From assembly GCA_022820665.1 (NCBI GenBank), contig JAJEFB010000048.1:185203-249202 (forward strand): a stretch of 64,000 nucleotides of DNA, written 5' to 3'. This DNA is from Anaerolineae bacterium. Lineage in GTDB: Bacteria; Chloroflexota; Anaerolineae; Aggregatilineales; Phototrophicaceae. Each line of letters opens with the position of its first letter. The first letter of the stretch is position 1. The notes under the pieces were generated by a model that saw only the letters and a program-made list of their open reading frames with translations, did not search any database and was not told where the DNA came from. The translations under genes and the position numbers were made by a program. This document shows positions 1 to 64,000 of this stretch, piece after piece.

Positions 1-789
1 AGCGTACAGATGATCGGCGAACAATACGACAGCATCGCCGTCCCCGCTGTGATCCATCCCGGCCTTCGCAAGGCACTGGGTCTGCGCAGCCGCAATCCAC
101 GGACGATTGCTGTAAGCCAAGCCAAAGGCTACCTGCCGTCGATTGAGGCCATCGCCCAAGCCGCCTCCGATGGCTGCCGCCTCTTCTACCTTGAATCGCC
201 TTCTCGTTTGAGCGGCGCCGCCTATGCCGCCGACGAAGTCGCCGCCATCAATCAAATCATCGCTGAAAAGGACGCCGCTGTGATCTGGGACCAGGGGCTG
301 GCGCCCTGGGTCGAAGGCGCTTATGCCTCCTTCGCGGCGCTGGACAGCGACTGCGCGCGTACAGCCGCCATCGGCGAAGCCTATAGCGGCATGGGATTGG
401 CAAGCTGGTTCATTGCCTATATCGCCGCGCCGGAAGCCTGGGTTTCTTCCATGCAATCGCAAAAACAGATCATGGCGATTTGCACCAGCACCGCGTCGCA
501 ATACGCCGCGCTGGAAGCGGGCCAACTTTATAATGAAGCGCGAGGACGACAATTGTCCAGGCTCGCTCAATTGCGCGCCGATTTACTGAGCGCAGCCAGC
601 GAAGCCGGTTTGTCCGTCGTCGGTGGCGAAGCGGTCAACGTCATGGCATTAAAACTGTCGGAAGATAACATGAAGAAAATAAGCCGCGCTGGAATCGACT
701 TCGCCGCTGGCAGTCTCTTCGGCGCGCCGGATGTGATCCGCCTCAATGTAAACCATTCAACCGCTGCCGCGCTGCGCGCGCTCAGTTGA
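1..789 (+). CDS. PLP-dependent aminotransferase class I/II-like protein, 5' end truncated by window edge
   Basis: Frame is open from base 1 (S-V-Q before the first Met at 10). Only about 260 aa with the C-terminal half of an aminotransferase-like fold; the neighbouring gene is a full-length aminotransferase. Confidence 0.6.
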   Translation, partial: SVQMIGEQYDSIAVPAVIHPGLRKALGLRSRNPRTIAVSQAKGYLPSIEAIAQAASDGCRLFYLESPSRLSGAAYAADEVAAINQIIAEKDAAVIWDQGLAPWVEGAYASFAALDSDCARTAAIGEAYSGMGLASWFIAYIAAPEAWVSSMQSQKQIMAICTSTASQYAALEAGQLYNEARGRQLSRLAQLRADLLSAASEAGLSVVGGEAVNVMALKLSEDNMKKISRAGIDFAAGSLFGAPDVIRLNVNHSTAAALRALS

Positions 790-814
790 TCAGAAACCGA
801 GGAATCTACCAAAC

Positions 815-1975
815 ATGAGCAAGAAGAAAAAAACCGGCACCAGTCTGCTCTATCAATTGATCGGCGAAGCGCGCGGCTATGATGATGTCATCATCATGGG
901 ACGCGGCGATCCCGATTTTGACACGCCGCCGCATATCGTCGCCGCCGCCAAGGAGGCCATGATCCATCACCACAATGACTATACACCGCCGCAGGGACTG
1001 CTGCCATTGCGTCAAGCCATCGCCGAGCGCGTCAAGCGCGTCAACAATATCGATGTCGATCCCGAAAGCGAGGTCGTGGTCACCAATGGCGGGCAGGAAG
1101 CGCTTTTTCTGATGGTGCTCGCGGTCACTTACCCGGGCGACGAAATGATCGTGCCCGAACCCAATTATAATACCTACGCCGATTCGCTGGCTTTCGCCGG
1201 CGGCGTCAAGGTCGAGGTACAAACCTACGCCGAGACCGATTTCCGCGCCGATCCCCAAGACATTCGAAAGGCTATCACGGACAAAACGCGCTCGCTGCTG
1301 CTGGTCTCGCCCAACAATCCCGCCGCCAGCGTCATCGCCCCAAACGATATGCGAGAGATGCTGGATATCGCGGTCGAACACGATCTGATGATCCTGGCGG
1401 ATGACATCTACGACCTCTTTGTTTATGACGATTTTCAACACGTCAGCCCGGCTTCTTTGCCCGGCGGCAAGGAGCGCGCGCTCACGCTCAACGCCTTGTC
1501 CAAAGCCTATTCCATGACCGGCTGGCGCCTGGGCTGGATCGTCGGTCCAGCCGATTTGATGGCGCGCGTCACCGAACTCAAGGCGGCTGTCAGCGGAGGC
1601 GCCTCAGTCATTTCTCAGTACGCCGGCATCGCCGCTTTGACCGGACCGCAGGACGCCGTCGAGATGATGGCGGAAGCCTATCGCCGGCGTCGGCGCATGG
1701 TCCTCGACGCCCTTGACGAGATGAGTATGAAATACGGTATGCCCCAGGGCGGACAGTTCGTCTTCGCCGATATCGGCTTCACCGGCTTGGACAGCGCCGA
1801 AGTCGCGCAGCGAATGCTGACCGAACAGCACGTCCTGGCTTATCCAGGCTCGGCATTTTCCAAAGATCGCAAAGATTACCTGCGCATGACCTTCCTGCAA
1901 CCGGAAGATCAATTGATGGAAGGGCTGGAGCGCATGAAAGTCGCCATGGATAACATCATGGCGGAAAAGCAGTGA
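815..1975 (+). CDS. aminotransferase class I/II (aspartate aminotransferase-like)
   Basis: 386 aa with GRGDPDFDTPPHI, SPNNPAA, DDIYD and the PLP-lysine motif LSKAYSMTGWRLGW. Confidence 0.9.
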   Translation: MSKKKKTGTSLLYQLIGEARGYDDVIIMGRGDPDFDTPPHIVAAAKEAMIHHHNDYTPPQGLLPLRQAIAERVKRVNNIDVDPESEVVVTNGGQEALFLMVLAVTYPGDEMIVPEPNYNTYADSLAFAGGVKVEVQTYAETDFRADPQDIRKAITDKTRSLLLVSPNNPAASVIAPNDMREMLDIAVEHDLMILADDIYDLFVYDDFQHVSPASLPGGKERALTLNALSKAYSMTGWRLGWIVGPADLMARVTELKAAVSGGASVISQYAGIAALTGPQDAVEMMAEAYRRRRRMVLDALDEMSMKYGMPQGGQFVFADIGFTGLDSAEVAQRMLTEQHVLAYPGSAFSKDRKDYLRMTFLQPEDQLMEGLERMKVAMDNIMAEKQ

Positions 1976-2024
1976 CATCATCATCCTCAATACAAATCTG
2001 CGAGTCTAACGATTGGTACAAACA

Positions 2025-2747
2025 ATGGACAAGCCACTAGGTGATAAAGTAGCGGTCGTCAGCGGCGCGAGCCACGGACTGGGACAGGCGACGGCGGAAC
2101 ATTTGGCGGCTTTGGGCGCTCATGTCTGTCTGCTGGCGCGGCGCATGGGACCCTTGCAAGAGACGGCGGAAGCCATCAAAAGCGCCGGCGGCGCAGCCAG
2201 CGCCTTCCCTTGCGATGTCTCCGACCCGGCGCAAGTTCAAGCCACAGCCGCCGCCATCCAAGGGGCTTTGGGAAAAGCGCATATCCTGGTCAACAATGCC
2301 GGCATTCCCGCGCCCCGCAGTTTCGCCGAAACCAATTTCAGCGATTGGGACGCGGTCATCGGGACCAACCTGTCCGGCGTCTTTTATCTGACGCGCGCCC
2401 TTTGGGAGGCGCTGATCGCCGCCGCTGGCGCCTACGTAATCACAATATCCGGCACAGCCGGTTTGCGCGGCGGCGGCAGTCCGGCTTATGGCGGCGCCAA
2501 GTTCGGTTTGACCGGACTGAACCACGCCATCGCGCAGGCTGGAAAAGACCATCAGATCCGCGCCACTATCCTTTACCCGGGCGGCATCGATACCGGCTGG
2601 CGCGGCGCGCCCATCGGCGTCAAGCCGCGCAGCGAAACCATGGATCCGGCCGTCATCGCCAAAATGATCGGGCAAATGGTCACGTCGCCGCCCGAATTCG
2701 TTGTCAACGAAGCCGTGCTGAATCCTCTGGATCAACCCTTCATGTAA
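2025..2747 (+). CDS. SDR family NAD(P)-dependent oxidoreductase
   Basis: VVSGASHGLGQ Rossmann motif, NNAG, YGGAKFG active site. ATG at 2025 preferred over TTG at 2013. Confidence 0.9.
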   Translation: MDKPLGDKVAVVSGASHGLGQATAEHLAALGAHVCLLARRMGPLQETAEAIKSAGGAASAFPCDVSDPAQVQATAAAIQGALGKAHILVNNAGIPAPRSFAETNFSDWDAVIGTNLSGVFYLTRALWEALIAAAGAYVITISGTAGLRGGGSPAYGGAKFGLTGLNHAIAQAGKDHQIRATILYPGGIDTGWRGAPIGVKPRSETMDPAVIAKMIGQMVTSPPEFVVNEAVLNPLDQPFM

Positions 2748-2757
2748 GGTCGCATTC

Positions 2758-3825
2758 ATGGCATACGAAGTTCATGACGCATCGCTCGTCAACCACTACT
2801 CGCTGTCGACGCTGAAGGACTTCGCATTTCGCTTCATGCGGTCGCTTGGCGCGACGGCTGAAGAAGCCGAAATCATCAGCGACGGTCTGATGACGGCTTC
2901 ACAATGGTGGCACCCGGGCCAAGGCCAAGGACTGGAGAAACTCTTTCGCTATCATCGGCGGGTCAACAACGGCGGCATCCAGCCGGACGCGCCCATGCGC
3001 TGGCTGCGAGAGGCCCCGGCTTCCGCTCTGCTCGACGCCGCCAAAGGATTCGGCTACGTCGCCGCGGACCGCGCCATGAGTCGCGCGGTCGAAAAAGCCA
3101 AATCGGCCGGCATCGCCATGGTCGGCGTACAACACAGCAACCACTTCGGCATCGCCGGCTATCACGCGCTGACCGCCGCCAAAGCCGGCTTCATCGGCTG
3201 GTCCTTCACCAACGCCAAGGCGGAAATGGCGCCCTGGGGCTCGGCCAAGCCCGTGCTGGGCACCAATCCCTGGGGCATCGCCATCCCCCGCGGCGACGAT
3301 CAAGCTATCGTGCTCGACATGGCTTTGACCATGTCCGGCAAAGGCATGATGCGCTGGTACGAACAGGAAGGACGCCCGATGCCCGACAATTGGGCGCTGA
3401 CGCCCGATGGTCAAAGCACCACCGATCCCGCCGCCGCCAGGGACGGACCCATGCTGCCCATTGGCGAATACAAGGGTTACGGTTTGAGCCTGGTCACCGA
3501 TGTGCTGGCTGGCGTCATGACCGGCGCGCTCTTTGGCTTGAATGTCTTCCAGGACGACCGGAATTTCGATGTCGGACACATGATGATCGCCATTGATCCG
3601 GCGGCGCTGATGAGCCGCGAGGATTATGAGGCGCGTTTGGCGCAACTGGTCGCCCAGGTCAAAAGCGCCCCGGCAATTGATGAAAGCCGGCCAGTCCTGC
3701 TGCCGGGCGAGGTCGAGTTCCGGCGCATGGGCGAGAGGCAAAAGAAGGGCATCCCGGTCTCGCGCGAGACGGTCGACGGTCTGAGGGATCTGGCAGCCGG
3801 TCTCGGCCTGGCGTTTACCCTATAA
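2758..3825 (+). CDS. Ldh family (malate/L-lactate/ureidoglycolate dehydrogenase-like) oxidoreductase
   Basis: VQHSNHFGIAGYHAL, GTNPWGIAIPRG, EYKGYGLSLVTDVLAGVMTGA motifs of the Ldh_2 family. Confidence 0.9.
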   Translation: MAYEVHDASLVNHYSLSTLKDFAFRFMRSLGATAEEAEIISDGLMTASQWWHPGQGQGLEKLFRYHRRVNNGGIQPDAPMRWLREAPASALLDAAKGFGYVAADRAMSRAVEKAKSAGIAMVGVQHSNHFGIAGYHALTAAKAGFIGWSFTNAKAEMAPWGSAKPVLGTNPWGIAIPRGDDQAIVLDMALTMSGKGMMRWYEQEGRPMPDNWALTPDGQSTTDPAAARDGPMLPIGEYKGYGLSLVTDVLAGVMTGALFGLNVFQDDRNFDVGHMMIAIDPAALMSREDYEARLAQLVAQVKSAPAIDESRPVLLPGEVEFRRMGERQKKGIPVSRETVDGLRDLAAGLGLAFTL

Positions 3826-3891
3826 AGGTCCAGCCGTCATCAAAATAACGAGCCTGATCGGCTGTTTCAAGATAATTTGAGGACGAACTTT

Positions 3892-5904
3892 ATGGACAAT
3901 AGCTCGCAAATTGACGTGGCGCGCAGGCGTGGTCTCATCCCGGAAGACCTGATCAAGTTTCGCTGGCTGGCCGAACTGGCGCTCTCGCCCTCCGGCCTGC
4001 AGGTCGCCTACACGATTCGCCGTCCCGATGCCGCATCCAACGGCTATATTTCTCATCTTTACTTGCGCGACCTGGGCGCGGATTCAGCCGCGCGCCTGAC
4101 CGACGGCGACTGCCAGGTCTCTTCAATCGCCTGGAGCCGCGATAGCAGCCGCATCGCCTATAGCTACAGCGACAGCGAAGGCGCTTCCCTGCGCGTGGTC
4201 GACGTCGAGGACGACTTTGAAGAAATATATCCGACTGGCGGCGCGCCCATGACCGGACTCGATTGGTCCGCCGATGGGGACAAGCTGGTCGGCGCGCGCT
4301 GGACGCCCATGCGCAGCGCCGATGATCGCGGACCCGTCGAAGGCATACCCAAGCCGACCATCAAAGTGGTGCGCCGCTTGCGCTACAAGCAGGACGGCGT
4401 CGGCTGGGTGCATGACCGCTTCCTGCAGATCTGGGTGCTGGAACTGGAAACCGGCGACCTGGTTCAAGTCACCCACAGCGAATGCGATTATTCCACCCCC
4501 AGTTGGAGCAACTGCGGCGACCGGCTCGCTTTTGTCGGCATGGCGCGCGAGCAGAATACGCCGCTCGGATACGGGCAGATCCTCATCTGTGACTATCCCG
4601 AAAGCGAACCGCGCTTGCTGCTGCCGGAGTGGCAAGGCACTGCCTTCAGCCCGGTCTGGGGCGACAACGACCGTCATATCGCATTCGCCGGGCACAACCT
4701 GTCGCCACCGGTCAATCGGCGCAACTTTTGGCAGCCGCACCTGGCTGATGTCGCCGCCGGAACCGCTATCAAACTGGGCGCCGATATCGACGAGGAAGTT
4801 GGCAATTACGGCGTTTCCGATCAGCGCAAGGGATTGACCAACGTGACCATGAAATGGGCTGTCGGCGACGAATGGATCTACTTCCTGATGACCGAACAAG
4901 GCGCCAGCAATCTCTATCGCATCAATACCGCCGGCGCATACGAGAAACTGGTCGGCGGTGACAGCACCACCTTCGACTACAGCCCGGCCAAAGGCGGCAG
5001 GGCGGCTTATGGGCAAGCCGATCCCTCCAACCCGGGCGAACTGTATATTTGGCAAAATGGCGAATCGCGCAGGCTGACCAATCTCAATCCCTGGCTGCGC
5101 GATCATGAGCTGGCCAAGCCCGAAAGCTATTGGTACGACGGCGTCGACGGCGCCAAGGTTCATGCCTGGTCGATCAAACCGCTCAACTTCGAGGAAGGCA
5201 AAAAATATCCGCTCGTGCTCTATGTGCATTGCTCAATGTTCTCCTGGGATTTCAATCACGAGTTCCAGATCTATGCCAACGCCGGTTATGCCGTGGCCTA
5301 TTTCAACCAGCGCGGCACCACCGCCGGCTACGGGCAAGCCTGGACCAAAGCCAGCGAAGGCGATCAAGGCGGCAAAGACTACGAGGAGATCATGCTGGGC
5401 GTCGATGAACTGGTCGCGCGTCCCTACATAGACGGCGCTCGCATGGGCGTCACCGGCGGCAGTTGCGGCGGCTTTATGACCAACTGGATCGTGGGCCATA
5501 CCGACCGCTTTGCCGCGGCTGTCACACAGCGCTCGATCGTCAACCAGATCAGCTTCTTCGGCACCTCGGATATCGGTCCCGAATGCACCGGCGGCGAGAC
5601 GCGCACCGACCCCTGGCGCGATTTGCAGAGCAGTTGGGCGCAGTCGCCCGTCGCCTATATCGACCAGGTCAATACGCCGCTGCTAATCATCCATAGCGAC
5701 CAGGATCATCGCTGCGCGCTGGAACAAGCCGAGCAGATGTTCGCCGCCCTGCGCTGGCGCGGCAAACCGGTCGAGTTGGTCATTTTCGAAGGCGAAAATC
5801 ACGACTTGTCCCGCGGCGGACGCCCGGGCAATCGCATCGAACGGCAGCATCGCATCCTGGGCTGGTTCAAGAAATATCTGGGAACGCATCCCGTCAAAAC
5901 ATGA
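3892..5904 (+). CDS. S9 family (prolyl oligopeptidase/acylaminoacyl peptidase-type) serine peptidase
   Basis: WD40-like beta-propeller N-terminus; catalytic GGSCGGFMTNW, SDQDHRC and ENHDLSRGGRPGNR at the C-terminus. ATG at 3892 follows a GAGGA SD. Confidence 0.9.
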   Translation: MDNSSQIDVARRRGLIPEDLIKFRWLAELALSPSGLQVAYTIRRPDAASNGYISHLYLRDLGADSAARLTDGDCQVSSIAWSRDSSRIAYSYSDSEGASLRVVDVEDDFEEIYPTGGAPMTGLDWSADGDKLVGARWTPMRSADDRGPVEGIPKPTIKVVRRLRYKQDGVGWVHDRFLQIWVLELETGDLVQVTHSECDYSTPSWSNCGDRLAFVGMAREQNTPLGYGQILICDYPESEPRLLLPEWQGTAFSPVWGDNDRHIAFAGHNLSPPVNRRNFWQPHLADVAAGTAIKLGADIDEEVGNYGVSDQRKGLTNVTMKWAVGDEWIYFLMTEQGASNLYRINTAGAYEKLVGGDSTTFDYSPAKGGRAAYGQADPSNPGELYIWQNGESRRLTNLNPWLRDHELAKPESYWYDGVDGAKVHAWSIKPLNFEEGKKYPLVLYVHCSMFSWDFNHEFQIYANAGYAVAYFNQRGTTAGYGQAWTKASEGDQGGKDYEEIMLGVDELVARPYIDGARMGVTGGSCGGFMTNWIVGHTDRFAAAVTQRSIVNQISFFGTSDIGPECTGGETRTDPWRDLQSSWAQSPVAYIDQVNTPLLIIHSDQDHRCALEQAEQMFAALRWRGKPVELVIFEGENHDLSRGGRPGNRIERQHRILGWFKKYLGTHPVKT

Positions 5905-5915
5905 ACAGTGTAGAT

Positions 5916-5934
5916 GCGACCTATCAGGTCGCCC
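5916..5934. repeat. dispersed palindromic repeat GCGACCTATCAGGTCGCCC (family A)
   Basis: Palindrome also present at 12807, 14266 and (interrupted) 24092-24245. Confidence 0.85.
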
Positions 5935-5953
5935 ACGAATACAAAACGAATCT

Positions 5954-5979
5954 GTAGGGGCGATCCAAGGATCGCCCGC
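5954..5979. repeat. dispersed palindromic repeat, family A variant GTAGGGGCGATCCAAGGATCGCCCGC
   Basis: Same GTAGGGGCGA...TCGCCCGC frame with a different inner arm. Confidence 0.8.
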
Positions 5980-5997
5980 AAACAAAGGAGAAACTAC

Positions 5998-7035
5998 ATG
6001 TTAAAAGTAGGCAATCTAAGCGCCAGTGCCGGGGAGAAAACCTTCGGCTATCTGGAGACGGCGGCATCACGCTCTGGCATCCGGCTCGATATCCCGGTGC
6101 ACTTGATCGCCGGGGCTGAGCCGGGACCCACACTTATGCTGCAAGGCGCGATCCACGGCGCTGAAATCATCGGCTCCATTGCCATTCTCGATTTCATCGC
6201 CAAAGCCGATCCCGCCGCCATCCGCGGCAATGTCATCGCCGTGTCGGTGGTGAATCGCGCCGGCTTCGAGCTGGGCGAACGCGGTTCCAGCGTCGACGAC
6301 AAAGACATCAGCCGCCTCTTCCCCGGCAATAAGGACGGCAGCGTCTCCGACCAGACCGCTCATATCTACTTCCAGGAAACCATCACCCAAGCTGACGTGC
6401 TGATCGATTTCCACGCCGGCGCCCGCACCGCCTATGAGCGCTACGTTTTGTTCACTGCCGAATATGACCCGAACAATTTGACACTGATGGAACAGCGGCG
6501 GCGCAAGCTGGTGGTGGCTTTCGGGCTCGATCAAGCGGCTTTCTTCCCGCCGGGCACCTTCGGCAGCGGCGCATCCAAGATCGCGATCGAGGAGGTCAAT
6601 ACCCTGCAGATCACGCTCGAATTCGGCGGCGGTACCGGCTGGTTCAAAAATGGCGAGGATAACGTGCGCGATGCCGAACGCGGCATCTGGAATATTATGA
6701 AAGCCATGGGCATGGTCGACGGCGAGCTCGAAGCCGACGGTCCCCTCTGCACCGTCTACGAAGCCGGCGTTGTCATCTGGAAGCCGGCCGTGGACGGGCT
6801 TTTCATCCGCGACGCCAAATTCAAGGACGAACTGAAGGAAGGCGATATCTACGGACGTCTGGTCGATCCCTATACCGGCGACCTGCTGGCGGAAATGCCC
6901 ACGCCGAAAGATGGCATCGTCATACCGAGCGGGCAAGAGTGGCCCACTGTCGGCGCCACCTCCATCGGCATTCTCGGTTCCATAGACCGCATCGAAGACC
7001 GCCGTACGCTGGACCTGTCCGTCAGCTTTGATTAA
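5998..7035 (+). CDS. succinylglutamate desuccinylase/aspartoacylase (AstE/AspA) family protein
   Basis: Zn ligands GAIHGAE and DFHAG; ATG at 5998 after AAAGGAG. The upstream extension of the ORF is repeat sequence. Confidence 0.85.
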   Translation: MLKVGNLSASAGEKTFGYLETAASRSGIRLDIPVHLIAGAEPGPTLMLQGAIHGAEIIGSIAILDFIAKADPAAIRGNVIAVSVVNRAGFELGERGSSVDDKDISRLFPGNKDGSVSDQTAHIYFQETITQADVLIDFHAGARTAYERYVLFTAEYDPNNLTLMEQRRRKLVVAFGLDQAAFFPPGTFGSGASKIAIEEVNTLQITLEFGGGTGWFKNGEDNVRDAERGIWNIMKAMGMVDGELEADGPLCTVYEAGVVIWKPAVDGLFIRDAKFKDELKEGDIYGRLVDPYTGDLLAEMPTPKDGIVIPSGQEWPTVGATSIGILGSIDRIEDRRTLDLSVSFD

Positions 7036-7055
7036 TCCGATAGGAGCAGATAGAA

Positions 7056-8039
7056 ATGAAGATTGGAACGATAGAGGCGAACAAGGGCGAAAAGTCCTAC
7101 GGATTCTTCAAAACCGGCGAGACGCATGGGCGCTTCCCGGTGCATATTCCGCTGCATCTAGTCGTCGGCGCCAGCGACGGTCCCATGCTGGTGGTCCAAG
7201 CGGGAACGAGCGGATTGGAAATCGAACCCTCGCTGATCCTGCCTCATGTCGTCAAAGAACTCGATCCAGCCCAGATCAAGGGAACGCTGGTTCTCGTGCC
7301 GCTGATGAACACATCCGGATTCGAATTCGCGCAGATCAACAGCCCCTGGGACGACAAACATCTCAACCGCCTGGGACGCGGCGATGCTGACGGCAGCGTC
7401 AGCGACCAGTTGATCCATCATTACTATCAGGATGTAATCGCCAAAGCGGACGCCCTGGTTGACATCCGCACCGGCTCGCAATGGAGTTATCATCACTTTG
7501 TCGGCGTGAACAATGAGGGTGATGTCGACGGTTCGAAAGCGCTGGCGATCGCGCTGGGGCTGCCCCACGTCGTGCTGGGCAAAGACGAAGAAAACTCGAT
7601 GGCTCTGCAAGCCGCGCGCGATGGCAAAGCCGTGGCCGTAGCATTTATCGGCGGCGGACCCGGCCTGAGGGACTACCGCGATCAAGATCAGAGCCGCATG
7701 CGCAATGCCGTCCTTAATGCCATGCGTCACCTGGGCATGCTGGATGGCGCGCCCGAAAGCGATGTCGATAAGGTATCTGTCATCCAGGAGCACACCGTGA
7801 TCACGCCCACCGGCGAACGCGGCTTCGTCTTCATGGACAAGCGCCTGCGCGGCGCACAGGTCAATGCCGGCGACAAGCTCGGCTACGTGCGGCATCCCTT
7901 CTCGGGCGAAGTCATCGAAGAGATTACCGCGCCGCGCGCGGGCGTCATGGTCCATGCCGGCGCTTCCTGGCCCGTGCCGCTGGAAGACACCGTGCTGGCT
8001 ATTCTGGGCGACCTTGTCGAGGAGATAGATATTGCTTAA
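7056..8039 (+). CDS. succinylglutamate desuccinylase/aspartoacylase-like protein, divergent paralog of the preceding gene
   Basis: Same length and domain order as 5998..7035, but Zn-site positions differ (AGTSGLE, DIRTG). Confidence 0.75.
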   Translation: MKIGTIEANKGEKSYGFFKTGETHGRFPVHIPLHLVVGASDGPMLVVQAGTSGLEIEPSLILPHVVKELDPAQIKGTLVLVPLMNTSGFEFAQINSPWDDKHLNRLGRGDADGSVSDQLIHHYYQDVIAKADALVDIRTGSQWSYHHFVGVNNEGDVDGSKALAIALGLPHVVLGKDEENSMALQAARDGKAVAVAFIGGGPGLRDYRDQDQSRMRNAVLNAMRHLGMLDGAPESDVDKVSVIQEHTVITPTGERGFVFMDKRLRGAQVNAGDKLGYVRHPFSGEVIEEITAPRAGVMVHAGASWPVPLEDTVLAILGDLVEEIDIA

Positions 8040-8108
8040 CCTCACGCGCCCCGAAGCATCAGCGAGGGGAGTTGGGTCATCTTTTGGCGATCGCAACATC
8101 GAAAAAAG

Positions 8109-8133
8109 TCTCCTCCCATTGCAATGGGGGAGA
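8109..8133. repeat. near-perfect palindrome TCTCCTCCCATTGCAATGGGGGAGA upstream of MFS gene
   Basis: Read directly; resembles the C/G-run hairpins at 10535, 17205 and 19185. Confidence 0.6.
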
Positions 8134-8159
8134 TTTAGAGGGGGGTTGAAACCTCCGTC

Positions 8160-9380
8160 ATGATCCTCACGATCTGGAACCGCAGCAGCTTTCGCGTGGC
8201 TGATTACCGCTGGTATTGGGCGGCCAATGTCCTCGTGCATATCACATATCTGCTGCAAGCGGTGGCGCTTGGCTGGCACATGCTTGAGATAACAGGCTCG
8301 CCATTTCAAGTCGGCTTGATCGCCTTCGCCTACGGCTTGCCCTTGCTCGTCGTCGCGCCTTTTTCCGGGCTCGTGGCGGACCGCATGAAACGGCAATGGG
8401 TGGTGCAAGCGGCTATGGTCGTCGCCGTGCTGACCTCAGCCGCCCTGGCGCTGCTGGTGAAATCGGGCGCGACCGAGCCGATTGCATTCCTGCTCGCTTC
8501 TTCCATGCTGGGCGCGACCTTCGCCTTCTATGCGCCGGCGCGGATGGCTTTGCTGCCGAATCTGGTGCCGGATGCTATGGTCTTCAACGCGACGACGCTG
8601 AGTTATTCCGGCACGCGCTTGATGGGGTTTTTCGGTCCCGTGCTGGCTGGTTATCTCTTGCAATTCACCGACATATTTGTCACCTTCTGCGTTCAGACCC
8701 TTCTCTTCGCCCTGGGCGCGTCGCTCTATCTCAAGGCGACGCGCTACTTGCCAAGCCCGAAAAGAAAAGTCGGCTCGGGCGGCAGCATACTGCAGGGCTT
8801 CTCCGAAATCAGCGCCTACTTCCGGGGCGACCGAGCATTGCTGGGCTTGCTGTTCTTGAGTCTGGTCTTTGTGCCAATCGGCATGCCCTACCAAAAGCTG
8901 ATGCCCATTTTCGTAGCCCAGGCGCTCAACGAAGGTCCGGCCATCCTTGGGTTGCTGGTGGGCAGCGCCAGCCTGGGTTCGGCGCTTTCCGGCTTCGCAG
9001 TCGTTATCATCGGCGATGTCTATCCCAAGGGCAAAGCCATTCTCGTCTTTTCCAGCCTTTTCGGTCTGGGCATGGTTATCTTCGCCTTCATTCGGCAGCC
9101 CATGTTCGCGCTCGGCTGGATTTTCCTGGTCGGCGTCGCTTCCGGCTTGTTCCTCACCTTGATCAACGCGCTGCTTTTGACGCAACTGCCCGACGAACTG
9201 CGCGGACGCATGATGAGCCTCTGGGGCATGGTCTGGGGTCTGATTCCCTTGACGACGCTGGCGGCGGGCACAGTCGCCGAATTTTGGAACATCTCCGTGG
9301 TGCTGGCTTTTGCCGGCGCCTGCGTCACCGCGGCTTGTATCACCTTGTGGGCGCGGCGTTCGCCGCTGCTCGACTTGTAA
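8160..9380 (+). CDS. MFS transporter
   Basis: About 12 hydrophobic segments; GLVADRMKR loop motif between TM2 and TM3. Confidence 0.9.
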   Translation: MILTIWNRSSFRVADYRWYWAANVLVHITYLLQAVALGWHMLEITGSPFQVGLIAFAYGLPLLVVAPFSGLVADRMKRQWVVQAAMVVAVLTSAALALLVKSGATEPIAFLLASSMLGATFAFYAPARMALLPNLVPDAMVFNATTLSYSGTRLMGFFGPVLAGYLLQFTDIFVTFCVQTLLFALGASLYLKATRYLPSPKRKVGSGGSILQGFSEISAYFRGDRALLGLLFLSLVFVPIGMPYQKLMPIFVAQALNEGPAILGLLVGSASLGSALSGFAVVIIGDVYPKGKAILVFSSLFGLGMVIFAFIRQPMFALGWIFLVGVASGLFLTLINALLLTQLPDELRGRMMSLWGMVWGLIPLTTLAAGTVAEFWNISVVLAFAGACVTAACITLWARRSPLLDL

Positions 9381-9393
9381 GGAACAGCGACCG

Positions 9394-10425
9394 ATGGCTC
9401 TGCTCTTGCACAATCACGAAATCCGCGGACTCATGGACCTCGCCGAGTACATCGACGCTGTCGAAGCCGGCTACCGCCAATTCGGAATCGGCGCGGGCGT
9501 CGCCTTCCCGCGCGAGAACCTCTGGATCAAAGGCGACGAAAGCGAGAGCCGCGGCGGCGGTCACCTGCCCGCGGGCAGCAAAGCCTCCTTCAAGTTCAAA
9601 GCCGGGCTGCTGCCCGGCTTGAGCGGAGCCGGCGTAAACGCTTACACCGCCGGCTTGCCCGGCGGGCTCGAGACCTTCATGTTCCTCTTTGATACGGACA
9701 GCGGCGCGCTGGCTGCCATCATGGAAGTGATGTACCTGAGTTGGCTTAAGACTGCCGCTGTCTCGGCATTGGCCACCCGCTATCTTGCGCCGCCCGACAG
9801 TTCAATCCTGGCGCTCTTCGGCGCCGGCCGTCATGCCCGCTCCCAACTCTACGGCTTGACCAAAGTGGCCGATATTCAACGCGTGCAAACCTACAGCCGC
9901 AACCCCGACAAGCGTCGCGCTTTCTGCCAGAAGATGAGCGCCGAACTCGGCATCGAGGTAATTCCCGTCGACTCGTCACAAGAAGCGCTGCGCGACGCCG
10001 ATATCGTCACCGCCATCACCACCGCGCCAAGTCCCGTGTTTGACGGCAGGGACCTGCCCGACAAACCCTTGCACATCAATGGTCTGGGCGCGCATTACCC
10101 CTGGGTGCGAGAGCTCGACGCCTATACAGTGCGCAATAGCCGCGTCTTCGTCGATGTATTGCAGCAGGGCGTCAGTGAGAACGGCGAGCTTGCCATTCCC
10201 ATAAAGGAAGGGCTCATCAGCGAAGACCATGTCAAAGGCGATCTGGGCGCGCTGGCGGCGGGCGCTGTAACCGGTCGCCTGCCCGATAGCAAATGGACGG
10301 TCTTTCTCTCCGGCGGCACCGGTGTTGATGATATCGCCGTGGCGACGCGCCTCTACCAGAAAGCCCTGGAGCGCGGCGTCGGCACAGCATTTCAATTCAA
10401 TCAACCTTATGAATTCGAGCTGTAA
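9394..10425 (+). CDS. ornithine cyclodeaminase/mu-crystallin family protein (copy 1)
   Basis: LALFGAGRHARSQLYGL Rossmann motif, TAITTAPSPVF, INGLGAHYPWVRELD, typical of the OCD family. Confidence 0.9.
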   Translation: MALLLHNHEIRGLMDLAEYIDAVEAGYRQFGIGAGVAFPRENLWIKGDESESRGGGHLPAGSKASFKFKAGLLPGLSGAGVNAYTAGLPGGLETFMFLFDTDSGALAAIMEVMYLSWLKTAAVSALATRYLAPPDSSILALFGAGRHARSQLYGLTKVADIQRVQTYSRNPDKRRAFCQKMSAELGIEVIPVDSSQEALRDADIVTAITTAPSPVFDGRDLPDKPLHINGLGAHYPWVRELDAYTVRNSRVFVDVLQQGVSENGELAIPIKEGLISEDHVKGDLGALAAGAVTGRLPDSKWTVFLSGGTGVDDIAVATRLYQKALERGVGTAFQFNQPYEFEL

Positions 10426-10534
10426 CAGTGGTAAAACAACAATACCAAGATCACCATGGGCACGAAAATTGCTTATACGAGTCAGCCGTGCTTGATGTAT
10501 TGTTGAACGTCATGCAATCGCGCCACTGATTGGC

Positions 10535-10576
10535 TCCCCTTCCCCCTTTATGGGGGAAGGGGTTGGGGGATGGGGG
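10535..10576. repeat. C/G-run hairpin plus G-tract repeat directly upstream of OCD copy 2
   Basis: CCCCTTCCCCC-tttat-GGGGGAAGGGG stem followed by TTGGGGGATGGGGG. Confidence 0.75.
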
Positions 10577-10581
10577 CTGTA

Positions 10582-11613
10582 GTGGTTCTCTTATTACGTA
10601 ATCACGAAATCCGTGGACTCATGGACCTCTCCGATTACATCGCCGCCGTCGAAGACGGCTATCGCGAAATCGGGCTTGGCGCGGGCGCAGCCTTCCCGCG
10701 CGAGAATCTCTGGATCAAAGGCGAAAAACGCGACGACCACCGTGGTGGTCATCTGCCAGCGGGCAGCAAAGCCTCTTTCAAGTTCAAAGGGGCGCTTCTG
10801 CCCGGCTTAGGCGCTGCCGGCTTGAACGCCTACACTGCCGGATTGCCCAGCGGCCTCGAGACCCTCTTCTTCCTCTTCGACACGGACAGCGGCGCTTTGG
10901 CCGCCGTCATGGAAGTGCTTTATTTCGACTGGCTCAAGACCGCGGCTGTTTCCGCGCTGGCGACCAAATATCTGGCGCCGGCCGATAGCTCGGTCCTGGC
11001 ATTGTTTGGTACCGGACGGCACGCCCGTTCGCAGCTTTACGCCATCAGGGAAGTGGCGGATATCAAAGTCGTGCGGGCTTACAGCCGAAACGCCGACAAA
11101 CGACGCGCCTTCTGCCAGCAGATCTCCGCCGAGCTCGGCATAGAGGTGGTCCCGGTTGATTCTCCCGGAGCCGCCCTGGACGACGCCGATATCGTCACGG
11201 CGATCACGACATCGCCCACGCCCGTATTCCAGGGCGTCGACCTGCCGGACAAACCCGTCCATATCAATGCCCTCGGCGCTCACTATCCCTGGGTGCGCGA
11301 AGTCGATGATCACACCGTGCTCAACAGCCGCGTCGTCGTCGACGAATGGCAACAAGGCTTGGCTGAAAACGGCGAACTCCGTATGCCCATGGCAGCGGGC
11401 TTGATCGACGAGTCCCACGTCGCCGGGGACCTGGGCGCCCTGGTCGCGGGGAAGATCCCCGCGCGGGAACCCGACACCCGATGGACGCTTTTCCTTTCCG
11501 GCGGCACCGGCGTCGAAGATCTCTCCGTGGCGAGGCGGCTTTACGATCGTGCGGTCGAACGCGGCGTCGGCACACAATTTGCCTTTAATCAACCATACGA
11601 ATACGAACTGTAA
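10582..11613 (+). CDS. ornithine cyclodeaminase/mu-crystallin family protein (copy 2)
   Basis: Near colinear with copy 1 throughout. GTG at 10582 aligns with the ATG of copy 1; the ATG at 10570 lies in the G-run repeat. Confidence 0.88.
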   Translation: MVLLLRNHEIRGLMDLSDYIAAVEDGYREIGLGAGAAFPRENLWIKGEKRDDHRGGHLPAGSKASFKFKGALLPGLGAAGLNAYTAGLPSGLETLFFLFDTDSGALAAVMEVLYFDWLKTAAVSALATKYLAPADSSVLALFGTGRHARSQLYAIREVADIKVVRAYSRNADKRRAFCQQISAELGIEVVPVDSPGAALDDADIVTAITTSPTPVFQGVDLPDKPVHINALGAHYPWVREVDDHTVLNSRVVVDEWQQGLAENGELRMPMAAGLIDESHVAGDLGALVAGKIPAREPDTRWTLFLSGGTGVEDLSVARRLYDRAVERGVGTQFAFNQPYEYEL

Positions 11614-11627
11614 GGAGCGGAGGATTC

Positions 11628-12785
11628 ATGTTAACTCACGACGCACTCAAGCGGGACACGTCGCGGCGGGTCAAGCGCCTGCAAGCGATGATGAAGGAAA
11701 ACGACCTCGATGCCATGATTATTACCGGGCAGGCAATGCCGGGCGGCATGGGCGCCATACGTTACATCACTCATGCCCATCTATGGGGTGGCGTCGCGTA
11801 TGCCATCCTGGGAGCGGACGATCCCCATCCCTGGCTGCAAGTATGGAGTTCTTATCAAGCAGTTTGGAGCCGCAACGAGACCACCACCCTGCCGGAACGC
11901 GTGCTTTCGCCCTACGAAGATATCGTCCGGGCTACCGCCGATACCGCCAAGGAATACGCCACCGGCAGCAAGCGCATCGGCATGGTCAATATGAGCAAGC
12001 TCATGAGCCTCGGCACCTATAATGCCTTCGCCGCGCAACTCGAAGGCTACGAAATGGTCGAGGTCACCGACGCCTTCAACGCCATCCGCCAGATCAAATC
12101 GCCATTTGAACTGGAAGCCATTCAGCAGAACGGCGCCATTCTCGATTCCGCCATGGATGTCTTCAAGGACATGGCTGGCGTCGGCGCGCGCTATTGGGAT
12201 GCCTGCGCAGCCGTCGAGGGCTATATCAAGTCCTTCGGCGCATTCTGGGGACGGACCAAGCTATCCCTGGATATCACCCCCTACACGGTGCCGACGCCCA
12301 AAGACCTGCGCATGAATCGCGATGACATCATCAACTTCGAAATCGTCTACGAATCGCCCTACGGCTACTGGCTGGAGATGACAGCCGTCTTTTGCTTCGA
12401 TCCGCTTCCGGCGGATATTCAAGCCCTCCTGGACGGCTATCTGGCGGCGGTGGAGGCTTCGTCGGCAGTGGCGAAGGCCGGCAATACCTTCCGCGATATT
12501 TCCGACGCCAACGACAAGGCATTGCGCGATCGCGGCTTCCCGGTCGCCGGCAAGCACACCCCCGATTGTCACAGCACCGGCCTGGACGGCAGCGACGGTC
12601 CCAACTCGCTCGGCGCGCCCGATTTTGTGCTGCAGCCCAATATGGTACTCTCATATCATCCCGGCACCGTGCTGGAAAACGACCGCGGCTTCTTGATCTC
12701 GGACAATTTCCTGGTCACGCCCGAAGGCGCTGTCCGTCTCTCGCCGCACCACGCCGACCGCTACTACATGCAATTGGACGCCTAA
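11628..12785 (+). CDS. M24 family (Xaa-Pro aminopeptidase-like) metallopeptidase
   Basis: Creatinase-type N-domain; HSTGLDGSDGPN and SYHPGTVLEN pita-bread regions. Confidence 0.8.
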   Translation: MLTHDALKRDTSRRVKRLQAMMKENDLDAMIITGQAMPGGMGAIRYITHAHLWGGVAYAILGADDPHPWLQVWSSYQAVWSRNETTTLPERVLSPYEDIVRATADTAKEYATGSKRIGMVNMSKLMSLGTYNAFAAQLEGYEMVEVTDAFNAIRQIKSPFELEAIQQNGAILDSAMDVFKDMAGVGARYWDACAAVEGYIKSFGAFWGRTKLSLDITPYTVPTPKDLRMNRDDIINFEIVYESPYGYWLEMTAVFCFDPLPADIQALLDGYLAAVEASSAVAKAGNTFRDISDANDKALRDRGFPVAGKHTPDCHSTGLDGSDGPNSLGAPDFVLQPNMVLSYHPGTVLENDRGFLISDNFLVTPEGAVRLSPHHADRYYMQLDA

Positions 12786-12806
12786 ACCGCATGAATGCGA
12801 ATATCC

Positions 12807-12833
12807 GTAGGGGCGACCTATCAGGTCGCCCGC
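12807..12833. repeat. dispersed palindromic repeat GTAGGGGCGACCTATCAGGTCGCCCGC (family A)
   Basis: Exact copy of the 14266 element. Confidence 0.9.
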
Positions 12834-12852
12834 CAGTGAAAGGAGTTCCACC

Positions 12853-14235
12853 ATGACTCAGCAAACGGCCGTTTCCTTCATAGGCGAATACGCTGCCGCT
12901 CGTAAATACGAAGATCTGTCCGAACTAACGATCACGCGCGCCCGGCAAGTCACGCTCGACTTCATCGGCACCATGCTCGGCGGCTATCAAACGGAGCTGG
13001 GCCAGCTTGCGTCGGACTATGCCGCGCGGATGCTGCCGGGCGACGACGCCTCCATCGTCGGCGACGGCCGCCGCAGTACGACCGAAGGCGCTGCCTGGGC
13101 AAACGCCGTGATGGGCAAGTTCCTTGGCATGGACGATTCGCATAGCACCGCCGGCCACGTCGCCTCGCAATTGCTGCCCGTCGTGTTGACGCTGGGCGAA
13201 GAACTGCGACTGAGCGGGGAGCAAGTTATCACGGCGCTGGCAGTCGGCTACGATGTGATGGACATGGTGCATTCCGCCGTCGACGCCTGGCAGCGCGAAC
13301 GCGGGCTCGATCACAAGAGTCAAGCCGGTACCCTGGCCAGCGCCGCTGCCGCAGCTGTCGCCATGGGCTTGCCCGCGGAGAAAATCGCCCACGCTATTGC
13401 CCTGTCAATGGATCTCGCTTGCGGCACAGAGCAGTATGTCTGGGATGCCGGTACCTGCGATACAAAAGACTTGCTGGCGGGCTACGGCGCTCGCAACGGC
13501 ATCTATAGCGCCAAAATGGCGGACTTCGGCTTCCGCGGACCGCCCGGCGCGCTCGACGGACCCTACGGCTATTTCCACGCCTTCGGTCCCGGTTACGACA
13601 AATCGATACTCGACACCCTCGACAATCAAGCGCTGGCGCGCACCGGCTTCAAACCGCATGCCGGTTGTCGCCATGTACATTCCTGCGTCGACGCCACCCA
13701 GGAATTGCTAAAATCCGGTCAACCCGATCTCGACGCCATCACCGCCATCGAAATCGATACCTATCACGAGGCGATCACGCCCGCATTTCGCGTCAACTAC
13801 GCGCCGCAGACTGTCGGTCAGGCCGGCTTCAGCTTGCCTGTTACTGCATCTGTCATCTTGACGCGCGGCGCTTGGTTCCGCGAAGACATCGAAACCTACG
13901 ATAATCCCGAAGCGCGCCGTCTCCGCCACTTGGTCAAGGTCGGGCTGGATGAAGCGATCCAGGCTGTACATCCGCTGAAAAACGGCTGCGAAGTGCGCAT
14001 CGCCACCCAAGACGGGACGCAATACAAAGGACGCGTCGAACACGCCAAGGGCGAGCCCGAGAACATGCTAAGCGACGCCGAATTCGAGAGCAAATTCCGC
14101 TATCTGGTCGGCGATCTGCTGCCCGACGAGCAAATCCGCCGCCTGCTGGACTGCTGCAATCGCTTGGAGCGCCTTGACGATGTGAGCGAACTCGTACAGT
14201 TGACCATCCCGCAAGCGGAACTGGCTTTGAAATGA
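12853..14235 (+). CDS. MmgE/PrpD family protein (copy 1)
   Basis: MDDSHSTAGHVASQLLP, GTCDTKDLLAGYGARNGI, FKPHAGCRHVHSCVDA motifs. Confidence 0.9.
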   Translation: MTQQTAVSFIGEYAAARKYEDLSELTITRARQVTLDFIGTMLGGYQTELGQLASDYAARMLPGDDASIVGDGRRSTTEGAAWANAVMGKFLGMDDSHSTAGHVASQLLPVVLTLGEELRLSGEQVITALAVGYDVMDMVHSAVDAWQRERGLDHKSQAGTLASAAAAAVAMGLPAEKIAHAIALSMDLACGTEQYVWDAGTCDTKDLLAGYGARNGIYSAKMADFGFRGPPGALDGPYGYFHAFGPGYDKSILDTLDNQALARTGFKPHAGCRHVHSCVDATQELLKSGQPDLDAITAIEIDTYHEAITPAFRVNYAPQTVGQAGFSLPVTASVILTRGAWFREDIETYDNPEARRLRHLVKVGLDEAIQAVHPLKNGCEVRIATQDGTQYKGRVEHAKGEPENMLSDAEFESKFRYLVGDLLPDEQIRRLLDCCNRLERLDDVSELVQLTIPQAELALK

Positions 14236-14265
14236 TGCTGTAAAGAAACCCCCGGGAATCGGCAT

Positions 14266-14292
14266 GTAGGGGCGACCTATCAGGTCGCCCGC
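14266..14292. repeat. dispersed palindromic repeat GTAGGGGCGACCTATCAGGTCGCCCGC (family A)
   Basis: Exact copy of the 12807 element. Confidence 0.9.
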
Positions 14293-14345
14293 CGGCGCAT
14301 TGGATTGCTCGGACAAGCATTTGAGACGCCGGGAGAGGGCTGAGA

Positions 14346-15431
14346 ATGAAAATCACCAAGATTGACAGCACCATCGTCCGGATCTCGCGCAGCCGCGATC
14401 TGGCGACAGCCTACGGCGTCTCGACCGACACCAACACGGTGGTGGTTCAAGTGCATACTGACGAAGGCATCACTGGCATCGGCCAGACGGTCGGTCCGGC
14501 ACCCTGGGGCGGCGACCCGGTCGAAGTGATCAAGCTGCAAATCGAGCGCTATCTTCAGCCGGCGCTTCTCGGCCAGGATCCCTTCAATATCGAGCGCCTG
14601 CACCTGCGCATGCAAGGAGCCTTGCGTAATGCCAACAACGCCTACACTGCCATCGACTTCGCGCTCTGGGATATCAAAGGCAAGGCGCTGGGCGTACCGG
14701 TTTATCAATTGCTCGGCGGAGCCGTCATGCCCGGCGCGCTCTGTCATGGCTTCGTCGAGCGCGAAGCGCCGGAAAAGATGGCGGCGCGCATCGAGGAACT
14801 TGCCGCGGACGGATGGACCTGGTTCAAAACCAAGATCGGCTTCAGCGTCGCCGAGGACCTGGCATGGTACGGCGAACTGCTAGACCGGGTCGACGAGGGG
14901 ATTCGTTTTCAATTGGACGGCAATACGGGTTATACTCTGGGCGATGCCGTCAAAGCCTTGACATCATTGGAAGCGCTTGGCGGCGTCGCCTTGTTCGAGC
15001 AGCCCGTGCGCTACCTGGACGAGATGGCGATTCTGGCGACCCGCCTGCGCGCGCCCTTGCAAGCCGACGAATCGACAGCCGACTCGCGCAGCGTTTACGA
15101 AATTGCCGAGCGCCGCGCCGCGCATGTCTTGCATTACAAATTGCATCGATACGGCGGCTTGTTGCCCGCGCAACGGATGTCAGCTGTCGCCGAGGCGGCT
15201 GGATTGGAGATTTCAATCGCGCCGTACTTCGATATCATCGCGGCCGCCGCAGCGCATCTGGCAGTCGCGACGCCAATTGCGAAATGGCCCGCCGGCTTCT
15301 CCGATATGACCGATTCCATCCTGGCTGAACCTTACCAGCCGGATGGTCAAATCTTGAAGCCGCCGCGGGGCAGTGGTTTGGGCGTAGCCATTGATGAGGA
15401 TAAACTGGCATACTACGCCTCATTGGAGTGA
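14346..15431 (+). CDS. mandelate racemase/muconate lactonizing enzyme (enolase superfamily) protein
   Basis: AIDFALWDIKGKALGVPVYQLLGG, KTKIGF, LDGNTGY, EQPV, ADESTADSR. Confidence 0.92.
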   Translation: MKITKIDSTIVRISRSRDLATAYGVSTDTNTVVVQVHTDEGITGIGQTVGPAPWGGDPVEVIKLQIERYLQPALLGQDPFNIERLHLRMQGALRNANNAYTAIDFALWDIKGKALGVPVYQLLGGAVMPGALCHGFVEREAPEKMAARIEELAADGWTWFKTKIGFSVAEDLAWYGELLDRVDEGIRFQLDGNTGYTLGDAVKALTSLEALGGVALFEQPVRYLDEMAILATRLRAPLQADESTADSRSVYEIAERRAAHVLHYKLHRYGGLLPAQRMSAVAEAAGLEISIAPYFDIIAAAAAHLAVATPIAKWPAGFSDMTDSILAEPYQPDGQILKPPRGSGLGVAIDEDKLAYYASLE

Positions 15432-15544
15432 GTTGTTTGGGGGGTTGCCACATGAACATGACGCAAAAGGAGGTGAATATCGCCAATGCGGACAAATGAC
15501 CCGTCAGTTACTATCGGATTGAAGTTTCACAAAAGGAGTGAATC

Positions 15545-17131
15545 GTGAAAACAGCAAGACTTCTTGTTCTACTCAGCCTGATCGCCATGATCGGCGCTCT
15601 GGCATTTGCCCCCGCCGCAGCGCAAGACGACATGTCCGAATTCGTCTTCGCCCATAGCGGTCCCATCCGTCCCATGGACCCGCACTCGCATTGGTACGGC
15701 TCCACCCACCATTTGCTCAACTTGTATTACGATTGCCTGATCTGGCGCGCCGCCGATGGCAGCGGATATGTCCCGCAAGCCGCCCACAGCTGGGAGACCG
15801 TCGATGACACCACCTGGCGCTTCCACCTGCGCGAAGGCGCTACCTTCCATAACGGCGAGCCAGTCGACGCCGCAGCCGTCAAATGGAATATCGACCGCGT
15901 CCGCCATCCCATCGGCGACATCCCGCTCTATCAGCAGTGGGCTTTCGTCAAGGAAGTCGTCGTCGTGGATGACCTGACCGTGGATATCCACACCAACAGC
16001 CCCCACGCCTACTTCGAGAATGACGTCAGCTACAACGGCTGCGAGCTGATCCCGCCCGCCTACTTCGAAGAAGTCGGTCAGGAAGAGTTCAACCGCAACC
16101 CCGTCGGCTCTGGACCTTACGTGCTGGCGGAACTCAGCGAGAACGACCGCTATGTCTTCGAGGCTTGGGACGACTATCACAGCGGCCGCCCCGAGGTTGA
16201 CCGAGTGATCTACCAGGTCATCCCCGAGCCATCGGCGCAGGTCGCCGCCTTGCTCGCGGGCCAAATCGACATGATGAAAGGCGTGCCCGCGCCCGACCGT
16301 CCCACGATTGAAGCCACCGATGGCCTCACCCTGCTCACCGAAAGCGGGAACAGGATGTACCACTACTATGCCCGCGTCGATACCGAGAGCGGCGCCTTCC
16401 CGGAAACCTTCCCGGATTATCAGCCGGCCACGCTGGATATCAATGTGCGTAAAGCCATCACCCACGCCCTTGATCGCCATCTGCTGGCGGAAGTGCACGG
16501 CTCGGCGAGCGCTCGCCTGGCCCGCGTCTGCTCCTACTATCCGGAAGGCATGGCTGACAAATACGCCGATCCCGATGTCATCGCCGAATGGTACAACCCC
16601 GACCTGGCGAAGGAATACCTGGCGAAAGCCGGCTTCGCCGAGGGCGAAGGTCCCACCCTCTACCTCGATACGCCGGTCGTCGGTCGTGGCGGCAGCGCCA
16701 AAGAAGTAGCTGAAGTTGCCGCCGCCTTGCTCGAGGATGTCGGCTTCACGGTAGATCTGACCGTCCGCGACGCCTCCGCCTTCGCTGTCGAAGTACAGCG
16801 TAGCGGCAACAACCGCGAACTGATGCTGGCGGCTCTCGGCTGCGGTCCCGCCCTGCTGCCGCTCTTCTACAATTGCGACTGGTCCGCGGTTGCCTACAGC
16901 ATTTGCGACGAAGATTGGGACGCGGTGGCGGAAGCGATCCAGGTCACGATCGATCGCGACGCCCGCCTCGACCTCTGGGAACAGTGGTGGGAATACTACA
17001 TCGACCTCACCCAGACCATCACGCTCTTCGAGATAACCGACGTCTTTGCATTAAATACGGCTGAATTTGACTTCACGCCGCGCAAAGACGGCTGGATGAC
17101 CTTCCGCGATCTCAAACTCGCGGGTATGTAG
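15545..17131 (+). CDS. ABC transporter substrate-binding protein, dipeptide/oligopeptide type (SBP family 5)
   Basis: Signal peptide (MKTARLLVLLSLIAMIGALAFAPAAAQ); LAHSWETVDDTTWRFHLREGATFHNGEPVDAAAVKWNIDR. Confidence 0.93.
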   Translation: MKTARLLVLLSLIAMIGALAFAPAAAQDDMSEFVFAHSGPIRPMDPHSHWYGSTHHLLNLYYDCLIWRAADGSGYVPQAAHSWETVDDTTWRFHLREGATFHNGEPVDAAAVKWNIDRVRHPIGDIPLYQQWAFVKEVVVVDDLTVDIHTNSPHAYFENDVSYNGCELIPPAYFEEVGQEEFNRNPVGSGPYVLAELSENDRYVFEAWDDYHSGRPEVDRVIYQVIPEPSAQVAALLAGQIDMMKGVPAPDRPTIEATDGLTLLTESGNRMYHYYARVDTESGAFPETFPDYQPATLDINVRKAITHALDRHLLAEVHGSASARLARVCSYYPEGMADKYADPDVIAEWYNPDLAKEYLAKAGFAEGEGPTLYLDTPVVGRGGSAKEVAEVAAALLEDVGFTVDLTVRDASAFAVEVQRSGNNRELMLAALGCGPALLPLFYNCDWSAVAYSICDEDWDAVAEAIQVTIDRDARLDLWEQWWEYYIDLTQTITLFEITDVFALNTAEFDFTPRKDGWMTFRDLKLAGM

Positions 17132-17204
17132 TCCCCATCCCCCAACCCCTTCCCCCACAAGGAGGGAATGGGAGCTATTGCGCTGCATGTTGGGGGTAGT
17201 AAAG

Positions 17205-17243
17205 TCCCTCCCTCTTTATGGGGGAGGGAGCGTAGGGTGGGGG
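17205..17243. repeat. C/G-run hairpin repeat TCCCTCCCTCTTTATGGGGGAGGGA... upstream of permease
   Basis: 25 bp identical to 19185; stem TCCCTCCC/GGGAGGGA. Confidence 0.85.
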
Positions 17244-17256
17244 CAGAGGAGCAACC

Positions 17257-18174
17257 ATGCGCGGGTTCTTAATCAGCCGACTGATCCAATTGGTCGTCAC
17301 CATGTTTATCGTCTCCGTGGTCGTGTTCTTAATCCTGCGCTTGAGCGGCGACCCCGTCATGGTTGTAGCGCCCGATTTCTTCAGCCAGGAGCAGATCGAC
17401 CAGATGCGCAAATTCTGGGGCTTCGACCGACCCCTGGGCGAGCAATACATCACCTTCATTACCAAAGCCATCAGCGGCGATTTCGGCACCTCCTATCTCA
17501 AAAAGCTCCCGGCGATGGAGGTTGTCCTCAATCGCCTGGGCAATACCTGGATCCTGGCTGCCGCCTCCGCCGCCATCGGGATTACCGTCGCCGTGCCCCT
17601 CGGCGTCCTGTCCGCGCTTAAGCGCAACAGCCTGCTCGATCTGATCATTACTTCAATGTCATCTCTCGGCACAGCCATGCCCAGCTTTTGGCTCGGCTTG
17701 ATGCTCATAATCATATTTTCGGTTCATTTGCGTATACTGCCCGCCTTTGGCGCTCATGAACCAAAAGCCCTGATCATGCCCTCCATAACACTCGGTGTCG
17801 GCATGGCGGCGCGCCTTTCGCGCATGACCCGCTCGGCTATGTTGGAAGTGCTCAATCAGGATTATGTCCGTACCGCCCACAGCAAGGGTTTGATGCACAA
17901 TACGGTCGTCATGCGGCATGCCCTGCGCAACGCCCTTATCCCGATTGTCACCGTATTCGGCTTGCAACTCGGCTGGCTCCTGGGCGGATCCGTCGTGGTT
18001 GAAAGCGTCTTTTCCTGGCCCGGGCTGGGAAGACTCATGATTGAGTCGATCAGCGTCCGCGACAACACCGTGGTTCAAGCCGGGCTATTGTGGATCGCCT
18101 TATCCTTTATATTGATCAACTACGCCATAGACGTGATTTACATCATCCTTGATCCGCGCATCAAATTCCAATAG
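17257..18174 (+). CDS. ABC transporter permease, DppB-like
   Basis: GDFGTSYLKKLPAMEVV, TRSAMLEVLNQDYVRTAHSKGL EAA loop, LIYIILDPRI-type C-terminus. Confidence 0.93.
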   Translation: MRGFLISRLIQLVVTMFIVSVVVFLILRLSGDPVMVVAPDFFSQEQIDQMRKFWGFDRPLGEQYITFITKAISGDFGTSYLKKLPAMEVVLNRLGNTWILAAASAAIGITVAVPLGVLSALKRNSLLDLIITSMSSLGTAMPSFWLGLMLIIIFSVHLRILPAFGAHEPKALIMPSITLGVGMAARLSRMTRSAMLEVLNQDYVRTAHSKGLMHNTVVMRHALRNALIPIVTVFGLQLGWLLGGSVVVESVFSWPGLGRLMIESISVRDNTVVQAGLLWIALSFILINYAIDVIYIILDPRIKFQ

Positions 18175-18183
18175 AAAACGACC

Positions 18184-19104
18184 ATGGACACGCAAAGCAG
18201 TCATCTATCCAAAGCGGAAGCAATTGCCGAGATGCCGGCTCCCCGCAGCCTGCCCTTCCGCGTCCTGTCGATCCTCGCGCAGAGCCCGGTCGGCGTCGCC
18301 GGCAGCCTGATCGTGACAGTCGTCGTGGTATTGGCTTTTATCGGTCCTGTGATTTCGCCCCACGATCCCCAGGGCAGGAACATCCGCGGCCGCTTCCAGC
18401 CGCCCGGTTACGCCGACAGCGTCGGCAGCTACATCCTGGGCAACGACCAACTCGGCCGCGACATTCTGAGCCGCATAATCGCCGGCAGCCGCGTTTCTGT
18501 GCTTGTCGGCGTCGTTTCCGTCCTCATTTCCGGCACCATCGGCGTCATATACGGTCTCATTAGCGGCTTCGTCGGCGGCATCGTCGACAACGTTCTCATG
18601 CGCATCGTCGACGGCTTGCTCGCCATCCCCTTTATCATCCTCGTCATCGCCATATCCGGCGTCGTCGGCGCAGGCTTGTCCACACTCATCCTCATCCTCG
18701 GCTTCACGGGCTGGATAACCTATGCCCGCGTCATCCGCGGCGAGGTGCTGAAAGTGCGGGAAATGGAATATGTCATCGCCGCCTATGCCCTAGGGCAGAG
18801 CCGCCGCAAGGTCATGCTCATCCATATCCTGCCCAATGTCGTCTCCTCCGCAATCGTCCTGGCAGCCGTGCAGGTCGGCGTGACCATCCTCGCCGAATCC
18901 TCGCTCAGCTTCCTGGGCTTGGGCGTGAAGCCGCCCACTGTGACCTGGGGCTTGATGCTCTCCGACGGCAGACAATACATCAACAGCGCCTGGTGGATGA
19001 CCGCCTTCCCCGGCATCGCCATTACCATCACCGTGCTCGGCGTCGTCTTCCTCGGCGATTGGCTGCGCGACTTCCTCGACCCCAATGTCCGCGGCCGCGC
19101 CTAA
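18184..19104 (+). CDS. ABC transporter permease, DppC-like
   Basis: LGNDQLGRDILSRIIAGSRVSVLVG, ILAESSLSFLGLGVKPPTVTWGLML, GDWLRDFLDP. Confidence 0.94.
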   Translation: MDTQSSHLSKAEAIAEMPAPRSLPFRVLSILAQSPVGVAGSLIVTVVVVLAFIGPVISPHDPQGRNIRGRFQPPGYADSVGSYILGNDQLGRDILSRIIAGSRVSVLVGVVSVLISGTIGVIYGLISGFVGGIVDNVLMRIVDGLLAIPFIILVIAISGVVGAGLSTLILILGFTGWITYARVIRGEVLKVREMEYVIAAYALGQSRRKVMLIHILPNVVSSAIVLAAVQVGVTILAESSLSFLGLGVKPPTVTWGLMLSDGRQYINSAWWMTAFPGIAITITVLGVVFLGDWLRDFLDPNVRGRA

Positions 19105-19184
19105 ATGATATGACAGCCAAAGCATCCGTAATATCGGAACATAAGACCATGCCTCAAGAGCAATACAGGGAGCGCTGCACAATG

Positions 19185-19222
19185 TCCCTCCCTCTTTATG
19201 GGGGAGGGATTTAGGGTGGGGG
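19185..19222. repeat. C/G-run hairpin repeat TCCCTCCCTCTTTATGGGGGAGGGA...GGGTGGGGG
   Basis: Second near-identical copy of the 17205 element; contains the nominal ATG of the next ORF. Confidence 0.85.
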
Positions 19223-20355
19223 CATTCCGCGTCCCGCGTTCCCGCGCCAACCAAACCCATCAAGCGCTGCGCGGCGAGATCCTGGCGGCGCTCAAGCCCG
19301 TCCTTTTCGACGACTACCGCAGCAGCTACACCGCGCGCGCCGAGCTCGAAGCCGCCTTCGCTTCCAAAATGAGACAGCGCCATGCTATCGCCGCCCACTC
19401 CGGCACCATCGCCCTCTTCCTGGCGCTGCGCGCCTGCGGCGTCGGACCCGGCGACGAGGTCATTACCGTCGGCAATTCCGATATCTCAACCACCGGGTCC
19501 ATCAGCCAGTGCGGCGCGATACCGGTTTTGTGCGACGTCGCGCTCAGCGACTACACCATCGCCGTCGACCAAGTCGAAAACCTGCTCACGAACAAAACCC
19601 GCGCCATCCTGCCGGTCGACCTGCACGGTCATCCGGCAAATGTAAAAGCGCTGCGGTCCCTTGCTGACCGACATGACCTCAAAATCGTCGAAGACGCCGC
19701 CCTGGCATGTGGCGCTTTCGACCACGGGGCGCCGGTCGGCGCTTTCGCCGATGTGGCCATGTTCAGCTTCGCCCCTTTCAAGCCCCTGGGCAGCGCCGGC
19801 AACGGCGCTATGTTGGTTGCGAACGACGACTCGCTCGCCGATGAACTGCGCCTGCTGGTCAGCTACGGTCATGATCCGCAGCACAACAATCTGCCGCCCG
19901 GATACCAGAACTACGTTGCCGAAGGATACAATGTGCCGCTCGATGGCTTGCAAGCGTCTTTGCTCCTGGTCAAGCTGCCGTACCTGGATGAATGGACAGG
20001 GCGACGCCGCGCCATCGTCAGCCAATTGGAAGCCGGGCTCGCGGATACCACGGCGCGCCTGCCGCGCTTCCGCGCCGAATCGTCGCCGACCTTCCGCTCC
20101 TATGCCATCGCCGTCGACCGCCAGGGAGAGCTTCACCAGGGACTGCGCGCCGCCGGCGTCGAAGCCGTGATTCACTATGCGCCGCCGATCTATGATTATT
20201 CAGTATACGCCGGCATGTTCCCGGAGCGCGGGACCTTGACCGCAACCAAGCGCCTGGCTGGCGAGATCGTCAATCTGCCGATCACGCCCGAGTTGACAAA
20301 CGACGATGTTGATTACATGATCGATGTGACGCGAAAACTTTTAAACGATGGATAA
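19216..20355 (+). CDS. DegT/DnrJ/EryC1/StrS family aminotransferase
   Basis: HSGTIALFLALRACGVGPGDEVITV, DLHGHPANV, FKPLGSAGNGAM. ORF opens at 19198 inside the repeat; GTG 19216 is one candidate start. Confidence 0.85.
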   Translation: MGAFRVPRSRANQTHQALRGEILAALKPVLFDDYRSSYTARAELEAAFASKMRQRHAIAAHSGTIALFLALRACGVGPGDEVITVGNSDISTTGSISQCGAIPVLCDVALSDYTIAVDQVENLLTNKTRAILPVDLHGHPANVKALRSLADRHDLKIVEDAALACGAFDHGAPVGAFADVAMFSFAPFKPLGSAGNGAMLVANDDSLADELRLLVSYGHDPQHNNLPPGYQNYVAEGYNVPLDGLQASLLLVKLPYLDEWTGRRRAIVSQLEAGLADTTARLPRFRAESSPTFRSYAIAVDRQGELHQGLRAAGVEAVIHYAPPIYDYSVYAGMFPERGTLTATKRLAGEIVNLPITPELTNDDVDYMIDVTRKLLNDG

Positions 20356-20393
20356 GTGGGGGCCACTCACGATAGATGAGATTACAGGAGAAA

Positions 20394-21785
20394 ATGATCA
20401 TGTCCGATCCACGAAATCTTTTGGAACAAATCGTCGATTACGCCATCAGCCTGCGTTACGAAGACATCCCGGCCGAAGCCGTTGAACTGGCGAAAACGAT
20501 CGTCTTCGACTCCATCGGGACCGGGCTCGGCGGTTATCAACGTGCATTGGGGCAAAAAGCCACAGACTATGCCGAAAACATGATGGCGGGCGCTGACGCC
20601 ACGCTGCTCGGTAGCGGTCAGCGCGTATCGATCGAAGGCGCGGCTTTCGCCAATGGCGTGATGGTCAAGATCCTGGGCATGGACGACTCGCATCGCTCCG
20701 CCGGGCATATCGCCTCGCAATTGGTTCCCGCCGTGCTGGCTGTCGGCGAAGCCTGTAACACCTCGGGCGAAGAGCTGATCGTTGCCATCGTCGCCGCCTA
20801 CGACTTTGCCGTCCGCGTTGGTAGGCTGGTTCGCCCCGCGCAACGGGAGCGCGGTCTCGATCTCAAAGGCACGTTGGGCGCCATTTCTTCCGCGGTGGCG
20901 GTCGCGCGTTGCGCGCGCCTGGATCGCGAGGCGATGATCAATTGCGTCGCGCTGGCGGCCGATCTTGCTTCCGGCACCGAGCAATATGTCTACGAAGGCG
21001 GACCCTGCGACACCAAAGACTTGATCGCCGGTTTCGCCGCCCGCAATGCCGTCTTCGCCTTGCGCCTGGCTCAATCGGGCTTTGACGGTCCTCGCGGCGC
21101 GCTGGACGGGGACTACGGTTTCTTCCGCGCTTTCGGGGACGGCTACGAAGCCGACCTGTTTGCCGATCTCGGCAATAACTTCGCCATCCTCGGCACGGGC
21201 TTCAAGCCCCACGGCGGCTGTCGCCACACCCATCAAGCCATCGACGCCGCCCAAGCGATTCTGCAAGATGGTCCCCTTGACATTTCTGCCATTGAGTCCA
21301 TCGAGCTTGGCACCTACGGCTACGCCACCCGCCCCAGCTTCCGCGTCGATCCCAACCCGCCTTCCCGCGAGGTCGCCGGTTTGAGCATTCGCGTCTCGAC
21401 CGCCGTAGCCCTGCGACAAGGCAGCGCCTGGCCCCATGATTTCGCGGCTTGGGATGACCCCGAAGTGCGGCGCTTGCGCAATCTGATTGATGTCCAGGTT
21501 GATAGCGAAATCGAAGCGGATTACCCGGGTCTCAACGGTTGCCGCCTGCGCGTCATCCTTGATACCGGCGAGGTCCGCCAGGCATACCTGCCAAATATGA
21601 AAGGCGAGCCAGAATTCCCCATGAGCCCAGCTGAAATGCGCGAGAAATTCGCTGTTTTGACGCGCGACCTCTTCAGCGACGACCGCGTCAACCAAATCGA
21701 AAGCCAATGTATGAACCTGGAATCTCTCGCCGATATCGCTGATTTGCTGAGGATTTGCGCGGTCCAGGAGCCTGTAGTCGCTTAA
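20394..21785 (+). CDS. MmgE/PrpD family protein (copy 2)
   Basis: Colinear with 12853..14235 (MDDSHRSAGHIASQLVP, GPCDTKDLIAGFAARNAV, FKPHGGCRHTHQAIDAAQ). ATG 20394 follows CAGGAG. Confidence 0.9.
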   Translation: MIMSDPRNLLEQIVDYAISLRYEDIPAEAVELAKTIVFDSIGTGLGGYQRALGQKATDYAENMMAGADATLLGSGQRVSIEGAAFANGVMVKILGMDDSHRSAGHIASQLVPAVLAVGEACNTSGEELIVAIVAAYDFAVRVGRLVRPAQRERGLDLKGTLGAISSAVAVARCARLDREAMINCVALAADLASGTEQYVYEGGPCDTKDLIAGFAARNAVFALRLAQSGFDGPRGALDGDYGFFRAFGDGYEADLFADLGNNFAILGTGFKPHGGCRHTHQAIDAAQAILQDGPLDISAIESIELGTYGYATRPSFRVDPNPPSREVAGLSIRVSTAVALRQGSAWPHDFAAWDDPEVRRLRNLIDVQVDSEIEADYPGLNGCRLRVILDTGEVRQAYLPNMKGEPEFPMSPAEMREKFAVLTRDLFSDDRVNQIESQCMNLESLADIADLLRICAVQEPVVA

Positions 21786-22648
21786 GCCGACGCCGCGTCC
21801 TCGCGGCTCATCAAATACCAATTCGCCCCGTCGCCGCGGACAAATTCGCTGACATGGTACCCTGCCCCCAGCAGCGCGGTGATCGCCTCGCGCAGGTGAA
21901 GCTGCCAGGTCTGGGCGCGTTCCATATTTTCCGCCTTCAATGCCGCGATGCTGGAGGGAATCTCGATCCCATACTGCGTCGCGTCAAATGATGCCGGCAT
22001 GCTGCGACACAGCGCGCCCGTCGCATCCACATAAACCAGCTTGGCAACGGCGGGCGGTTTCATGACCTGCCCCCCAATGCTTTGGGGAGGCTTTGCCAAC
22101 TCAAGCACACGAGGATTGTCGAGCTGCCACTGCGCCTCCAGCCGATCGCTGGCCAGCCCGGCATTCAGCTCGTCTTGCATCGTGCCATAGTGATTGACAT
22201 AGTAGACCCGCGCCGTCGCCCCCAGCCGCTTGAGATTGAAATTGGCGTTTCCCGCCTGCATTGGGTCGAAGGTCCAGGCAATCACCCGATAGCCGTTTGC
22301 CAGCGCCCATTCGCGCTGCGCTTGCTTGAGCGCGAAGCCAATGCCCGCATTCTGAAAATCGGGATGCACCCCTGTCATATGCGACCACAACCAGACGTCG
22401 CCGCCCCGCTTCGCCGCGATGCCAAAACAGAACCCGATCAGACGCCCATCGGCTTCGGCGCCCAGCACGCCCCCGCCAGCCACGGTCGCCGCTTTCATGG
22501 TATGGGGCGAGGTAGTTTCCTGATCCTGCATGCCCCAGACGTCCTTCTGCAAGTCAATCGTCTCCAGAAGGTCGTTCATGGCATGGAGTTCACGGATCTT
22601 TACCCCGCTGGAGAGAGGAGCGTGAAAGGGGAGAAGATCTTGCTTCAT
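21782..22648 (-). CDS. GNAT-like N-acetyltransferase
   Basis: VHPDFQNAGIGFALKQAQREWALANGYRVIAWTFDPMQAGNANFNLKRLGA. Convergent 4-bp overlap (CTTAAG) with the upstream gene's stop. Confidence 0.8.
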   Translation of the reverse strand: MKQDLLPFHAPLSSGVKIRELHAMNDLLETIDLQKDVWGMQDQETTSPHTMKAATVAGGGVLGAEADGRLIGFCFGIAAKRGGDVWLWSHMTGVHPDFQNAGIGFALKQAQREWALANGYRVIAWTFDPMQAGNANFNLKRLGATARVYYVNHYGTMQDELNAGLASDRLEAQWQLDNPRVLELAKPPQSIGGQVMKPPAVAKLVYVDATGALCRSMPASFDATQYGIEIPSSIAALKAENMERAQTWQLHLREAITALLGAGYHVSEFVRGDGANWYLMSREDAASA

Positions 22649-22858
22649 TTGCCCGTATATTCGCGCGCTGCGCTAAATTGCTGAACGCCTGCAATGATAG
22701 CAAGCAGCCGGGCAAAAGGCAAAACACGGCTCGGAATGCCGGTGTATCCTTTTGGCTTGAAATACCTTTATCCAACCCTCGACACGATATCCTTAACCCA
22801 AAATACCAACGACGTTGCTAAGAGCGACTGGTCTGCTCTGTCGGCGGTCAGTATCGCA

Positions 22859-22877
22859 GGGCTGTGTCTACGCGCCC
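22859..22877. repeat. short dispersed repeat GGGCTGTGTCTACGCGCCC
   Basis: Exact second copy at 63925-63943. Confidence 0.7.
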
Positions 22878-22967
22878 TGTGGTGAAAAAAAACATCTCTG
22901 TGCTCTCTGCGCCTCTTTTTTAATAAACTCGCCAAAAACGCCATCTACAATCATATCGAAATCTGTA

Positions 22968-24090
22968 AGGCTTGTCCGCTACTAACATATAAGAGTTGCC
23001 ATAGCTCCATCTGGTCGGCCGCGTTGGCGATTGAAGAGGAGGCCAACGTTGTAGGCTGCCATCTTAGCCGCTACCCGTGCGAGCATGCCGAGTTCACTGT
23101 GTGCATTGATGCGGTGCAAGCCGTAGGCTTCGACAAGCCTGGCGATCACGGTTTCGATAATCTGTCTGTGTTTGCGCAGCCAGCCCGTGGTTTTGCTGGG
23201 CTTATTCCCTTTGATGTTGCTGACGCGTGGCGCGATGACTTCAGCGCCATATTCATCGCGCCAGTGATTGATCCGTCTTTGGCCGCTGAATCCGCCATCG
23301 GCAAGAAAGGGCAAGCCGCGGTCTAGTCCCGCGGTTATGGCTGGGCTGAAGGATTCAGGCACAGGGATATGGCGATGTTTGTAGGTTCTGTGCTTGGGCA
23401 AGGGCGGTTCAAGTATTTGCATTTCTCCCTTTCGGCTACTCAAGAGCGCTTCCATCATCCAGCGATCATCAATGTTTGCCAGTCCAGTCATCCAGCCGGT
23501 CATGACGCCCCTATCGCTGGCACAGAGCAAGAGTTGCTCGCCGTAATACCAGCCGCCATGATTGCCCCCGCGTCCCCTTCTTGCCACTGAGCCAATGACG
23601 ATCATGGCTGATGGCTTGACTCAGACTACGGTGCGGCAGGGGAGCACAATCCACCACCTCGTACCTCGCATTCTTACTGAGCATCTGACCCAGTTCTTGT
23701 TGCAAGCAGACAAAGGAAGCCTACATATGCCACAGACGTTTGTTAAATTGACTATGCTTCAGCATCCTGGGAAACCATGACCGACCATGTTGCAAGATGT
23801 ATCGCACGATGCCACGCTCCGATCGCCAAGGGACGCCAACAGTTCATTGCGCAGCAATCGCAATCGTCAACACTACGCTATCACTCATTTTCAAGGCGGG
23901 ACCCGCGTGTCGCTTCATTCGGTCACGCATTTCCCTTTTGTACCAGTCATCGATTAACAGGTATAATGTAGTGAAGAAGTGTCTAAATCCATTGAGTAAG
24001 CTCCTTATGTGGGAAGTTTGGCTCTTACTCTAAGTTAGCGCCTTCTTTACATTCGCATCGATCAAACCTGTCCCAGTACCGGACAAGCCT
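22968..24090 (-). mobile_element. degenerate insertion sequence with partial terminal inverted repeats (AGGCTTGTCCGSTACT)
   Basis: AGGCTTGTCCGCTACT at 22968-22983 matches inverted AGTACCGGACAAGCCT ending at 24090; encloses a broken DDE transposase. Confidence 0.75.
22982..23992 (-). pseudogene. DDE transposase pseudogene (IS4/IS982-like type), two frameshifts and two in-frame stops
   Basis: Reassembled reading: MDLDT/FFTTLYLLIDDWYKREMRDRMKRHAGPALKMSDSVVLTIAIAAQ*TVGVPWRSERGIVRYILQHGRSWFPRMLKHSQFNKRLWHM*ASFVCLQQELGQMLSKNARYEVVDCAPLPHRSLSQAISHDRHWL/...ANIDDRWMMEALL...LADGGFSGQRRINHW...HRQIIETVIARL...AAKMAAYNVGLLFNRQRGRPDGAMATLIC. Confidence 0.88.
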
Positions 24091-24091
24091 C

Positions 24092-24109
24092 GTAGGGGCG
24101 ACCTATCAG
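24092..24109. repeat. left half of family A palindrome, interrupted by insertion
   Basis: GTAGGGGCGACCTATCAG; the right half continues at 24232 (CTATCAGGTTGCCC). Confidence 0.8.
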
Positions 24110-24231
24110 AGTCTGTTGAAAAACGGGTCTAACCCCACCCCCGGCCCCTCCACAAAGCCTCCGAAGTGGAGGGGTATAAACAGTTCAGAAGAGACCAATC
24201 TTTAAGACGAAATCTTATTTTTCAACAGCGT
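24110..24231. mobile_element. MITE-like 122-bp element with TIRs AGTCTGTTGAAAAA/ACGCTGTTGAAAAA and 7-bp TSD CTATCAG
   Basis: TSDs at 24103-24109 and 24232-24238; internal 9-bp stem CCCCTCCAC/GTGGAGGGG at 24145-24174; no coding capacity. Confidence 0.85.
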
Positions 24232-24286
24232 CTATCAGGTTGCCCAGATCATACCCCTCTGTGCTACTGATCTTACCCCGTGAGGC

Positions 24287-24329
24287 GGGGGACCGAGGGG
24301 CGCAGGGGACAGGGGATGGGGGATGGGGG
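24287..24329 (+). other. putative G-quadruplex tract (six runs of 4 or more G)
   Basis: GGGGGACCGAGGGGCGCAGGGGACAGGGGATGGGGGATGGGGG. Confidence 0.65.
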
Positions 24330-24402
24330 TGTATTTCAACAGCGATCCTCCAGATCGCCTTATCGAATTGGCAACTGTTTGTTGTGAACCGCAGCGAAGA
24401 TC

Positions 24403-25746
24403 CTAGCCACTCGCCCGCGTGATGGCGTCGCCCATGGTGTTGATGATAATATCGACCTCGTCCGATGTGATGCAGAGCGGGGGCGCAAAGGCAATCGCGG
24501 GACCAATCGGGCGCGCCCGCAAGCCCATCTCCAGCGCCGCGGCGCTGATCTTCTCCGCCGTATCGGCATCGCCTTCGCGGCTTTCCTTGCTCAGGACCAC
24601 ATCAATTCCCGCCATCAAGCCCAGACCGCGCGCGTTGTCGATATTCGGGAACTCATCAACCAGCGACTCCAAGCCCTCCAGCAGTCGCTGGCCCATCACT
24701 CGGCTGTTCTCCAGCAAGCCATCGCGCTCGATGATATCGATATTAGCGATGCCGACGGCGCAAGCCGCCGCATGACCCGAATAGGTGTAGCCGTGCATCC
24801 AGCTTTGATCATCCGGCGCCCTATTGATTACATCGCGGATCTCATCGGTCACCTGAATGCCGCCGAGCGGCATGTATCCGCTGGTCACGCCCTTGGCGAA
24901 TTGCATGATATCGGGATTGATGCCGAAGGCGTCGCAGCCGAACCAGTTGCCCGTGCGCCCAAAGCCGCAGATCACTTCATCAGCAATGAACAATACGTCG
25001 TATTTCTTGCAAATCGCCCCCACCAGATCAAAGTAGCCTTCATCGGCGATCATGACGCCGCCCGCGCCCTGAATCGGCTCCGAGATGAAGGCTGCTACCG
25101 TGTCAGGTCCTTCGCGCAGGATCGCCTCTTCCAATTCGCGCGCCGCCGCCCCCGCCACGGTTTCGCCGTCCCGAAGTTCGCCCTCGTAGCGATAGGGGTT
25201 GGGATTCCGCACATGAATGAAACCGTCCATAACGCCGCCAAACATGGTGTGAAATTTGCTCATACCCGTCGCGCTTGTGGCAGCCAGCGTCATCCCGTGA
25301 TAACCGGTCAAGCGCGAAATAATTTTGGTCTTCTTCACCTTGCCTAGCTGATTCCAATAGAAACGCGCTGTCTTGAATGAAGTATCGCTGGCTTCGGAAC
25401 CGCCGGAGGTGAAATTGGTGAAATTCATATTTGGGCGGAAGAAGCCCGCCAGCTTGTCCGCCAATTGCGCCGAGGGCGGATTCGTCATGCCGGCGAAGCC
25501 CGAGCTGTAGGCGATATCCAACATCTGCTCATAGGCGACCTGCGCCAACTCGCGGTTGCCGTAGCCAATGTTCACATTCCACAGGCTGGCCATCGAATCA
25601 AGGATCTTGCGGCCATCAGTCGTATACAGCCAGACGCCATCGCCCTTCTCCACCATGACGGCGTTCTCCGTCCGCGAGGGATGGTACATCGGATGCAATT
25701 GCTGTCTGTCTTGCTCGATCAAGCTTGCGTGCGTATGGGCGTTCAT
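24403..25746 (-). CDS. class III aminotransferase (aspartate aminotransferase family/omega-aminotransferase)
   Basis: LIEQDRQQLHPMYHP, DEVICGFGRTGNWFGCDAFGINPDIMQFAKGVTSGYMPLGG. Confidence 0.93.
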   Translation of the reverse strand: MNAHTHASLIEQDRQQLHPMYHPSRTENAVMVEKGDGVWLYTTDGRKILDSMASLWNVNIGYGNRELAQVAYEQMLDIAYSSGFAGMTNPPSAQLADKLAGFFRPNMNFTNFTSGGSEASDTSFKTARFYWNQLGKVKKTKIISRLTGYHGMTLAATSATGMSKFHTMFGGVMDGFIHVRNPNPYRYEGELRDGETVAGAAARELEEAILREGPDTVAAFISEPIQGAGGVMIADEGYFDLVGAICKKYDVLFIADEVICGFGRTGNWFGCDAFGINPDIMQFAKGVTSGYMPLGGIQVTDEIRDVINRAPDDQSWMHGYTYSGHAAACAVGIANIDIIERDGLLENSRVMGQRLLEGLESLVDEFPNIDNARGLGLMAGIDVVLSKESREGDADTAEKISAAALEMGLRARPIGPAIAFAPPLCITSDEVDIIINTMGDAITRASG

Positions 25747-25820
25747 CTCTGGTCGCTCTTCTCTCCGTCCTGTTCCGGCTCACAGCATACCGCAATTCGC
25801 TGCCGAATTCGATTGCCACA

Positions 25821-26864
25821 TCAGCGTCGCTTGAGCAAGTCTTTGAGAATTCGAGGCGTATACCGCGAAAGCCCATGCATCAGGCGTCGCCGCAGCATTT
25901 GCAGGATTCGCGCCGGTCGATCCGCGCCCATCACCAGCCAGCGCCCGCCTCGGTAAGTGGGGGAATTAAGCAGCGCCTCAATATCCTCCGTAGGACGTAT
26001 CTCGTAAGCGCTGTCAGGCGCGGAGATATCACGCCACATTTGTAGCGCCCCCGGCGGATGTTCGCCCTGGTAACGATATAGACAGCCGGGATAATCGTCG
26101 ACGTTATGGGCGTGATAGGGACGCCTCAGCCCCAAATAGGCATCATGCGCCCAATCCAACGCCCCCTGCCGTCTCGCCCACTCCGCGCGACTGTAATATT
26201 CACATTTTTCCAGCACCTGCTTGGGCAGCAGCAGCGAATAGTGATACATGCGAATGCCGCGCTTCTGCAGTTCCGCCCCGCGAATCCAGTGGCCATCGCG
26301 CAGGTCGCGGCCCTCCTTGTCCACCACGGTCGGCGGACGATGCGTGACATAGCGATAACCCGCGCCCCACTTGAACAAGCGGTGATATTCGGCCGCGCCG
26401 CGCCGCAGATACCAACTATCGACATAATACACGGGCGCGCCCCAAAAGGTGATCGTGTCAAAGGACAGGGCAGTGATGCTCGGGTCCGCCTTTAGCAGCC
26501 CCAGCACGGCTTCGATGTCGGCAGGTTGATAAAACTCATCGACATCGACCTGCCAAAGATAGTCGCCAGTCGCGCGCTCGGCATAGGCTTGCGACATCTC
26601 GTCCTTTTCGCTCCAGAAACCGTCGCGCGTGACGATTTGCAGTTTGTCGTCGGGGTCTTCACGCGTTTTGAAGTCTTGCAGCGTTTCGAGCGTGCTGTCG
26701 CGCGAATGGCCCTTGGCGGTCGCGATATTAAGCGCGCCGGGCGTGGCGCCTTCAACCACGATTATTTCCTGGGCGTAGGGATAGATCGCGCGCAAGGTAT
26801 AGCGGATGAATGGCTCGCCATTGAGTACGATAACGCCAAAACTAATGCCAGGGATTCCGCTCAC
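25821..26864 (-). CDS. glycosyltransferase family 2-like protein
   Basis: ISFGVIVLNGEPFIRYTLRAIYPYAQEIIVVEGA, WQVDVDEFYQ. GTG start overlaps the upstream gene's TGA (GTGA). Confidence 0.8.
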   Translation of the reverse strand: MSGIPGISFGVIVLNGEPFIRYTLRAIYPYAQEIIVVEGATPGALNIATAKGHSRDSTLETLQDFKTREDPDDKLQIVTRDGFWSEKDEMSQAYAERATGDYLWQVDVDEFYQPADIEAVLGLLKADPSITALSFDTITFWGAPVYYVDSWYLRRGAAEYHRLFKWGAGYRYVTHRPPTVVDKEGRDLRDGHWIRGAELQKRGIRMYHYSLLLPKQVLEKCEYYSRAEWARRQGALDWAHDAYLGLRRPYHAHNVDDYPGCLYRYQGEHPPGALQMWRDISAPDSAYEIRPTEDIEALLNSPTYRGGRWLVMGADRPARILQMLRRRLMHGLSRYTPRILKDLLKRR

Positions 26865-28102
26865 GAGAGATCGCCGAGTATCGATTGATAAAGCCCGATA
26901 TACTGCTCGCTGATGCGATCCGCCGCATATCGTTCCACCACCTGCTGATGGATCCGTTCGGGCCACCATTCTTGCGCGAGCGACCATTCGATGCCGCGTC
27001 GCAAATCCGCCGCATCCGCCACTTGAGCGAGATACCCGTTCTCTTGATGCTGCAGCAAATCGCCGATACCGCCGGTATCGAATGCGACGCAAGGCGTCCC
27101 GCAAGCCAGCGCTTCCAGCAGCGTGTTGGGCAAGTTATCCTGCAATGCCGGCAGTACAAAAACATCGCATGCGGAATACAGCAGGTTCAAGCTCACGTTG
27201 TCGTGTAGGTTGCCTGTTCGGCGCATGGGCACGTCAAGGTCTATTGACCCGGCATCATCCGCGCCGAATACGACCAGTTCCACGCCATCGCTCTCGGCGA
27301 AGGCGCTCAATGCCTCGCGCAGGTATGCGAAGCCCTTGCGAGGATCCGCAGTACCATCAGCAGCGCCAAACAGAACCAGCTTCTTGTCCAGCGACAAGTT
27401 GAAGGCATGCCGCGCTTCGCGCGGGTCCAGTGGTTTGAAGGCGCCGGTATCAATGGGATTGGCGATGACCTCTATTCGTTTGTTCCGCAAGATGGCGCTT
27501 TGGCTGGCGCAGTCCGCCAGCCATCGGCTGGGGCAGACAACGGTTATCGGGATCTGCTCCCAGGCGCTGCGCTTCTGTTTGTTGACCCGGGCGCTGATAT
27601 CATCGCGTCTTGCATCGACCAGTTGCGGGCAGTTCCCGCAAGTTTCCACAAAAAGCATACAATCGCCGGCATAGTGACATCCGCCGGTAAAAGCCCACAT
27701 ATCGTGCAAGGTCCAGACGAGCGGCTGCTTGATTGACACGAGTTGCTGAATCGGCAAAAAGTTGTCGCCCACCCAATGCAAATGCACGATATCAGCGTCG
27801 ACGGCCTTTATCACGGGCGCAATCGCGTATCCGAACAGGTTCAAGCTCCAATAAGCGCCGCCTGGTATGCGCGGATTCGACTCAAGCAAGCCCTGGTGAC
27901 GCCGCGCCGCGAGTTTTCGTCCCGCGCGCGCCCACAGACTAAGCCGCGTCGCCAAGCGATGAACGCTCGGGTCCGAGGTTGTCTTGCGCCAAACCAGCAT
28001 TTCCGCCTCAATGCCGGCGTCCAGCAAGCCTCGATGAGTACGATAGGCTGCGATTCCCGCGCCACCGATGCGGTCGGTCGCGGCAACTGTCAGAACTTTC
28101 AA
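26861..28102 (-). CDS. glycosyltransferase family 4 (GT1-type)
   Basis: GGAGIAAYRTHRGLLDAGIEAEMLV, HWVGDNFLPI, VLPALQDNLPNTLLEALACGTPCVAFDTGGIGDL. Confidence 0.92.
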   Translation of the reverse strand: MKVLTVAATDRIGGAGIAAYRTHRGLLDAGIEAEMLVWRKTTSDPSVHRLATRLSLWARAGRKLAARRHQGLLESNPRIPGGAYWSLNLFGYAIAPVIKAVDADIVHLHWVGDNFLPIQQLVSIKQPLVWTLHDMWAFTGGCHYAGDCMLFVETCGNCPQLVDARRDDISARVNKQKRSAWEQIPITVVCPSRWLADCASQSAILRNKRIEVIANPIDTGAFKPLDPREARHAFNLSLDKKLVLFGAADGTADPRKGFAYLREALSAFAESDGVELVVFGADDAGSIDLDVPMRRTGNLHDNVSLNLLYSACDVFVLPALQDNLPNTLLEALACGTPCVAFDTGGIGDLLQHQENGYLAQVADAADLRRGIEWSLAQEWWPERIHQQVVERYAADRISEQYIGLYQSILGDLS

Positions 28103-28240
28103 GTGTTTTGCCCTGTGTCTCGCTCAACAGTCGATTATACACCCCTGCGCGGAAACTCATCGTCAAGGTCTGGGCGACAAGCCTGCAAATGGCGGCTCAA
28201 TCCGCTTATACTTGAGGCAGTTGGGCATAATCTGGATAAA

Positions 28241-29158
28241 ATGGACATGCGGCGACCGACAGCACAAGCCTGGTATCAAGCGCTCCGTCCGCGTGTCTTC
28301 ACCGCCACCTATGTGCCGATGGGCTTGGCCGGCATCGTAGCGCTGGGCGATGGCGTCTTTGACGCGCCGGTTTTCCTATTGGCGCTGATCGGCACGCTCT
28401 TGCTGCAAAGCGCCGCCAACTTAATCAACGAGTACATGGACTTCCGACGCGGCGCCGACCGGCTCAAGCAAGCCGGTCAAGGCATGACCATCAAGAACAA
28501 GATCCTCAAACCTGCCAGCGTCCGTAACGGCGCGGTTTTCACGACTCTTGCCGGATGCCTGATTGGCCTCTTCCTGCTGGCGCAAAGCGGTCCCCTGCTT
28601 TGGATCATCGGCATTGGCGGCGTACTCGTGGCGATTAGCTATACGGCCGGTCCCTTTCCGCTGGCTTATCACGGTTTGGGAGAGATCGCCGTCGCCATCT
28701 TCATGGGTCCCGCCATCGTTGTTGGCGCTTATTACGTGATGTCGCCAACGGTGGGCGAGCCGCGCATCGCCGAGCTCTGTCTGATTTCTCTACCCATCGC
28801 TTTGATGGTCGCCGCCATCCTGCACGCGAATAACATCCGCGATATGGATGCCGACCGCGCCGTCAACAAACGCACGCTGGCTGTCATCTTCGGCATCCGC
28901 TTCGCCCGCGCCGAATACATCTTCCTGGTGTTGGGCGCCTATGTCGCGCAGGCGCTTCTTACGGTCGCCGGACTTCTGCCCCCTGCCACGCTCCTGACAC
29001 TGATCACCTTGCCGGACGCCATTCGCCTCATCCGCATCTTCAACAGCAGTCGCGCAGTGCCCCTCTTGCACCAGGCACAGGGACGTACCGCTAAACTCCA
29101 CGGGCAATTCGGCCTGCTCCTGGTCTTGGGATGGCTGTTCACCTTGATATCTTTTTAG
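28241..29158 (+). CDS. menA: UbiA-family prenyltransferase, probable 1,4-dihydroxy-2-naphthoate polyprenyltransferase
   Basis: LRPRVFTATYVPMGLAGIVALGDG, NLINEYMDFRRGADR, NNIRDMDADRAVNKRTLAVIFG. ATG 28241 chosen over the long upstream extension. Confidence 0.85.
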   Translation: MDMRRPTAQAWYQALRPRVFTATYVPMGLAGIVALGDGVFDAPVFLLALIGTLLLQSAANLINEYMDFRRGADRLKQAGQGMTIKNKILKPASVRNGAVFTTLAGCLIGLFLLAQSGPLLWIIGIGGVLVAISYTAGPFPLAYHGLGEIAVAIFMGPAIVVGAYYVMSPTVGEPRIAELCLISLPIALMVAAILHANNIRDMDADRAVNKRTLAVIFGIRFARAEYIFLVLGAYVAQALLTVAGLLPPATLLTLITLPDAIRLIRIFNSSRAVPLLHQAQGRTAKLHGQFGLLLVLGWLFTLISF

Positions 29159-29290
29159 CCGCAGCAGCCATGTAGTTGAGGACAATATTGTCTTTAGCGA
29201 CGTTTGCCCGTAGACTACTTACGGTGATGCCAAGATGAACCGAAAAAATGGTATTGCTGCCGTCCGCCTTGGCGCGAAAGCCGGTGACCC

Positions 29291-30328
29291 GTGCAAGCAG
29301 ACAAGAACACAACCACAAATCCTGAAATTGAAGAAGCTGCCAGCCCGGCGATTCCCGTAGACGAGATCGAGAAGCTGGCAAGGCAAATCGGCGAAAAACT
29401 CGGCGAAAAGAGCGGCAAGCCCATCCGACAGATCGCTCAGATAATCGAGAAATGTGGCTGGGCATTTGTCGTGAAGATCTTGGCGGAAACCGAAGCGACA
29501 GAAACCGCAGGCGGGCTCTTGACCCAGGACAAAAAGCGGCGCCGCACCAGAGGCGGCGTGTTTTTCTTCCTGGCGAAAGGCCAGATGGATCCGGCGCTGC
29601 GCGCGCGGATCTTCCCCAATTTTGGCAAACATGGCGACGGCAGCATCATGCCGCCGGGCATCGATTGGGGGGAGCGCGCCTCGCACATGGAAGCGCTGCG
29701 TGAGCAGCCGGGCCAGATCAATAATCTGACGGTAACTCTCATCGGTCGCCCCGGCGCGCTGCATATCGAAGGCAGCAGCGTCATGACCGTCATCGAACAG
29801 CGCGAGGTCAAAGCGCCTCCCTACCCAAAGGGCGTGCCGCCATTCGACGCCGTCCAAGGTGTCACCAAGTACTACATTTTCATGGGGCTGCGGCATTGGC
29901 GCAAAGTCGAACAAGCCCTGGAAAACGAGGAGGATATGCTTATCGTCGAAGGCAGCGCCATCTATGATGAGCAATTGGGTGGAATCACCGTCTTGTCCAC
30001 CGGTGTTTCCACCAAGCACCTGGAAAGCCAGAAGCGCCAAAAGGGGATCCAACCGGCCAAGAAGAGCGCGGACCAAGCCGCCAGAGACTCCAGGGGCGGC
30101 AAATCAGCGAAACTCCCCACGGTGATCACGGAGCCGCCCGACTTGTCTGGCTTGCCCGAAGAAAGCGCCGATAAGCTGCGTCAGCTATTCAGCGCTGCGG
30201 AAAAGCTGCGTCAGAAGATCGACAATATGGAAGACAAAGGGCAGAACTCGGGCCTGGCAATGACGCGGCGGCTGCTCGAGCAAACCGAGAAGCAGATCTC
30301 CAGTCTGGTCAAGCAATACGATCTCTAG
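29291..30328 (+). CDS. protein with N-terminal PHAX-type RNA-binding domain and a second conserved domain
   Basis: ARQIGEKLGEKSGKPIRQIAQIIEKCGWAFVVKILAETEATETAGGLLTQDKKRRRTRGGVFFFLAKG matches my recollection of the PHAX RNA-binding signature (ET.EVE..GGL....+RRRTPGGVF..LL). Confidence 0.8.
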   Translation: MQADKNTTTNPEIEEAASPAIPVDEIEKLARQIGEKLGEKSGKPIRQIAQIIEKCGWAFVVKILAETEATETAGGLLTQDKKRRRTRGGVFFFLAKGQMDPALRARIFPNFGKHGDGSIMPPGIDWGERASHMEALREQPGQINNLTVTLIGRPGALHIEGSSVMTVIEQREVKAPPYPKGVPPFDAVQGVTKYYIFMGLRHWRKVEQALENEEDMLIVEGSAIYDEQLGGITVLSTGVSTKHLESQKRQKGIQPAKKSADQAARDSRGGKSAKLPTVITEPPDLSGLPEESADKLRQLFSAAEKLRQKIDNMEDKGQNSGLAMTRRLLEQTEKQISSLVKQYDL

Positions 30329-30334
30329 ACGGTC

Positions 30335-31150
30335 CTACCAGTGCCAGATTTGGTCCCAGGCGCCCATCCAGTTTTGGGCGCGGCTGTGTACCTGCTGCGA
30401 TGCACGATCCAGTTCTACACCCGCCCGGCCCCGGAAGTCCTCCATCTTCTCCACTTGGTCAACCTCGACAGTGATGGTCACGGGAGGGACTGGCACGTAG
30501 GGCGCAACCGCGCTCAGGTCCCCCAAGGCGCGGAAAGCGCCGTCCTCGATCATCTCACGCGCCCGGACGGGCGGGATCTGTCGGGCAGAATACCGGCTCA
30601 AGCCCTTCTTCACGGCGACGGTCGTCAATCCGTCGCCCAAAAGCTCGGTCGATTCGCGGCAAACTGCCTCGTCCCCGGTGACGAGCAGCACCGGGCAAGC
30701 ATAATGACCGCAAAGCGCGGCGTTGACGCCGACTTCGCCTACTAAATCGTCATTGAACCACAGATTGTGCCACTTGACCGTCGAGATCGTATGACACATG
30801 ACGCCATCCGTCGTGTTATTGCGGGCGTGCATCCCGACCAGCAGGCAGGCGTCGGCGCCCTCTTCCAGCAATTCGGTGTAACGCGACCAGGCGTGATGCG
30901 CTACCCAGGTGCAGTTGGTATCCAGCAGCTCCGGGACCAGGGAATTGAAGGTCCAGTCGCCGCCGGCGCCATGGCAATCGACCACCACAATTTCCTCCGC
31001 GCCGGCTCGTTTGGCGCCGCGAACGGCCGCATTGATCTCCTCGGTATAGAGCTTTCGGCCCTCTTCATACATGGGCGCGCCGCCATTGACCTGGCTCCAG
31101 GTGACAATGCCGCTGACACCCTCCATATCCGCCATAATCAGTATCTTCAT
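30335..31150 (-). CDS. M55 family D-aminopeptidase (DppA-like)
   Basis: MKILIMADMEGVSGI, VVDCHGAGGDWTF, GMHARNNTTDGVMCHT, GEVGVNAALCGHYACPVLLVTGDE. Confidence 0.93.
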   Translation of the reverse strand: MKILIMADMEGVSGIVTWSQVNGGAPMYEEGRKLYTEEINAAVRGAKRAGAEEIVVVDCHGAGGDWTFNSLVPELLDTNCTWVAHHAWSRYTELLEEGADACLLVGMHARNNTTDGVMCHTISTVKWHNLWFNDDLVGEVGVNAALCGHYACPVLLVTGDEAVCRESTELLGDGLTTVAVKKGLSRYSARQIPPVRAREMIEDGAFRALGDLSAVAPYVPVPPVTITVEVDQVEKMEDFRGRAGVELDRASQQVHSRAQNWMGAWDQIWHW

Positions 31151-31215
31151 CTCTTCATCTCCTCATTCCCTTCGAGTTTTTATCGACGCCACTGTATCGA
31201 GCTGCTTCGGCACTG

Positions 31216-32295
31216 TCAAATCGACGCGTCGATGAGCCCCTCCAACGCCGATTGCGCCTCCGCCAGATACAGCCATCCATCCCTGATGGCTGGCGCGAGG
31301 GACAAATCCGCGTCCGTCTTCAAGAAAAAGCTGCATTCGTTGGCGCAGTTTACAGCCCCCTGCGCCGCGAAACTGGCCGCATGCAAGCAACCCAGCAAGG
31401 AACTGGCTTGCGACCCCACCATCAGCCCTTTGCCCGCTTTCGCGCAGGACTCCTTCATCGTCATTGAAGCGGAAAAACCGGTCCGCGCCGTCTTAATATT
31501 GAGGATGTCAAAGGTATCAAATGCCAACTCCCGCCGCAGGTCGGCCAGCGTAAATGCCGAGTCGTCGGCGATGATCGGCATACGACATTGTTCTCGCAAT
31601 GCCTGTCGCGCGCGGATGTTTTCCACCGGCAGCGCCTCTTCACAATGGATCAGTCCCAAGTCGTGTAACGCATTTAATATGCCCGCCGCGCTGTCTTCCT
31701 CCAGCGTCTGATTGGCATCCACGTAAAACTGAGCCCCAGGGAATCCCTCGACAAGCCCCCGAAGGATCTCGGTTTCTCTGGCGACGTCCTTGCCGATTTT
31801 CACTTTGAACACGCGTATGCCAGAGCGATACGCGCCCTCTACATCCGCCAGGACCGCCTCCGCCTCGCCGGTACTCACGATATAACTGAGCCGGATCCGC
31901 TTGCGCGTAGCGCCCAGATGCTGCGCAAGCGACGTCCCCGTCGCCCGGCAAAGCGCCTGATGCAGCGCCATGTCGGTCGCGCCCTTGGCTGTATTGTTGT
32001 TCTTGATTCGCTCCATCCGCGCGCTGATACCCGCGACACATTGAAAGGACTTCAACGCCGCGCCTTTTAGCAGCGACGTCAGGTGCGTTTCCACGATAGC
32101 GACAATTGAGGCTTGCGTCTCGCCATAGATGCTGGGGCGCGGCGTCGCTTCGGCAATGCCGATGCTGCCGTCCGACAATTCGACGCGTATCAACACATGC
32201 TCCAGCGCCCGCAACTCGTCCCCCCGGCCCCACTTCAATGACCCCTTTAGCGGAATCGTAAAGGGCAGGGCTTTTAGGTCCTTAACTGTGAGCAT
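31216..32295 (-). CDS. enolase superfamily dipeptide epimerase-like (L-Ala-D/L-Glu epimerase-type)
   Basis: FKVKIGKD, YVDANQTLEE, CEEALPVENI, IIADDSAFTLADL; GIAEATPRPSIYGE. Confidence 0.85.
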   Translation of the reverse strand: MLTVKDLKALPFTIPLKGSLKWGRGDELRALEHVLIRVELSDGSIGIAEATPRPSIYGETQASIVAIVETHLTSLLKGAALKSFQCVAGISARMERIKNNNTAKGATDMALHQALCRATGTSLAQHLGATRKRIRLSYIVSTGEAEAVLADVEGAYRSGIRVFKVKIGKDVARETEILRGLVEGFPGAQFYVDANQTLEEDSAAGILNALHDLGLIHCEEALPVENIRARQALREQCRMPIIADDSAFTLADLRRELAFDTFDILNIKTARTGFSASMTMKESCAKAGKGLMVGSQASSLLGCLHAASFAAQGAVNCANECSFFLKTDADLSLAPAIRDGWLYLAEAQSALEGLIDASI

Positions 32296-33148
32296 TTGCC
32301 AAGGCTTTCACAATCTCCGCCACTTCCCGCGCCACCTCGTCCGGGCTCCGTTCATCCACGGCTACACGATGATAATTGGGATATTGATCGCCCGCCAGGA
32401 ATGGTAATAATCCATAATTATTTACCTCCGCTCCCATGATCGCTATCGCCTTCGCGTCAATCGCGCCCGCCTTGAGCATCCTTTGCGCTGCGTCGCGCAG
32501 TTCTCCTGGCAAGAACGACAGATCGGCAGCGCCGGAAGCACGATCGAAACGGTCGCGCCTTTCGCTCAAGCGGCGCAGCCGCGTCAAAGGATCCAGCGTC
32601 AACTCGACGATGTTCCAGGCGGGAAAGCGCGTCAGCGCGTGGCGAATCTCGTTCTCGCCGCGGATTCCTTCGGCAATGACCAGGTCGCTAAAGCTATCGG
32701 CCAGATACAACCAGGAAAAGACTGCCGCCATGCCGCCAGGCACGCGTTTGGCAAATGATCTGGTATAGGCGAAGCGCCGGGGGCGATCGTCGACCGGACG
32801 CGTTTCTTCCCCGTTCAGCCTTTGCATCATTGGCAGCGCGATCCAGTCTGCCAGTTCGCGCCGCGAGGGAATAACGCCCGTCCCCGCCGTGCCCAAGATC
32901 GCCTTCAAACGCTCCAAGGTCGTGGTCTTGCCCGTGCCGGTCAATGCCACCAGCATCAGCAGCGGATGAGACCCCAGGCCATGATAACCGGCCGCCTTTT
33001 CCAGTCCGACTAGCGGGTAGGCCTCCGACAGCGGAAGACTCAAGCGCGGATAAACCTCACTGAGAAAGTATCGCTCGTCCAGCAACCGCAACTCGCTCGT
33101 TTCGCTATCCATATCGACAATTCCAAGGTCAGCTTGACGATTATACAT
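32282..33148 (-). CDS. P-loop NTPase/kinase-like protein of unknown function
   Basis: Walker A ALTGTGKTTT; overlaps the epimerase start by 14 nt. Confidence 0.75.
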   Translation of the reverse strand: MYNRQADLGIVDMDSETSELRLLDERYFLSEVYPRLSLPLSEAYPLVGLEKAAGYHGLGSHPLLMLVALTGTGKTTTLERLKAILGTAGTGVIPSRRELADWIALPMMQRLNGEETRPVDDRPRRFAYTRSFAKRVPGGMAAVFSWLYLADSFSDLVIAEGIRGENEIRHALTRFPAWNIVELTLDPLTRLRRLSERRDRFDRASGAADLSFLPGELRDAAQRMLKAGAIDAKAIAIMGAEVNNYGLLPFLAGDQYPNYHRVAVDERSPDEVAREVAEIVKALANAHS

Positions 33149-33250
33149 ACTGCCTTGCGAACGTCATATGTCGGGTGAAACTTGCGCGATTCTGTCACAG
33201 CCAGACCATGCCCTCCGATACGCTTATAACCCGATCATCGCTATAATCGA

Positions 33251-33262
33251 TTGATCGATCAA
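33251..33262. promoter_or_regulatory. perfect 12-bp palindrome TTGATCGATCAA upstream of esterase gene
   Basis: Located about 20 bp before the start codon, in the divergent intergenic region. Confidence 0.35.
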
Positions 33263-33280
33263 AACGATCAAAGGAGAAGG

Positions 33281-34255
33281 ATGATGCCTTTGTTGGATAT
33301 GTCGCTTGAAGAAATGCGAGGCTACTGCCCTACGCGCGAGGAACCGGAAGATTTCGACGCTTTTTGGACGGGCACATTGGAAGAGGCGCGCGCTCACGAT
33401 TTGGACGCCGTCTTCAAACCCGTCGATTCCGGCTTGGAAACACTGGATGTCTTTGACCTGACCTTCTCCGGATTCAACGGCGACCGCATCAAAGGGTGGT
33501 ATATGCGCCCGCGCGGCGCGCGGGCGCCGCTGCCCGGCGTGGTCGAATACATCGGATACGGCGGCGGACGAAGTCTTCCGCTGGACTGGCTGGCTTTTCC
33601 ATCGGCGGGTTTCGCCTATCTGGTCATGGACACGCGCGGTCAAGGCAGCGTCTTCCTGCGCGGGGATACGCCCGACATGCCCAATGGCGCGAATCCTTTC
33701 GCGCCCGGTTTCATGACCCAGGGCATCCTGGATCCCGAGACTTATTATTATCGCCGGGTATACGTTGATGCCGCCCGTGCCGTGGAAGCCATCCGCAGCC
33801 GCGGCGAGGTCGACGCCGCGCGCATCGCCGTGACCGGCGTCAGTCAAGGCGGCGCTTTGTCGGTCTCGACCGCGGGGCTCATGCCGGATGTCGCAGTTTG
33901 CATGCCCGACGTGCCCTTCCTGTCCAATTTTCGGCGCGCTGTCGAGATCACGCCCCGCGATCCTTATCCGGAAATCGCGCGCTATCTGAAGGTCCACCGG
34001 GAGAAAATTGACAAAGTGTTCAAGACGCTCAGCTATTTTGACGGCATGAACTTCGCCGCCCGCATGAAAGCGGAAGCGCTCTATTCCGTGGGCGTCATGG
34101 ATACCGTCTGCCCAGCCTCGACCGTTTTCGCCTCGTACAACCATGTCTCGGGTCCAAAGGACATCAAGGTCTATTATTACAACGATCACGAGGGCGGCGG
34201 GCCCGACCACCTCATGGAGAAGATTACTTATCTGCGGCGGCGCTGGCTGTTATGA
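33281..34255 (+). CDS. acetylxylan esterase/cephalosporin-C deacetylase-like alpha/beta hydrolase
   Basis: YIGYGGGRSLPLDWLAFPSAGFAYLVMDTRGQGS, GVSQGGALSVSTAGL, YNDHEGGG. RBS AAGGAGAAGG. Confidence 0.9.
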   Translation: MMPLLDMSLEEMRGYCPTREEPEDFDAFWTGTLEEARAHDLDAVFKPVDSGLETLDVFDLTFSGFNGDRIKGWYMRPRGARAPLPGVVEYIGYGGGRSLPLDWLAFPSAGFAYLVMDTRGQGSVFLRGDTPDMPNGANPFAPGFMTQGILDPETYYYRRVYVDAARAVEAIRSRGEVDAARIAVTGVSQGGALSVSTAGLMPDVAVCMPDVPFLSNFRRAVEITPRDPYPEIARYLKVHREKIDKVFKTLSYFDGMNFAARMKAEALYSVGVMDTVCPASTVFASYNHVSGPKDIKVYYYNDHEGGGPDHLMEKITYLRRRWLL

Positions 34256-35082
34256 GCCGGACGCAACTCGTCGTTCTGGGCAGCGGCACGCCCAATGCCG
34301 AAGCCGACCGCGCGAGTTCGGGATTGGCCATCGCCGTCGACGATCTCCCCTATCTGGTCGATTGCGGTCACGGCGTCGTGCAGCGTGTCGTGCAGGCGAA
34401 CGCTGCCAGCATTATCAAGTGGTCGACCGTCGACCTGACGCGCTTGTTCGTGACCCATCTCCATGCCGATCACACCGTTGGATTGCCCGATCTGCTTTTC
34501 ACACCCTGGATACATGGTCGAGAAGAGCGGACCGCCGCTTACGGTCCGCGGGGCTTGAAGGATATGATCGACCATATTCAAGATGCCTACCGAGTCAATA
34601 CCCGTGAGCATTTAGGGGCGCATCCGGCCTCGCCCGGCGGATTCCTGGCCGACGTCAAGTCGGTTCAGGCTGGGCTGGTTTACGGGGATGAACGAGTACA
34701 GGTCTACGCCTTGGGGGCGGATCACGGTGATATGGAGGCTTTCAGCTACAAATTTGTCACGCCGGACAAGACCATCGTCATTTCGGGCGATACCAAGCCC
34801 GTATCAGGATTCGCTGATTGGGCGGGGACCCCCGATATTCTCGTACACGAAGTGTATTCGTCAGCCCAATTTGCCAGCCGGCCCCCCTCCTGGCAGGCTT
34901 ATCACAGCCGTGTGCATACCTCAACTGAGGAATTGGCGGACTTGGCAAAGGAGATTCGCCCGGGTCTGCTGGTTCTTTATCATCAGCTCTTTTGGGGGAT
35001 GGCGGCGGTCGATCTTGTTGGCGAGATTCGGGCAAGTTATGCAGGACCAGTAGTCAGCGCAAATGACCTGGATGTTTTCTGA
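34252..35082 (+). CDS. MBL-fold metallo-hydrolase (RNase Z/ElaC-like)
   Basis: VVLGSGTPNAEADRASSG, HLHADHTVGLPDL, SGDTKP, HEVYSS; ATGA overlap with the upstream gene. Confidence 0.9.
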   Translation: MSRTQLVVLGSGTPNAEADRASSGLAIAVDDLPYLVDCGHGVVQRVVQANAASIIKWSTVDLTRLFVTHLHADHTVGLPDLLFTPWIHGREERTAAYGPRGLKDMIDHIQDAYRVNTREHLGAHPASPGGFLADVKSVQAGLVYGDERVQVYALGADHGDMEAFSYKFVTPDKTIVISGDTKPVSGFADWAGTPDILVHEVYSSAQFASRPPSWQAYHSRVHTSTEELADLAKEIRPGLLVLYHQLFWGMAAVDLVGEIRASYAGPVVSANDLDVF

Positions 35083-35112
35083 TTCCTGAGTTCTTTATAG
35101 AAAGTGTTTGCC

Positions 35113-35796
35113 ATGACGACTAAAGCGCGATTCGAGAGCTTGAACTTCGAAATGATGGACGTCGACGAGCAATTGCGACGCTCGCGCGTTTATAAAGAGC
35201 GCATGTTGACGCGGCGAACAGTGCGCGATTTCTCCTCGCGGCCGGTTCCCTATGAATTGATCGAAAACGCGCTCAAGGTCTCGGGTTCCGCCCCGTCCGG
35301 CGCCAATCAGCAGCCCTGGACCTTTGTCCTTGTCAGCGATCCGGCGCTCAAACGCGCGATTCGCATCGCCGCGGAAGCGGAAGAAAAAGAGAGTTACCAG
35401 CGACGCATGAGCCAGGAATGGCTGGAAGCCCTGGCGCATCTGGGCACCGACTGGCGCAAGCCCCATATCGAAGACGCGCCCTACTTGATCGTGGTCTTTC
35501 GACAAGCCTATGGCTTTGCGTTGGATGAAGCAACTGGCGAGAAGCAGAGAATCAAACACTATTACAGCGAGGAATCTGTTGGCATCGCCGTCGGCTTCCT
35601 GCTGAGCGCCCTGCACATTTCCGGGCTGGCCACATTGACGCATACGCCCAGCCCCATGCGATTCCTGCGCGAGATACTGCAGCGCCCGCCCAATGAAAGG
35701 CCCTATGTTCTGATCCCGGTCGGCTATCCGGCGGAGGATGCTAAGGTGCCTGTCATCGAGAAAAAATCGCTGGCGGACATCGTAGTCAGGCGCTAA
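35113..35796 (+). CDS. nitroreductase family protein
   Basis: RRTVRDFSSRPVPYELIENALKVSGSAPSGANQQPWTFV, IAVGFLLSALHISGLATLTHTPSPM. Confidence 0.92.
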   Translation: MTTKARFESLNFEMMDVDEQLRRSRVYKERMLTRRTVRDFSSRPVPYELIENALKVSGSAPSGANQQPWTFVLVSDPALKRAIRIAAEAEEKESYQRRMSQEWLEALAHLGTDWRKPHIEDAPYLIVVFRQAYGFALDEATGEKQRIKHYYSEESVGIAVGFLLSALHISGLATLTHTPSPMRFLREILQRPPNERPYVLIPVGYPAEDAKVPVIEKKSLADIVVRR

Positions 35797-35924
35797 AGCG
35801 GCTGTTGCGGCTAATCTACGCTGACTGTATTCTGATTTATACTGTAAAATCAAATAGGGAAATTAACCTGGATAATTTGCGTACTTCCCAATTGATATTT
35901 AGGCTTGCCTAACGGTGTGAATCT

Positions 35925-36728
35925 GTGAGAATCGTCACGCTTCTCAATGAAAAAGGCGGTGTTGGGAAGACTACTATCGCCTTTCACGTGGCAGCCGGGT
36001 TGGCGGTAGCCGGCTTTCGCGTGGTCGCGGTCGATGCTGACGCGCAGGGATCTTTGACTGAGACCATGGGTTTTGAACAAGCTCCTGGACTTTATGACCT
36101 GATTGTTCGCAATAATCCTTTTCGGGACGTCCTGCGCTTTGCCAATCCGGAGATTTACGAGTATCCCAAGCGCGAGGTGAAGGGGCAGCTCTTCCTGTTG
36201 CCGTCAAATGTGGAAACACAAAGCATCGCTAGCAATTCCAAGGATGCGCTGGCATTCGTCCGCCGTTTCACCGAACTGAAAGACACCGTCGACTTTGTGA
36301 TTGTCGATACCTCGCCGACGCCGTCGCTGCTGCATGGGGCGATCTATTTGGCGACCGACGCAATTCTCTATCCAACGAAATGCGAATACCTCAGCTTCCG
36401 CGGATTGCAGAACAGCTTCATGCACCGCCAAGAGAACGAGCGCTACCGCAGTCAATTCAACTTTGCGCCCATCGCCAACCTGGGAATCCTGCCGAACATC
36501 TATCGTCATGGCACGCTTGAACATCGCGACAATCTGGAAGAACTGAAAGAGACCTACGGGGATCTGGTCTGGGACCCGATTCCTCAGTCGACCATTTGGA
36601 CGGAAAGCAGCCGCGTGCACCGCACGATCTGGAACTATGCGCCCGGGTCGCCGTCCGCCCAGCATAGCTGGAACCTGCTCAAGAAATTCCTGGAGGCAAT
36701 CAAACATGTCAAGCCGACGAAATCGTGA
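35925..36728 (+). CDS. ParA/Soj-family ATPase
   Basis: NEKGGVGKTTIAFHVAAGLA deviant Walker A, VDADAQGSLTE, VIVDTSPTPS; GTG start. Confidence 0.92.
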   Translation: MRIVTLLNEKGGVGKTTIAFHVAAGLAVAGFRVVAVDADAQGSLTETMGFEQAPGLYDLIVRNNPFRDVLRFANPEIYEYPKREVKGQLFLLPSNVETQSIASNSKDALAFVRRFTELKDTVDFVIVDTSPTPSLLHGAIYLATDAILYPTKCEYLSFRGLQNSFMHRQENERYRSQFNFAPIANLGILPNIYRHGTLEHRDNLEELKETYGDLVWDPIPQSTIWTESSRVHRTIWNYAPGSPSAQHSWNLLKKFLEAIKHVKPTKS

Positions 36729-37491
36729 TCGTTCCAAGTCAGCGCTGCCGAAGTTGGAGGACCTGCCGCGCCTTCCCTATGAAGAGGTTGCGAGCGCTAC
36801 CTTCCGCGCGTCCGACAGCCAACCGGTCAATCAGTGGTTCGGGGACATCGAAGCGACGAACCCGGCTGCGGTAGAGGTCGCGGTGGGCGGAGACAGTTCC
36901 ATCCGCGCCTACGAGTATCGCCTGACAGGGCTGGGCATCGACCCCGCCAGCCTGCCCAACAAAAAGCGAAATTGGGAGCTGCTGGGCCAATTGCTCTTCC
37001 GGCTGGACCATTCCATTCAGTGGCTGATTGGCGACTGGCTCTTGCAAGGCGAAACGAACCAGTGGGGCCAGCATGAAGAAATCGCCAAGGCGCTGAATTA
37101 CGAAGTGAAGACGCTCTACGACTACCGCTACGTCGCGCGGAATGTGCATTTTTCGGTACGTAACGAAAAACTGTCATTTGGTCATCACAAGTTGGTTGCT
37201 CATCTCGAAACGGCGGAGCAAGGTCGCTGGCTCCGCAAAGCCGCTGACGGCGACAGCGATGGCGAAACCAGCTTGTCTCGGCCCTGGTCAATCAATCGCC
37301 TTAGGCGAGAACTGTCGGATTTTCCGGCGCTGCAAGAAAATCAAGACACCCCCTTCGAGCGCAACCTGCGTCGCATCGACCGAGAAATGACGCGCAAGAA
37401 ATGGAACAAGCTGACTGTCGCCGAGCGGCGCAAGCGCTACCAGCATTTGCGCGATATTTTGGCGAGGATGCAGCGCTGGGGCTTTGACTGA
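36706..37491 (+). CDS. ParA-associated putative DNA-binding protein
   Basis: 23-nt overlap with the ParA gene; central WGQHEEIAKALNYEVKTLYDYRYVARNV helix-turn-helix-like segment. ATG at 36706. Confidence 0.6.
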   Translation: MSSRRNRDRSKSALPKLEDLPRLPYEEVASATFRASDSQPVNQWFGDIEATNPAAVEVAVGGDSSIRAYEYRLTGLGIDPASLPNKKRNWELLGQLLFRLDHSIQWLIGDWLLQGETNQWGQHEEIAKALNYEVKTLYDYRYVARNVHFSVRNEKLSFGHHKLVAHLETAEQGRWLRKAADGDSDGETSLSRPWSINRLRRELSDFPALQENQDTPFERNLRRIDREMTRKKWNKLTVAERRKRYQHLRDILARMQRWGFD

Positions 37492-37597
37492 GGCAAGAGT
37501 TGTTGATTTCGCTCCACCCGCCAGTTGGATCTTTGCTGGCTCTCCCCTGCGCTACCTATTCAAGTCACTGTCATCCGGCGAATCCTGGGTAGGTTCC

Positions 37598-38341
37598 TTA
37601 GAATTTCGTACCATAGGCAGGGATGGCGGCGCCGCTGATGACGCCGCCCGCATCAGAAGCGAGAAACGCGATCACTTTGCCGAGCTGAGCAGGCGTGACG
37701 CCTGAATGCGGATCTTCCGCGAATTGCTCTTCGGTGACGATCGCCGAGGGCAAGACCGCGTTCACGCGGATTCCCCGCCGCTTGTACTCTTCGGACATGC
37801 TCTCTGTCAAACGCAGCAGAGCCGCTTTTGAGGCCGCATAAGCGGCGTCTTTCCCGCTCGAGCGCAGTCCCGGTCGCGCGCCAATATTGATGATTCGACC
37901 GCTGCCCTGCGCCAACATCGTCGGTATGACCGCCCGACTCATCAAGAAGGTGATCGTCGCATTCAACCGGTGCATACTTTCCCAGGTCTTGACGCTCGTT
38001 TCATGCACAGGTTTTCCGGCGCCCCAGCCGCCAACGATGTTCACCAGAATATCAATGCGAGCAAAGCGTTCGACAGCCGCCTCAACCAAGCCCTCAACCG
38101 TCTCCACATTGGACAAGTCGGCCGCGGGAAAACACAGCTGCGCCGGATCACCCGCCAAATCCGGAAAGCGCTCGTACAGTCGATCGTCCCCACAAGTCAA
38201 AACCAGCGACGCCCCGCCCGCGCGAAAGATCGGCGCGACACCCGAAGCGAGCAGCCCCGAAGCCCCGGTAATTATTGCAACCTGATCCCTGAATTCGCCC
38301 ATCTTCAACTCTCCACGCAAGCTTCCGGCTGCCACCAGCAT
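37598..38341 (-). CDS. SDR family oxidoreductase
   Basis: AIITGASGLLASGVAPIFRAGGASLVLT, NIVGGWG, YAASKAALLRLTESMSEEYKRRGIRVNAVLPS. Confidence 0.9.
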   Translation of the reverse strand: MLVAAGSLRGELKMGEFRDQVAIITGASGLLASGVAPIFRAGGASLVLTCGDDRLYERFPDLAGDPAQLCFPAADLSNVETVEGLVEAAVERFARIDILVNIVGGWGAGKPVHETSVKTWESMHRLNATITFLMSRAVIPTMLAQGSGRIINIGARPGLRSSGKDAAYAASKAALLRLTESMSEEYKRRGIRVNAVLPSAIVTEEQFAEDPHSGVTPAQLGKVIAFLASDAGGVISGAAIPAYGTKF

Positions 38342-38500
38342 AACATATTCATGGCAACATCTTCGACCATCACCGTTTCGACCGCTAGATACGAGTGGCG
38401 CGCTTCATCAGGATATGTTAAACAAGACAGGCATGAGATGCCGGGTCAACGCTCAGCGCGCAACGAGTATAGCATCGGCCCACAATCAAGGATCACACCC

Positions 38501-39715
38501 ATGCCACAATACGATTTGCTCCTCAAATACGGCCGCCTCATCGACCCAAAGAACGGGATCGACGCGCCCAGGGACGTCGCCATCAGCGACGGCAAAATCG
38601 CCCAAGTCGCCCAAGACATCCCTAGCGCCCAAGCGGCGCAAAGCATCGACGTCGCCGGACTGATCGTAAGTCCCGGCTTGATCGACATGCACGTCCACGT
38701 TTATCACACCCGCGAACCGGAGACACTGAGCGTGATCGCCGACCACCATTGCTTTCGCTCCGGCGTTACCACAGTCGTTGATACCGGCACTGCCGGCGCC
38801 AAGCATTTCCTGCACTTCAAACGGACGGTCATCGACCGAGCGAAGACGCGCATTTACGCATATATCAACATTGTCAAGTCGGGCATGGTGGGACCCTTCG
38901 AACAAGACATTGCAGAGATGGATCCGGAATTAGCCGCCTCAATCGTGCTCGCCTATCCCGAAAACTGCGTCGGCATCAAGACCGCGCACTACTGGGTATC
39001 GCAACCATTTGACGAGGCGCATCCGCCCTGGACCGCCGTCGACCGCGCCCTGGAAGCCTCCGCCATCTGCGAAAAACCGCTTATGATCGATTTCTGGCAT
39101 CGCCCGGGACGGACCTATCAAGAACTGCTACGAAAAATGCAGCCCGGCGATATCCACACCCATGTCTACGCGCAGCAATTCCCCATCTTGAATGAGAAAA
39201 ACGAACCGGCCGATTTCATGTTCGAGGCCCGCGAACGGGGCATTATCTTCGATCTGGGACATGGCGCGGGCAGCTTCTGGTTCCGCCAGGCTATCCCCGC
39301 CTTTCAGGGCGGCTTCGGTCCCGATTCCATCAGTACCGACTTGCACATCGGCAATGTCAACGGCGTGGTGCACGATATGCTGACGACTATGTCCAAATTG
39401 CTGTGTATGGGTATGCCGCTCGACGAGGTCATTTATCGTTCCACGGTCACACCCGCCCAGGAGATCGGTCATCCGGAGCTCGGTCATTTGAGCGTCGGCG
39501 CCGAAGCTGATATCGCCATCCTGAAGCAGCGCGAGGGCGAATTCGGCTATGTAGACTGCGGTCAGGCTCGCATGAACGGCAGTCGCAAACTGAGCTGTGA
39601 AATGACGCTGCGCGCCGGCGAGCTCGTCTACGATGTCAACGGCCGCGCCGCGCCCGCTTGGGAAGACGCGCCACCACCGTATTGGGAAATCCGCTATCCA
39701 AAGGAAATTGTCTAG
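38501..39715 (+). CDS. amidohydrolase/deacetylase family metallohydrolase (dihydroorotase-like)
   Basis: GLIVSPGLIDMHVHVYHT, VVDTGTAGAKHF, DLGHGAGSFWFRQAIPAFQGGFGPDSISTDLH. ATG 38501. Confidence 0.9.
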   Translation: MPQYDLLLKYGRLIDPKNGIDAPRDVAISDGKIAQVAQDIPSAQAAQSIDVAGLIVSPGLIDMHVHVYHTREPETLSVIADHHCFRSGVTTVVDTGTAGAKHFLHFKRTVIDRAKTRIYAYINIVKSGMVGPFEQDIAEMDPELAASIVLAYPENCVGIKTAHYWVSQPFDEAHPPWTAVDRALEASAICEKPLMIDFWHRPGRTYQELLRKMQPGDIHTHVYAQQFPILNEKNEPADFMFEARERGIIFDLGHGAGSFWFRQAIPAFQGGFGPDSISTDLHIGNVNGVVHDMLTTMSKLLCMGMPLDEVIYRSTVTPAQEIGHPELGHLSVGAEADIAILKQREGEFGYVDCGQARMNGSRKLSCEMTLRAGELVYDVNGRAAPAWEDAPPPYWEIRYPKEIV

Positions 39716-39716
39716 C

Positions 39717-40817
39717 ATGAGCAATTACGACGCCCTGGGCATCCGCCCGGTTATCAATGCCAACGCTACCTTGACCAAACTCGGCGGTTCATTGATGCCG
39801 CCCGAAGTACTACAAGCCATGAACGAGGCCGCCGGCTGCTTTGTAGACTTGCCATTATTGCAGCGCAGAGTGGGCGAGCGCATCGCGGAACTCACCAGGA
39901 ACGAAGCAGCCTATGTCACCTCCGGCGCCGCCGCCGGCGTCATGTTGGCGGCGACCGCCTGCGTCTTGTACCACCATCCCGAAGTCGGAATGGATTTTCC
40001 ACAGATCGCATCGCTCAAGAACGAAGCCATTGTCCACCGCAATCAGCGCAACGGATACGACTTCGCCGTGCGACAGACCGGCATGCGCTTCGTCGAGATT
40101 GATCCCACGCCGAGGGCTCTGCGCGACACGATCAACGAAAAGACCGCCTGCGTATTCTGGTTCGAGGGTCCGTTGGTCGGGGAGACCGATACGCCCTTGC
40201 AAGAAGTCATCGCCATCGCGAACGAGCACAACTTGCCGGTTGTTGTGGACGCGGCGGCGCAATTGCCGCCCCCCGAGAACCTCTGGCGCTTCACACAGAT
40301 GGGCGCGGCGCTTGCGCTTTTCAGCGGCGGAAAGGACCTGCGCGGACCGCAGCCCACGGGATTAATGTTGGGCCGCCGGGACATGATCGAATCAATCCGC
40401 GTCATCAGCGTGCCCAATCACGGACTTGGGCGTCCCTTGAAAGTCGGCAAAGAAGAGATGATGGGCGCCCTGGCGGCCGTCGAGCGCTATCTGAACATGG
40501 ACCATGCCGCCCGAGAAGCGTATTGTGAAGATTGCGTGCGAATGTGGCGCGACGCCTTGAATCTACTGCCGGGCATTAGAGCCGAGCGCGACTTTCCCAA
40601 CGAAGCTAACCAGCCCTTGCCCTGGTGCCTGATCACCGTTGAGCCGGAGGTGCTAGGCAGGACAGCCTGTGAGTTGGTGGCTGCCTTCCTGGAAGGTGAT
40701 CCGGCAATCTCGGTCTTTGAAGTCGATGAGACCCGATTCCGCCTCAATCCCATGACGCTTAACCCGGGCGAGGAAGTAATCGTCCGCGATGCTTGTCTTG
40801 CCCTCTTGCAGAGCTGA
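39717..40817 (+). CDS. SelA-like/aminotransferase class V-type PLP enzyme
   Basis: LGIRPVINANATLTKLGGSLMPPEV, YVTSGAAAGVMLA, VDAAAQLPPPENL, GGKDLRGPQPTGLMLG. Confidence 0.88.
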   Translation: MSNYDALGIRPVINANATLTKLGGSLMPPEVLQAMNEAAGCFVDLPLLQRRVGERIAELTRNEAAYVTSGAAAGVMLAATACVLYHHPEVGMDFPQIASLKNEAIVHRNQRNGYDFAVRQTGMRFVEIDPTPRALRDTINEKTACVFWFEGPLVGETDTPLQEVIAIANEHNLPVVVDAAAQLPPPENLWRFTQMGAALALFSGGKDLRGPQPTGLMLGRRDMIESIRVISVPNHGLGRPLKVGKEEMMGALAAVERYLNMDHAAREAYCEDCVRMWRDALNLLPGIRAERDFPNEANQPLPWCLITVEPEVLGRTACELVAAFLEGDPAISVFEVDETRFRLNPMTLNPGEEVIVRDACLALLQS

Positions 40818-40853
40818 TTCTCGAATGATCGTAACTGTCTTGCGAGGCGCCGC

Positions 40854-41171
40854 ATGAGCCGACCATTTGAACTCTATGACCTGCGTGTCACCGTCGAGCG
40901 GATCGAAGGGCGATCCGTCTGTGGCATGGCTGTCGGTGACTATTTCGAACTCACGGAAAGCTCCAAGCTGCGAATCCCGGAAGGCAAGCATTTCTGCATC
41001 TATGCGCTGTCCGCGGTTTTACCATTGTTGGCGGCTAAACAGCGCGAATTGGACCAGAACGACTGGCTCGCATACGATTCCATCGCCGCCTGCCCCGACG
41101 TAGACGAGCGCCTGATCATGCGCGTCGAGCGCATCAAGAAGCGCACGATGGACAGCGACGACCTGACCTGA
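40854..41171 (+). CDS. small TIGR04076-like conserved protein
   Basis: YDLRVTVERIEG...CGMAVGDYFEL...FCIYALSAVLPLLAAKQRE. Confidence 0.7.
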   Translation: MSRPFELYDLRVTVERIEGRSVCGMAVGDYFELTESSKLRIPEGKHFCIYALSAVLPLLAAKQRELDQNDWLAYDSIAACPDVDERLIMRVERIKKRTMDSDDLT

Positions 41172-41288
41172 TTCGCGAATTGTCCCGTCACTTGTTATTT
41201 TTATCCAAGCGGTGGGCGTCATGAACTGGATTCGAGTACCATGGTGATATACCGTCCGCGGGCATTTTCAGCTTGAGGAGAAGAACCG

Positions 41289-42854
41289 ATGGCAAAGCAA
41301 CGCAAGCATATCAAGGTGACCTATTCGACGTTGGGCAGCCCCGACCCGCTGCTGCACGAATATTTCGATGAAGATGTCGCCGAACTCAGAGCCAACCTGG
41401 GCAAGTCCTATGACATGTATATCGACGGCGAGTGGATCGCGGGCGACGGCAGTTTTACAAATCGCTCGCCGATCAACATCGACTGGGTTCTGGGCGACTT
41501 CGCTCGCGCCGGGGACGCCCATGTCGATCGAGCGGTGGCTGCGGCAAAAGCGGCTTTTCCGGGCTGGCGCGATACCCCTTGGGCTGAACGGGCTGACCTG
41601 CTCAACCGCGTAGCCGATCTTATCAGCGAACGCCTCTTCGAGATCTCCGCCGCCGTCAGCATGGAAATCGGCAAGAACCGCCTGGAGGCTATCGGCGATG
41701 TCGAAGAAAGCGCCGACTTGATCCGCTATTGCGTCGAAGCCATGCGCGACAACCAGGGCTTCGACCGGCAACTGCTCAGTGAGACCGACCAGCACTTCAA
41801 CCGCAGCGTGCTCAAGCCCTACGGCGTTTGGGGCGTCATCGGTCCCTTCAACTTTCCCGCCGCGCTCACCGGCGGTCCCAGCGGCGCCGCGCTGATCGCC
41901 GGCAATACCGTCGTGCTAAAGCCTGCCGCCGAAGGCTCGCTCACCGCCTTCATGCTCGCCCAGTGCATGGCCGACGCCGGCCTGCCCAAGGGCGCCTTCA
42001 ATGTCGTATTTGGCGGCGACGCGCCCGGCAAGGCGCTGACAGCCAATCCCGACCTGGCCGGCTTGACCTTCACCGGCAGCTACGATGTCGGCATGAGCAT
42101 CATCAAGAACTTCACAACCGCCGCTGGCTACTACCGACCGGTCATCGCCGAGATGGGCGGCAAGAACCCCGCCATCGTCACCGCCAAAGCCGATCTCGAT
42201 AAAGCCGCGCTGGGCGTGATGCGCTCGGCATTCGGCTTGACCGGGCAGAAGTGCTCGGCTTGCTCACGCGTCTATGTTGAAGCCTCCGTCAAAGAGGCTT
42301 TCCTCGACAAGCTGGTCGATCTCACCGCCCAGATCAAGGTGGGCGATCCCACCGCTGTCGATACCTATATGGGTCCGATCATCAATGCCGATGCCTACGC
42401 CGCTTACCAAGGCTATGTCGACGAGATGCGCGACGGAGACATCCGCATTGGCGGGGGGACGCTGGAAGAGGATAAAGGCTATTTCGTGGCGCCGACCGTG
42501 GTGACGGATCTCCCCGATGGTCATCGCCTCTGGCAGCACGAGATGTTCGCGCCCATCGTTGCCGTGCGCGCGGTGGAAGGGAAGGACGAAGCGATACAGC
42601 TAGCCAACGATGTCGCCCTCGGTTTGACCGCCGGCATCTACACTGAAGATTCCGACGAAGTCGACTGGTTCCTGGATAATATGGAAGCGGGCGTGCTCTA
42701 CGTCAATCGCGCCACCGGCGCCACCACCGGCGCCTGGCCCGGCTATCAGTCCTTCGGCGGCTGGAAGGGCAGCACCGGCAGCAATAAAGCTTCCGGCAGC
42801 TGGTACTACCTGCAGCAGTACATGCGCGAGCAGTCGCACACGATTGTGGGTTGA
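41289..42854 (+). CDS. aldehyde dehydrogenase (glutamate semialdehyde/P5C dehydrogenase-like)
   Basis: EIGKNRLEAIGDVEESADLIRYC, GPFNFPAALTGGPSGAALIAGNTVVLKPA, GLTGQKCSACSRVYVE, YVNRATGATTGAWPG. Confidence 0.92.
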   Translation: MAKQRKHIKVTYSTLGSPDPLLHEYFDEDVAELRANLGKSYDMYIDGEWIAGDGSFTNRSPINIDWVLGDFARAGDAHVDRAVAAAKAAFPGWRDTPWAERADLLNRVADLISERLFEISAAVSMEIGKNRLEAIGDVEESADLIRYCVEAMRDNQGFDRQLLSETDQHFNRSVLKPYGVWGVIGPFNFPAALTGGPSGAALIAGNTVVLKPAAEGSLTAFMLAQCMADAGLPKGAFNVVFGGDAPGKALTANPDLAGLTFTGSYDVGMSIIKNFTTAAGYYRPVIAEMGGKNPAIVTAKADLDKAALGVMRSAFGLTGQKCSACSRVYVEASVKEAFLDKLVDLTAQIKVGDPTAVDTYMGPIINADAYAAYQGYVDEMRDGDIRIGGGTLEEDKGYFVAPTVVTDLPDGHRLWQHEMFAPIVAVRAVEGKDEAIQLANDVALGLTAGIYTEDSDEVDWFLDNMEAGVLYVNRATGATTGAWPGYQSFGGWKGSTGSNKASGSWYYLQQYMREQSHTIVG

Positions 42855-42915
42855 TATTCCCCACAAAGACACGGAGGGCACAAAACTTTCAAGTTTGCTC
42901 GAAACCGCACATCAC

Positions 42916-42946
42916 GCGAAATCTGTAAGGATTGTCCGGTACTGGC
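42916..42946. repeat. solitary IS-end relic CGAAATCTGTAAGGATTGTCCGGTACTGGCG
   Basis: Matches the left flank/TIR of the 22968 IS (CGAAATCTGTAAGGCTTGTCCGCTACT) and its right TIR (GCTTGTCCGGTACTGG). Confidence 0.65.
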
Positions 42947-43006
42947 GAAGAAGAGTTCCTGTTGTCCTATTCAATGCGGCTATCCAAGCGCTCCTGGCTG
43001 GTAAAC

Positions 43007-43030
43007 GGGCGACTCACAGAGTCGCCCCTA
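43007..43030. repeat. family A palindrome variant (GTAGGGGCGACTCTGTGAGTCGCCC on minus strand)
   Basis: Same outer GTAGGGGCGAC/GTCGCCC arms. Confidence 0.75.
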
Positions 43031-43173
43031 CATTTTCTCGGATCTACTGCGAACCCTATTCTGATATTGACACATCTGCAGAATCCAAACGCGCCATAAA
43101 CCCCTATATTATCGTAAAATCACATAAACTCACGTAAATGAACAACAATTTCTCGATGCCTCTGTGGCCAATC

Positions 43174-43200
43174 AAAAAAGGACGAGCCCCTGGCTCGCCC
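43174..43200 (-). terminator. rho-independent terminator for the M24 peptidase gene
   Basis: Minus strand: GGGCGAGCC-AGG-GGCTCGTCC followed by TTTTTT; about 40 nt after the stop at 43241. Confidence 0.85.
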
Positions 43201-43240
43201 TAAATTTCTCTGTGTCCTCTGCGCCTCTGTGGTGAATCCT

Positions 43241-44383
43241 CTATCCCACCACGATCAATTCCTGCCAGCCATTCGTCAGCTTCTCGCCGCCGCCCGGCCG
43301 CGCCACCACGATATCCTCCACCCGCGCCGAATAATTGTTCATCTGCATGATGCTCGGCTCGATGGTGAAGAGCATGCCCTCTTCCAGGGGCGTCTCGTCG
43401 CCTTCGGTCAAGAAAGGCGGCTCGTGCACATCCATGCCGATGGCGTGGCCCAGCCGATGACGAAAGGTTTCGCCGTAACCGGCCTCTTCAATCACCTGCC
43501 GCGCGGCGCGATCGGTCGCCGTAGTTGTCGATTCACCGGCTTTCAGCGCAGCGATTCCCGCCGCCTGCGACGCCATCACCAGGTCATAAACCCGCTGCGC
43601 CTCCTCGTCCGGCTCGCCGAAAAAGACCGTGCGACCGAAATCGTAGCACCAGCCTTGATAGATGCCGCCAAAATCGAAGAGTATCGAAACCGGCGGATCC
43701 AGCTTTCGATGCCAACTTTCCATGCGCTGTCCGAAAAGCAGGGGATGATCGGGCCCCGAATTGTAGAGCGAGGTGGTGAAGGACTGGCCCAGCGAGCCGT
43801 GCCTCCGCAACTGGAAATTGACTTCTTCAACGATCTCCAGTTCGGTCATGCCCAGCCGCAGCGCTTTCAGCGTATCGGCGAAGGCTGCCTCGGTGATGCG
43901 CCCGGCTTCTTTCATCTCGTCGATATCGCTCTCCGATTTGATCACGCGCAGCGGACGCAGCAAGTCGGTGGCGGAAAGCCAGGTCGCGCCCGGCAGCAAT
44001 GGCTGCAAATTGGAAACGGTCTCTCCGCGGGTGAAATCGCTGATCGCCACGCGCGGCTTATCGGGCAAGTTGAAATCGTCGAGGATGCCCTTCACCATCT
44101 CCGAAGGTTCGTCCCAGTCGCCCAGCACGCGAATATCGATGCCCTCAAGACGACTCAGCCCGCCGAATTCGGCCGTCATACGCGGCAGCGGCAGCACCGG
44201 CGCGTGACGCGGACTGATCCAGGCGCCTTCCAGCCAGTCGCCCGGGTGGATATTATGCCCGTAGTTGGGAATGTCCCTTGGCACGCCGGTCAGGTATTGC
44301 AAGTCGGAAGAGATGGGAAAGAAGGCGAGATCGGCCTGGTCAGCCAGTATCGCCTGAAAACGCTGTAGTCGGTCCTTTGACAT
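43241..44383 (-). CDS. M24 family Xaa-Pro peptidase
   Basis: ILFDFGGIYQGWCYDFGRTVFFGEP, HRLGHAIGMDVHEPPFLTEGDETPLEEGMLFTIEP. Confidence 0.94.
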   Translation of the reverse strand: MSKDRLQRFQAILADQADLAFFPISSDLQYLTGVPRDIPNYGHNIHPGDWLEGAWISPRHAPVLPLPRMTAEFGGLSRLEGIDIRVLGDWDEPSEMVKGILDDFNLPDKPRVAISDFTRGETVSNLQPLLPGATWLSATDLLRPLRVIKSESDIDEMKEAGRITEAAFADTLKALRLGMTELEIVEEVNFQLRRHGSLGQSFTTSLYNSGPDHPLLFGQRMESWHRKLDPPVSILFDFGGIYQGWCYDFGRTVFFGEPDEEAQRVYDLVMASQAAGIAALKAGESTTTATDRAARQVIEEAGYGETFRHRLGHAIGMDVHEPPFLTEGDETPLEEGMLFTIEPSIMQMNNYSARVEDIVVARPGGGEKLTNGWQELIVVG

Positions 44384-44514
44384 GAGGGGTCTCCTGGATT
44401 CTTCTGTTCACGCTTGTATCTTAGCCTGTTTCAGCCGATATTTCATTCGATTGCGAACGAAGCCGGCGCCGATATTGGCGGATCTGGAAAGCGAATATCT
44501 TGGGATCAACCCGC

Positions 44515-45231
44515 ATGCCATATCAAGCCATTCTCTTTGACCTCGACGATACCTTGATCAGCCTCCGCGGCTGCGAATCCGAAGCCTTGCGACGTAGCCT
44601 GGACGAAGCCGGCCTGACACATCGCTTCCGAGATGATTACTCAAACGTTTCCGCGACATTCGCGAAGATAAGTGGCAAATACTGGGCAGCTCGGAGCAAA
44701 GACGGTTATACGAGCTATACCCGCGAGCAAGTTGTTGAACAGTCGCTGCGCGACCTGTTAGCGCATTACAACCTGGACACAGCGTTGGCGGAAGACCTCG
44801 CCACGAAATACTGGCGTGACTTCTGCCGCTCATCCGCGCTGAACCCGGGCGCGCTTGATACCCTGCGTCATCTGTCACAGCATTTCCGTCTGGGCTTGAT
44901 CACAAACGGCTATAGCGACTCTCAGCGCGGCAGACTGGACGCGGCGGGGTTGAGCCAATTCTTTGACCCGATCCTGATTTCGGAAGAAGTCGGCATCGCC
45001 AAACCCGACGCCCGCATCTTCGACATGGCTCTGCGCGCGCTTGAACTGTCCGCTGAGGATGTCATTTACGTCGGCGATTCGATCGGACATGACTGCGCGG
45101 GCTGTCAGAATGCCGGGATCGGCTTCTGCCACTACTATCCACATCAGGCAGCGGGGGTGGAATTGCCCGATGTCAAATATCGAATCGGCCATCTGACCGA
45201 CTTGATCGATTTGATCGCGCCCGACGGCTAG
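44515..45231 (+). CDS. HAD-family hydrolase
   Basis: ILFDLDDTLISL, LGLITNGYSDSQRGRLDAAGLSQFFDPILISEEVGIAKPDARIF, YVGDSIGHDCAGCQNAG. Confidence 0.93.
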   Translation: MPYQAILFDLDDTLISLRGCESEALRRSLDEAGLTHRFRDDYSNVSATFAKISGKYWAARSKDGYTSYTREQVVEQSLRDLLAHYNLDTALAEDLATKYWRDFCRSSALNPGALDTLRHLSQHFRLGLITNGYSDSQRGRLDAAGLSQFFDPILISEEVGIAKPDARIFDMALRALELSAEDVIYVGDSIGHDCAGCQNAGIGFCHYYPHQAAGVELPDVKYRIGHLTDLIDLIAPDG

Positions 45232-45239
45232 CGTGACAG

Positions 45240-46271
45240 CTACTCCGTAATCGTCACCTTCGACAAGCCGCGCGGCTTGTCTACTTCATATCCGCGCGCA
45301 AGCGCCTGGCGCATAGCGAAAACCTGGCCCGGCATCACAGCGATAATGGGGCTGAGCCACTCCGGCGCAGAAGGTACACGCATGGCGCCTGTCGCTTCTC
45401 CCAGCATGTCCTCATCGTCGCTGATGAGGAGTGTTTCCGCGCCTTTTTCCTTTACCCTGTTCGAGATGTCCCGCATTGTAGCGAAGGCTCTGCCCTGCGG
45501 CGCGACCAGAATCACAGGATAGCCCGCCTGCACGACGGCGATGGGACCGTGGCGGAAGTCGGCTTCGCTGTAGCCTTCGCTGGCGATGTAGGTCAATTCC
45601 TTGACCTTGAGGCTGATCTCGCAGGCGGTGGCGTAATTGAAGCCGCGCCCCAGCACACTGAGCCGATCCATAGCGCGATAACGCCCCGCCCAGTCCGCGA
45701 TGCCTTCGCTGAGGTCAAGCGTTTCCCGCGCCAACTGTGGCAAGTTCATGAGATCGGATCGCATCTCCTCATCGTCGGCCAGCGCGCTTGCCAACATCGC
45801 AATCACGGTCAGCTGAGCCGTATAGGTCTTGGTCGCGGCCACGCTGAACTCTTCTTCAGCGAGCAGAGGCAGGTGATACGCTGCGCTCTGCGCCAGCGCT
45901 GAATCATCGTAGTTGGTAATCGCCAGCGTCAGCCCGCCCTGAACCCGCGCGTCGTTCAAGACCGCGCGCACATCTTCCGCCTTGCCCGATTGCGAAATAC
46001 CGATCACCAGCGCTTTCGAGAAGTCGGGCGAGCGGCCATAAACCGTATGCAGCGACGGCGTCGCCAGCATGACCGGCATTCGCAGGACCGCGCCCAACAA
46101 ATACTGGGCGTAAATGGCGGCATGATCCGATGTGCCGCGCGCGGCGATGCAGACAAATACCGGGTTGAACTCGCGAATTGCGGCGGCGACTAATTCCGTC
46201 GCCGCCTCGCTCTCGTCGAGCAAGCGGCTTATAACGTCGGGCTGTTGGGCGATCTCGTTCTTGAGGAGCAT
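45240..46271 (-). CDS. SIS-domain sugar isomerase (GlmS/AgaS-like), copy 1
   Basis: CIAARGTSDHAAIYAQYLLG, IGISQSGKAEDVRAVL, SEGYSEADFRHGPIAVV. Confidence 0.92.
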   Translation of the reverse strand: MLLKNEIAQQPDVISRLLDESEAATELVAAAIREFNPVFVCIAARGTSDHAAIYAQYLLGAVLRMPVMLATPSLHTVYGRSPDFSKALVIGISQSGKAEDVRAVLNDARVQGGLTLAITNYDDSALAQSAAYHLPLLAEEEFSVAATKTYTAQLTVIAMLASALADDEEMRSDLMNLPQLARETLDLSEGIADWAGRYRAMDRLSVLGRGFNYATACEISLKVKELTYIASEGYSEADFRHGPIAVVQAGYPVILVAPQGRAFATMRDISNRVKEKGAETLLISDDEDMLGEATGAMRVPSAPEWLSPIIAVMPGQVFAMRQALARGYEVDKPRGLSKVTITE

Positions 46272-46393
46272 GGCAGGTCTCTCATTTGATATACCGCTGA
46301 ACGCGGTAGCCGAGCGGGTTTACTATTTTCTGTGTGCGCGACATTCCCGGGTTCCTATCGCCGAATACGCGCCGAGCGGCTATCTTTCCGCAG

Positions 46394-47944
46394 CTAATCG
46401 TCCAGCGGCCGATAGTTGACACCGAGCGTATCCAGGCAGGGCAAATGTCCCTTCAAGCGCGTCAGGAAAGCGCCATAGTCGCGCCGCTGCGGATGGTTCC
46501 ACAGCACCTCCGCCAGCGCGATGGCGCGCGGAAACGCCATATACTCCAGATGATCCGATGTGGGAATGTATTCTGTCCAGAGATTGCCCTGCCCGCCCAG
46601 GATGTGCTCTTTCTTGTCATCGGCAATTTCGTCGGGCACGACCACAAACTGATAGACCTTGCGCAGAGGCAAGTAGCGTGGCAGGGCGGGCGGTTCGCTA
46701 GCGAAGTCTTCGGCTTGATAATAGTCGAGATAGCAATAGGTGGTCGGCGTCATGACGACGTCATGGCCCGCGTTAGCGGCTTCAATGCCGCCGTCGCTGC
46801 CGCGCCAACTCATCACCGTCGCATTTGGCGCCAATCCGCCTTCCAGGATTTCGTCCCAGCCGATCAAGCGGCGTCCGCGGTCGCCAAGCCAGCTATCAAA
46901 CTGGCGGACGAACCAGCTTTGCAGCTCATCTTCGTTTTTCAAGCCTTCAACCTTGATGCGCGCCTGGCAAGCCGGGCAACGTTTCCAGCGTTTTTTGGGC
47001 GCTTCGTCTCCGCCGACGTGGATGAACTCGCTGGGGAAAAGCTCAAGGACCTCGCCGAAGACGTCTTTCAGAAATGTGAATACGTCATCGTTTCCTGCGC
47101 AATAGATGTCGTCGTCAATGCCCCAACTGGTACGAACTTGATAATCCTTCCCGCGGCAGCCCAATTCAGGATAAGCAGTCAGAGCCGCGAGGCTGTGACC
47201 GGGCAATTCGATCTCCGGAACGACCGTGACGCCCCGTTCGGCCGCATAGGCGACCACCTCGCGGATCTGCTTCTGCGTATAATAGCCGCCATAGGGTTTT
47301 CCGTCGAATTTCCTGCGGTTGGTGGGCAGGCAAGTTTCCTCCCGGAACGCGCCGATTTCGGTCAGCCGGGGATATTTTTTGATCTCGATCCGCCAGCCCT
47401 GGTCTTCCGTCAGGTGCCAGTGGAAGGTGTTGAACTTGTAGAAAGCCAGCAGGTCGATGAACTTTTTGATGAATGCGGGCGGAAACATGTGACGCCCGAC
47501 ATCCAGATGCAAGCCCCGCCAGCCAAAAGCCGGCGCATCGCTGATTCTTAGCGCCGGGATGCGCCAATCGATGCCGTCGGCTCGTTCCTCACCCAGGATT
47601 TGCGGGGGCAGCAATTGGCGCAGGGTCTGGAATCCATGCAAAAAGCCCGTCGGCGAAGAGGCTGATAGGACGATCTTATCGCTCGACGCCGTCAAGCGGT
47701 ACGCCTCGGGCGAATCCAGGTCCTGCTCCTCAACCAGGTTAATGACATTGCGGCTATTGACCGTGTCGCCAGTCGGCTCGACCGGGAGCGGGAAACCAGT
47801 TGCGGGTCGCAGATAGTTCGCCAGCATTTCGCCCAGTCTCTCGTCCTGCGCGCGTATCGCCGTGTCAGCATTGAGGATGAAACTGCCTTCATTTCTCTCG
47901 ATTGATTGCGGGCGGGGGAACAAGCTGATTTCGGACATGATCAA
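46394..47944 (-). CDS. glycoside hydrolase family 20 beta-N-acetylhexosaminidase
   Basis: GWRGLHLDVGRHMFPPAFIKKFIDLLAFYKFNTFHWHLTEDQGWRIEIKKYP, HVGGDEAPKKRW, WDEILEGG. Confidence 0.95.
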   Translation of the reverse strand: MIMSEISLFPRPQSIERNEGSFILNADTAIRAQDERLGEMLANYLRPATGFPLPVEPTGDTVNSRNVINLVEEQDLDSPEAYRLTASSDKIVLSASSPTGFLHGFQTLRQLLPPQILGEERADGIDWRIPALRISDAPAFGWRGLHLDVGRHMFPPAFIKKFIDLLAFYKFNTFHWHLTEDQGWRIEIKKYPRLTEIGAFREETCLPTNRRKFDGKPYGGYYTQKQIREVVAYAAERGVTVVPEIELPGHSLAALTAYPELGCRGKDYQVRTSWGIDDDIYCAGNDDVFTFLKDVFGEVLELFPSEFIHVGGDEAPKKRWKRCPACQARIKVEGLKNEDELQSWFVRQFDSWLGDRGRRLIGWDEILEGGLAPNATVMSWRGSDGGIEAANAGHDVVMTPTTYCYLDYYQAEDFASEPPALPRYLPLRKVYQFVVVPDEIADDKKEHILGGQGNLWTEYIPTSDHLEYMAFPRAIALAEVLWNHPQRRDYGAFLTRLKGHLPCLDTLGVNYRPLDD

Positions 47945-47976
47945 GATCCTTTTCGATTTCGCTTTTCATTCGCTCA

Positions 47977-49017
47977 TCATAGATCCTCGAGCGAGATGAC
48001 GGCGCTCAGGTTATGCGGCCGATCGGGATTCTGTCCATTGTGCAGGGCGCGATGATAAGCCAGGAGTTGCAAGACCGGCAGATACAGGACAGGCGCATTC
48101 CAGATCGGCAGGTCAGTTGGCAGAGCGATATGACGCGGCGAGTCAGTCGCGAGCGATCCGATGCTCAGCGTCGCCGCGCCCATGCGGCGCATTTCCCGCA
48201 GCACTCGCAATTCTTGCCGGGCGGATTCCGCCGATATCAAGCCGACAACCAGCGCGTTTTCAGCCGCCATCGACATCGGACCGTGGCGGAATTCCAGCGT
48301 GTGAAATGCTTCGCTGTAGGACAAGGACATCTCCTTCATCTTCAGCATGGCTTCACAAGCGATGCCATAAAGCATATCGGCGCCGAGAAAGAAAAAGCGT
48401 TCGATGCCCTGGTCGGTGCCCAGCGTTCCCGCCAAATCGCCAAAGGCATCTAACAACTGTCGACATTGCGCCGGCAATCGGGCGCTGGAAGCCCGCTCAT
48501 GTCCAGCCAGCGCAGCAGCCATCTGTTGCAACAGCACGCACATGCTGCTGAAGGAACGTGTCTGCGCGACGCTCTTTTCGCTGGCGCTGTCGATCGCGAA
48601 AGCCAGATCGGCCTCGAGCGCCAGCGGGCTGCCGCTATCGCAGGTGACCGTGATGACCGGACCGCCGATTCGGGATCTGAAAGCGGTCCCCGCGCGCAGG
48701 GTTTCCGTAGTCGCGCCGGAGCGCGATACCGTAATCAGCGCATATTTGCGCTCTTTGAGGAAGATCGACTCCGGAAAAAGCAGCAATTCCGATGCCGGGT
48801 GCGCCTGCGCGTCGATGCCGGCTCTGCGCAGCAAGCGCGCTGCGGTCAGCGAGAGATAGTACGTGGAGCCGCAGCCGGTGACGACAACGCGATCTGGAGC
48901 AGCTTCCGAAAGCAGGTGCCGGAAATCCGATTCTTTCTCGGCGAAAGCGTCAAGCGCGTCAGCCCACACCCGCGGCTGGCTGATGATCTCCTGGCGTGTA
49001 TGTTGTCCTGACTTCAT
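47977..49017 (-). CDS. SIS-domain sugar isomerase (GlmS-like), copy 2
   Basis: VVTGCGSTYYLSLTAARLLRR, ITVSRSGATTETLRA, SYSEAFHTLEFRHGPMSM. Start codon overlaps the helicase stop (ATGA). Confidence 0.92.
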   Translation of the reverse strand: MKSGQHTRQEIISQPRVWADALDAFAEKESDFRHLLSEAAPDRVVVTGCGSTYYLSLTAARLLRRAGIDAQAHPASELLLFPESIFLKERKYALITVSRSGATTETLRAGTAFRSRIGGPVITVTCDSGSPLALEADLAFAIDSASEKSVAQTRSFSSMCVLLQQMAAALAGHERASSARLPAQCRQLLDAFGDLAGTLGTDQGIERFFFLGADMLYGIACEAMLKMKEMSLSYSEAFHTLEFRHGPMSMAAENALVVGLISAESARQELRVLREMRRMGAATLSIGSLATDSPRHIALPTDLPIWNAPVLYLPVLQLLAYHRALHNGQNPDRPHNLSAVISLEDL

Positions 49018-51209
49018 AGACTCTTTATGCTTTCGATTGCGCCGGGGATATCTGTGCAGTCCAGAGCATAAGCCTCGTGCAGCAGATCCTTCGGCACATA
49101 GTCAGAGTACCTGTCGCATTGGCAAGGCATTGGCGCAGGCAGTTCGGCAGCGGATGGCGGCTCGGCGCAGATCGCTTCCAGTTTGGATTTTACCGCGGGG
49201 GCATTTGTCGCGTCACATTCGAGTTCGTAAAAATATGGCAGGCAAATGTTATTGCATTTGAGTCCGGCGTGTTCTAACAAGCGCAACTGGGTTCTAGCTT
49301 GTCGTGTCCCACAGAAAGGCAAGATGAGGAAAGAATTTGGCGCAAGCGGCAGGATGGATGTTTCGGCGAGTTCGGCGCTTTTGGCTGTATCGCGGGCGCG
49401 TTGCAGACGTTCTATGGCACCGGGCTTAAGATAAGGATAGCTGTCTTGAGAAAGGAGGATTTGGCGGATTTTTTGGGATACGCCGGTATGTATTGGTGGT
49501 CCGTCCCCTCTCCAAAGTGTCGCAGGTCTGCCTTTTATCCGTTTCACCTCAATGATGCGGGCTTCCTCATCTACTTTGAGCACCTGCCAGGCATATCCCG
49601 CAAGGAGGATCGAACTGTCGACTTCCGGCTCCCCTTGAATCGTGCCGATCTCGCGTGATTTTTCGCGCACGCGATACTCCACTTCGTCACAGAAGACAGC
49701 ATAGAAACGATAATGATTGACAATTTTCTCAGCCTCCACGCCAATGATCAAGCCGCCTCGCTCCGTTTGTTCTAGATGTTCAATCTTCAGCAAGTAGCGC
49801 AGGATTCTACGAAAGTGATCTTGAGTAATATGCTGGAAGGCCGACAAGGTGAGGACGCGCGCGGCGATTTGTGGTGGCGAAAGTTCGCTGTGAGATTTGA
49901 TGATACTCATTGTCTGGTGATAGAGCAGGCTCAAGGGCATTTGCGGGATTTCAGGCGGCTCAATCCACTTCTCTTCGGCATAGAGTTGGATGATGGCGAT
50001 GGTTTGCAGCAGATTCCAGGGCAACTCTTCACCGATGTGACGCTCTTCCTCTTCTTCTTCTGTCGAGTAAAAGAACATACGAGAAGGTCCGCCGCGCCGC
50101 CCGGAGCGCCCTAGCCGCTGCACAAAACTGGAGACCGAACGCGTCGAATTGACCTGTATCACCTGGTCCAACTGTCCCAGATCAATGCCCAGTTCCAACG
50201 TTACGGTAGCGGCTGTGCAGGCATATTGATTCTCGTCTTTCATGGCGGCTTCAGCGGCTTCGCGATAAGGCGCGGAGATGCTGCCGTGGTGCACATGATA
50301 GAAGTTGGGATCTTTGCGCCGCGCGGCAATACGCCTCATATTCATAATGATGGTTTCGGTGGCCGCTCTGCTGTTGGCGAAGATCAGGGTTTTGGGAACG
50401 CGCCTCGTCATCTTGTACAGATGCTCGTTGTAGGCGGCTTCTTTAGCGCGAGCCTTTCTCGCCGCCTCTGGGGAATGCGCTTCTTTATCCAGACCGTCCT
50501 GACGATTTGGCAGCGGAAAATACTCCAGCCCGATTTCCACCGACGAAGTCTTTTGACTGGTGATCAATTGCACCGGTATTTCGGTATCTCCGCATAGCCA
50601 ATCCATTGCCAGTTGCGGTTCTCCGATGGTCGCTGAAAGCCCGATTCGGCGCGAAGATTCAGCTTGCAGGCGCGACAAGCGCTCCAACTGGCACATCACT
50701 TGCCGTCCTCGATCCGAATCAATGAATGCGTGAACTTCGTCGATGATGATGTAACGAGTATCGTGGAAGAGTCGCTTTAACTCATGGTGTCGGTTAATCA
50801 ACATGGCTTCCAGCGATTCTGGCGTGATTTGAAGGATGCCCCGCGCCCGTTGCAGAAAGCGCTGTTTCTTTGATTGCGCGACATCGCCATGCCAACTTTG
50901 AACCGGGATATCGGTTTCTTCCAGGAGCTCGGCGACGCGCTCGAACTGGTCGTTGATGAGCGCTTTCAAAGGCCCGATATACATGGCTCCAATCGTCGAT
51001 GGCGGATTGCGGTGCAAGTCAGTGATAATGGGCAGCAGCGCGGCTTCGGTCTTGCCGCTGGCGGTGCCGCTGGAAATCAGAATGTGATCCGACGTATCGA
51101 GAACGGCGCGAATGGCTTCAACTTGAATGTCGCGCAGAGTCTCCCATTTATTGCGGTAGATGTATTCCTGGATGAAGGGCGCGAGTTTGTAAAACGGATT
51201 GCCGGTCAT
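49014..51209 (-). CDS. DEAD/DEAH-box superfamily 2 helicase, Lhr/BrxHI-like
   Basis: ETLRDIQVEAIRAVLDTSDHILISSGTASGKTEAALLP, YIGPLKALINDQFER, IIIDEVHAF, GLSATIGEP, QRLGRSGRRGGPSR. Confidence 0.9.
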   Translation of the reverse strand: MTGNPFYKLAPFIQEYIYRNKWETLRDIQVEAIRAVLDTSDHILISSGTASGKTEAALLPIITDLHRNPPSTIGAMYIGPLKALINDQFERVAELLEETDIPVQSWHGDVAQSKKQRFLQRARGILQITPESLEAMLINRHHELKRLFHDTRYIIIDEVHAFIDSDRGRQVMCQLERLSRLQAESSRRIGLSATIGEPQLAMDWLCGDTEIPVQLITSQKTSSVEIGLEYFPLPNRQDGLDKEAHSPEAARKARAKEAAYNEHLYKMTRRVPKTLIFANSRAATETIIMNMRRIAARRKDPNFYHVHHGSISAPYREAAEAAMKDENQYACTAATVTLELGIDLGQLDQVIQVNSTRSVSSFVQRLGRSGRRGGPSRMFFYSTEEEEEERHIGEELPWNLLQTIAIIQLYAEEKWIEPPEIPQMPLSLLYHQTMSIIKSHSELSPPQIAARVLTLSAFQHITQDHFRRILRYLLKIEHLEQTERGGLIIGVEAEKIVNHYRFYAVFCDEVEYRVREKSREIGTIQGEPEVDSSILLAGYAWQVLKVDEEARIIEVKRIKGRPATLWRGDGPPIHTGVSQKIRQILLSQDSYPYLKPGAIERLQRARDTAKSAELAETSILPLAPNSFLILPFCGTRQARTQLRLLEHAGLKCNNICLPYFYELECDATNAPAVKSKLEAICAEPPSAAELPAPMPCQCDRYSDYVPKDLLHEAYALDCTDIPGAIESIKSL

Positions 51210-52561
51210 TAGATTTGGAAGCTGGCGTAGGGGGAGGTGGGTTCATCATGGATTTGGTTGGCATTGGTCAAAGCATCAAGGTCGGAATAAGGCTTGCCGG
51301 TGGTGAACTCGACACCGCCCATGATGGATTCAAAGCTCTCATTGGGATTTTGATGCAGGAGGTTCAATACCGTCACGAAATCCCGGACTATATCGCGCGG
51401 AGTGAGTAGGGTATCAGCGCCGATTCGATTCATAATCTCCGACATAAATGACGTGAGTTGTTCGTGATTGAGGTTAGATTCGTATTTGTAATGAAAAGCG
51501 TGGATCTGGCAGATCTTTTGCAATAGTGAGTAGATTTCATCTTGGTGGAGAATATCAAGGTGAATGAGAGGTGAATTCAAATCGCGGAATCCTTCACGTA
51601 CAAACTGGCTTTCTTCGAGCCGTGTTTTCAAGGCATCATAGCTGAACAAGCCGCGGCGGGTATCCTGCACCATATCGGGCGTAGCACCGAACATCACCCC
51701 CAAATATTCCACGCCGCCTTGTCGTGTGTCGTTGAAGACTGTCAGCAGGCGCTCGTAGTTGTTTCTGCGGGAAACAGCATGAGATATACGATAGAGATTT
51801 ACCGCCTCATCAATAAAGATAATCAGCCCACTGTAGCCAATCTCGTGGACAAAATAAGCCATCAACTTGATATAGTCATACCATGATTGATCGTCAATAA
51901 CGCTACGCACGCCCAATGCCTGTCGCGCTTCAGTTTTGGTATTGAATTCGCCGCGCAGCCAGCGCATGGCCGCCGCTTTTCGGTCTTCATCGCCGATCTG
52001 ATGTCCGTGCCAATACTCATGTATTACCGTGGCGAAGTCAAAGCCATGAACCATACCTTCCATCGCGTCAACGACATCGTAGATCCCGGTTTCCACTGCG
52101 TCGGCGAAGCGCCGAGAATTACGATCAATGCCAGCGCGCACGAATTTGGATTGTACCTTGCTGATCCATTTCTCCAAAATCGTCGCAAAGGCATTACCAT
52201 CCGGACGTGTTTTGATCGCCATGTTCTTCATCAGTTCGCGATAGGTGGCCAATCCTTCGTCCTTGGAACCAGTCAAGCGTCTTTGGGGGCTCAGGTCGGC
52301 ATCGGCGACGACAAAATTGCGCTGAAAAGCATAATTGCGCATTAGCTGCAGCATAAAGCTCTTGCCAGAGCCATAACGTCCGACAACCAGTCGGCAGGTG
52401 GCGCCGCCATCGGCGATAACCTCATCCATATCGTGCAATAGCGCATCAATCTCTGCCTTGCGCCCTACGACAATATGCTCAGCGCCTTTGCGAGGCACGA
52501 CCCCGGCGCTCAAGGAATTCAAAATAGCGGTGGACATGCGTTTGGTCAGTTTATTTGCCAT
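51209..52561 (-). CDS. ATP-binding protein, BrxD/DUF2791-like P-loop ATPase
   Basis: Two-start ORF; ATG 52561 after TTGAGG. HIVVGRKAEIDALLHDMDEVIADGGATCRLVVGRYGSGKSFMLQLMRNYAFQRNFVVADADLSP; LIIFIDEAVNLYRI. Confidence 0.85.
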   Translation of the reverse strand: MANKLTKRMSTAILNSLSAGVVPRKGAEHIVVGRKAEIDALLHDMDEVIADGGATCRLVVGRYGSGKSFMLQLMRNYAFQRNFVVADADLSPQRRLTGSKDEGLATYRELMKNMAIKTRPDGNAFATILEKWISKVQSKFVRAGIDRNSRRFADAVETGIYDVVDAMEGMVHGFDFATVIHEYWHGHQIGDEDRKAAAMRWLRGEFNTKTEARQALGVRSVIDDQSWYDYIKLMAYFVHEIGYSGLIIFIDEAVNLYRISHAVSRRNNYERLLTVFNDTRQGGVEYLGVMFGATPDMVQDTRRGLFSYDALKTRLEESQFVREGFRDLNSPLIHLDILHQDEIYSLLQKICQIHAFHYKYESNLNHEQLTSFMSEIMNRIGADTLLTPRDIVRDFVTVLNLLHQNPNESFESIMGGVEFTTGKPYSDLDALTNANQIHDEPTSPYASFQI

Positions 52562-52640
52562 CGCAAACCTCAATTATCCTCATTCTGCTTGCCGGATATT
52601 ACTCAAAACTTCGCGATTTTCGCAAGTTTTCAAGTGAAAT

Positions 52641-54944
52641 TTAACGCGCAGCATTCTTTGACTCAAGATATTCTTTGTGCGTGATGATGTATTCAATTTC
52701 GTCGCGATAATCCTCGTGGATGACCCACTGGCCATCTTCATCGAAAATGACATTTTCGTCGATATTGTCATGGGCGCGTTCATTAATTTCTTCAAAAATA
52801 AGATTGACAAACTGCCCCTTAAAAGCCGACTCCAGAACGGACGGCGGGCATTGCCAATCGTGTTTCATCATCTGCGCCAGCAATTGCGCTGTTTCACTAT
52901 CGTTTGTCCCCATAATATGCGCCACCACCTCAAGATCGGTAAGCAAATCCGCCGGTGTATTGTCCGGACGTTGCAAAAATCCCGGCGCGGCAGTTGTATT
53001 TTCAGCGCCATTATTTCTTGCGCGGATCGTTTCCTCCTTTGCATTCTCATCTCGCTCTGTCTCGCCTATTTCGCTAGCAGGGCCGACAAGCAATGAGCGA
53101 AGCGTCACGGGCTCGTCCGCTTCCGCCTCACGCTGTGGGATGCGTGCGCCGCCGGAGTCGTCTTCCGAGTTTCCAATATCGATCGGCGCAAACATCTCCG
53201 CCTCAACAATGGCACTCTCTTCCGCCTTTTCCGTAATGGCTTCTGCGAGCTGTGTGTCGCCCGGTTCTTCACTTGGCTTGACCTCAAGTTCGGCAATGTT
53301 GTCCTTTTGCGCGTGGATTGTGGCACTCAACACAGCAGTTCGCTCTTGTTCGTCTCGCAGGTCGGATACCAACTCGGCAATACGATCCCGTTTGTCCGAA
53401 AGCTCGTTTTCAAGTGCGGCGTTGCGTTTCTGTTGCTCTTGAATCTCGTTTCCAATTTCGTCTTTATGCGCTTTAATCTGGCGCTCGTACTTAGTGATGG
53501 CGGACTGCTTGCCCCGCAGCTTGGCCTTAAGTGTGGCATTCACCTCTCTTTGCGCGCCAAGACTGCTCTCCAACTCAGTGATTTGGATTCCTTGCAATTG
53601 AATCTTGCTTTCAAGCTCTACGATAGCACTCTTTTCCACTTTTTCCTTGACGGATTCCACGGGTTTCGTATCTTTCGGATCTTCAGTTAGTTTAGCTTCA
53701 AGTTTGTCAATTTCGTCTTTATGAGCTCTAATCCGACGCTCGTACTTGGTGATGTCTGACTGCTTACCTCGTAGCTGGGCCTTTAGTGTGACATTCTCCT
53801 CTTTTTGTGCGGCAAGACTGCTCTCAAATTCCGCGATTTGGATTCCTTGCGATTGAACCTTGCTTTCAAGCTCGCTGACATGCTGCTTCAGAGAAAGAAT
53901 ATAGGCTGCGTCAGAGACGGCGGCACCCTGGGCGTCGTCTTGCGCAATTAAAGGGACAGCCAACAGTTGATCGGGCTTGCTTGAAAGACGAGCGTTCAAG
54001 TCTTTGAGACAAGCGAGTGGCTCAACTTGCTCCAAATTGAGACTGAGAAAATGCTCTCGCCGGACATTAAGAGCAATAAGGCGAAAGCGACCCGGATTTC
54101 CGGTGCTTGGGTTTATCGCGTCGACATATCCATCAAAGACAATATGTTCGATTTTTTCTGTTCGATCAGCCGTAAAAATCTCATAAATAGTACGCAGGCA
54201 GGTTTTCGCCAGCACTGACGAGTAAAATTGCCTGCGCTGTTTTTGCGGCAGGACAGTCTCGGTGATCTCGTCACGGGACTTCGCATACTTGTACGCCTTT
54301 ATTTCCGAAATGATATGCATTGCGGGCATTTCATAAGATATTTTCAGCAGTCGAGATTCGGGAAAATAAGCGAGTTTCGCATTTTTGGAGAAACCCGCCG
54401 GATACTCGCTAGTTGTCAGCACTAGATTGAAGTATCTGATGACTGCCTGCGCCTCTCCCGCAGCAAAGTTCTCTTGAAACTGCTCAATTTCTTCATTGTG
54501 TTTTTCTGCCTCCGCACGGATTTGACTGACTTGTTTCTTATGATTGAACAAAGTTTCCCGATAGATCTCACAGTCTTGCTTATACTTACTTTCCGCGCTT
54601 GTACAGGCTTTATCGTATGCTCGTTTCTTCCAAGGCAGCCAAGACCCAAGACCCGAGAGCGGCGCTGGCAAATATCGTTGCAGAATCGGTTCTTTTCGCT
54701 TGAAAGAGGGGAGTCGAGCTTGGACTTTTAAACTATCAAAGTCGACAAAAGTATCAACTGAAAGGGCGGTTTTCAGCAGATTTTCTAATTGAGTTCTTGA
54801 TTGATCCAAGATTGCGTTTTTGCTGTCGACCTCAGAAAACCGAGCGGTCAAATGATCGCGCAATTGCTGTTCTGCCAACAGTATTTTTTCCAGGGTTCGC
54901 TCCAAATCGGCCTTCTGTTTGTTCGAGCGTGAGATTAAGGACAT
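52641..54944 (-). CDS. large coiled-coil protein with restriction-system-type N-terminal domain and TerB-C-like C-terminus
   Basis: ATG at 54944 after GAGGTC (ORF opens with TTG 54992). VDFDSLKVQARLP..., IRYFNLVLTTSEYPAGF...SEIKAYKYAKSRDEI...LRTIYEIFTADRTEKIEHIVFDGYVDAINPSTG; two 85-aa coiled-coil repeats; C-term LIFEEINERAHDNIDENVIFDEDGQWVI. Confidence 0.75.
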   Translation of the reverse strand: MSLISRSNKQKADLERTLEKILLAEQQLRDHLTARFSEVDSKNAILDQSRTQLENLLKTALSVDTFVDFDSLKVQARLPSFKRKEPILQRYLPAPLSGLGSWLPWKKRAYDKACTSAESKYKQDCEIYRETLFNHKKQVSQIRAEAEKHNEEIEQFQENFAAGEAQAVIRYFNLVLTTSEYPAGFSKNAKLAYFPESRLLKISYEMPAMHIISEIKAYKYAKSRDEITETVLPQKQRRQFYSSVLAKTCLRTIYEIFTADRTEKIEHIVFDGYVDAINPSTGNPGRFRLIALNVRREHFLSLNLEQVEPLACLKDLNARLSSKPDQLLAVPLIAQDDAQGAAVSDAAYILSLKQHVSELESKVQSQGIQIAEFESSLAAQKEENVTLKAQLRGKQSDITKYERRIRAHKDEIDKLEAKLTEDPKDTKPVESVKEKVEKSAIVELESKIQLQGIQITELESSLGAQREVNATLKAKLRGKQSAITKYERQIKAHKDEIGNEIQEQQKRNAALENELSDKRDRIAELVSDLRDEQERTAVLSATIHAQKDNIAELEVKPSEEPGDTQLAEAITEKAEESAIVEAEMFAPIDIGNSEDDSGGARIPQREAEADEPVTLRSLLVGPASEIGETERDENAKEETIRARNNGAENTTAAPGFLQRPDNTPADLLTDLEVVAHIMGTNDSETAQLLAQMMKHDWQCPPSVLESAFKGQFVNLIFEEINERAHDNIDENVIFDEDGQWVIHEDYRDEIEYIITHKEYLESKNAAR

Positions 54945-55035
54945 CGAGACCTCGGGCTTGTCCCGCCCACTATCCAAGTCAACCCGGTACAAGCACCGAT
55001 GCCTTTTGGCAGTGTTCCAAACACTAGGGTGCTTG

Positions 55036-55060
55036 TAATGTTCTTAATCATATTACATTA
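55036..55060. promoter_or_regulatory. inverted repeat TAATGT-N13-ACATTA upstream of the three-gene module
   Basis: About 90-115 bp upstream of ATG 54944, in a short AT-rich patch. Confidence 0.35.
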
Positions 55061-55197
55061 TCGGTAGAATACGAGACCCCATGTATGACTTGCGGTTAAG
55101 TTGAACTCCGTCGTTCAGAGAGGCAACGGCTCTATCACCAGCAAGCAAGTACGTCAGACAAAAGGCAAAGCATCAGACGATTTCAGCAGGACCGAGT

Positions 55198-56256
55198 CTA
55201 ATACATCAACTCAACGTTGAGCAAGTTTTCCATCGGCTCGTCAGCAAGATAGCGGCGCAAGTTGCGGATGAACAATTCGGTCAATTTGCCGTTTTCGGTA
55301 TCCGCCGTGCTGGCGGAATGATGGCTGATGATGACATTGGGCAAATCCCAGAGCGGGTCGTCGGCCGGCAGCGGTTCCGGATCAGTGACATCCAGCGCCG
55401 CGCCCCCAAGGCGTCCGTCAATTAGCGCGTCCGTCAAGGCCGCCTGGTCAACCAGAGCGCCACGCGCGATATTGATCAGATAGGCGCCCGGCTTCATCAT
55501 GGCGATACGTTCAGCGTTGAGCAAGCCATCCGTTTCCGGCGTATGCGGCAGGCACAGCGCCAAAAAATCGACTTGCGGGAGCATCTTGTCCAGTTGAGAA
55601 GGGGCGAACAGGCGGTCGACATCATCTACTGCTCGACGGACATCGCGCCGGGTACCGATTATGCGCATACCGAAAAACCGGCAGACAGCCGCCAGGTCGC
55701 GACCAATCTTGCCCAAGCCGAGGATGCCAACGGTCATGCCGCGCAACTCGGTATTATTGAAGCGTTGCCAATGGCGCGCGCGCTTCTGCGCTTCCATCAA
55801 ACGAAAGTTCTTGACGAAGGTCAACATAGCCATCAGGCAGAACTCGGCCAGAGGTCGGGCGTGGACGCCGCTGGCGGTAGTGAAAATCCAGCCCTGCCGG
55901 TCGTAGCCGTAACTTTTGACGAACTGACCGATGCCGGCGCTGGTCGTTTGGATCCACTTCAGGTTATGCGCCAACTGCGGCAGATCCTCGCGATGTGTAT
56001 GGTCGAAATCGAAGAGGATGTCGGCTTGCGAAAGCAGCGCGCGCCATTCCGCTTCTTGTTCCGCGCTACGCTCAATGACAGCCGTATGGTGAGCCTGAAA
56101 TAGCGGCGCGCCGATCAGATCGGGTCGGTAGATGACCTCAACCTGCGGCACGCTTTTGCGGATGTGGTCAATGTGCTCGGGTTCCAGGTAAGAAGCGATC
56201 AAGACCTTGAGAGGCAGGTATGTGAGCGAACAACGTTTCAGTCTAGCGCAATCCAT
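55198..56256 (-). CDS. D-isomer-specific 2-hydroxyacid dehydrogenase
   Basis: TVGILGLGKIGRDLAAVCRFFGMRIIGTRR, ALCLPHTPETDGLLNAERIAMMKPGAYLINIARGALVDQAALTDAL, ISHHSAS. Confidence 0.93.
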   Translation of the reverse strand: MDCARLKRCSLTYLPLKVLIASYLEPEHIDHIRKSVPQVEVIYRPDLIGAPLFQAHHTAVIERSAEQEAEWRALLSQADILFDFDHTHREDLPQLAHNLKWIQTTSAGIGQFVKSYGYDRQGWIFTTASGVHARPLAEFCLMAMLTFVKNFRLMEAQKRARHWQRFNNTELRGMTVGILGLGKIGRDLAAVCRFFGMRIIGTRRDVRRAVDDVDRLFAPSQLDKMLPQVDFLALCLPHTPETDGLLNAERIAMMKPGAYLINIARGALVDQAALTDALIDGRLGGAALDVTDPEPLPADDPLWDLPNVIISHHSASTADTENGKLTELFIRNLRRYLADEPMENLLNVELMY

Positions 56257-56310
56257 TCATCGCTCCTGGTTTTCAGACAGATGCCAATTTCGGGCGCTGG
56301 TGTCTCGGCC

Positions 56311-57672
56311 TTACCGTGATCTCGCTACAGCTCGGCGCACTCGCTTGGCATCCAACAAGAATTCGGCGATCTCTCCATCAATCACCAGCGCGTTGGCGAG
56401 TCTGTTTCTAATGACCATTTCTGTTGCAATCTTTTTATGATCTCCGGTAGCGATGACCCAAACGTAACCGTTGTTTCTGTCCATCACGTTGCGTAATAGG
56501 TTGAGAGCCGGGGCATAGACCTTGCGCTCTTGAATCGATTGGAACGAGGCATCACCGACGCCTTGGGAGTTGTCGCCTAGCATATGTCCCAAGACCTCGC
56601 CACTGAAGGTTCTTTCCTTGTTCTCCAGTTTCAATTGTTCGTGCAGGTTATGAAGAAACTTGGGACTCAGCGTACTTCTCCTGGAATACGCTAAAGAATC
56701 CTCAGCGTTAGGGGAAGAAACGCCGCCCACCGTCATCAGGATCGCGCGCGCCACTCGCAATTCTTCTATGGTCGCCGCCGCTTGGGCTTGATGCGCATCC
56801 GGGTCCTCCCAGTGCAGACTCCTCCGCTCGGGAGCCAAATAGGGCAAGGTAAACGCCCGCGTGTTTGGATTGCGAGCGGCCAATAATTTGACCGCCAGAT
56901 TGGACGATACAGAAGCCGCCTCTTGCTGGTGGCTGCTGACTTCCATGGTGGATGCCCAGTTAATGCTCTTGTATTGATGCTGGCTGGGCGGAGCCAATTC
57001 CGCGCAACGATAGAGCGTATATCCAGGTCCGATCCCGATCGCGCCCTCTTCCAGCGCGGGAAAGACTTCAGTAGCGGCGGCATGCGCGAGGAACTCGACG
57101 TTGAACAGGTGCGAGGATACGCAATTCCTATGGCTGTGACGTCCTTTAGGAAGCTCGACGACAAGGACTTGCTTGAGCAGCGGCGAATAAAGCTTAAGCA
57201 AGTCATCCTCCAGTAGATGATTTCGACCGACCCGCGTCAGCGTTAGCGCGTTTGCAAAAATCGCTGTGCGAAACGAACGTTCGAGCCCAGCTATGGTCTG
57301 CCCCTTGAATCGACCATTTGGACCCGTCAATTCGGATTCAAACAGACCATCCTGGACGACTGCCTCGAAGAACTGGATGCCTACTCTATACTCCTTGCTC
57401 AATTCTTCAGTCAAGTTCTCCGGTATATTCTCCATCCAGCCAAATGCGCCATTTTTATAATGCTCAATGCATCCATGCTCGTCGATGCCAAGCAAGTAGT
57501 CGCTGCTAACATCCAGGAAAGTGCAGATCTCGATCAATCTGGAGATTGAAGGCATTGTGCCACTCATCCAATTGGCGACCCCGCCTTCAGAAACCCGCAG
57601 CCGATGCGCGAGTTCTCTTTGGGTGATTTTTCTCTTCTTCAATACTTGCTTAAGTCTTTGTGGAAAGGTCAT
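56311..57672 (-). CDS. transcriptional regulator: XRE-type HTH fused to a SorC-like sugar-binding sensor domain
   Basis: MTFPQRLKQVLKKRKITQRELAHRLRVSEGGVANWMSGTMPSISRLIEICTFLDVSSDYLLG; later GAIGIGPGYTLYRCAELAPP and SVSSNLAVKLLAARNPNTRAFTLPYLAP sensor-like segments. Confidence 0.75.
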   Translation of the reverse strand: MTFPQRLKQVLKKRKITQRELAHRLRVSEGGVANWMSGTMPSISRLIEICTFLDVSSDYLLGIDEHGCIEHYKNGAFGWMENIPENLTEELSKEYRVGIQFFEAVVQDGLFESELTGPNGRFKGQTIAGLERSFRTAIFANALTLTRVGRNHLLEDDLLKLYSPLLKQVLVVELPKGRHSHRNCVSSHLFNVEFLAHAAATEVFPALEEGAIGIGPGYTLYRCAELAPPSQHQYKSINWASTMEVSSHQQEAASVSSNLAVKLLAARNPNTRAFTLPYLAPERRSLHWEDPDAHQAQAAATIEELRVARAILMTVGGVSSPNAEDSLAYSRRSTLSPKFLHNLHEQLKLENKERTFSGEVLGHMLGDNSQGVGDASFQSIQERKVYAPALNLLRNVMDRNNGYVWVIATGDHKKIATEMVIRNRLANALVIDGEIAEFLLDAKRVRRAVARSR

Positions 57673-57837
57673 GCAACCGCACCAGCAGCAGTTATAGAAT
57701 CTTCGGCGCATTCAAGAAGGTTTCAATTTGACATCGGCAAGCATTCCCATTCGCTTCAGAAGACACCGTTGCATCGGTTGCTGGAAAGTCTGCCGCGTAA
57801 TACTTCAGTGATTATGAATGCCCATTGTCGATGTTCA

Positions 57838-57908
57838 ACAATATTGTACGTCAATATGCCAATTTCCTCAACAAAAGGACACTGGGCCGCGACAAGTATA
57901 CAATATGT
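57838..57908. promoter_or_regulatory. candidate operator cluster: ACAATATTGT palindrome plus CAATATG repeats between divergent genes
   Basis: ACAATATTGT at 57838-57847, CAATATG near 57852, ACAATATGT at 57900-57908. Confidence 0.4.
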
Positions 57909-57983
57909 GCAGAGTAGCCAGCCTTGGCAGATGTCTGGTTGCTAAAGGCATGTTTAGTATTCACATTTAGAAAGGACAATCTC

Positions 57984-59333
57984 ATGAAAAGAATGACTAT
58001 TCTTATAGTTATGATTCTGACCTTCTCCCCATTCATTGCTTTGGCGCAAGATGACGACCGCGTCACGATCCGTTTTTGGCATATTTGGGGCAATGTCACC
58101 TGGTTCCCCGAAGAGTTGGAACCCGCCTTTGAAGCCGCCTTCCCGCAGTATGATTTAGAACTGCGCGTTTTGGATGGCTACAATAACGCTTATGATCTAT
58201 ACACGCTGGCACAGGAGCAAGGCGATCCGCCGGAACTCCTGCAGGGGACTTCGAGCAACACACAAGCCCCGCGCGACAGCGGTTTCTTCAAACCTCTCCA
58301 CGAAGCAATTGGCGGCCGAACTGAAATCAACGGCGTGCCAGTGCGCCTGGACGAAATCGTTGGTCCCGCTGCGATTTTCTATCAGTTAAATGATGAATAC
58401 TACGAATTGCCCTGGAACGCCTCCACGCCGATCTTGTTCGCCAACATGGATCTGCTCGTGGAAGCGGGCTTGGCTGAAGATGTTGACGATATCGACGCCA
58501 TCCCGGCAACCTGGGCCGAAATAAATGAAGCTTGTGCGGTCATCGTTGAAAATCTCGCAGATGTTGACTGCATCAATTTCGGCGCCGGTGGTTGGTACTT
58601 TGAAAACGCATTGGCGATGCAGGGCGCCTTCGTGGCAAACAACGAGAATGGTCGCGGTGGTGGTTGTGTCACCGAGGTGGTGTTCAACAATGAGGCGGCT
58701 GTCAATTATCTGACTTGGCACAAAAGCATCCAAGACGCTGGATACTGGGTCGATTATGGCAGGTCCGAATACGACATTACCTGGGCCAACAGCAAACTGG
58801 CGTTACATATGACCTCCAGCGCCGCTGCTCGTGGGCGCGTGGAAATCGGTGAGGGCAACGGCTTTACTGTGAGTGCGGGTCGTATGCCCTACAATCAGGA
58901 TGTGGAGTATGTTGGCAACACCGTCGGTGGCGGGATGATCTTGTTGACGGATGGACTCGATCCAGAAGTTGAAGAAGGCGCCCTGACCTTCCTCATGTTC
59001 CTGATGGAACCTGAGAACATGGCTAACTGGCACAAGTCAACCGGCTACATCCCCGTTACGCAGTCCGGGTTTGAGTTCCTGGAAGCGGAAGGCTGGTTCG
59101 AAGAAAACCCCACCTTTGCAGTTGCCACCCATCAATTGGAGAATTCCGCGCGGGTAGCTGAAACTGCGGGCGCGGTCTTCGGCAGCTACGCTCAGGTTTA
59201 CAGAATGTACCGGGAAGTCTTTCAGAACATCCTCCGCAACGATGCCGATATACAGGAGTCGCTGGATCGCTTGAAGGCGGAGGCAGACCTGCTCATCGAA
59301 GAATACAACTTGCTGGTGCCTTGTGAAGAATAG
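57984..59333 (+). CDS. ABC transporter sugar substrate-binding protein (SBP family 1)
   Basis: Signal peptide MKRMTILIVMILTFSPFIALAQ; VTIRFWHIWGN; LMEPENMANWHKSTGYIPVTQSGFEFL. Confidence 0.92.
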   Translation: MKRMTILIVMILTFSPFIALAQDDDRVTIRFWHIWGNVTWFPEELEPAFEAAFPQYDLELRVLDGYNNAYDLYTLAQEQGDPPELLQGTSSNTQAPRDSGFFKPLHEAIGGRTEINGVPVRLDEIVGPAAIFYQLNDEYYELPWNASTPILFANMDLLVEAGLAEDVDDIDAIPATWAEINEACAVIVENLADVDCINFGAGGWYFENALAMQGAFVANNENGRGGGCVTEVVFNNEAAVNYLTWHKSIQDAGYWVDYGRSEYDITWANSKLALHMTSSAAARGRVEIGEGNGFTVSAGRMPYNQDVEYVGNTVGGGMILLTDGLDPEVEEGALTFLMFLMEPENMANWHKSTGYIPVTQSGFEFLEAEGWFEENPTFAVATHQLENSARVAETAGAVFGSYAQVYRMYREVFQNILRNDADIQESLDRLKAEADLLIEEYNLLVPCEE

Positions 59334-59350
59334 ATAATAATCCGGGGATT

Positions 59351-59378
59351 GCAGGACGGGACGCTAGTCCCGTCCTGC
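59351..59378 (+). terminator. strong intercistronic hairpin between SBP and permease genes (attenuator, mRNA stabiliser or dispersed palindrome)
   Basis: GCAGGACGGGAC-GCTA-GTCCCGTCCTGC perfect 12-bp stem; no clear U-tract. Confidence 0.6.
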
Positions 59379-59406
59379 GCTTGCGTTTGTCAATTGGCGC
59401 TAAGGA

Positions 59407-60720
59407 GTGGCCGCCACGGTTTCTCCCATTGTCTTCACAAGTATTACAACGAGTGCGAGCGCCCTAATTGTAGGGCTCTTGTATTGGCGTTTTCAGCGCG
59501 ATGCCAAGCCCGGAATTATTTTGGGCGCTGTTTCAGGGTTCTTTGGCACGCTGGCCTCCATGATTCCCTTACAGTTCTGCGTTCTCGACCCAGACAACCA
59601 AATGTTTTTCGACCTCAGCATCTTTGGTCATTCAGCTAGAGTCAATGCTGTGGCGCTCATCACTGGGCTGTTGATTATTGCCGTCACCTGGGCCTTCGCG
59701 CTGGCGATCAACGAGATCCGTCATCGATGGTTGGCGCGCAAGCGCATCATCGCGGCTACTGATTCCGCTCCGGGCGCCTTCGTTGGATACAGTTTCTCAC
59801 CGTGGATATTCATCGCGCCAACGGTCATCGGGCTTGCCCTTTTTACCTACTATCCGGCGGCACAGAATTTTTTTCTGGGCACGCAATTGGCGCGTCGTGG
59901 GGTCGCGAATACAGCCTTCATCTGTTTGGACAATTTTGCCAGTTTGATTACCAATCCATTGCAAGACGCTCACTATTACGTCATCAGCAATGGCTTCTTC
60001 TTTTTGGCTGAGAATGCCCGCTATCTGGCTGTTCTGGGCAATAGCTTTTTCTTCTCGGTTTTGATTGTGCTATGCACCAACGTGCTGGGTATTGCTATCG
60101 CCACGGTGGCTTCACAGAAGATACGCGGCGCTGTTGTATATCGTACGCTGATGATTTGGCCTTATGCCATTTCCGGCGTTGTGGTGGGCGTTGTTTTCGC
60201 GGTGTTGCTGGGAGGTGGCGGGTCTGGTTTCTTCAATCAAGGCTTGCAACTGCTGGGATTGCCATCATTGCCGTTCCTGTCTGATCCATGGTGGGCGCGG
60301 ATCTCGGTGGTAATGGCGGCAACGTGGAACAAGCTGGCGTTCAACGTGTTGATCTATATCGCTGCTCTGCAGGCTGTGCCAAAGGAATTGCTGGAGGCAG
60401 CCTCGATTGATGGCGCCAATGCCTGGCAACGCTTCTTGAATGTGACGCTGCCAATAATCTCCCCATATATCTTCTTCGTCGTGTTTCTAAACTTAAACTA
60501 CAGTTTCTTTGACCTGTTTGCTGTAATTGACAACCTCACTGGCGGTGGCCCGGTAAATTCGACGACAAACCTTGTCGTGGATGTCATTCGCGTCGGTGTA
60601 GAGAGCCGCGACATTGGTAAAGCCGCAGCGCAATCGATCATCTTGCTGCTTATCGTGATCGGTCTCACATACTTGCAATTTCGCGTCTTGGGCCGTCGCG
60701 TTACCTATGGAGTCGATTAA
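59407..60720 (+). CDS. ABC sugar transporter permease (UgpA/MalF-like) with extended N-terminus
   Basis: GTG start; EAASIDGANAWQRFLNVTLPIISPYIFFVVFLNLNYSFFDLFAVIDNLTGGGP. Confidence 0.9.
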   Translation: MAATVSPIVFTSITTSASALIVGLLYWRFQRDAKPGIILGAVSGFFGTLASMIPLQFCVLDPDNQMFFDLSIFGHSARVNAVALITGLLIIAVTWAFALAINEIRHRWLARKRIIAATDSAPGAFVGYSFSPWIFIAPTVIGLALFTYYPAAQNFFLGTQLARRGVANTAFICLDNFASLITNPLQDAHYYVISNGFFFLAENARYLAVLGNSFFFSVLIVLCTNVLGIAIATVASQKIRGAVVYRTLMIWPYAISGVVVGVVFAVLLGGGGSGFFNQGLQLLGLPSLPFLSDPWWARISVVMAATWNKLAFNVLIYIAALQAVPKELLEAASIDGANAWQRFLNVTLPIISPYIFFVVFLNLNYSFFDLFAVIDNLTGGGPVNSTTNLVVDVIRVGVESRDIGKAAAQSIILLLIVIGLTYLQFRVLGRRVTYGVD

Positions 60721-60721
60721 G

Positions 60722-61606
60722 ATGACCCCAATCACAGCCAAGAGAGCCGTCGAGAAACCGCCAGGTCCGCGGCTGCAAGCCATCCGAGAGCCACTTGTCG
60801 TCAAGCGCTGGTATATCCACCTGCTGTTATGGATCATCGTGCTGTTTATGGGTTTTCCGCTGTTTTACGCAGTCCTGGTCAGTACGCAGAGCAATGCGCA
60901 AATGTTCCGTCTGCAATTGACGCCCGGCGACTCATTCGGCATCAATCTGGAAGCTGTGCTGGACCGCAATATTGCTCGCCTGATGTTCAATACCTTTGCC
61001 GTCGCTTCTATGGTTACTTTTGGAAAAGCAGCTCTATCGATCTTCAGTGGTATGGCGCTGGTCTACTTCCGCTTTCCTGGCAAGTCGCTTGTGTTCGGCT
61101 TCATCCTCGTCGCATTGATGGTGCCCGGCGAGGTAACGATTATCGCCCTGTTCCGCCTGGTAGCTTTGGATCTGGGTTGGGGCAATACCTGGACAGCGCT
61201 CGTTATACCGGCTGTAGCCAGTCCTACGGGCGTATTTCTCTTTCGACAGCACTTCGCCAGCATCACGCCGGAACTCTCTGAAGCAGCGCAACTCGATGGC
61301 GCGAACCCCCTGCAATTCTTGTTCCGCGTACTCTTGCCACTAAGTCGAAATGCTGTGGCCGCATTGGTTGTCATCATGTTCATAGGCGCGTGGAACAGCT
61401 ACCTGTGGCCGCTACTGATCGTCACCAACCCGGATTTGCAAGTGATTCAGGTAGGACTAAGCACCCTGGACGATGGCTTGGAAATCGGGCGTACCTACGG
61501 TCCGATTATGCTGGGCGCGGTAATCGCGAGCATCCCGCCAATTGTCATCTTCGTATTGATGCAAAAGCAATTCTTGCAAGGTTTTGCGCTCACGCGTAAC
61601 AAATAG
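60722..61606 (+). CDS. ABC sugar transporter permease (UgpE/MalG-like)
   Basis: LSEAAQLDGANPLQFLFRVLLPLSRNAVAALVVIMFIGAWNSYLWPLL. Alternative ATG at 60707 overlaps the upstream gene. Confidence 0.92.
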   Translation: MTPITAKRAVEKPPGPRLQAIREPLVVKRWYIHLLLWIIVLFMGFPLFYAVLVSTQSNAQMFRLQLTPGDSFGINLEAVLDRNIARLMFNTFAVASMVTFGKAALSIFSGMALVYFRFPGKSLVFGFILVALMVPGEVTIIALFRLVALDLGWGNTWTALVIPAVASPTGVFLFRQHFASITPELSEAAQLDGANPLQFLFRVLLPLSRNAVAALVVIMFIGAWNSYLWPLLIVTNPDLQVIQVGLSTLDDGLEIGRTYGPIMLGAVIASIPPIVIFVLMQKQFLQGFALTRNK

Positions 61607-61688
61607 ACTGATCGAAAGCGCTCGCGCGCCTGCCGAGCAAAACGATCAATTGAAATAACTGACGAAGTAATCGATTAGCGAGAACACA

Positions 61689-62474
61689 ATGCCTCTGTTG
61701 ACAGTTGTCACACAAAATATCTGGGGCATGAACAACCAATGGCAAGAGCGCGCCAATGAGATCGGGCGCAATATGCATGATCTAAATGTCGATATTGTTT
61801 GTATTCAGGAAACGGCGCCCGATCACTTCGAGTATCTTAGGGCGCACAGTTTTCGCCATTTTCCTTACGCTTATTATGCGCCGAGCGATGACGGCTCGGT
61901 AACGCCCTGGGCACAGGGGTTGGCAGCGTTCTCGCGACTGGCGGCTCTAGAAACGGGTAAGGTTGATATAGGGCGCGAGCTAGAAACGCGCAATCCCTGG
62001 ATGCGCATTCTGCAGTACATCAAACTGCAGTTGCCATCCGGTCAGTCTGTGGCTGTTTTCAATACGCATCTGTTTTTGAGCAGTATGCAGAAAAAAACAG
62101 GTATCAAGACATGCCTGGACGTGATGCAGCGAGAAGAATTTGTCGACTGCACACATATATTGACCGGCGATTTCAACATCAATCTCGATACGCAACAGGA
62201 ATACTTGGCTCCGCTCGCGGAAAATCAATATGCCGATATGTGGATCGCGAAGAATGGGGACAAAATAGGTTACACTGACCCACATCATCTTGACCGGCCG
62301 CTAGCCAAGCGCATTGATGGTCATTTTACGCAGCGCGACAGACTTGATCGGGTGAAAACTGTCTCGCGTGTAAATATGGAGGCAATCAACGACGGAGATC
62401 TATTGCTGTCTGATCACATCGGCGTGATGGCGCGTTTGGACTTGGATAGCCCGACACGCGAACACCGGGTATAG
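61689..62474 (+). CDS. endonuclease/exonuclease/phosphatase (EEP) family hydrolase
   Basis: VVTQNIWGM, VCIQETAP, VFNTHLFLS, HILTGDFNIN, LSDHIGVMARL. Confidence 0.9.
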   Translation: MPLLTVVTQNIWGMNNQWQERANEIGRNMHDLNVDIVCIQETAPDHFEYLRAHSFRHFPYAYYAPSDDGSVTPWAQGLAAFSRLAALETGKVDIGRELETRNPWMRILQYIKLQLPSGQSVAVFNTHLFLSSMQKKTGIKTCLDVMQREEFVDCTHILTGDFNINLDTQQEYLAPLAENQYADMWIAKNGDKIGYTDPHHLDRPLAKRIDGHFTQRDRLDRVKTVSRVNMEAINDGDLLLSDHIGVMARLDLDSPTREHRV

Positions 62475-62518
62475 ACCGAAGGGTGGATCCAGTTTCCAGG
62501 GTGAGAGCGTCAGCAATA

Positions 62519-62914
62519 ATGACTTACTGCAGCTACTGTGGGCGTCTGAGCCGGCGCTGCGCCTGCCACGAAGCCGGCAGCGATCTCCAGCGCTTTATGG
62601 AACGCGGCGGTCAAGCCTATGCCCCTTCTCGGCGCGAAGCGCCCTACAAACGGGGCGTGCCGCCACAAATCAAGCAAACCGAACGGGGGAAACTGAAGAG
62701 ACGTTACAAAGCCTGGTACGCGGCGCTGGCGGAATCAAATGGCGAGCGCTGCGCCAATTGCGGCGAGACGGCGGACCTGGCTTTGGATCATGTCATTCCC
62801 ATCGCCAAGGGCGGCTTGTCTCGTCTCGACAACTTGCAGTTGTTATGTTCGACTTGCAATCGCATCAAGGGCAAATTGGCGATCGACTGCCGCCCGGCTA
62901 AACATCGAGAATGA
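62519..62914 (+). CDS. HNH endonuclease with N-terminal Cys cluster
   Basis: CSYCGRLSRRCAC; CANCGETADLALDHVIPIAKGGLSRLDNLQLLCSTCNRIKGK. Confidence 0.92.
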   Translation: MTYCSYCGRLSRRCACHEAGSDLQRFMERGGQAYAPSRREAPYKRGVPPQIKQTERGKLKRRYKAWYAALAESNGERCANCGETADLALDHVIPIAKGGLSRLDNLQLLCSTCNRIKGKLAIDCRPAKHRE

Positions 62915-63656
62915 AGCGCTGAGCCGAGTTAAGCCGACCCAGAGTCCGCTCGCTGATAAAGGCTTTCTGGTCCATTTGCTGCGCATTGTGGCGGCGCGTG
63001 AAATAGGAATGCAAGGCATAGCGAGGCGCGTCGCTATGATTCTCCGTACCGGCATGCCACAGATGCGAGTTGAAAATGACGACCGTGCCCGCGGCGCCGG
63101 TCAGCAGGATTTCATCCGGGTGCTTCTCCCAGGGGTTGTCCATGACCTCGCTTGGGAGCTGACCCGACCTGTGGGAGCCGGGCACAACCCGCGTGGCGCC
63201 ATTCTCGGCGGTGAAATCCACCAGCAGCCAGATAGAATTGCAGACTTGAAAGTCCTCTGGATCGACGCCAGCGTCCCAATCGGCGTGGAATGCCTGCAAG
63301 CCATCGCCGGGAACCGACGCGCGACCATTGAGCGATGACAGCTTGAAGTCTCCCTTGAGGACGTGGTTCATCGCCGCCAGGACGCGAGGGTGGGTGAAGC
63401 AGATTTCGAAGAGCGGGTCCTTGTCGACGAGATTGGCGAGGCGGACGGCTCCTCTTTCCGTCCTGAATTCGCTGCCAGCCTCTTCGCCTTCTTCCGCCAT
63501 CAAGTCCCGCACCCGCTCGCGGATAGCGCCCGTCTCCTCCGGTGACATGACAGCGGGCAAAGGCAAGTATCCGCGTTGATCGAGATCTTGAATCTCTTTG
63601 TCGCTCAGGGTCGCGTCCGTGACGCCGAATGTCGAAAGCGCGGTTTGCATGTCCAT
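62898..63656 (-). CDS. phytanoyl-CoA dioxygenase (PhyH) family protein
   Basis: LDQRGYLPLPAVMSPEETGAIRERV, FHADWDAG, RVVPGSHRSGQLP, VIFNSHLWHAGTEN. Confidence 0.92.
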   Translation of the reverse strand: MDMQTALSTFGVTDATLSDKEIQDLDQRGYLPLPAVMSPEETGAIRERVRDLMAEEGEEAGSEFRTERGAVRLANLVDKDPLFEICFTHPRVLAAMNHVLKGDFKLSSLNGRASVPGDGLQAFHADWDAGVDPEDFQVCNSIWLLVDFTAENGATRVVPGSHRSGQLPSEVMDNPWEKHPDEILLTGAAGTVVIFNSHLWHAGTENHSDAPRYALHSYFTRRHNAQQMDQKAFISERTLGRLNSAQRFILDV

Positions 63657-63924
63657 GTTGGGGATTCCTGCTAAGGAAACTGTCGCGTCAATTAGAACAC
63701 AACTGCTTCAATGGCGCTACTGATCGCAGCCTATCTGTCGTTTGGGGGCGCTGCCAACAGGCGGCTGTGCCTTCGGGCAATTTGGAATGAACAATGTTAT
63801 CTGAAGTATTCACAAGAGAGCGCGCTACAGGGCAATCGCTTCAAATTGTTTTTTCACCACAAAGACACGAAGCGCCGCGTAGCTCTGTGCCCCCTACAGA
63901 CCTAAATCAACTGGCTGTGTCGAA

Positions 63925-63943
63925 GGGCTGTGTCTACGCGCCC
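63925..63943. repeat. short dispersed repeat GGGCTGTGTCTACGCGCCC
   Basis: Exact second copy of 22859-22877. Confidence 0.7.
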
Positions 63944-64000
63944 AACGCGCCCTACGCGTCCCTCAATCGTTAGAAAACCCCAACGCGCGAATATTGAGCC

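What the first reader, a model, noticed from the sequence alone, without database searches (positions are those of the whole stretch)
49014..54944. Compact three-gene helicase/BrxD-like ATPase/TerB-C coiled-coil module: candidate stand-alone genome-defence system
Seen: three consecutive minus-strand genes. They encode (i) a 767-aa protein with an N-terminal domain like that in some restriction-system proteins (VDFDSLK..., IRYFNLVLTTSEYP..., KAYKYAKSRDEI, LRTIYEIFTAD, IVFDGYVDAINPSTG), a long coiled coil and a C-terminus resembling TerB-C; (ii) a P-loop ATPase with the GRKAEIDALL/GRYGSGKSFMLQLMR signature of the BrxD/DUF2791 family; (iii) a 731-aa SF2 helicase with SGTASGKTEAALLP/DEVHAF/QRLGRSGRRGG, Lhr/BrxHI-like. 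The ATPase stop and helicase start overlap (TAATG). Established: BrxD and BrxHI are components of type 2 BREX. Here there is no PglX methylase, PglZ, PglW or PglY in the window. Inference: a minimal BREX-derived or BREX-related machine in which the coiled-coil/TerB-C protein replaces the large ATPase and effector parts. I recall such trios from other genomes but know of no assigned mechanism.
Basis: partly seen in the sequence, partly recalled or inferred. Interest (0 to 1): 0.85.

Follow-up and report, generated by a model that had tools for sequence, protein, structure and literature searches.

The report
Shango anti-phage system, remodelled SngA
The three genes are Shango, an already described bacterial anti-virus system, not a stripped-down BREX; the new part is that one of its three proteins has replaced its usual front half with a domain otherwise found on DNA-cutting restriction enzymes.

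Summary
The three genes exist at the stated coordinates, in the stated order. They are not an unassigned BREX relative: they are the known anti-phage system Shango (sngA-sngB-sngC). The ATPase matches SngB at E 2e-180 (BrxD 1e-47) and the helicase SngC at 8e-236 (BrxHI 5e-130). No PglZ over cut-off was found in this genome or 15 same-genus genomes. Shango has proven anti-phage activity in Pseudomonas, but I found no published mechanism.

What is new is SngA. SngA elsewhere carries TerB_N and TerB_C. In this Chloroflexota genus it exists in three architectures: (i) restriction-enzyme-type N-domain + TerB_N + TerB_C; (ii) N-domain + coiled coil + TerB_C, the window's type; (iii) short, TerB_C only. 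The N-domain is the one that precedes an Mrr nuclease in type IV-like restriction enzymes. Between the window and its sister species at the same site, the N-domain, SngC and flanking genes are orthologous, while the C-terminal half of SngA is saturated with change and TerB_N is present in only one; SngB is intermediate. This suggests SngA is Shango's exchangeable recognition subunit and TerB_C its docking part (inferred). Verdict: new variant of a known kind.

The parts
52641..54944 (-). sngA variant (767 aa): restriction-enzyme-type N-domain + long coiled coil + TerB_C; no TerB_N
   Evidence: PADLOC mREase_IV 3.3e-35 over the N-domain, SngA 0.0024 at the C-terminus; C-terminus 50% identical over 118 aa to the L011 SngA, where Pfam TerB_C is found
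53910..54944 (-). SngA N-domain (residues 1-345 of 767), shared with Mrr-nuclease proteins; long helices plus an alpha/beta globule
   Evidence: alignments A1/A2; AlphaFold mean pLDDT 87.4; no PDB match with E <= 0.001
53193..53894 (-). SngA coiled coil (boundaries approximate)
   Evidence: coiled-coil-type matches only, SMC-like and below cut-off; variable in length between relatives
52644..52949 (-). SngA TerB_C region (approximate; by homology, no direct Pfam call)
51209..52573 (-). sngB: AAA+ ATPase of the BrxC/BrxD (DUF2791) superfamily (start may be M5, 52561)
   Evidence: SngB PDLC03959 2e-180, BrxD 1.3e-47; Pfam BrxC_BrxD 3.3e-158; Walker A and Walker B residues invariant over 28 homologues
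49014..51209 (-). sngC: SF2 DEAD/DEAH helicase
   Evidence: SngC PDLC03960 7.7e-236, BrxHI 5e-130; Pfam DEAD and Helicase_C
47977..49017 (-). SIS-domain sugar-phosphate enzyme, first gene after sngC, overlapping it by 4 nt (context, not part of Shango)
46394..47944 (-). GH20 beta-N-acetylhexosaminidase (context)
45240..46271 (-). second SIS-domain enzyme (context)

Best explanation
The module is a Shango anti-phage system whose SngA subunit has been remodelled. Shown: SngB and SngC are ordinary, conserved Shango components, and SngA keeps the TerB_C end but has, in place of the usual TerB_N, the domain that in type IV-like restriction enzymes sits in front of an Mrr nuclease, joined by a coiled coil. 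Shown: no nuclease domain is recognised in any of the three proteins. Inferred: SngA is the recognition and scaffold subunit. Its front half senses phage DNA or an infection-specific structure, and its TerB_C end docks on the SngB AAA+ ATPase, which acts as an ATP-driven switch or loader (initiator/TnsC/BrxC-like) placing the SngC helicase on invading DNA; SngC then disrupts replication or processing of that DNA, alone or with host nucleases. In this genus the parts of SngA are exchanged by recombination, as the specificity parts of restriction systems are. Probabilities: Shango identity 0.97; SngA as exchangeable recognition subunit 0.55; the loader-helicase scheme as described 0.4.
For: Identity: PADLOC SngB 2e-180, SngC 8e-236. 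Fixed gene order in 10 of 10 genus loci; of 21 same-strand genes upstream of SngB outside the genus, 15 are SngA by profile, 15 with TerB_C and 13 with TerB_N by Pfam. Modularity: three SngA architectures in one genus. N-domain origin: Mrr_cat 6e-35 and 1.5e-31 behind the same N-domain in two same-order genomes, and Mrr behind it in 14 of 14 provirus contigs and in most Chloroflexota hits. Exchange in place: window versus G020, third-position identity about 0.6-0.85 over the SngA N-domain and SngC but about 0.25 over SngA residues 400-630, with SngB at 0.4-0.68; dS 0.54 (N-domain), 0.51 (SngC), 0.35-0.43 (flanks), 1.31 (SngB). dN/dS well below 1 in SngB, SngC and the N-domain, so the genes are under selection. 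SngB model: ORC/Cdc6/TnsC/BrxC-class AAA+ matches. SngC belongs to a helicase clade formed by SngC, BrxHI, DruE and DpdJ (PMC12278908). Anti-phage activity of Pseudomonas Shango (PMC10250203).
Against: No phage assay exists for this variant. SngA matches its own profile only weakly (E 0.0024), so loss of TerB_N could have changed or abolished function. No structural match identifies what the N-domain binds. SngB Foldseek hits have low TM-scores (about 0.3-0.5), so the loader comparison is at fold-class level only. The locus is not in a recognisable defence island: neighbours are sugar-catabolism genes. In the one sister pair compared in detail it is the C-terminal half of SngA that was exchanged, not the N-domain.
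Confidence: 0.6

Rival explanations
1. A minimal BREX-derived system: BrxD and BrxHI kept, other BREX genes replaced by the TerB-C protein.
For: SngB is in the Pfam BrxC_BrxD family and SngC groups with BrxHI (PMC12278908), so the ATPase and helicase do share ancestry with BREX parts.
Against: SngB/SngC profile E-values beat BrxD/BrxHI by 133 and 106 orders of magnitude; NCBIfam BrxD cut-off not reached; no PglZ over cut-off in own genome and 15 same-genus genomes; SngA-B-C is a known stand-alone unit.
Confidence: 0.03
2. A decaying Shango: loss of TerB_N in the window's SngA has inactivated the system, which survives by hitchhiking in a sugar operon.
For: TerB_N is absent in four genus loci that keep the N-domain and in both short forms; SngA is the least conserved of the three.
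Against: All three frames are intact, Walker and helicase motifs are present, dN/dS is low; the type without TerB_N occurs in four species (G000, G006, G010, G018), and the short type is conserved in G003 and G007 (SngC 89%, SngB 95%).
Confidence: 0.15
3. A co-opted, non-defence genome-maintenance complex tied to amino-sugar metabolism: Shango genes in a stable operon with SIS-GH20-SIS act in DNA repair or growth control.
For: In five species the Shango genes sit directly in front of the same SIS-GH20-SIS operon with an identical 4-nt overlap, with SngC divergence like that of the flanks.
Against: Patchy presence (9 of 25 same-genus genomes); in G002, G024, G044, G003 and G007 no such sugar genes flank Shango in the stretches read; SngA changes fast, which is typical of conflict systems.
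Confidence: 0.12

Closest known systems
Shango (SngA-SngB-SngC), Millman et al. 2022; Johnson et al. 2023 (PMC10250203)
   Same: Same three genes in the same order; SngB and SngC match at E 2e-180 and 8e-236; TerB_C end of SngA kept.
   Different: SngA lacks TerB_N and carries a restriction-enzyme-type N-domain and a long coiled coil; located in a sugar-catabolism operon, not a defence island.
Type IV-like Mrr restriction enzymes (PADLOC mREase_IV, PDLC03663)
   Same: The N-domain of SngA is homologous to their N-terminal part (3.3e-35).
   Different: The Mrr nuclease domain is absent; coiled coil and TerB_C follow instead.
BREX (BrxD, BrxHI)
   Same: ATPase and helicase superfamilies.
   Different: No PglZ; profile E-values favour SngB and SngC by more than 100 orders of magnitude.
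SNIPE-like DUF4041 + GIY-YIG nucleases (PMC13190303)
   Same: In two other Chloroflexota genomes a stand-alone copy of the N-domain is encoded next to such a nuclease.
   Different: No DUF4041 or GIY-YIG in the three window proteins; the link is by gene neighbourhood only.

Membership tests
Shango | SngB-family AAA+ ATPase | tested here: met
   PDLC03959 2e-180 over residues 7-426
Shango | SngC-family SF2 helicase | tested here: met
   PDLC03960 7.7e-236 over residues 4-728
Shango | three adjacent genes sngA-sngB-sngC, same strand | tested here: met
   window and 9 further genus loci
Shango | TerB-like SngA matching the SngA profile | tested here: inconclusive
   window SngA E 0.0024, no TerB_N; TerB_C by homology to L011; the syntenic copy in sister G020 matches SngA at 9.9e-67 with TerB_N and TerB_C
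Shango | anti-phage activity | not testable with these tools
   shown for other Shango systems, e.g. P. aeruginosa PA14 (PMC10250203)
BREX | PglZ phosphatase present | tested here: not met
   no match over cut-off in own genome, 15 same-genus and 9 same-order genomes
BREX | BrxD equivalog score | tested here: not met
   NF033438 159.7 bits against a cut-off of 350
Mrr type IV restriction enzyme | mREase_IV N-domain | tested here: met
   3.3e-35
Mrr type IV restriction enzyme | Mrr_cat nuclease domain | tested here: not met
   no nuclease family in SngA by Pfam; the mREase_IV match stops before the Mrr part

The most novel reading that the evidence does not exclude
SngA is a plug-in recognition subunit of Shango: its front half is exchanged between TerB_N, a restriction-enzyme targeting domain and short forms while TerB_C, SngB and SngC remain. 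Shango would then be a general loader-helicase machine that can be re-aimed by domain exchange, and the transplanted domain would help reveal what Mrr-type enzymes of this family recognise. A further, more daring step is that coupling to the GlcNAc operon makes the defence responsive to cell-wall debris from lysed neighbours.
Probability: 0.35. Interest if true: 0.65.

Novelty: new variant of a known kind. Interest (0 to 1): 0.42.

Why it matters
I found no published mechanism for Shango. A natural series within one genus, in which SngA loses TerB_N, gains a restriction-type domain or shrinks to TerB_C while SngB and SngC stay constant, says which part is dispensable and which is the core, and gives ready-made constructs to test where target recognition lies. 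It also shows that profile-based annotation can miss the third gene of such loci (SngA E 0.0024).

Tried and rejected
BREX reading: rejected. SngA as a nuclease: no nuclease domain found by Pfam; its match to the mREase_IV profile covers only the part before the nuclease, and the conserved columns of the N-domain look mostly structural. Structure of the N-domain: good model, but no PDB or viral structure match with E <= 0.001; a TBP sequence hit at E 0.18 is treated as noise. Phage-borne copies of SngB: none in 50,697 phage records. Viral contigs encoding SngA itself: none. A prophage- or tRNA-linked island in the window: no tRNA, and no defence hits among ten other window genes tried, apart from a weak HTH-only match. 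The 2012 work on Ter-dependent stress response systems was not found as full text, only papers citing it. N-domain homologues outside Chloroflexota were sampled only through the plasmid and viral collections, where they are annotated as restriction endonucleases or carry Mrr.

Full report
What is there. Three minus-strand genes lie at 52641-54944, 51209-52573 and 49014-51209. The window is part of a 4.56 Mb, 53-contig genome. One same-genus genome has a Shango contig of the same length (32,829 bases), with the same hit identities, as JAPOOU010000276.1, a Chloroflexota assembly, so the genus is taken to be Chloroflexota.

Identification. PADLOC calls the ATPase SngB (2e-180; BrxD 1.3e-47) and the helicase SngC (7.7e-236; BrxHI 5e-130). 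The NCBIfam BrxD model is far below its cut-off, and PglZ is not found over cut-off in this genome or 15 same-genus genomes. This is the Shango system, which gave 10-100-fold reduction in plating of many phages when a P. aeruginosa version was expressed (PMC10250203). A 2026 review still lists its mechanism as unknown (PMC12926258).

Distribution. SngB occurs in 9 of 25 genomes of the genus and in none of 16 other genomes of the order. A tenth same-genus genome, G044, came up through the N-domain search. All ten loci have sngA-sngB-sngC. SngB relatives are found in 41 genome contigs, nearly all of other lineages, and 692 plasmids, in no phage record.

The third protein. Outside the genus, 15 of 21 same-strand genes upstream of SngB match the SngA profile; 15 match TerB_C and 13 match TerB_N. 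Inside the genus there are three forms. Form (i), G002, G024, G044, G020: restriction-type N-domain + TerB_N + TerB_C. Form (ii), the window, G006, G018, G010: N-domain + coiled coil + TerB_C without TerB_N. Form (iii), G003, G007: short protein with coiled coil, a small winged-helix-like segment and TerB_C. TerB_C of the window protein rests on homology (50% over 118 residues to L011), since Pfam does not call it directly.

Origin of the N-domain. The same domain precedes an Mrr_cat nuclease in proteins from two other genera of the order, in 14 of 14 provirus contigs and in most hits among 400 Chloroflexota genomes. In none of these, apart from the window itself, is it joined to TerB_C. In two Chloroflexota genomes it stands alone beside a gene with DUF4041 and a GIY-YIG nuclease, the architecture of the SNIPE nuclease (PMC13190303). 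So the domain travels with nucleases, and only in this genus was it found joined to Shango. AlphaFold gives a confident model: long helices packed with an alpha/beta globule (mean pLDDT 87.4). No solved structure matches with E <= 0.001.

Evolution in place. In five species (G000, G006, G010, G018, G020) Shango sits directly before a SIS-GH20-SIS operon, and the sngC stop overlaps the SIS start by the same 4 nt. In the window-G020 pair, SngC and the SngA N-domain have dS 0.51 and 0.54, near the flanking genes (0.35-0.43), but SngB has 1.31, and whole SngA 1.21. Third-position identity falls from about 0.7 in the N-domain to about 0.25 in the middle of SngA, then is about 0.4-0.68 in SngB and about 0.63-0.87 in SngC. 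The TerB_C end of the window protein is closer to G002, G024 and G044 (46-48%) than to its sister (37%). The simplest reading is that the locus is inherited vertically while the SngA C-terminal half, probably with SngB, is exchanged by recombination. Very fast divergence cannot be excluded for the coiled coil, but does not explain the presence or absence of TerB_N.

Mechanism. Shown: an AAA+ ATPase with invariant Walker residues and a fold of the ORC/Cdc6/TnsC/BrxC class (weak matches), an SF2 helicase of the defence-associated SngC-BrxHI-DruE-DpdJ clade (PMC12278908), and an adaptor with no recognised enzyme domain. Inferred: SngA recognises the target, SngB loads or licenses, SngC acts on DNA. 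The change of SngA architecture with constant partners is the main argument for SngA as the recognition part.

Novelty. The system is already known; this SngA architecture was not found described in the library searched. New variant of a known kind.

Noticed in passing
L137 1171-4072 (+) and L141 1-2751 (-), two same-phylum genomes: A stand-alone copy of the SngA-type N-domain is directly followed (overlapping in L141) by a gene with DUF4041 + GIY-YIG, the SNIPE nuclease architecture; possibly a two-gene defence unit.
   Followed up: partly
L023 10305-14871 and L024 10317-14752: Shango loci with two tandem SngC-like helicases (a Eubacteriales assembly and Candidatus Hodarchaeum mangrovi, an archaeon).
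   Followed up: no
window 45240-51209; L013, L014, L015, L018: Shango forms a stable unit with a SIS-GH20-SIS amino-sugar operon in five species; in G006, G010 and G018 a nagA-like gene lies divergently upstream of sngA, and in G001, G004, G005 and G012 (no SngB hit) the nagA-like gene sits directly beside the SIS operon, but it is not next to sngA in the window.
   Followed up: partly
L104 8337-9277 (-): A broken copy of the N-domain gene in same-genus genome G021, spread over two reading frames, with no SngB hit in that genome.
   Followed up: no
plasmid collection: SngB relatives on 692 plasmids, mainly Klebsiella (449) and Salmonella (144), 542 of them predicted conjugative.
   Followed up: no
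window 56311-57711 (-): HTH (Cro/C1-type) protein with a weak SorC-like sugar-binding match, possibly the regulator of the neighbouring sugar genes; the weak RmrA match is through the HTH only.
   Followed up: no
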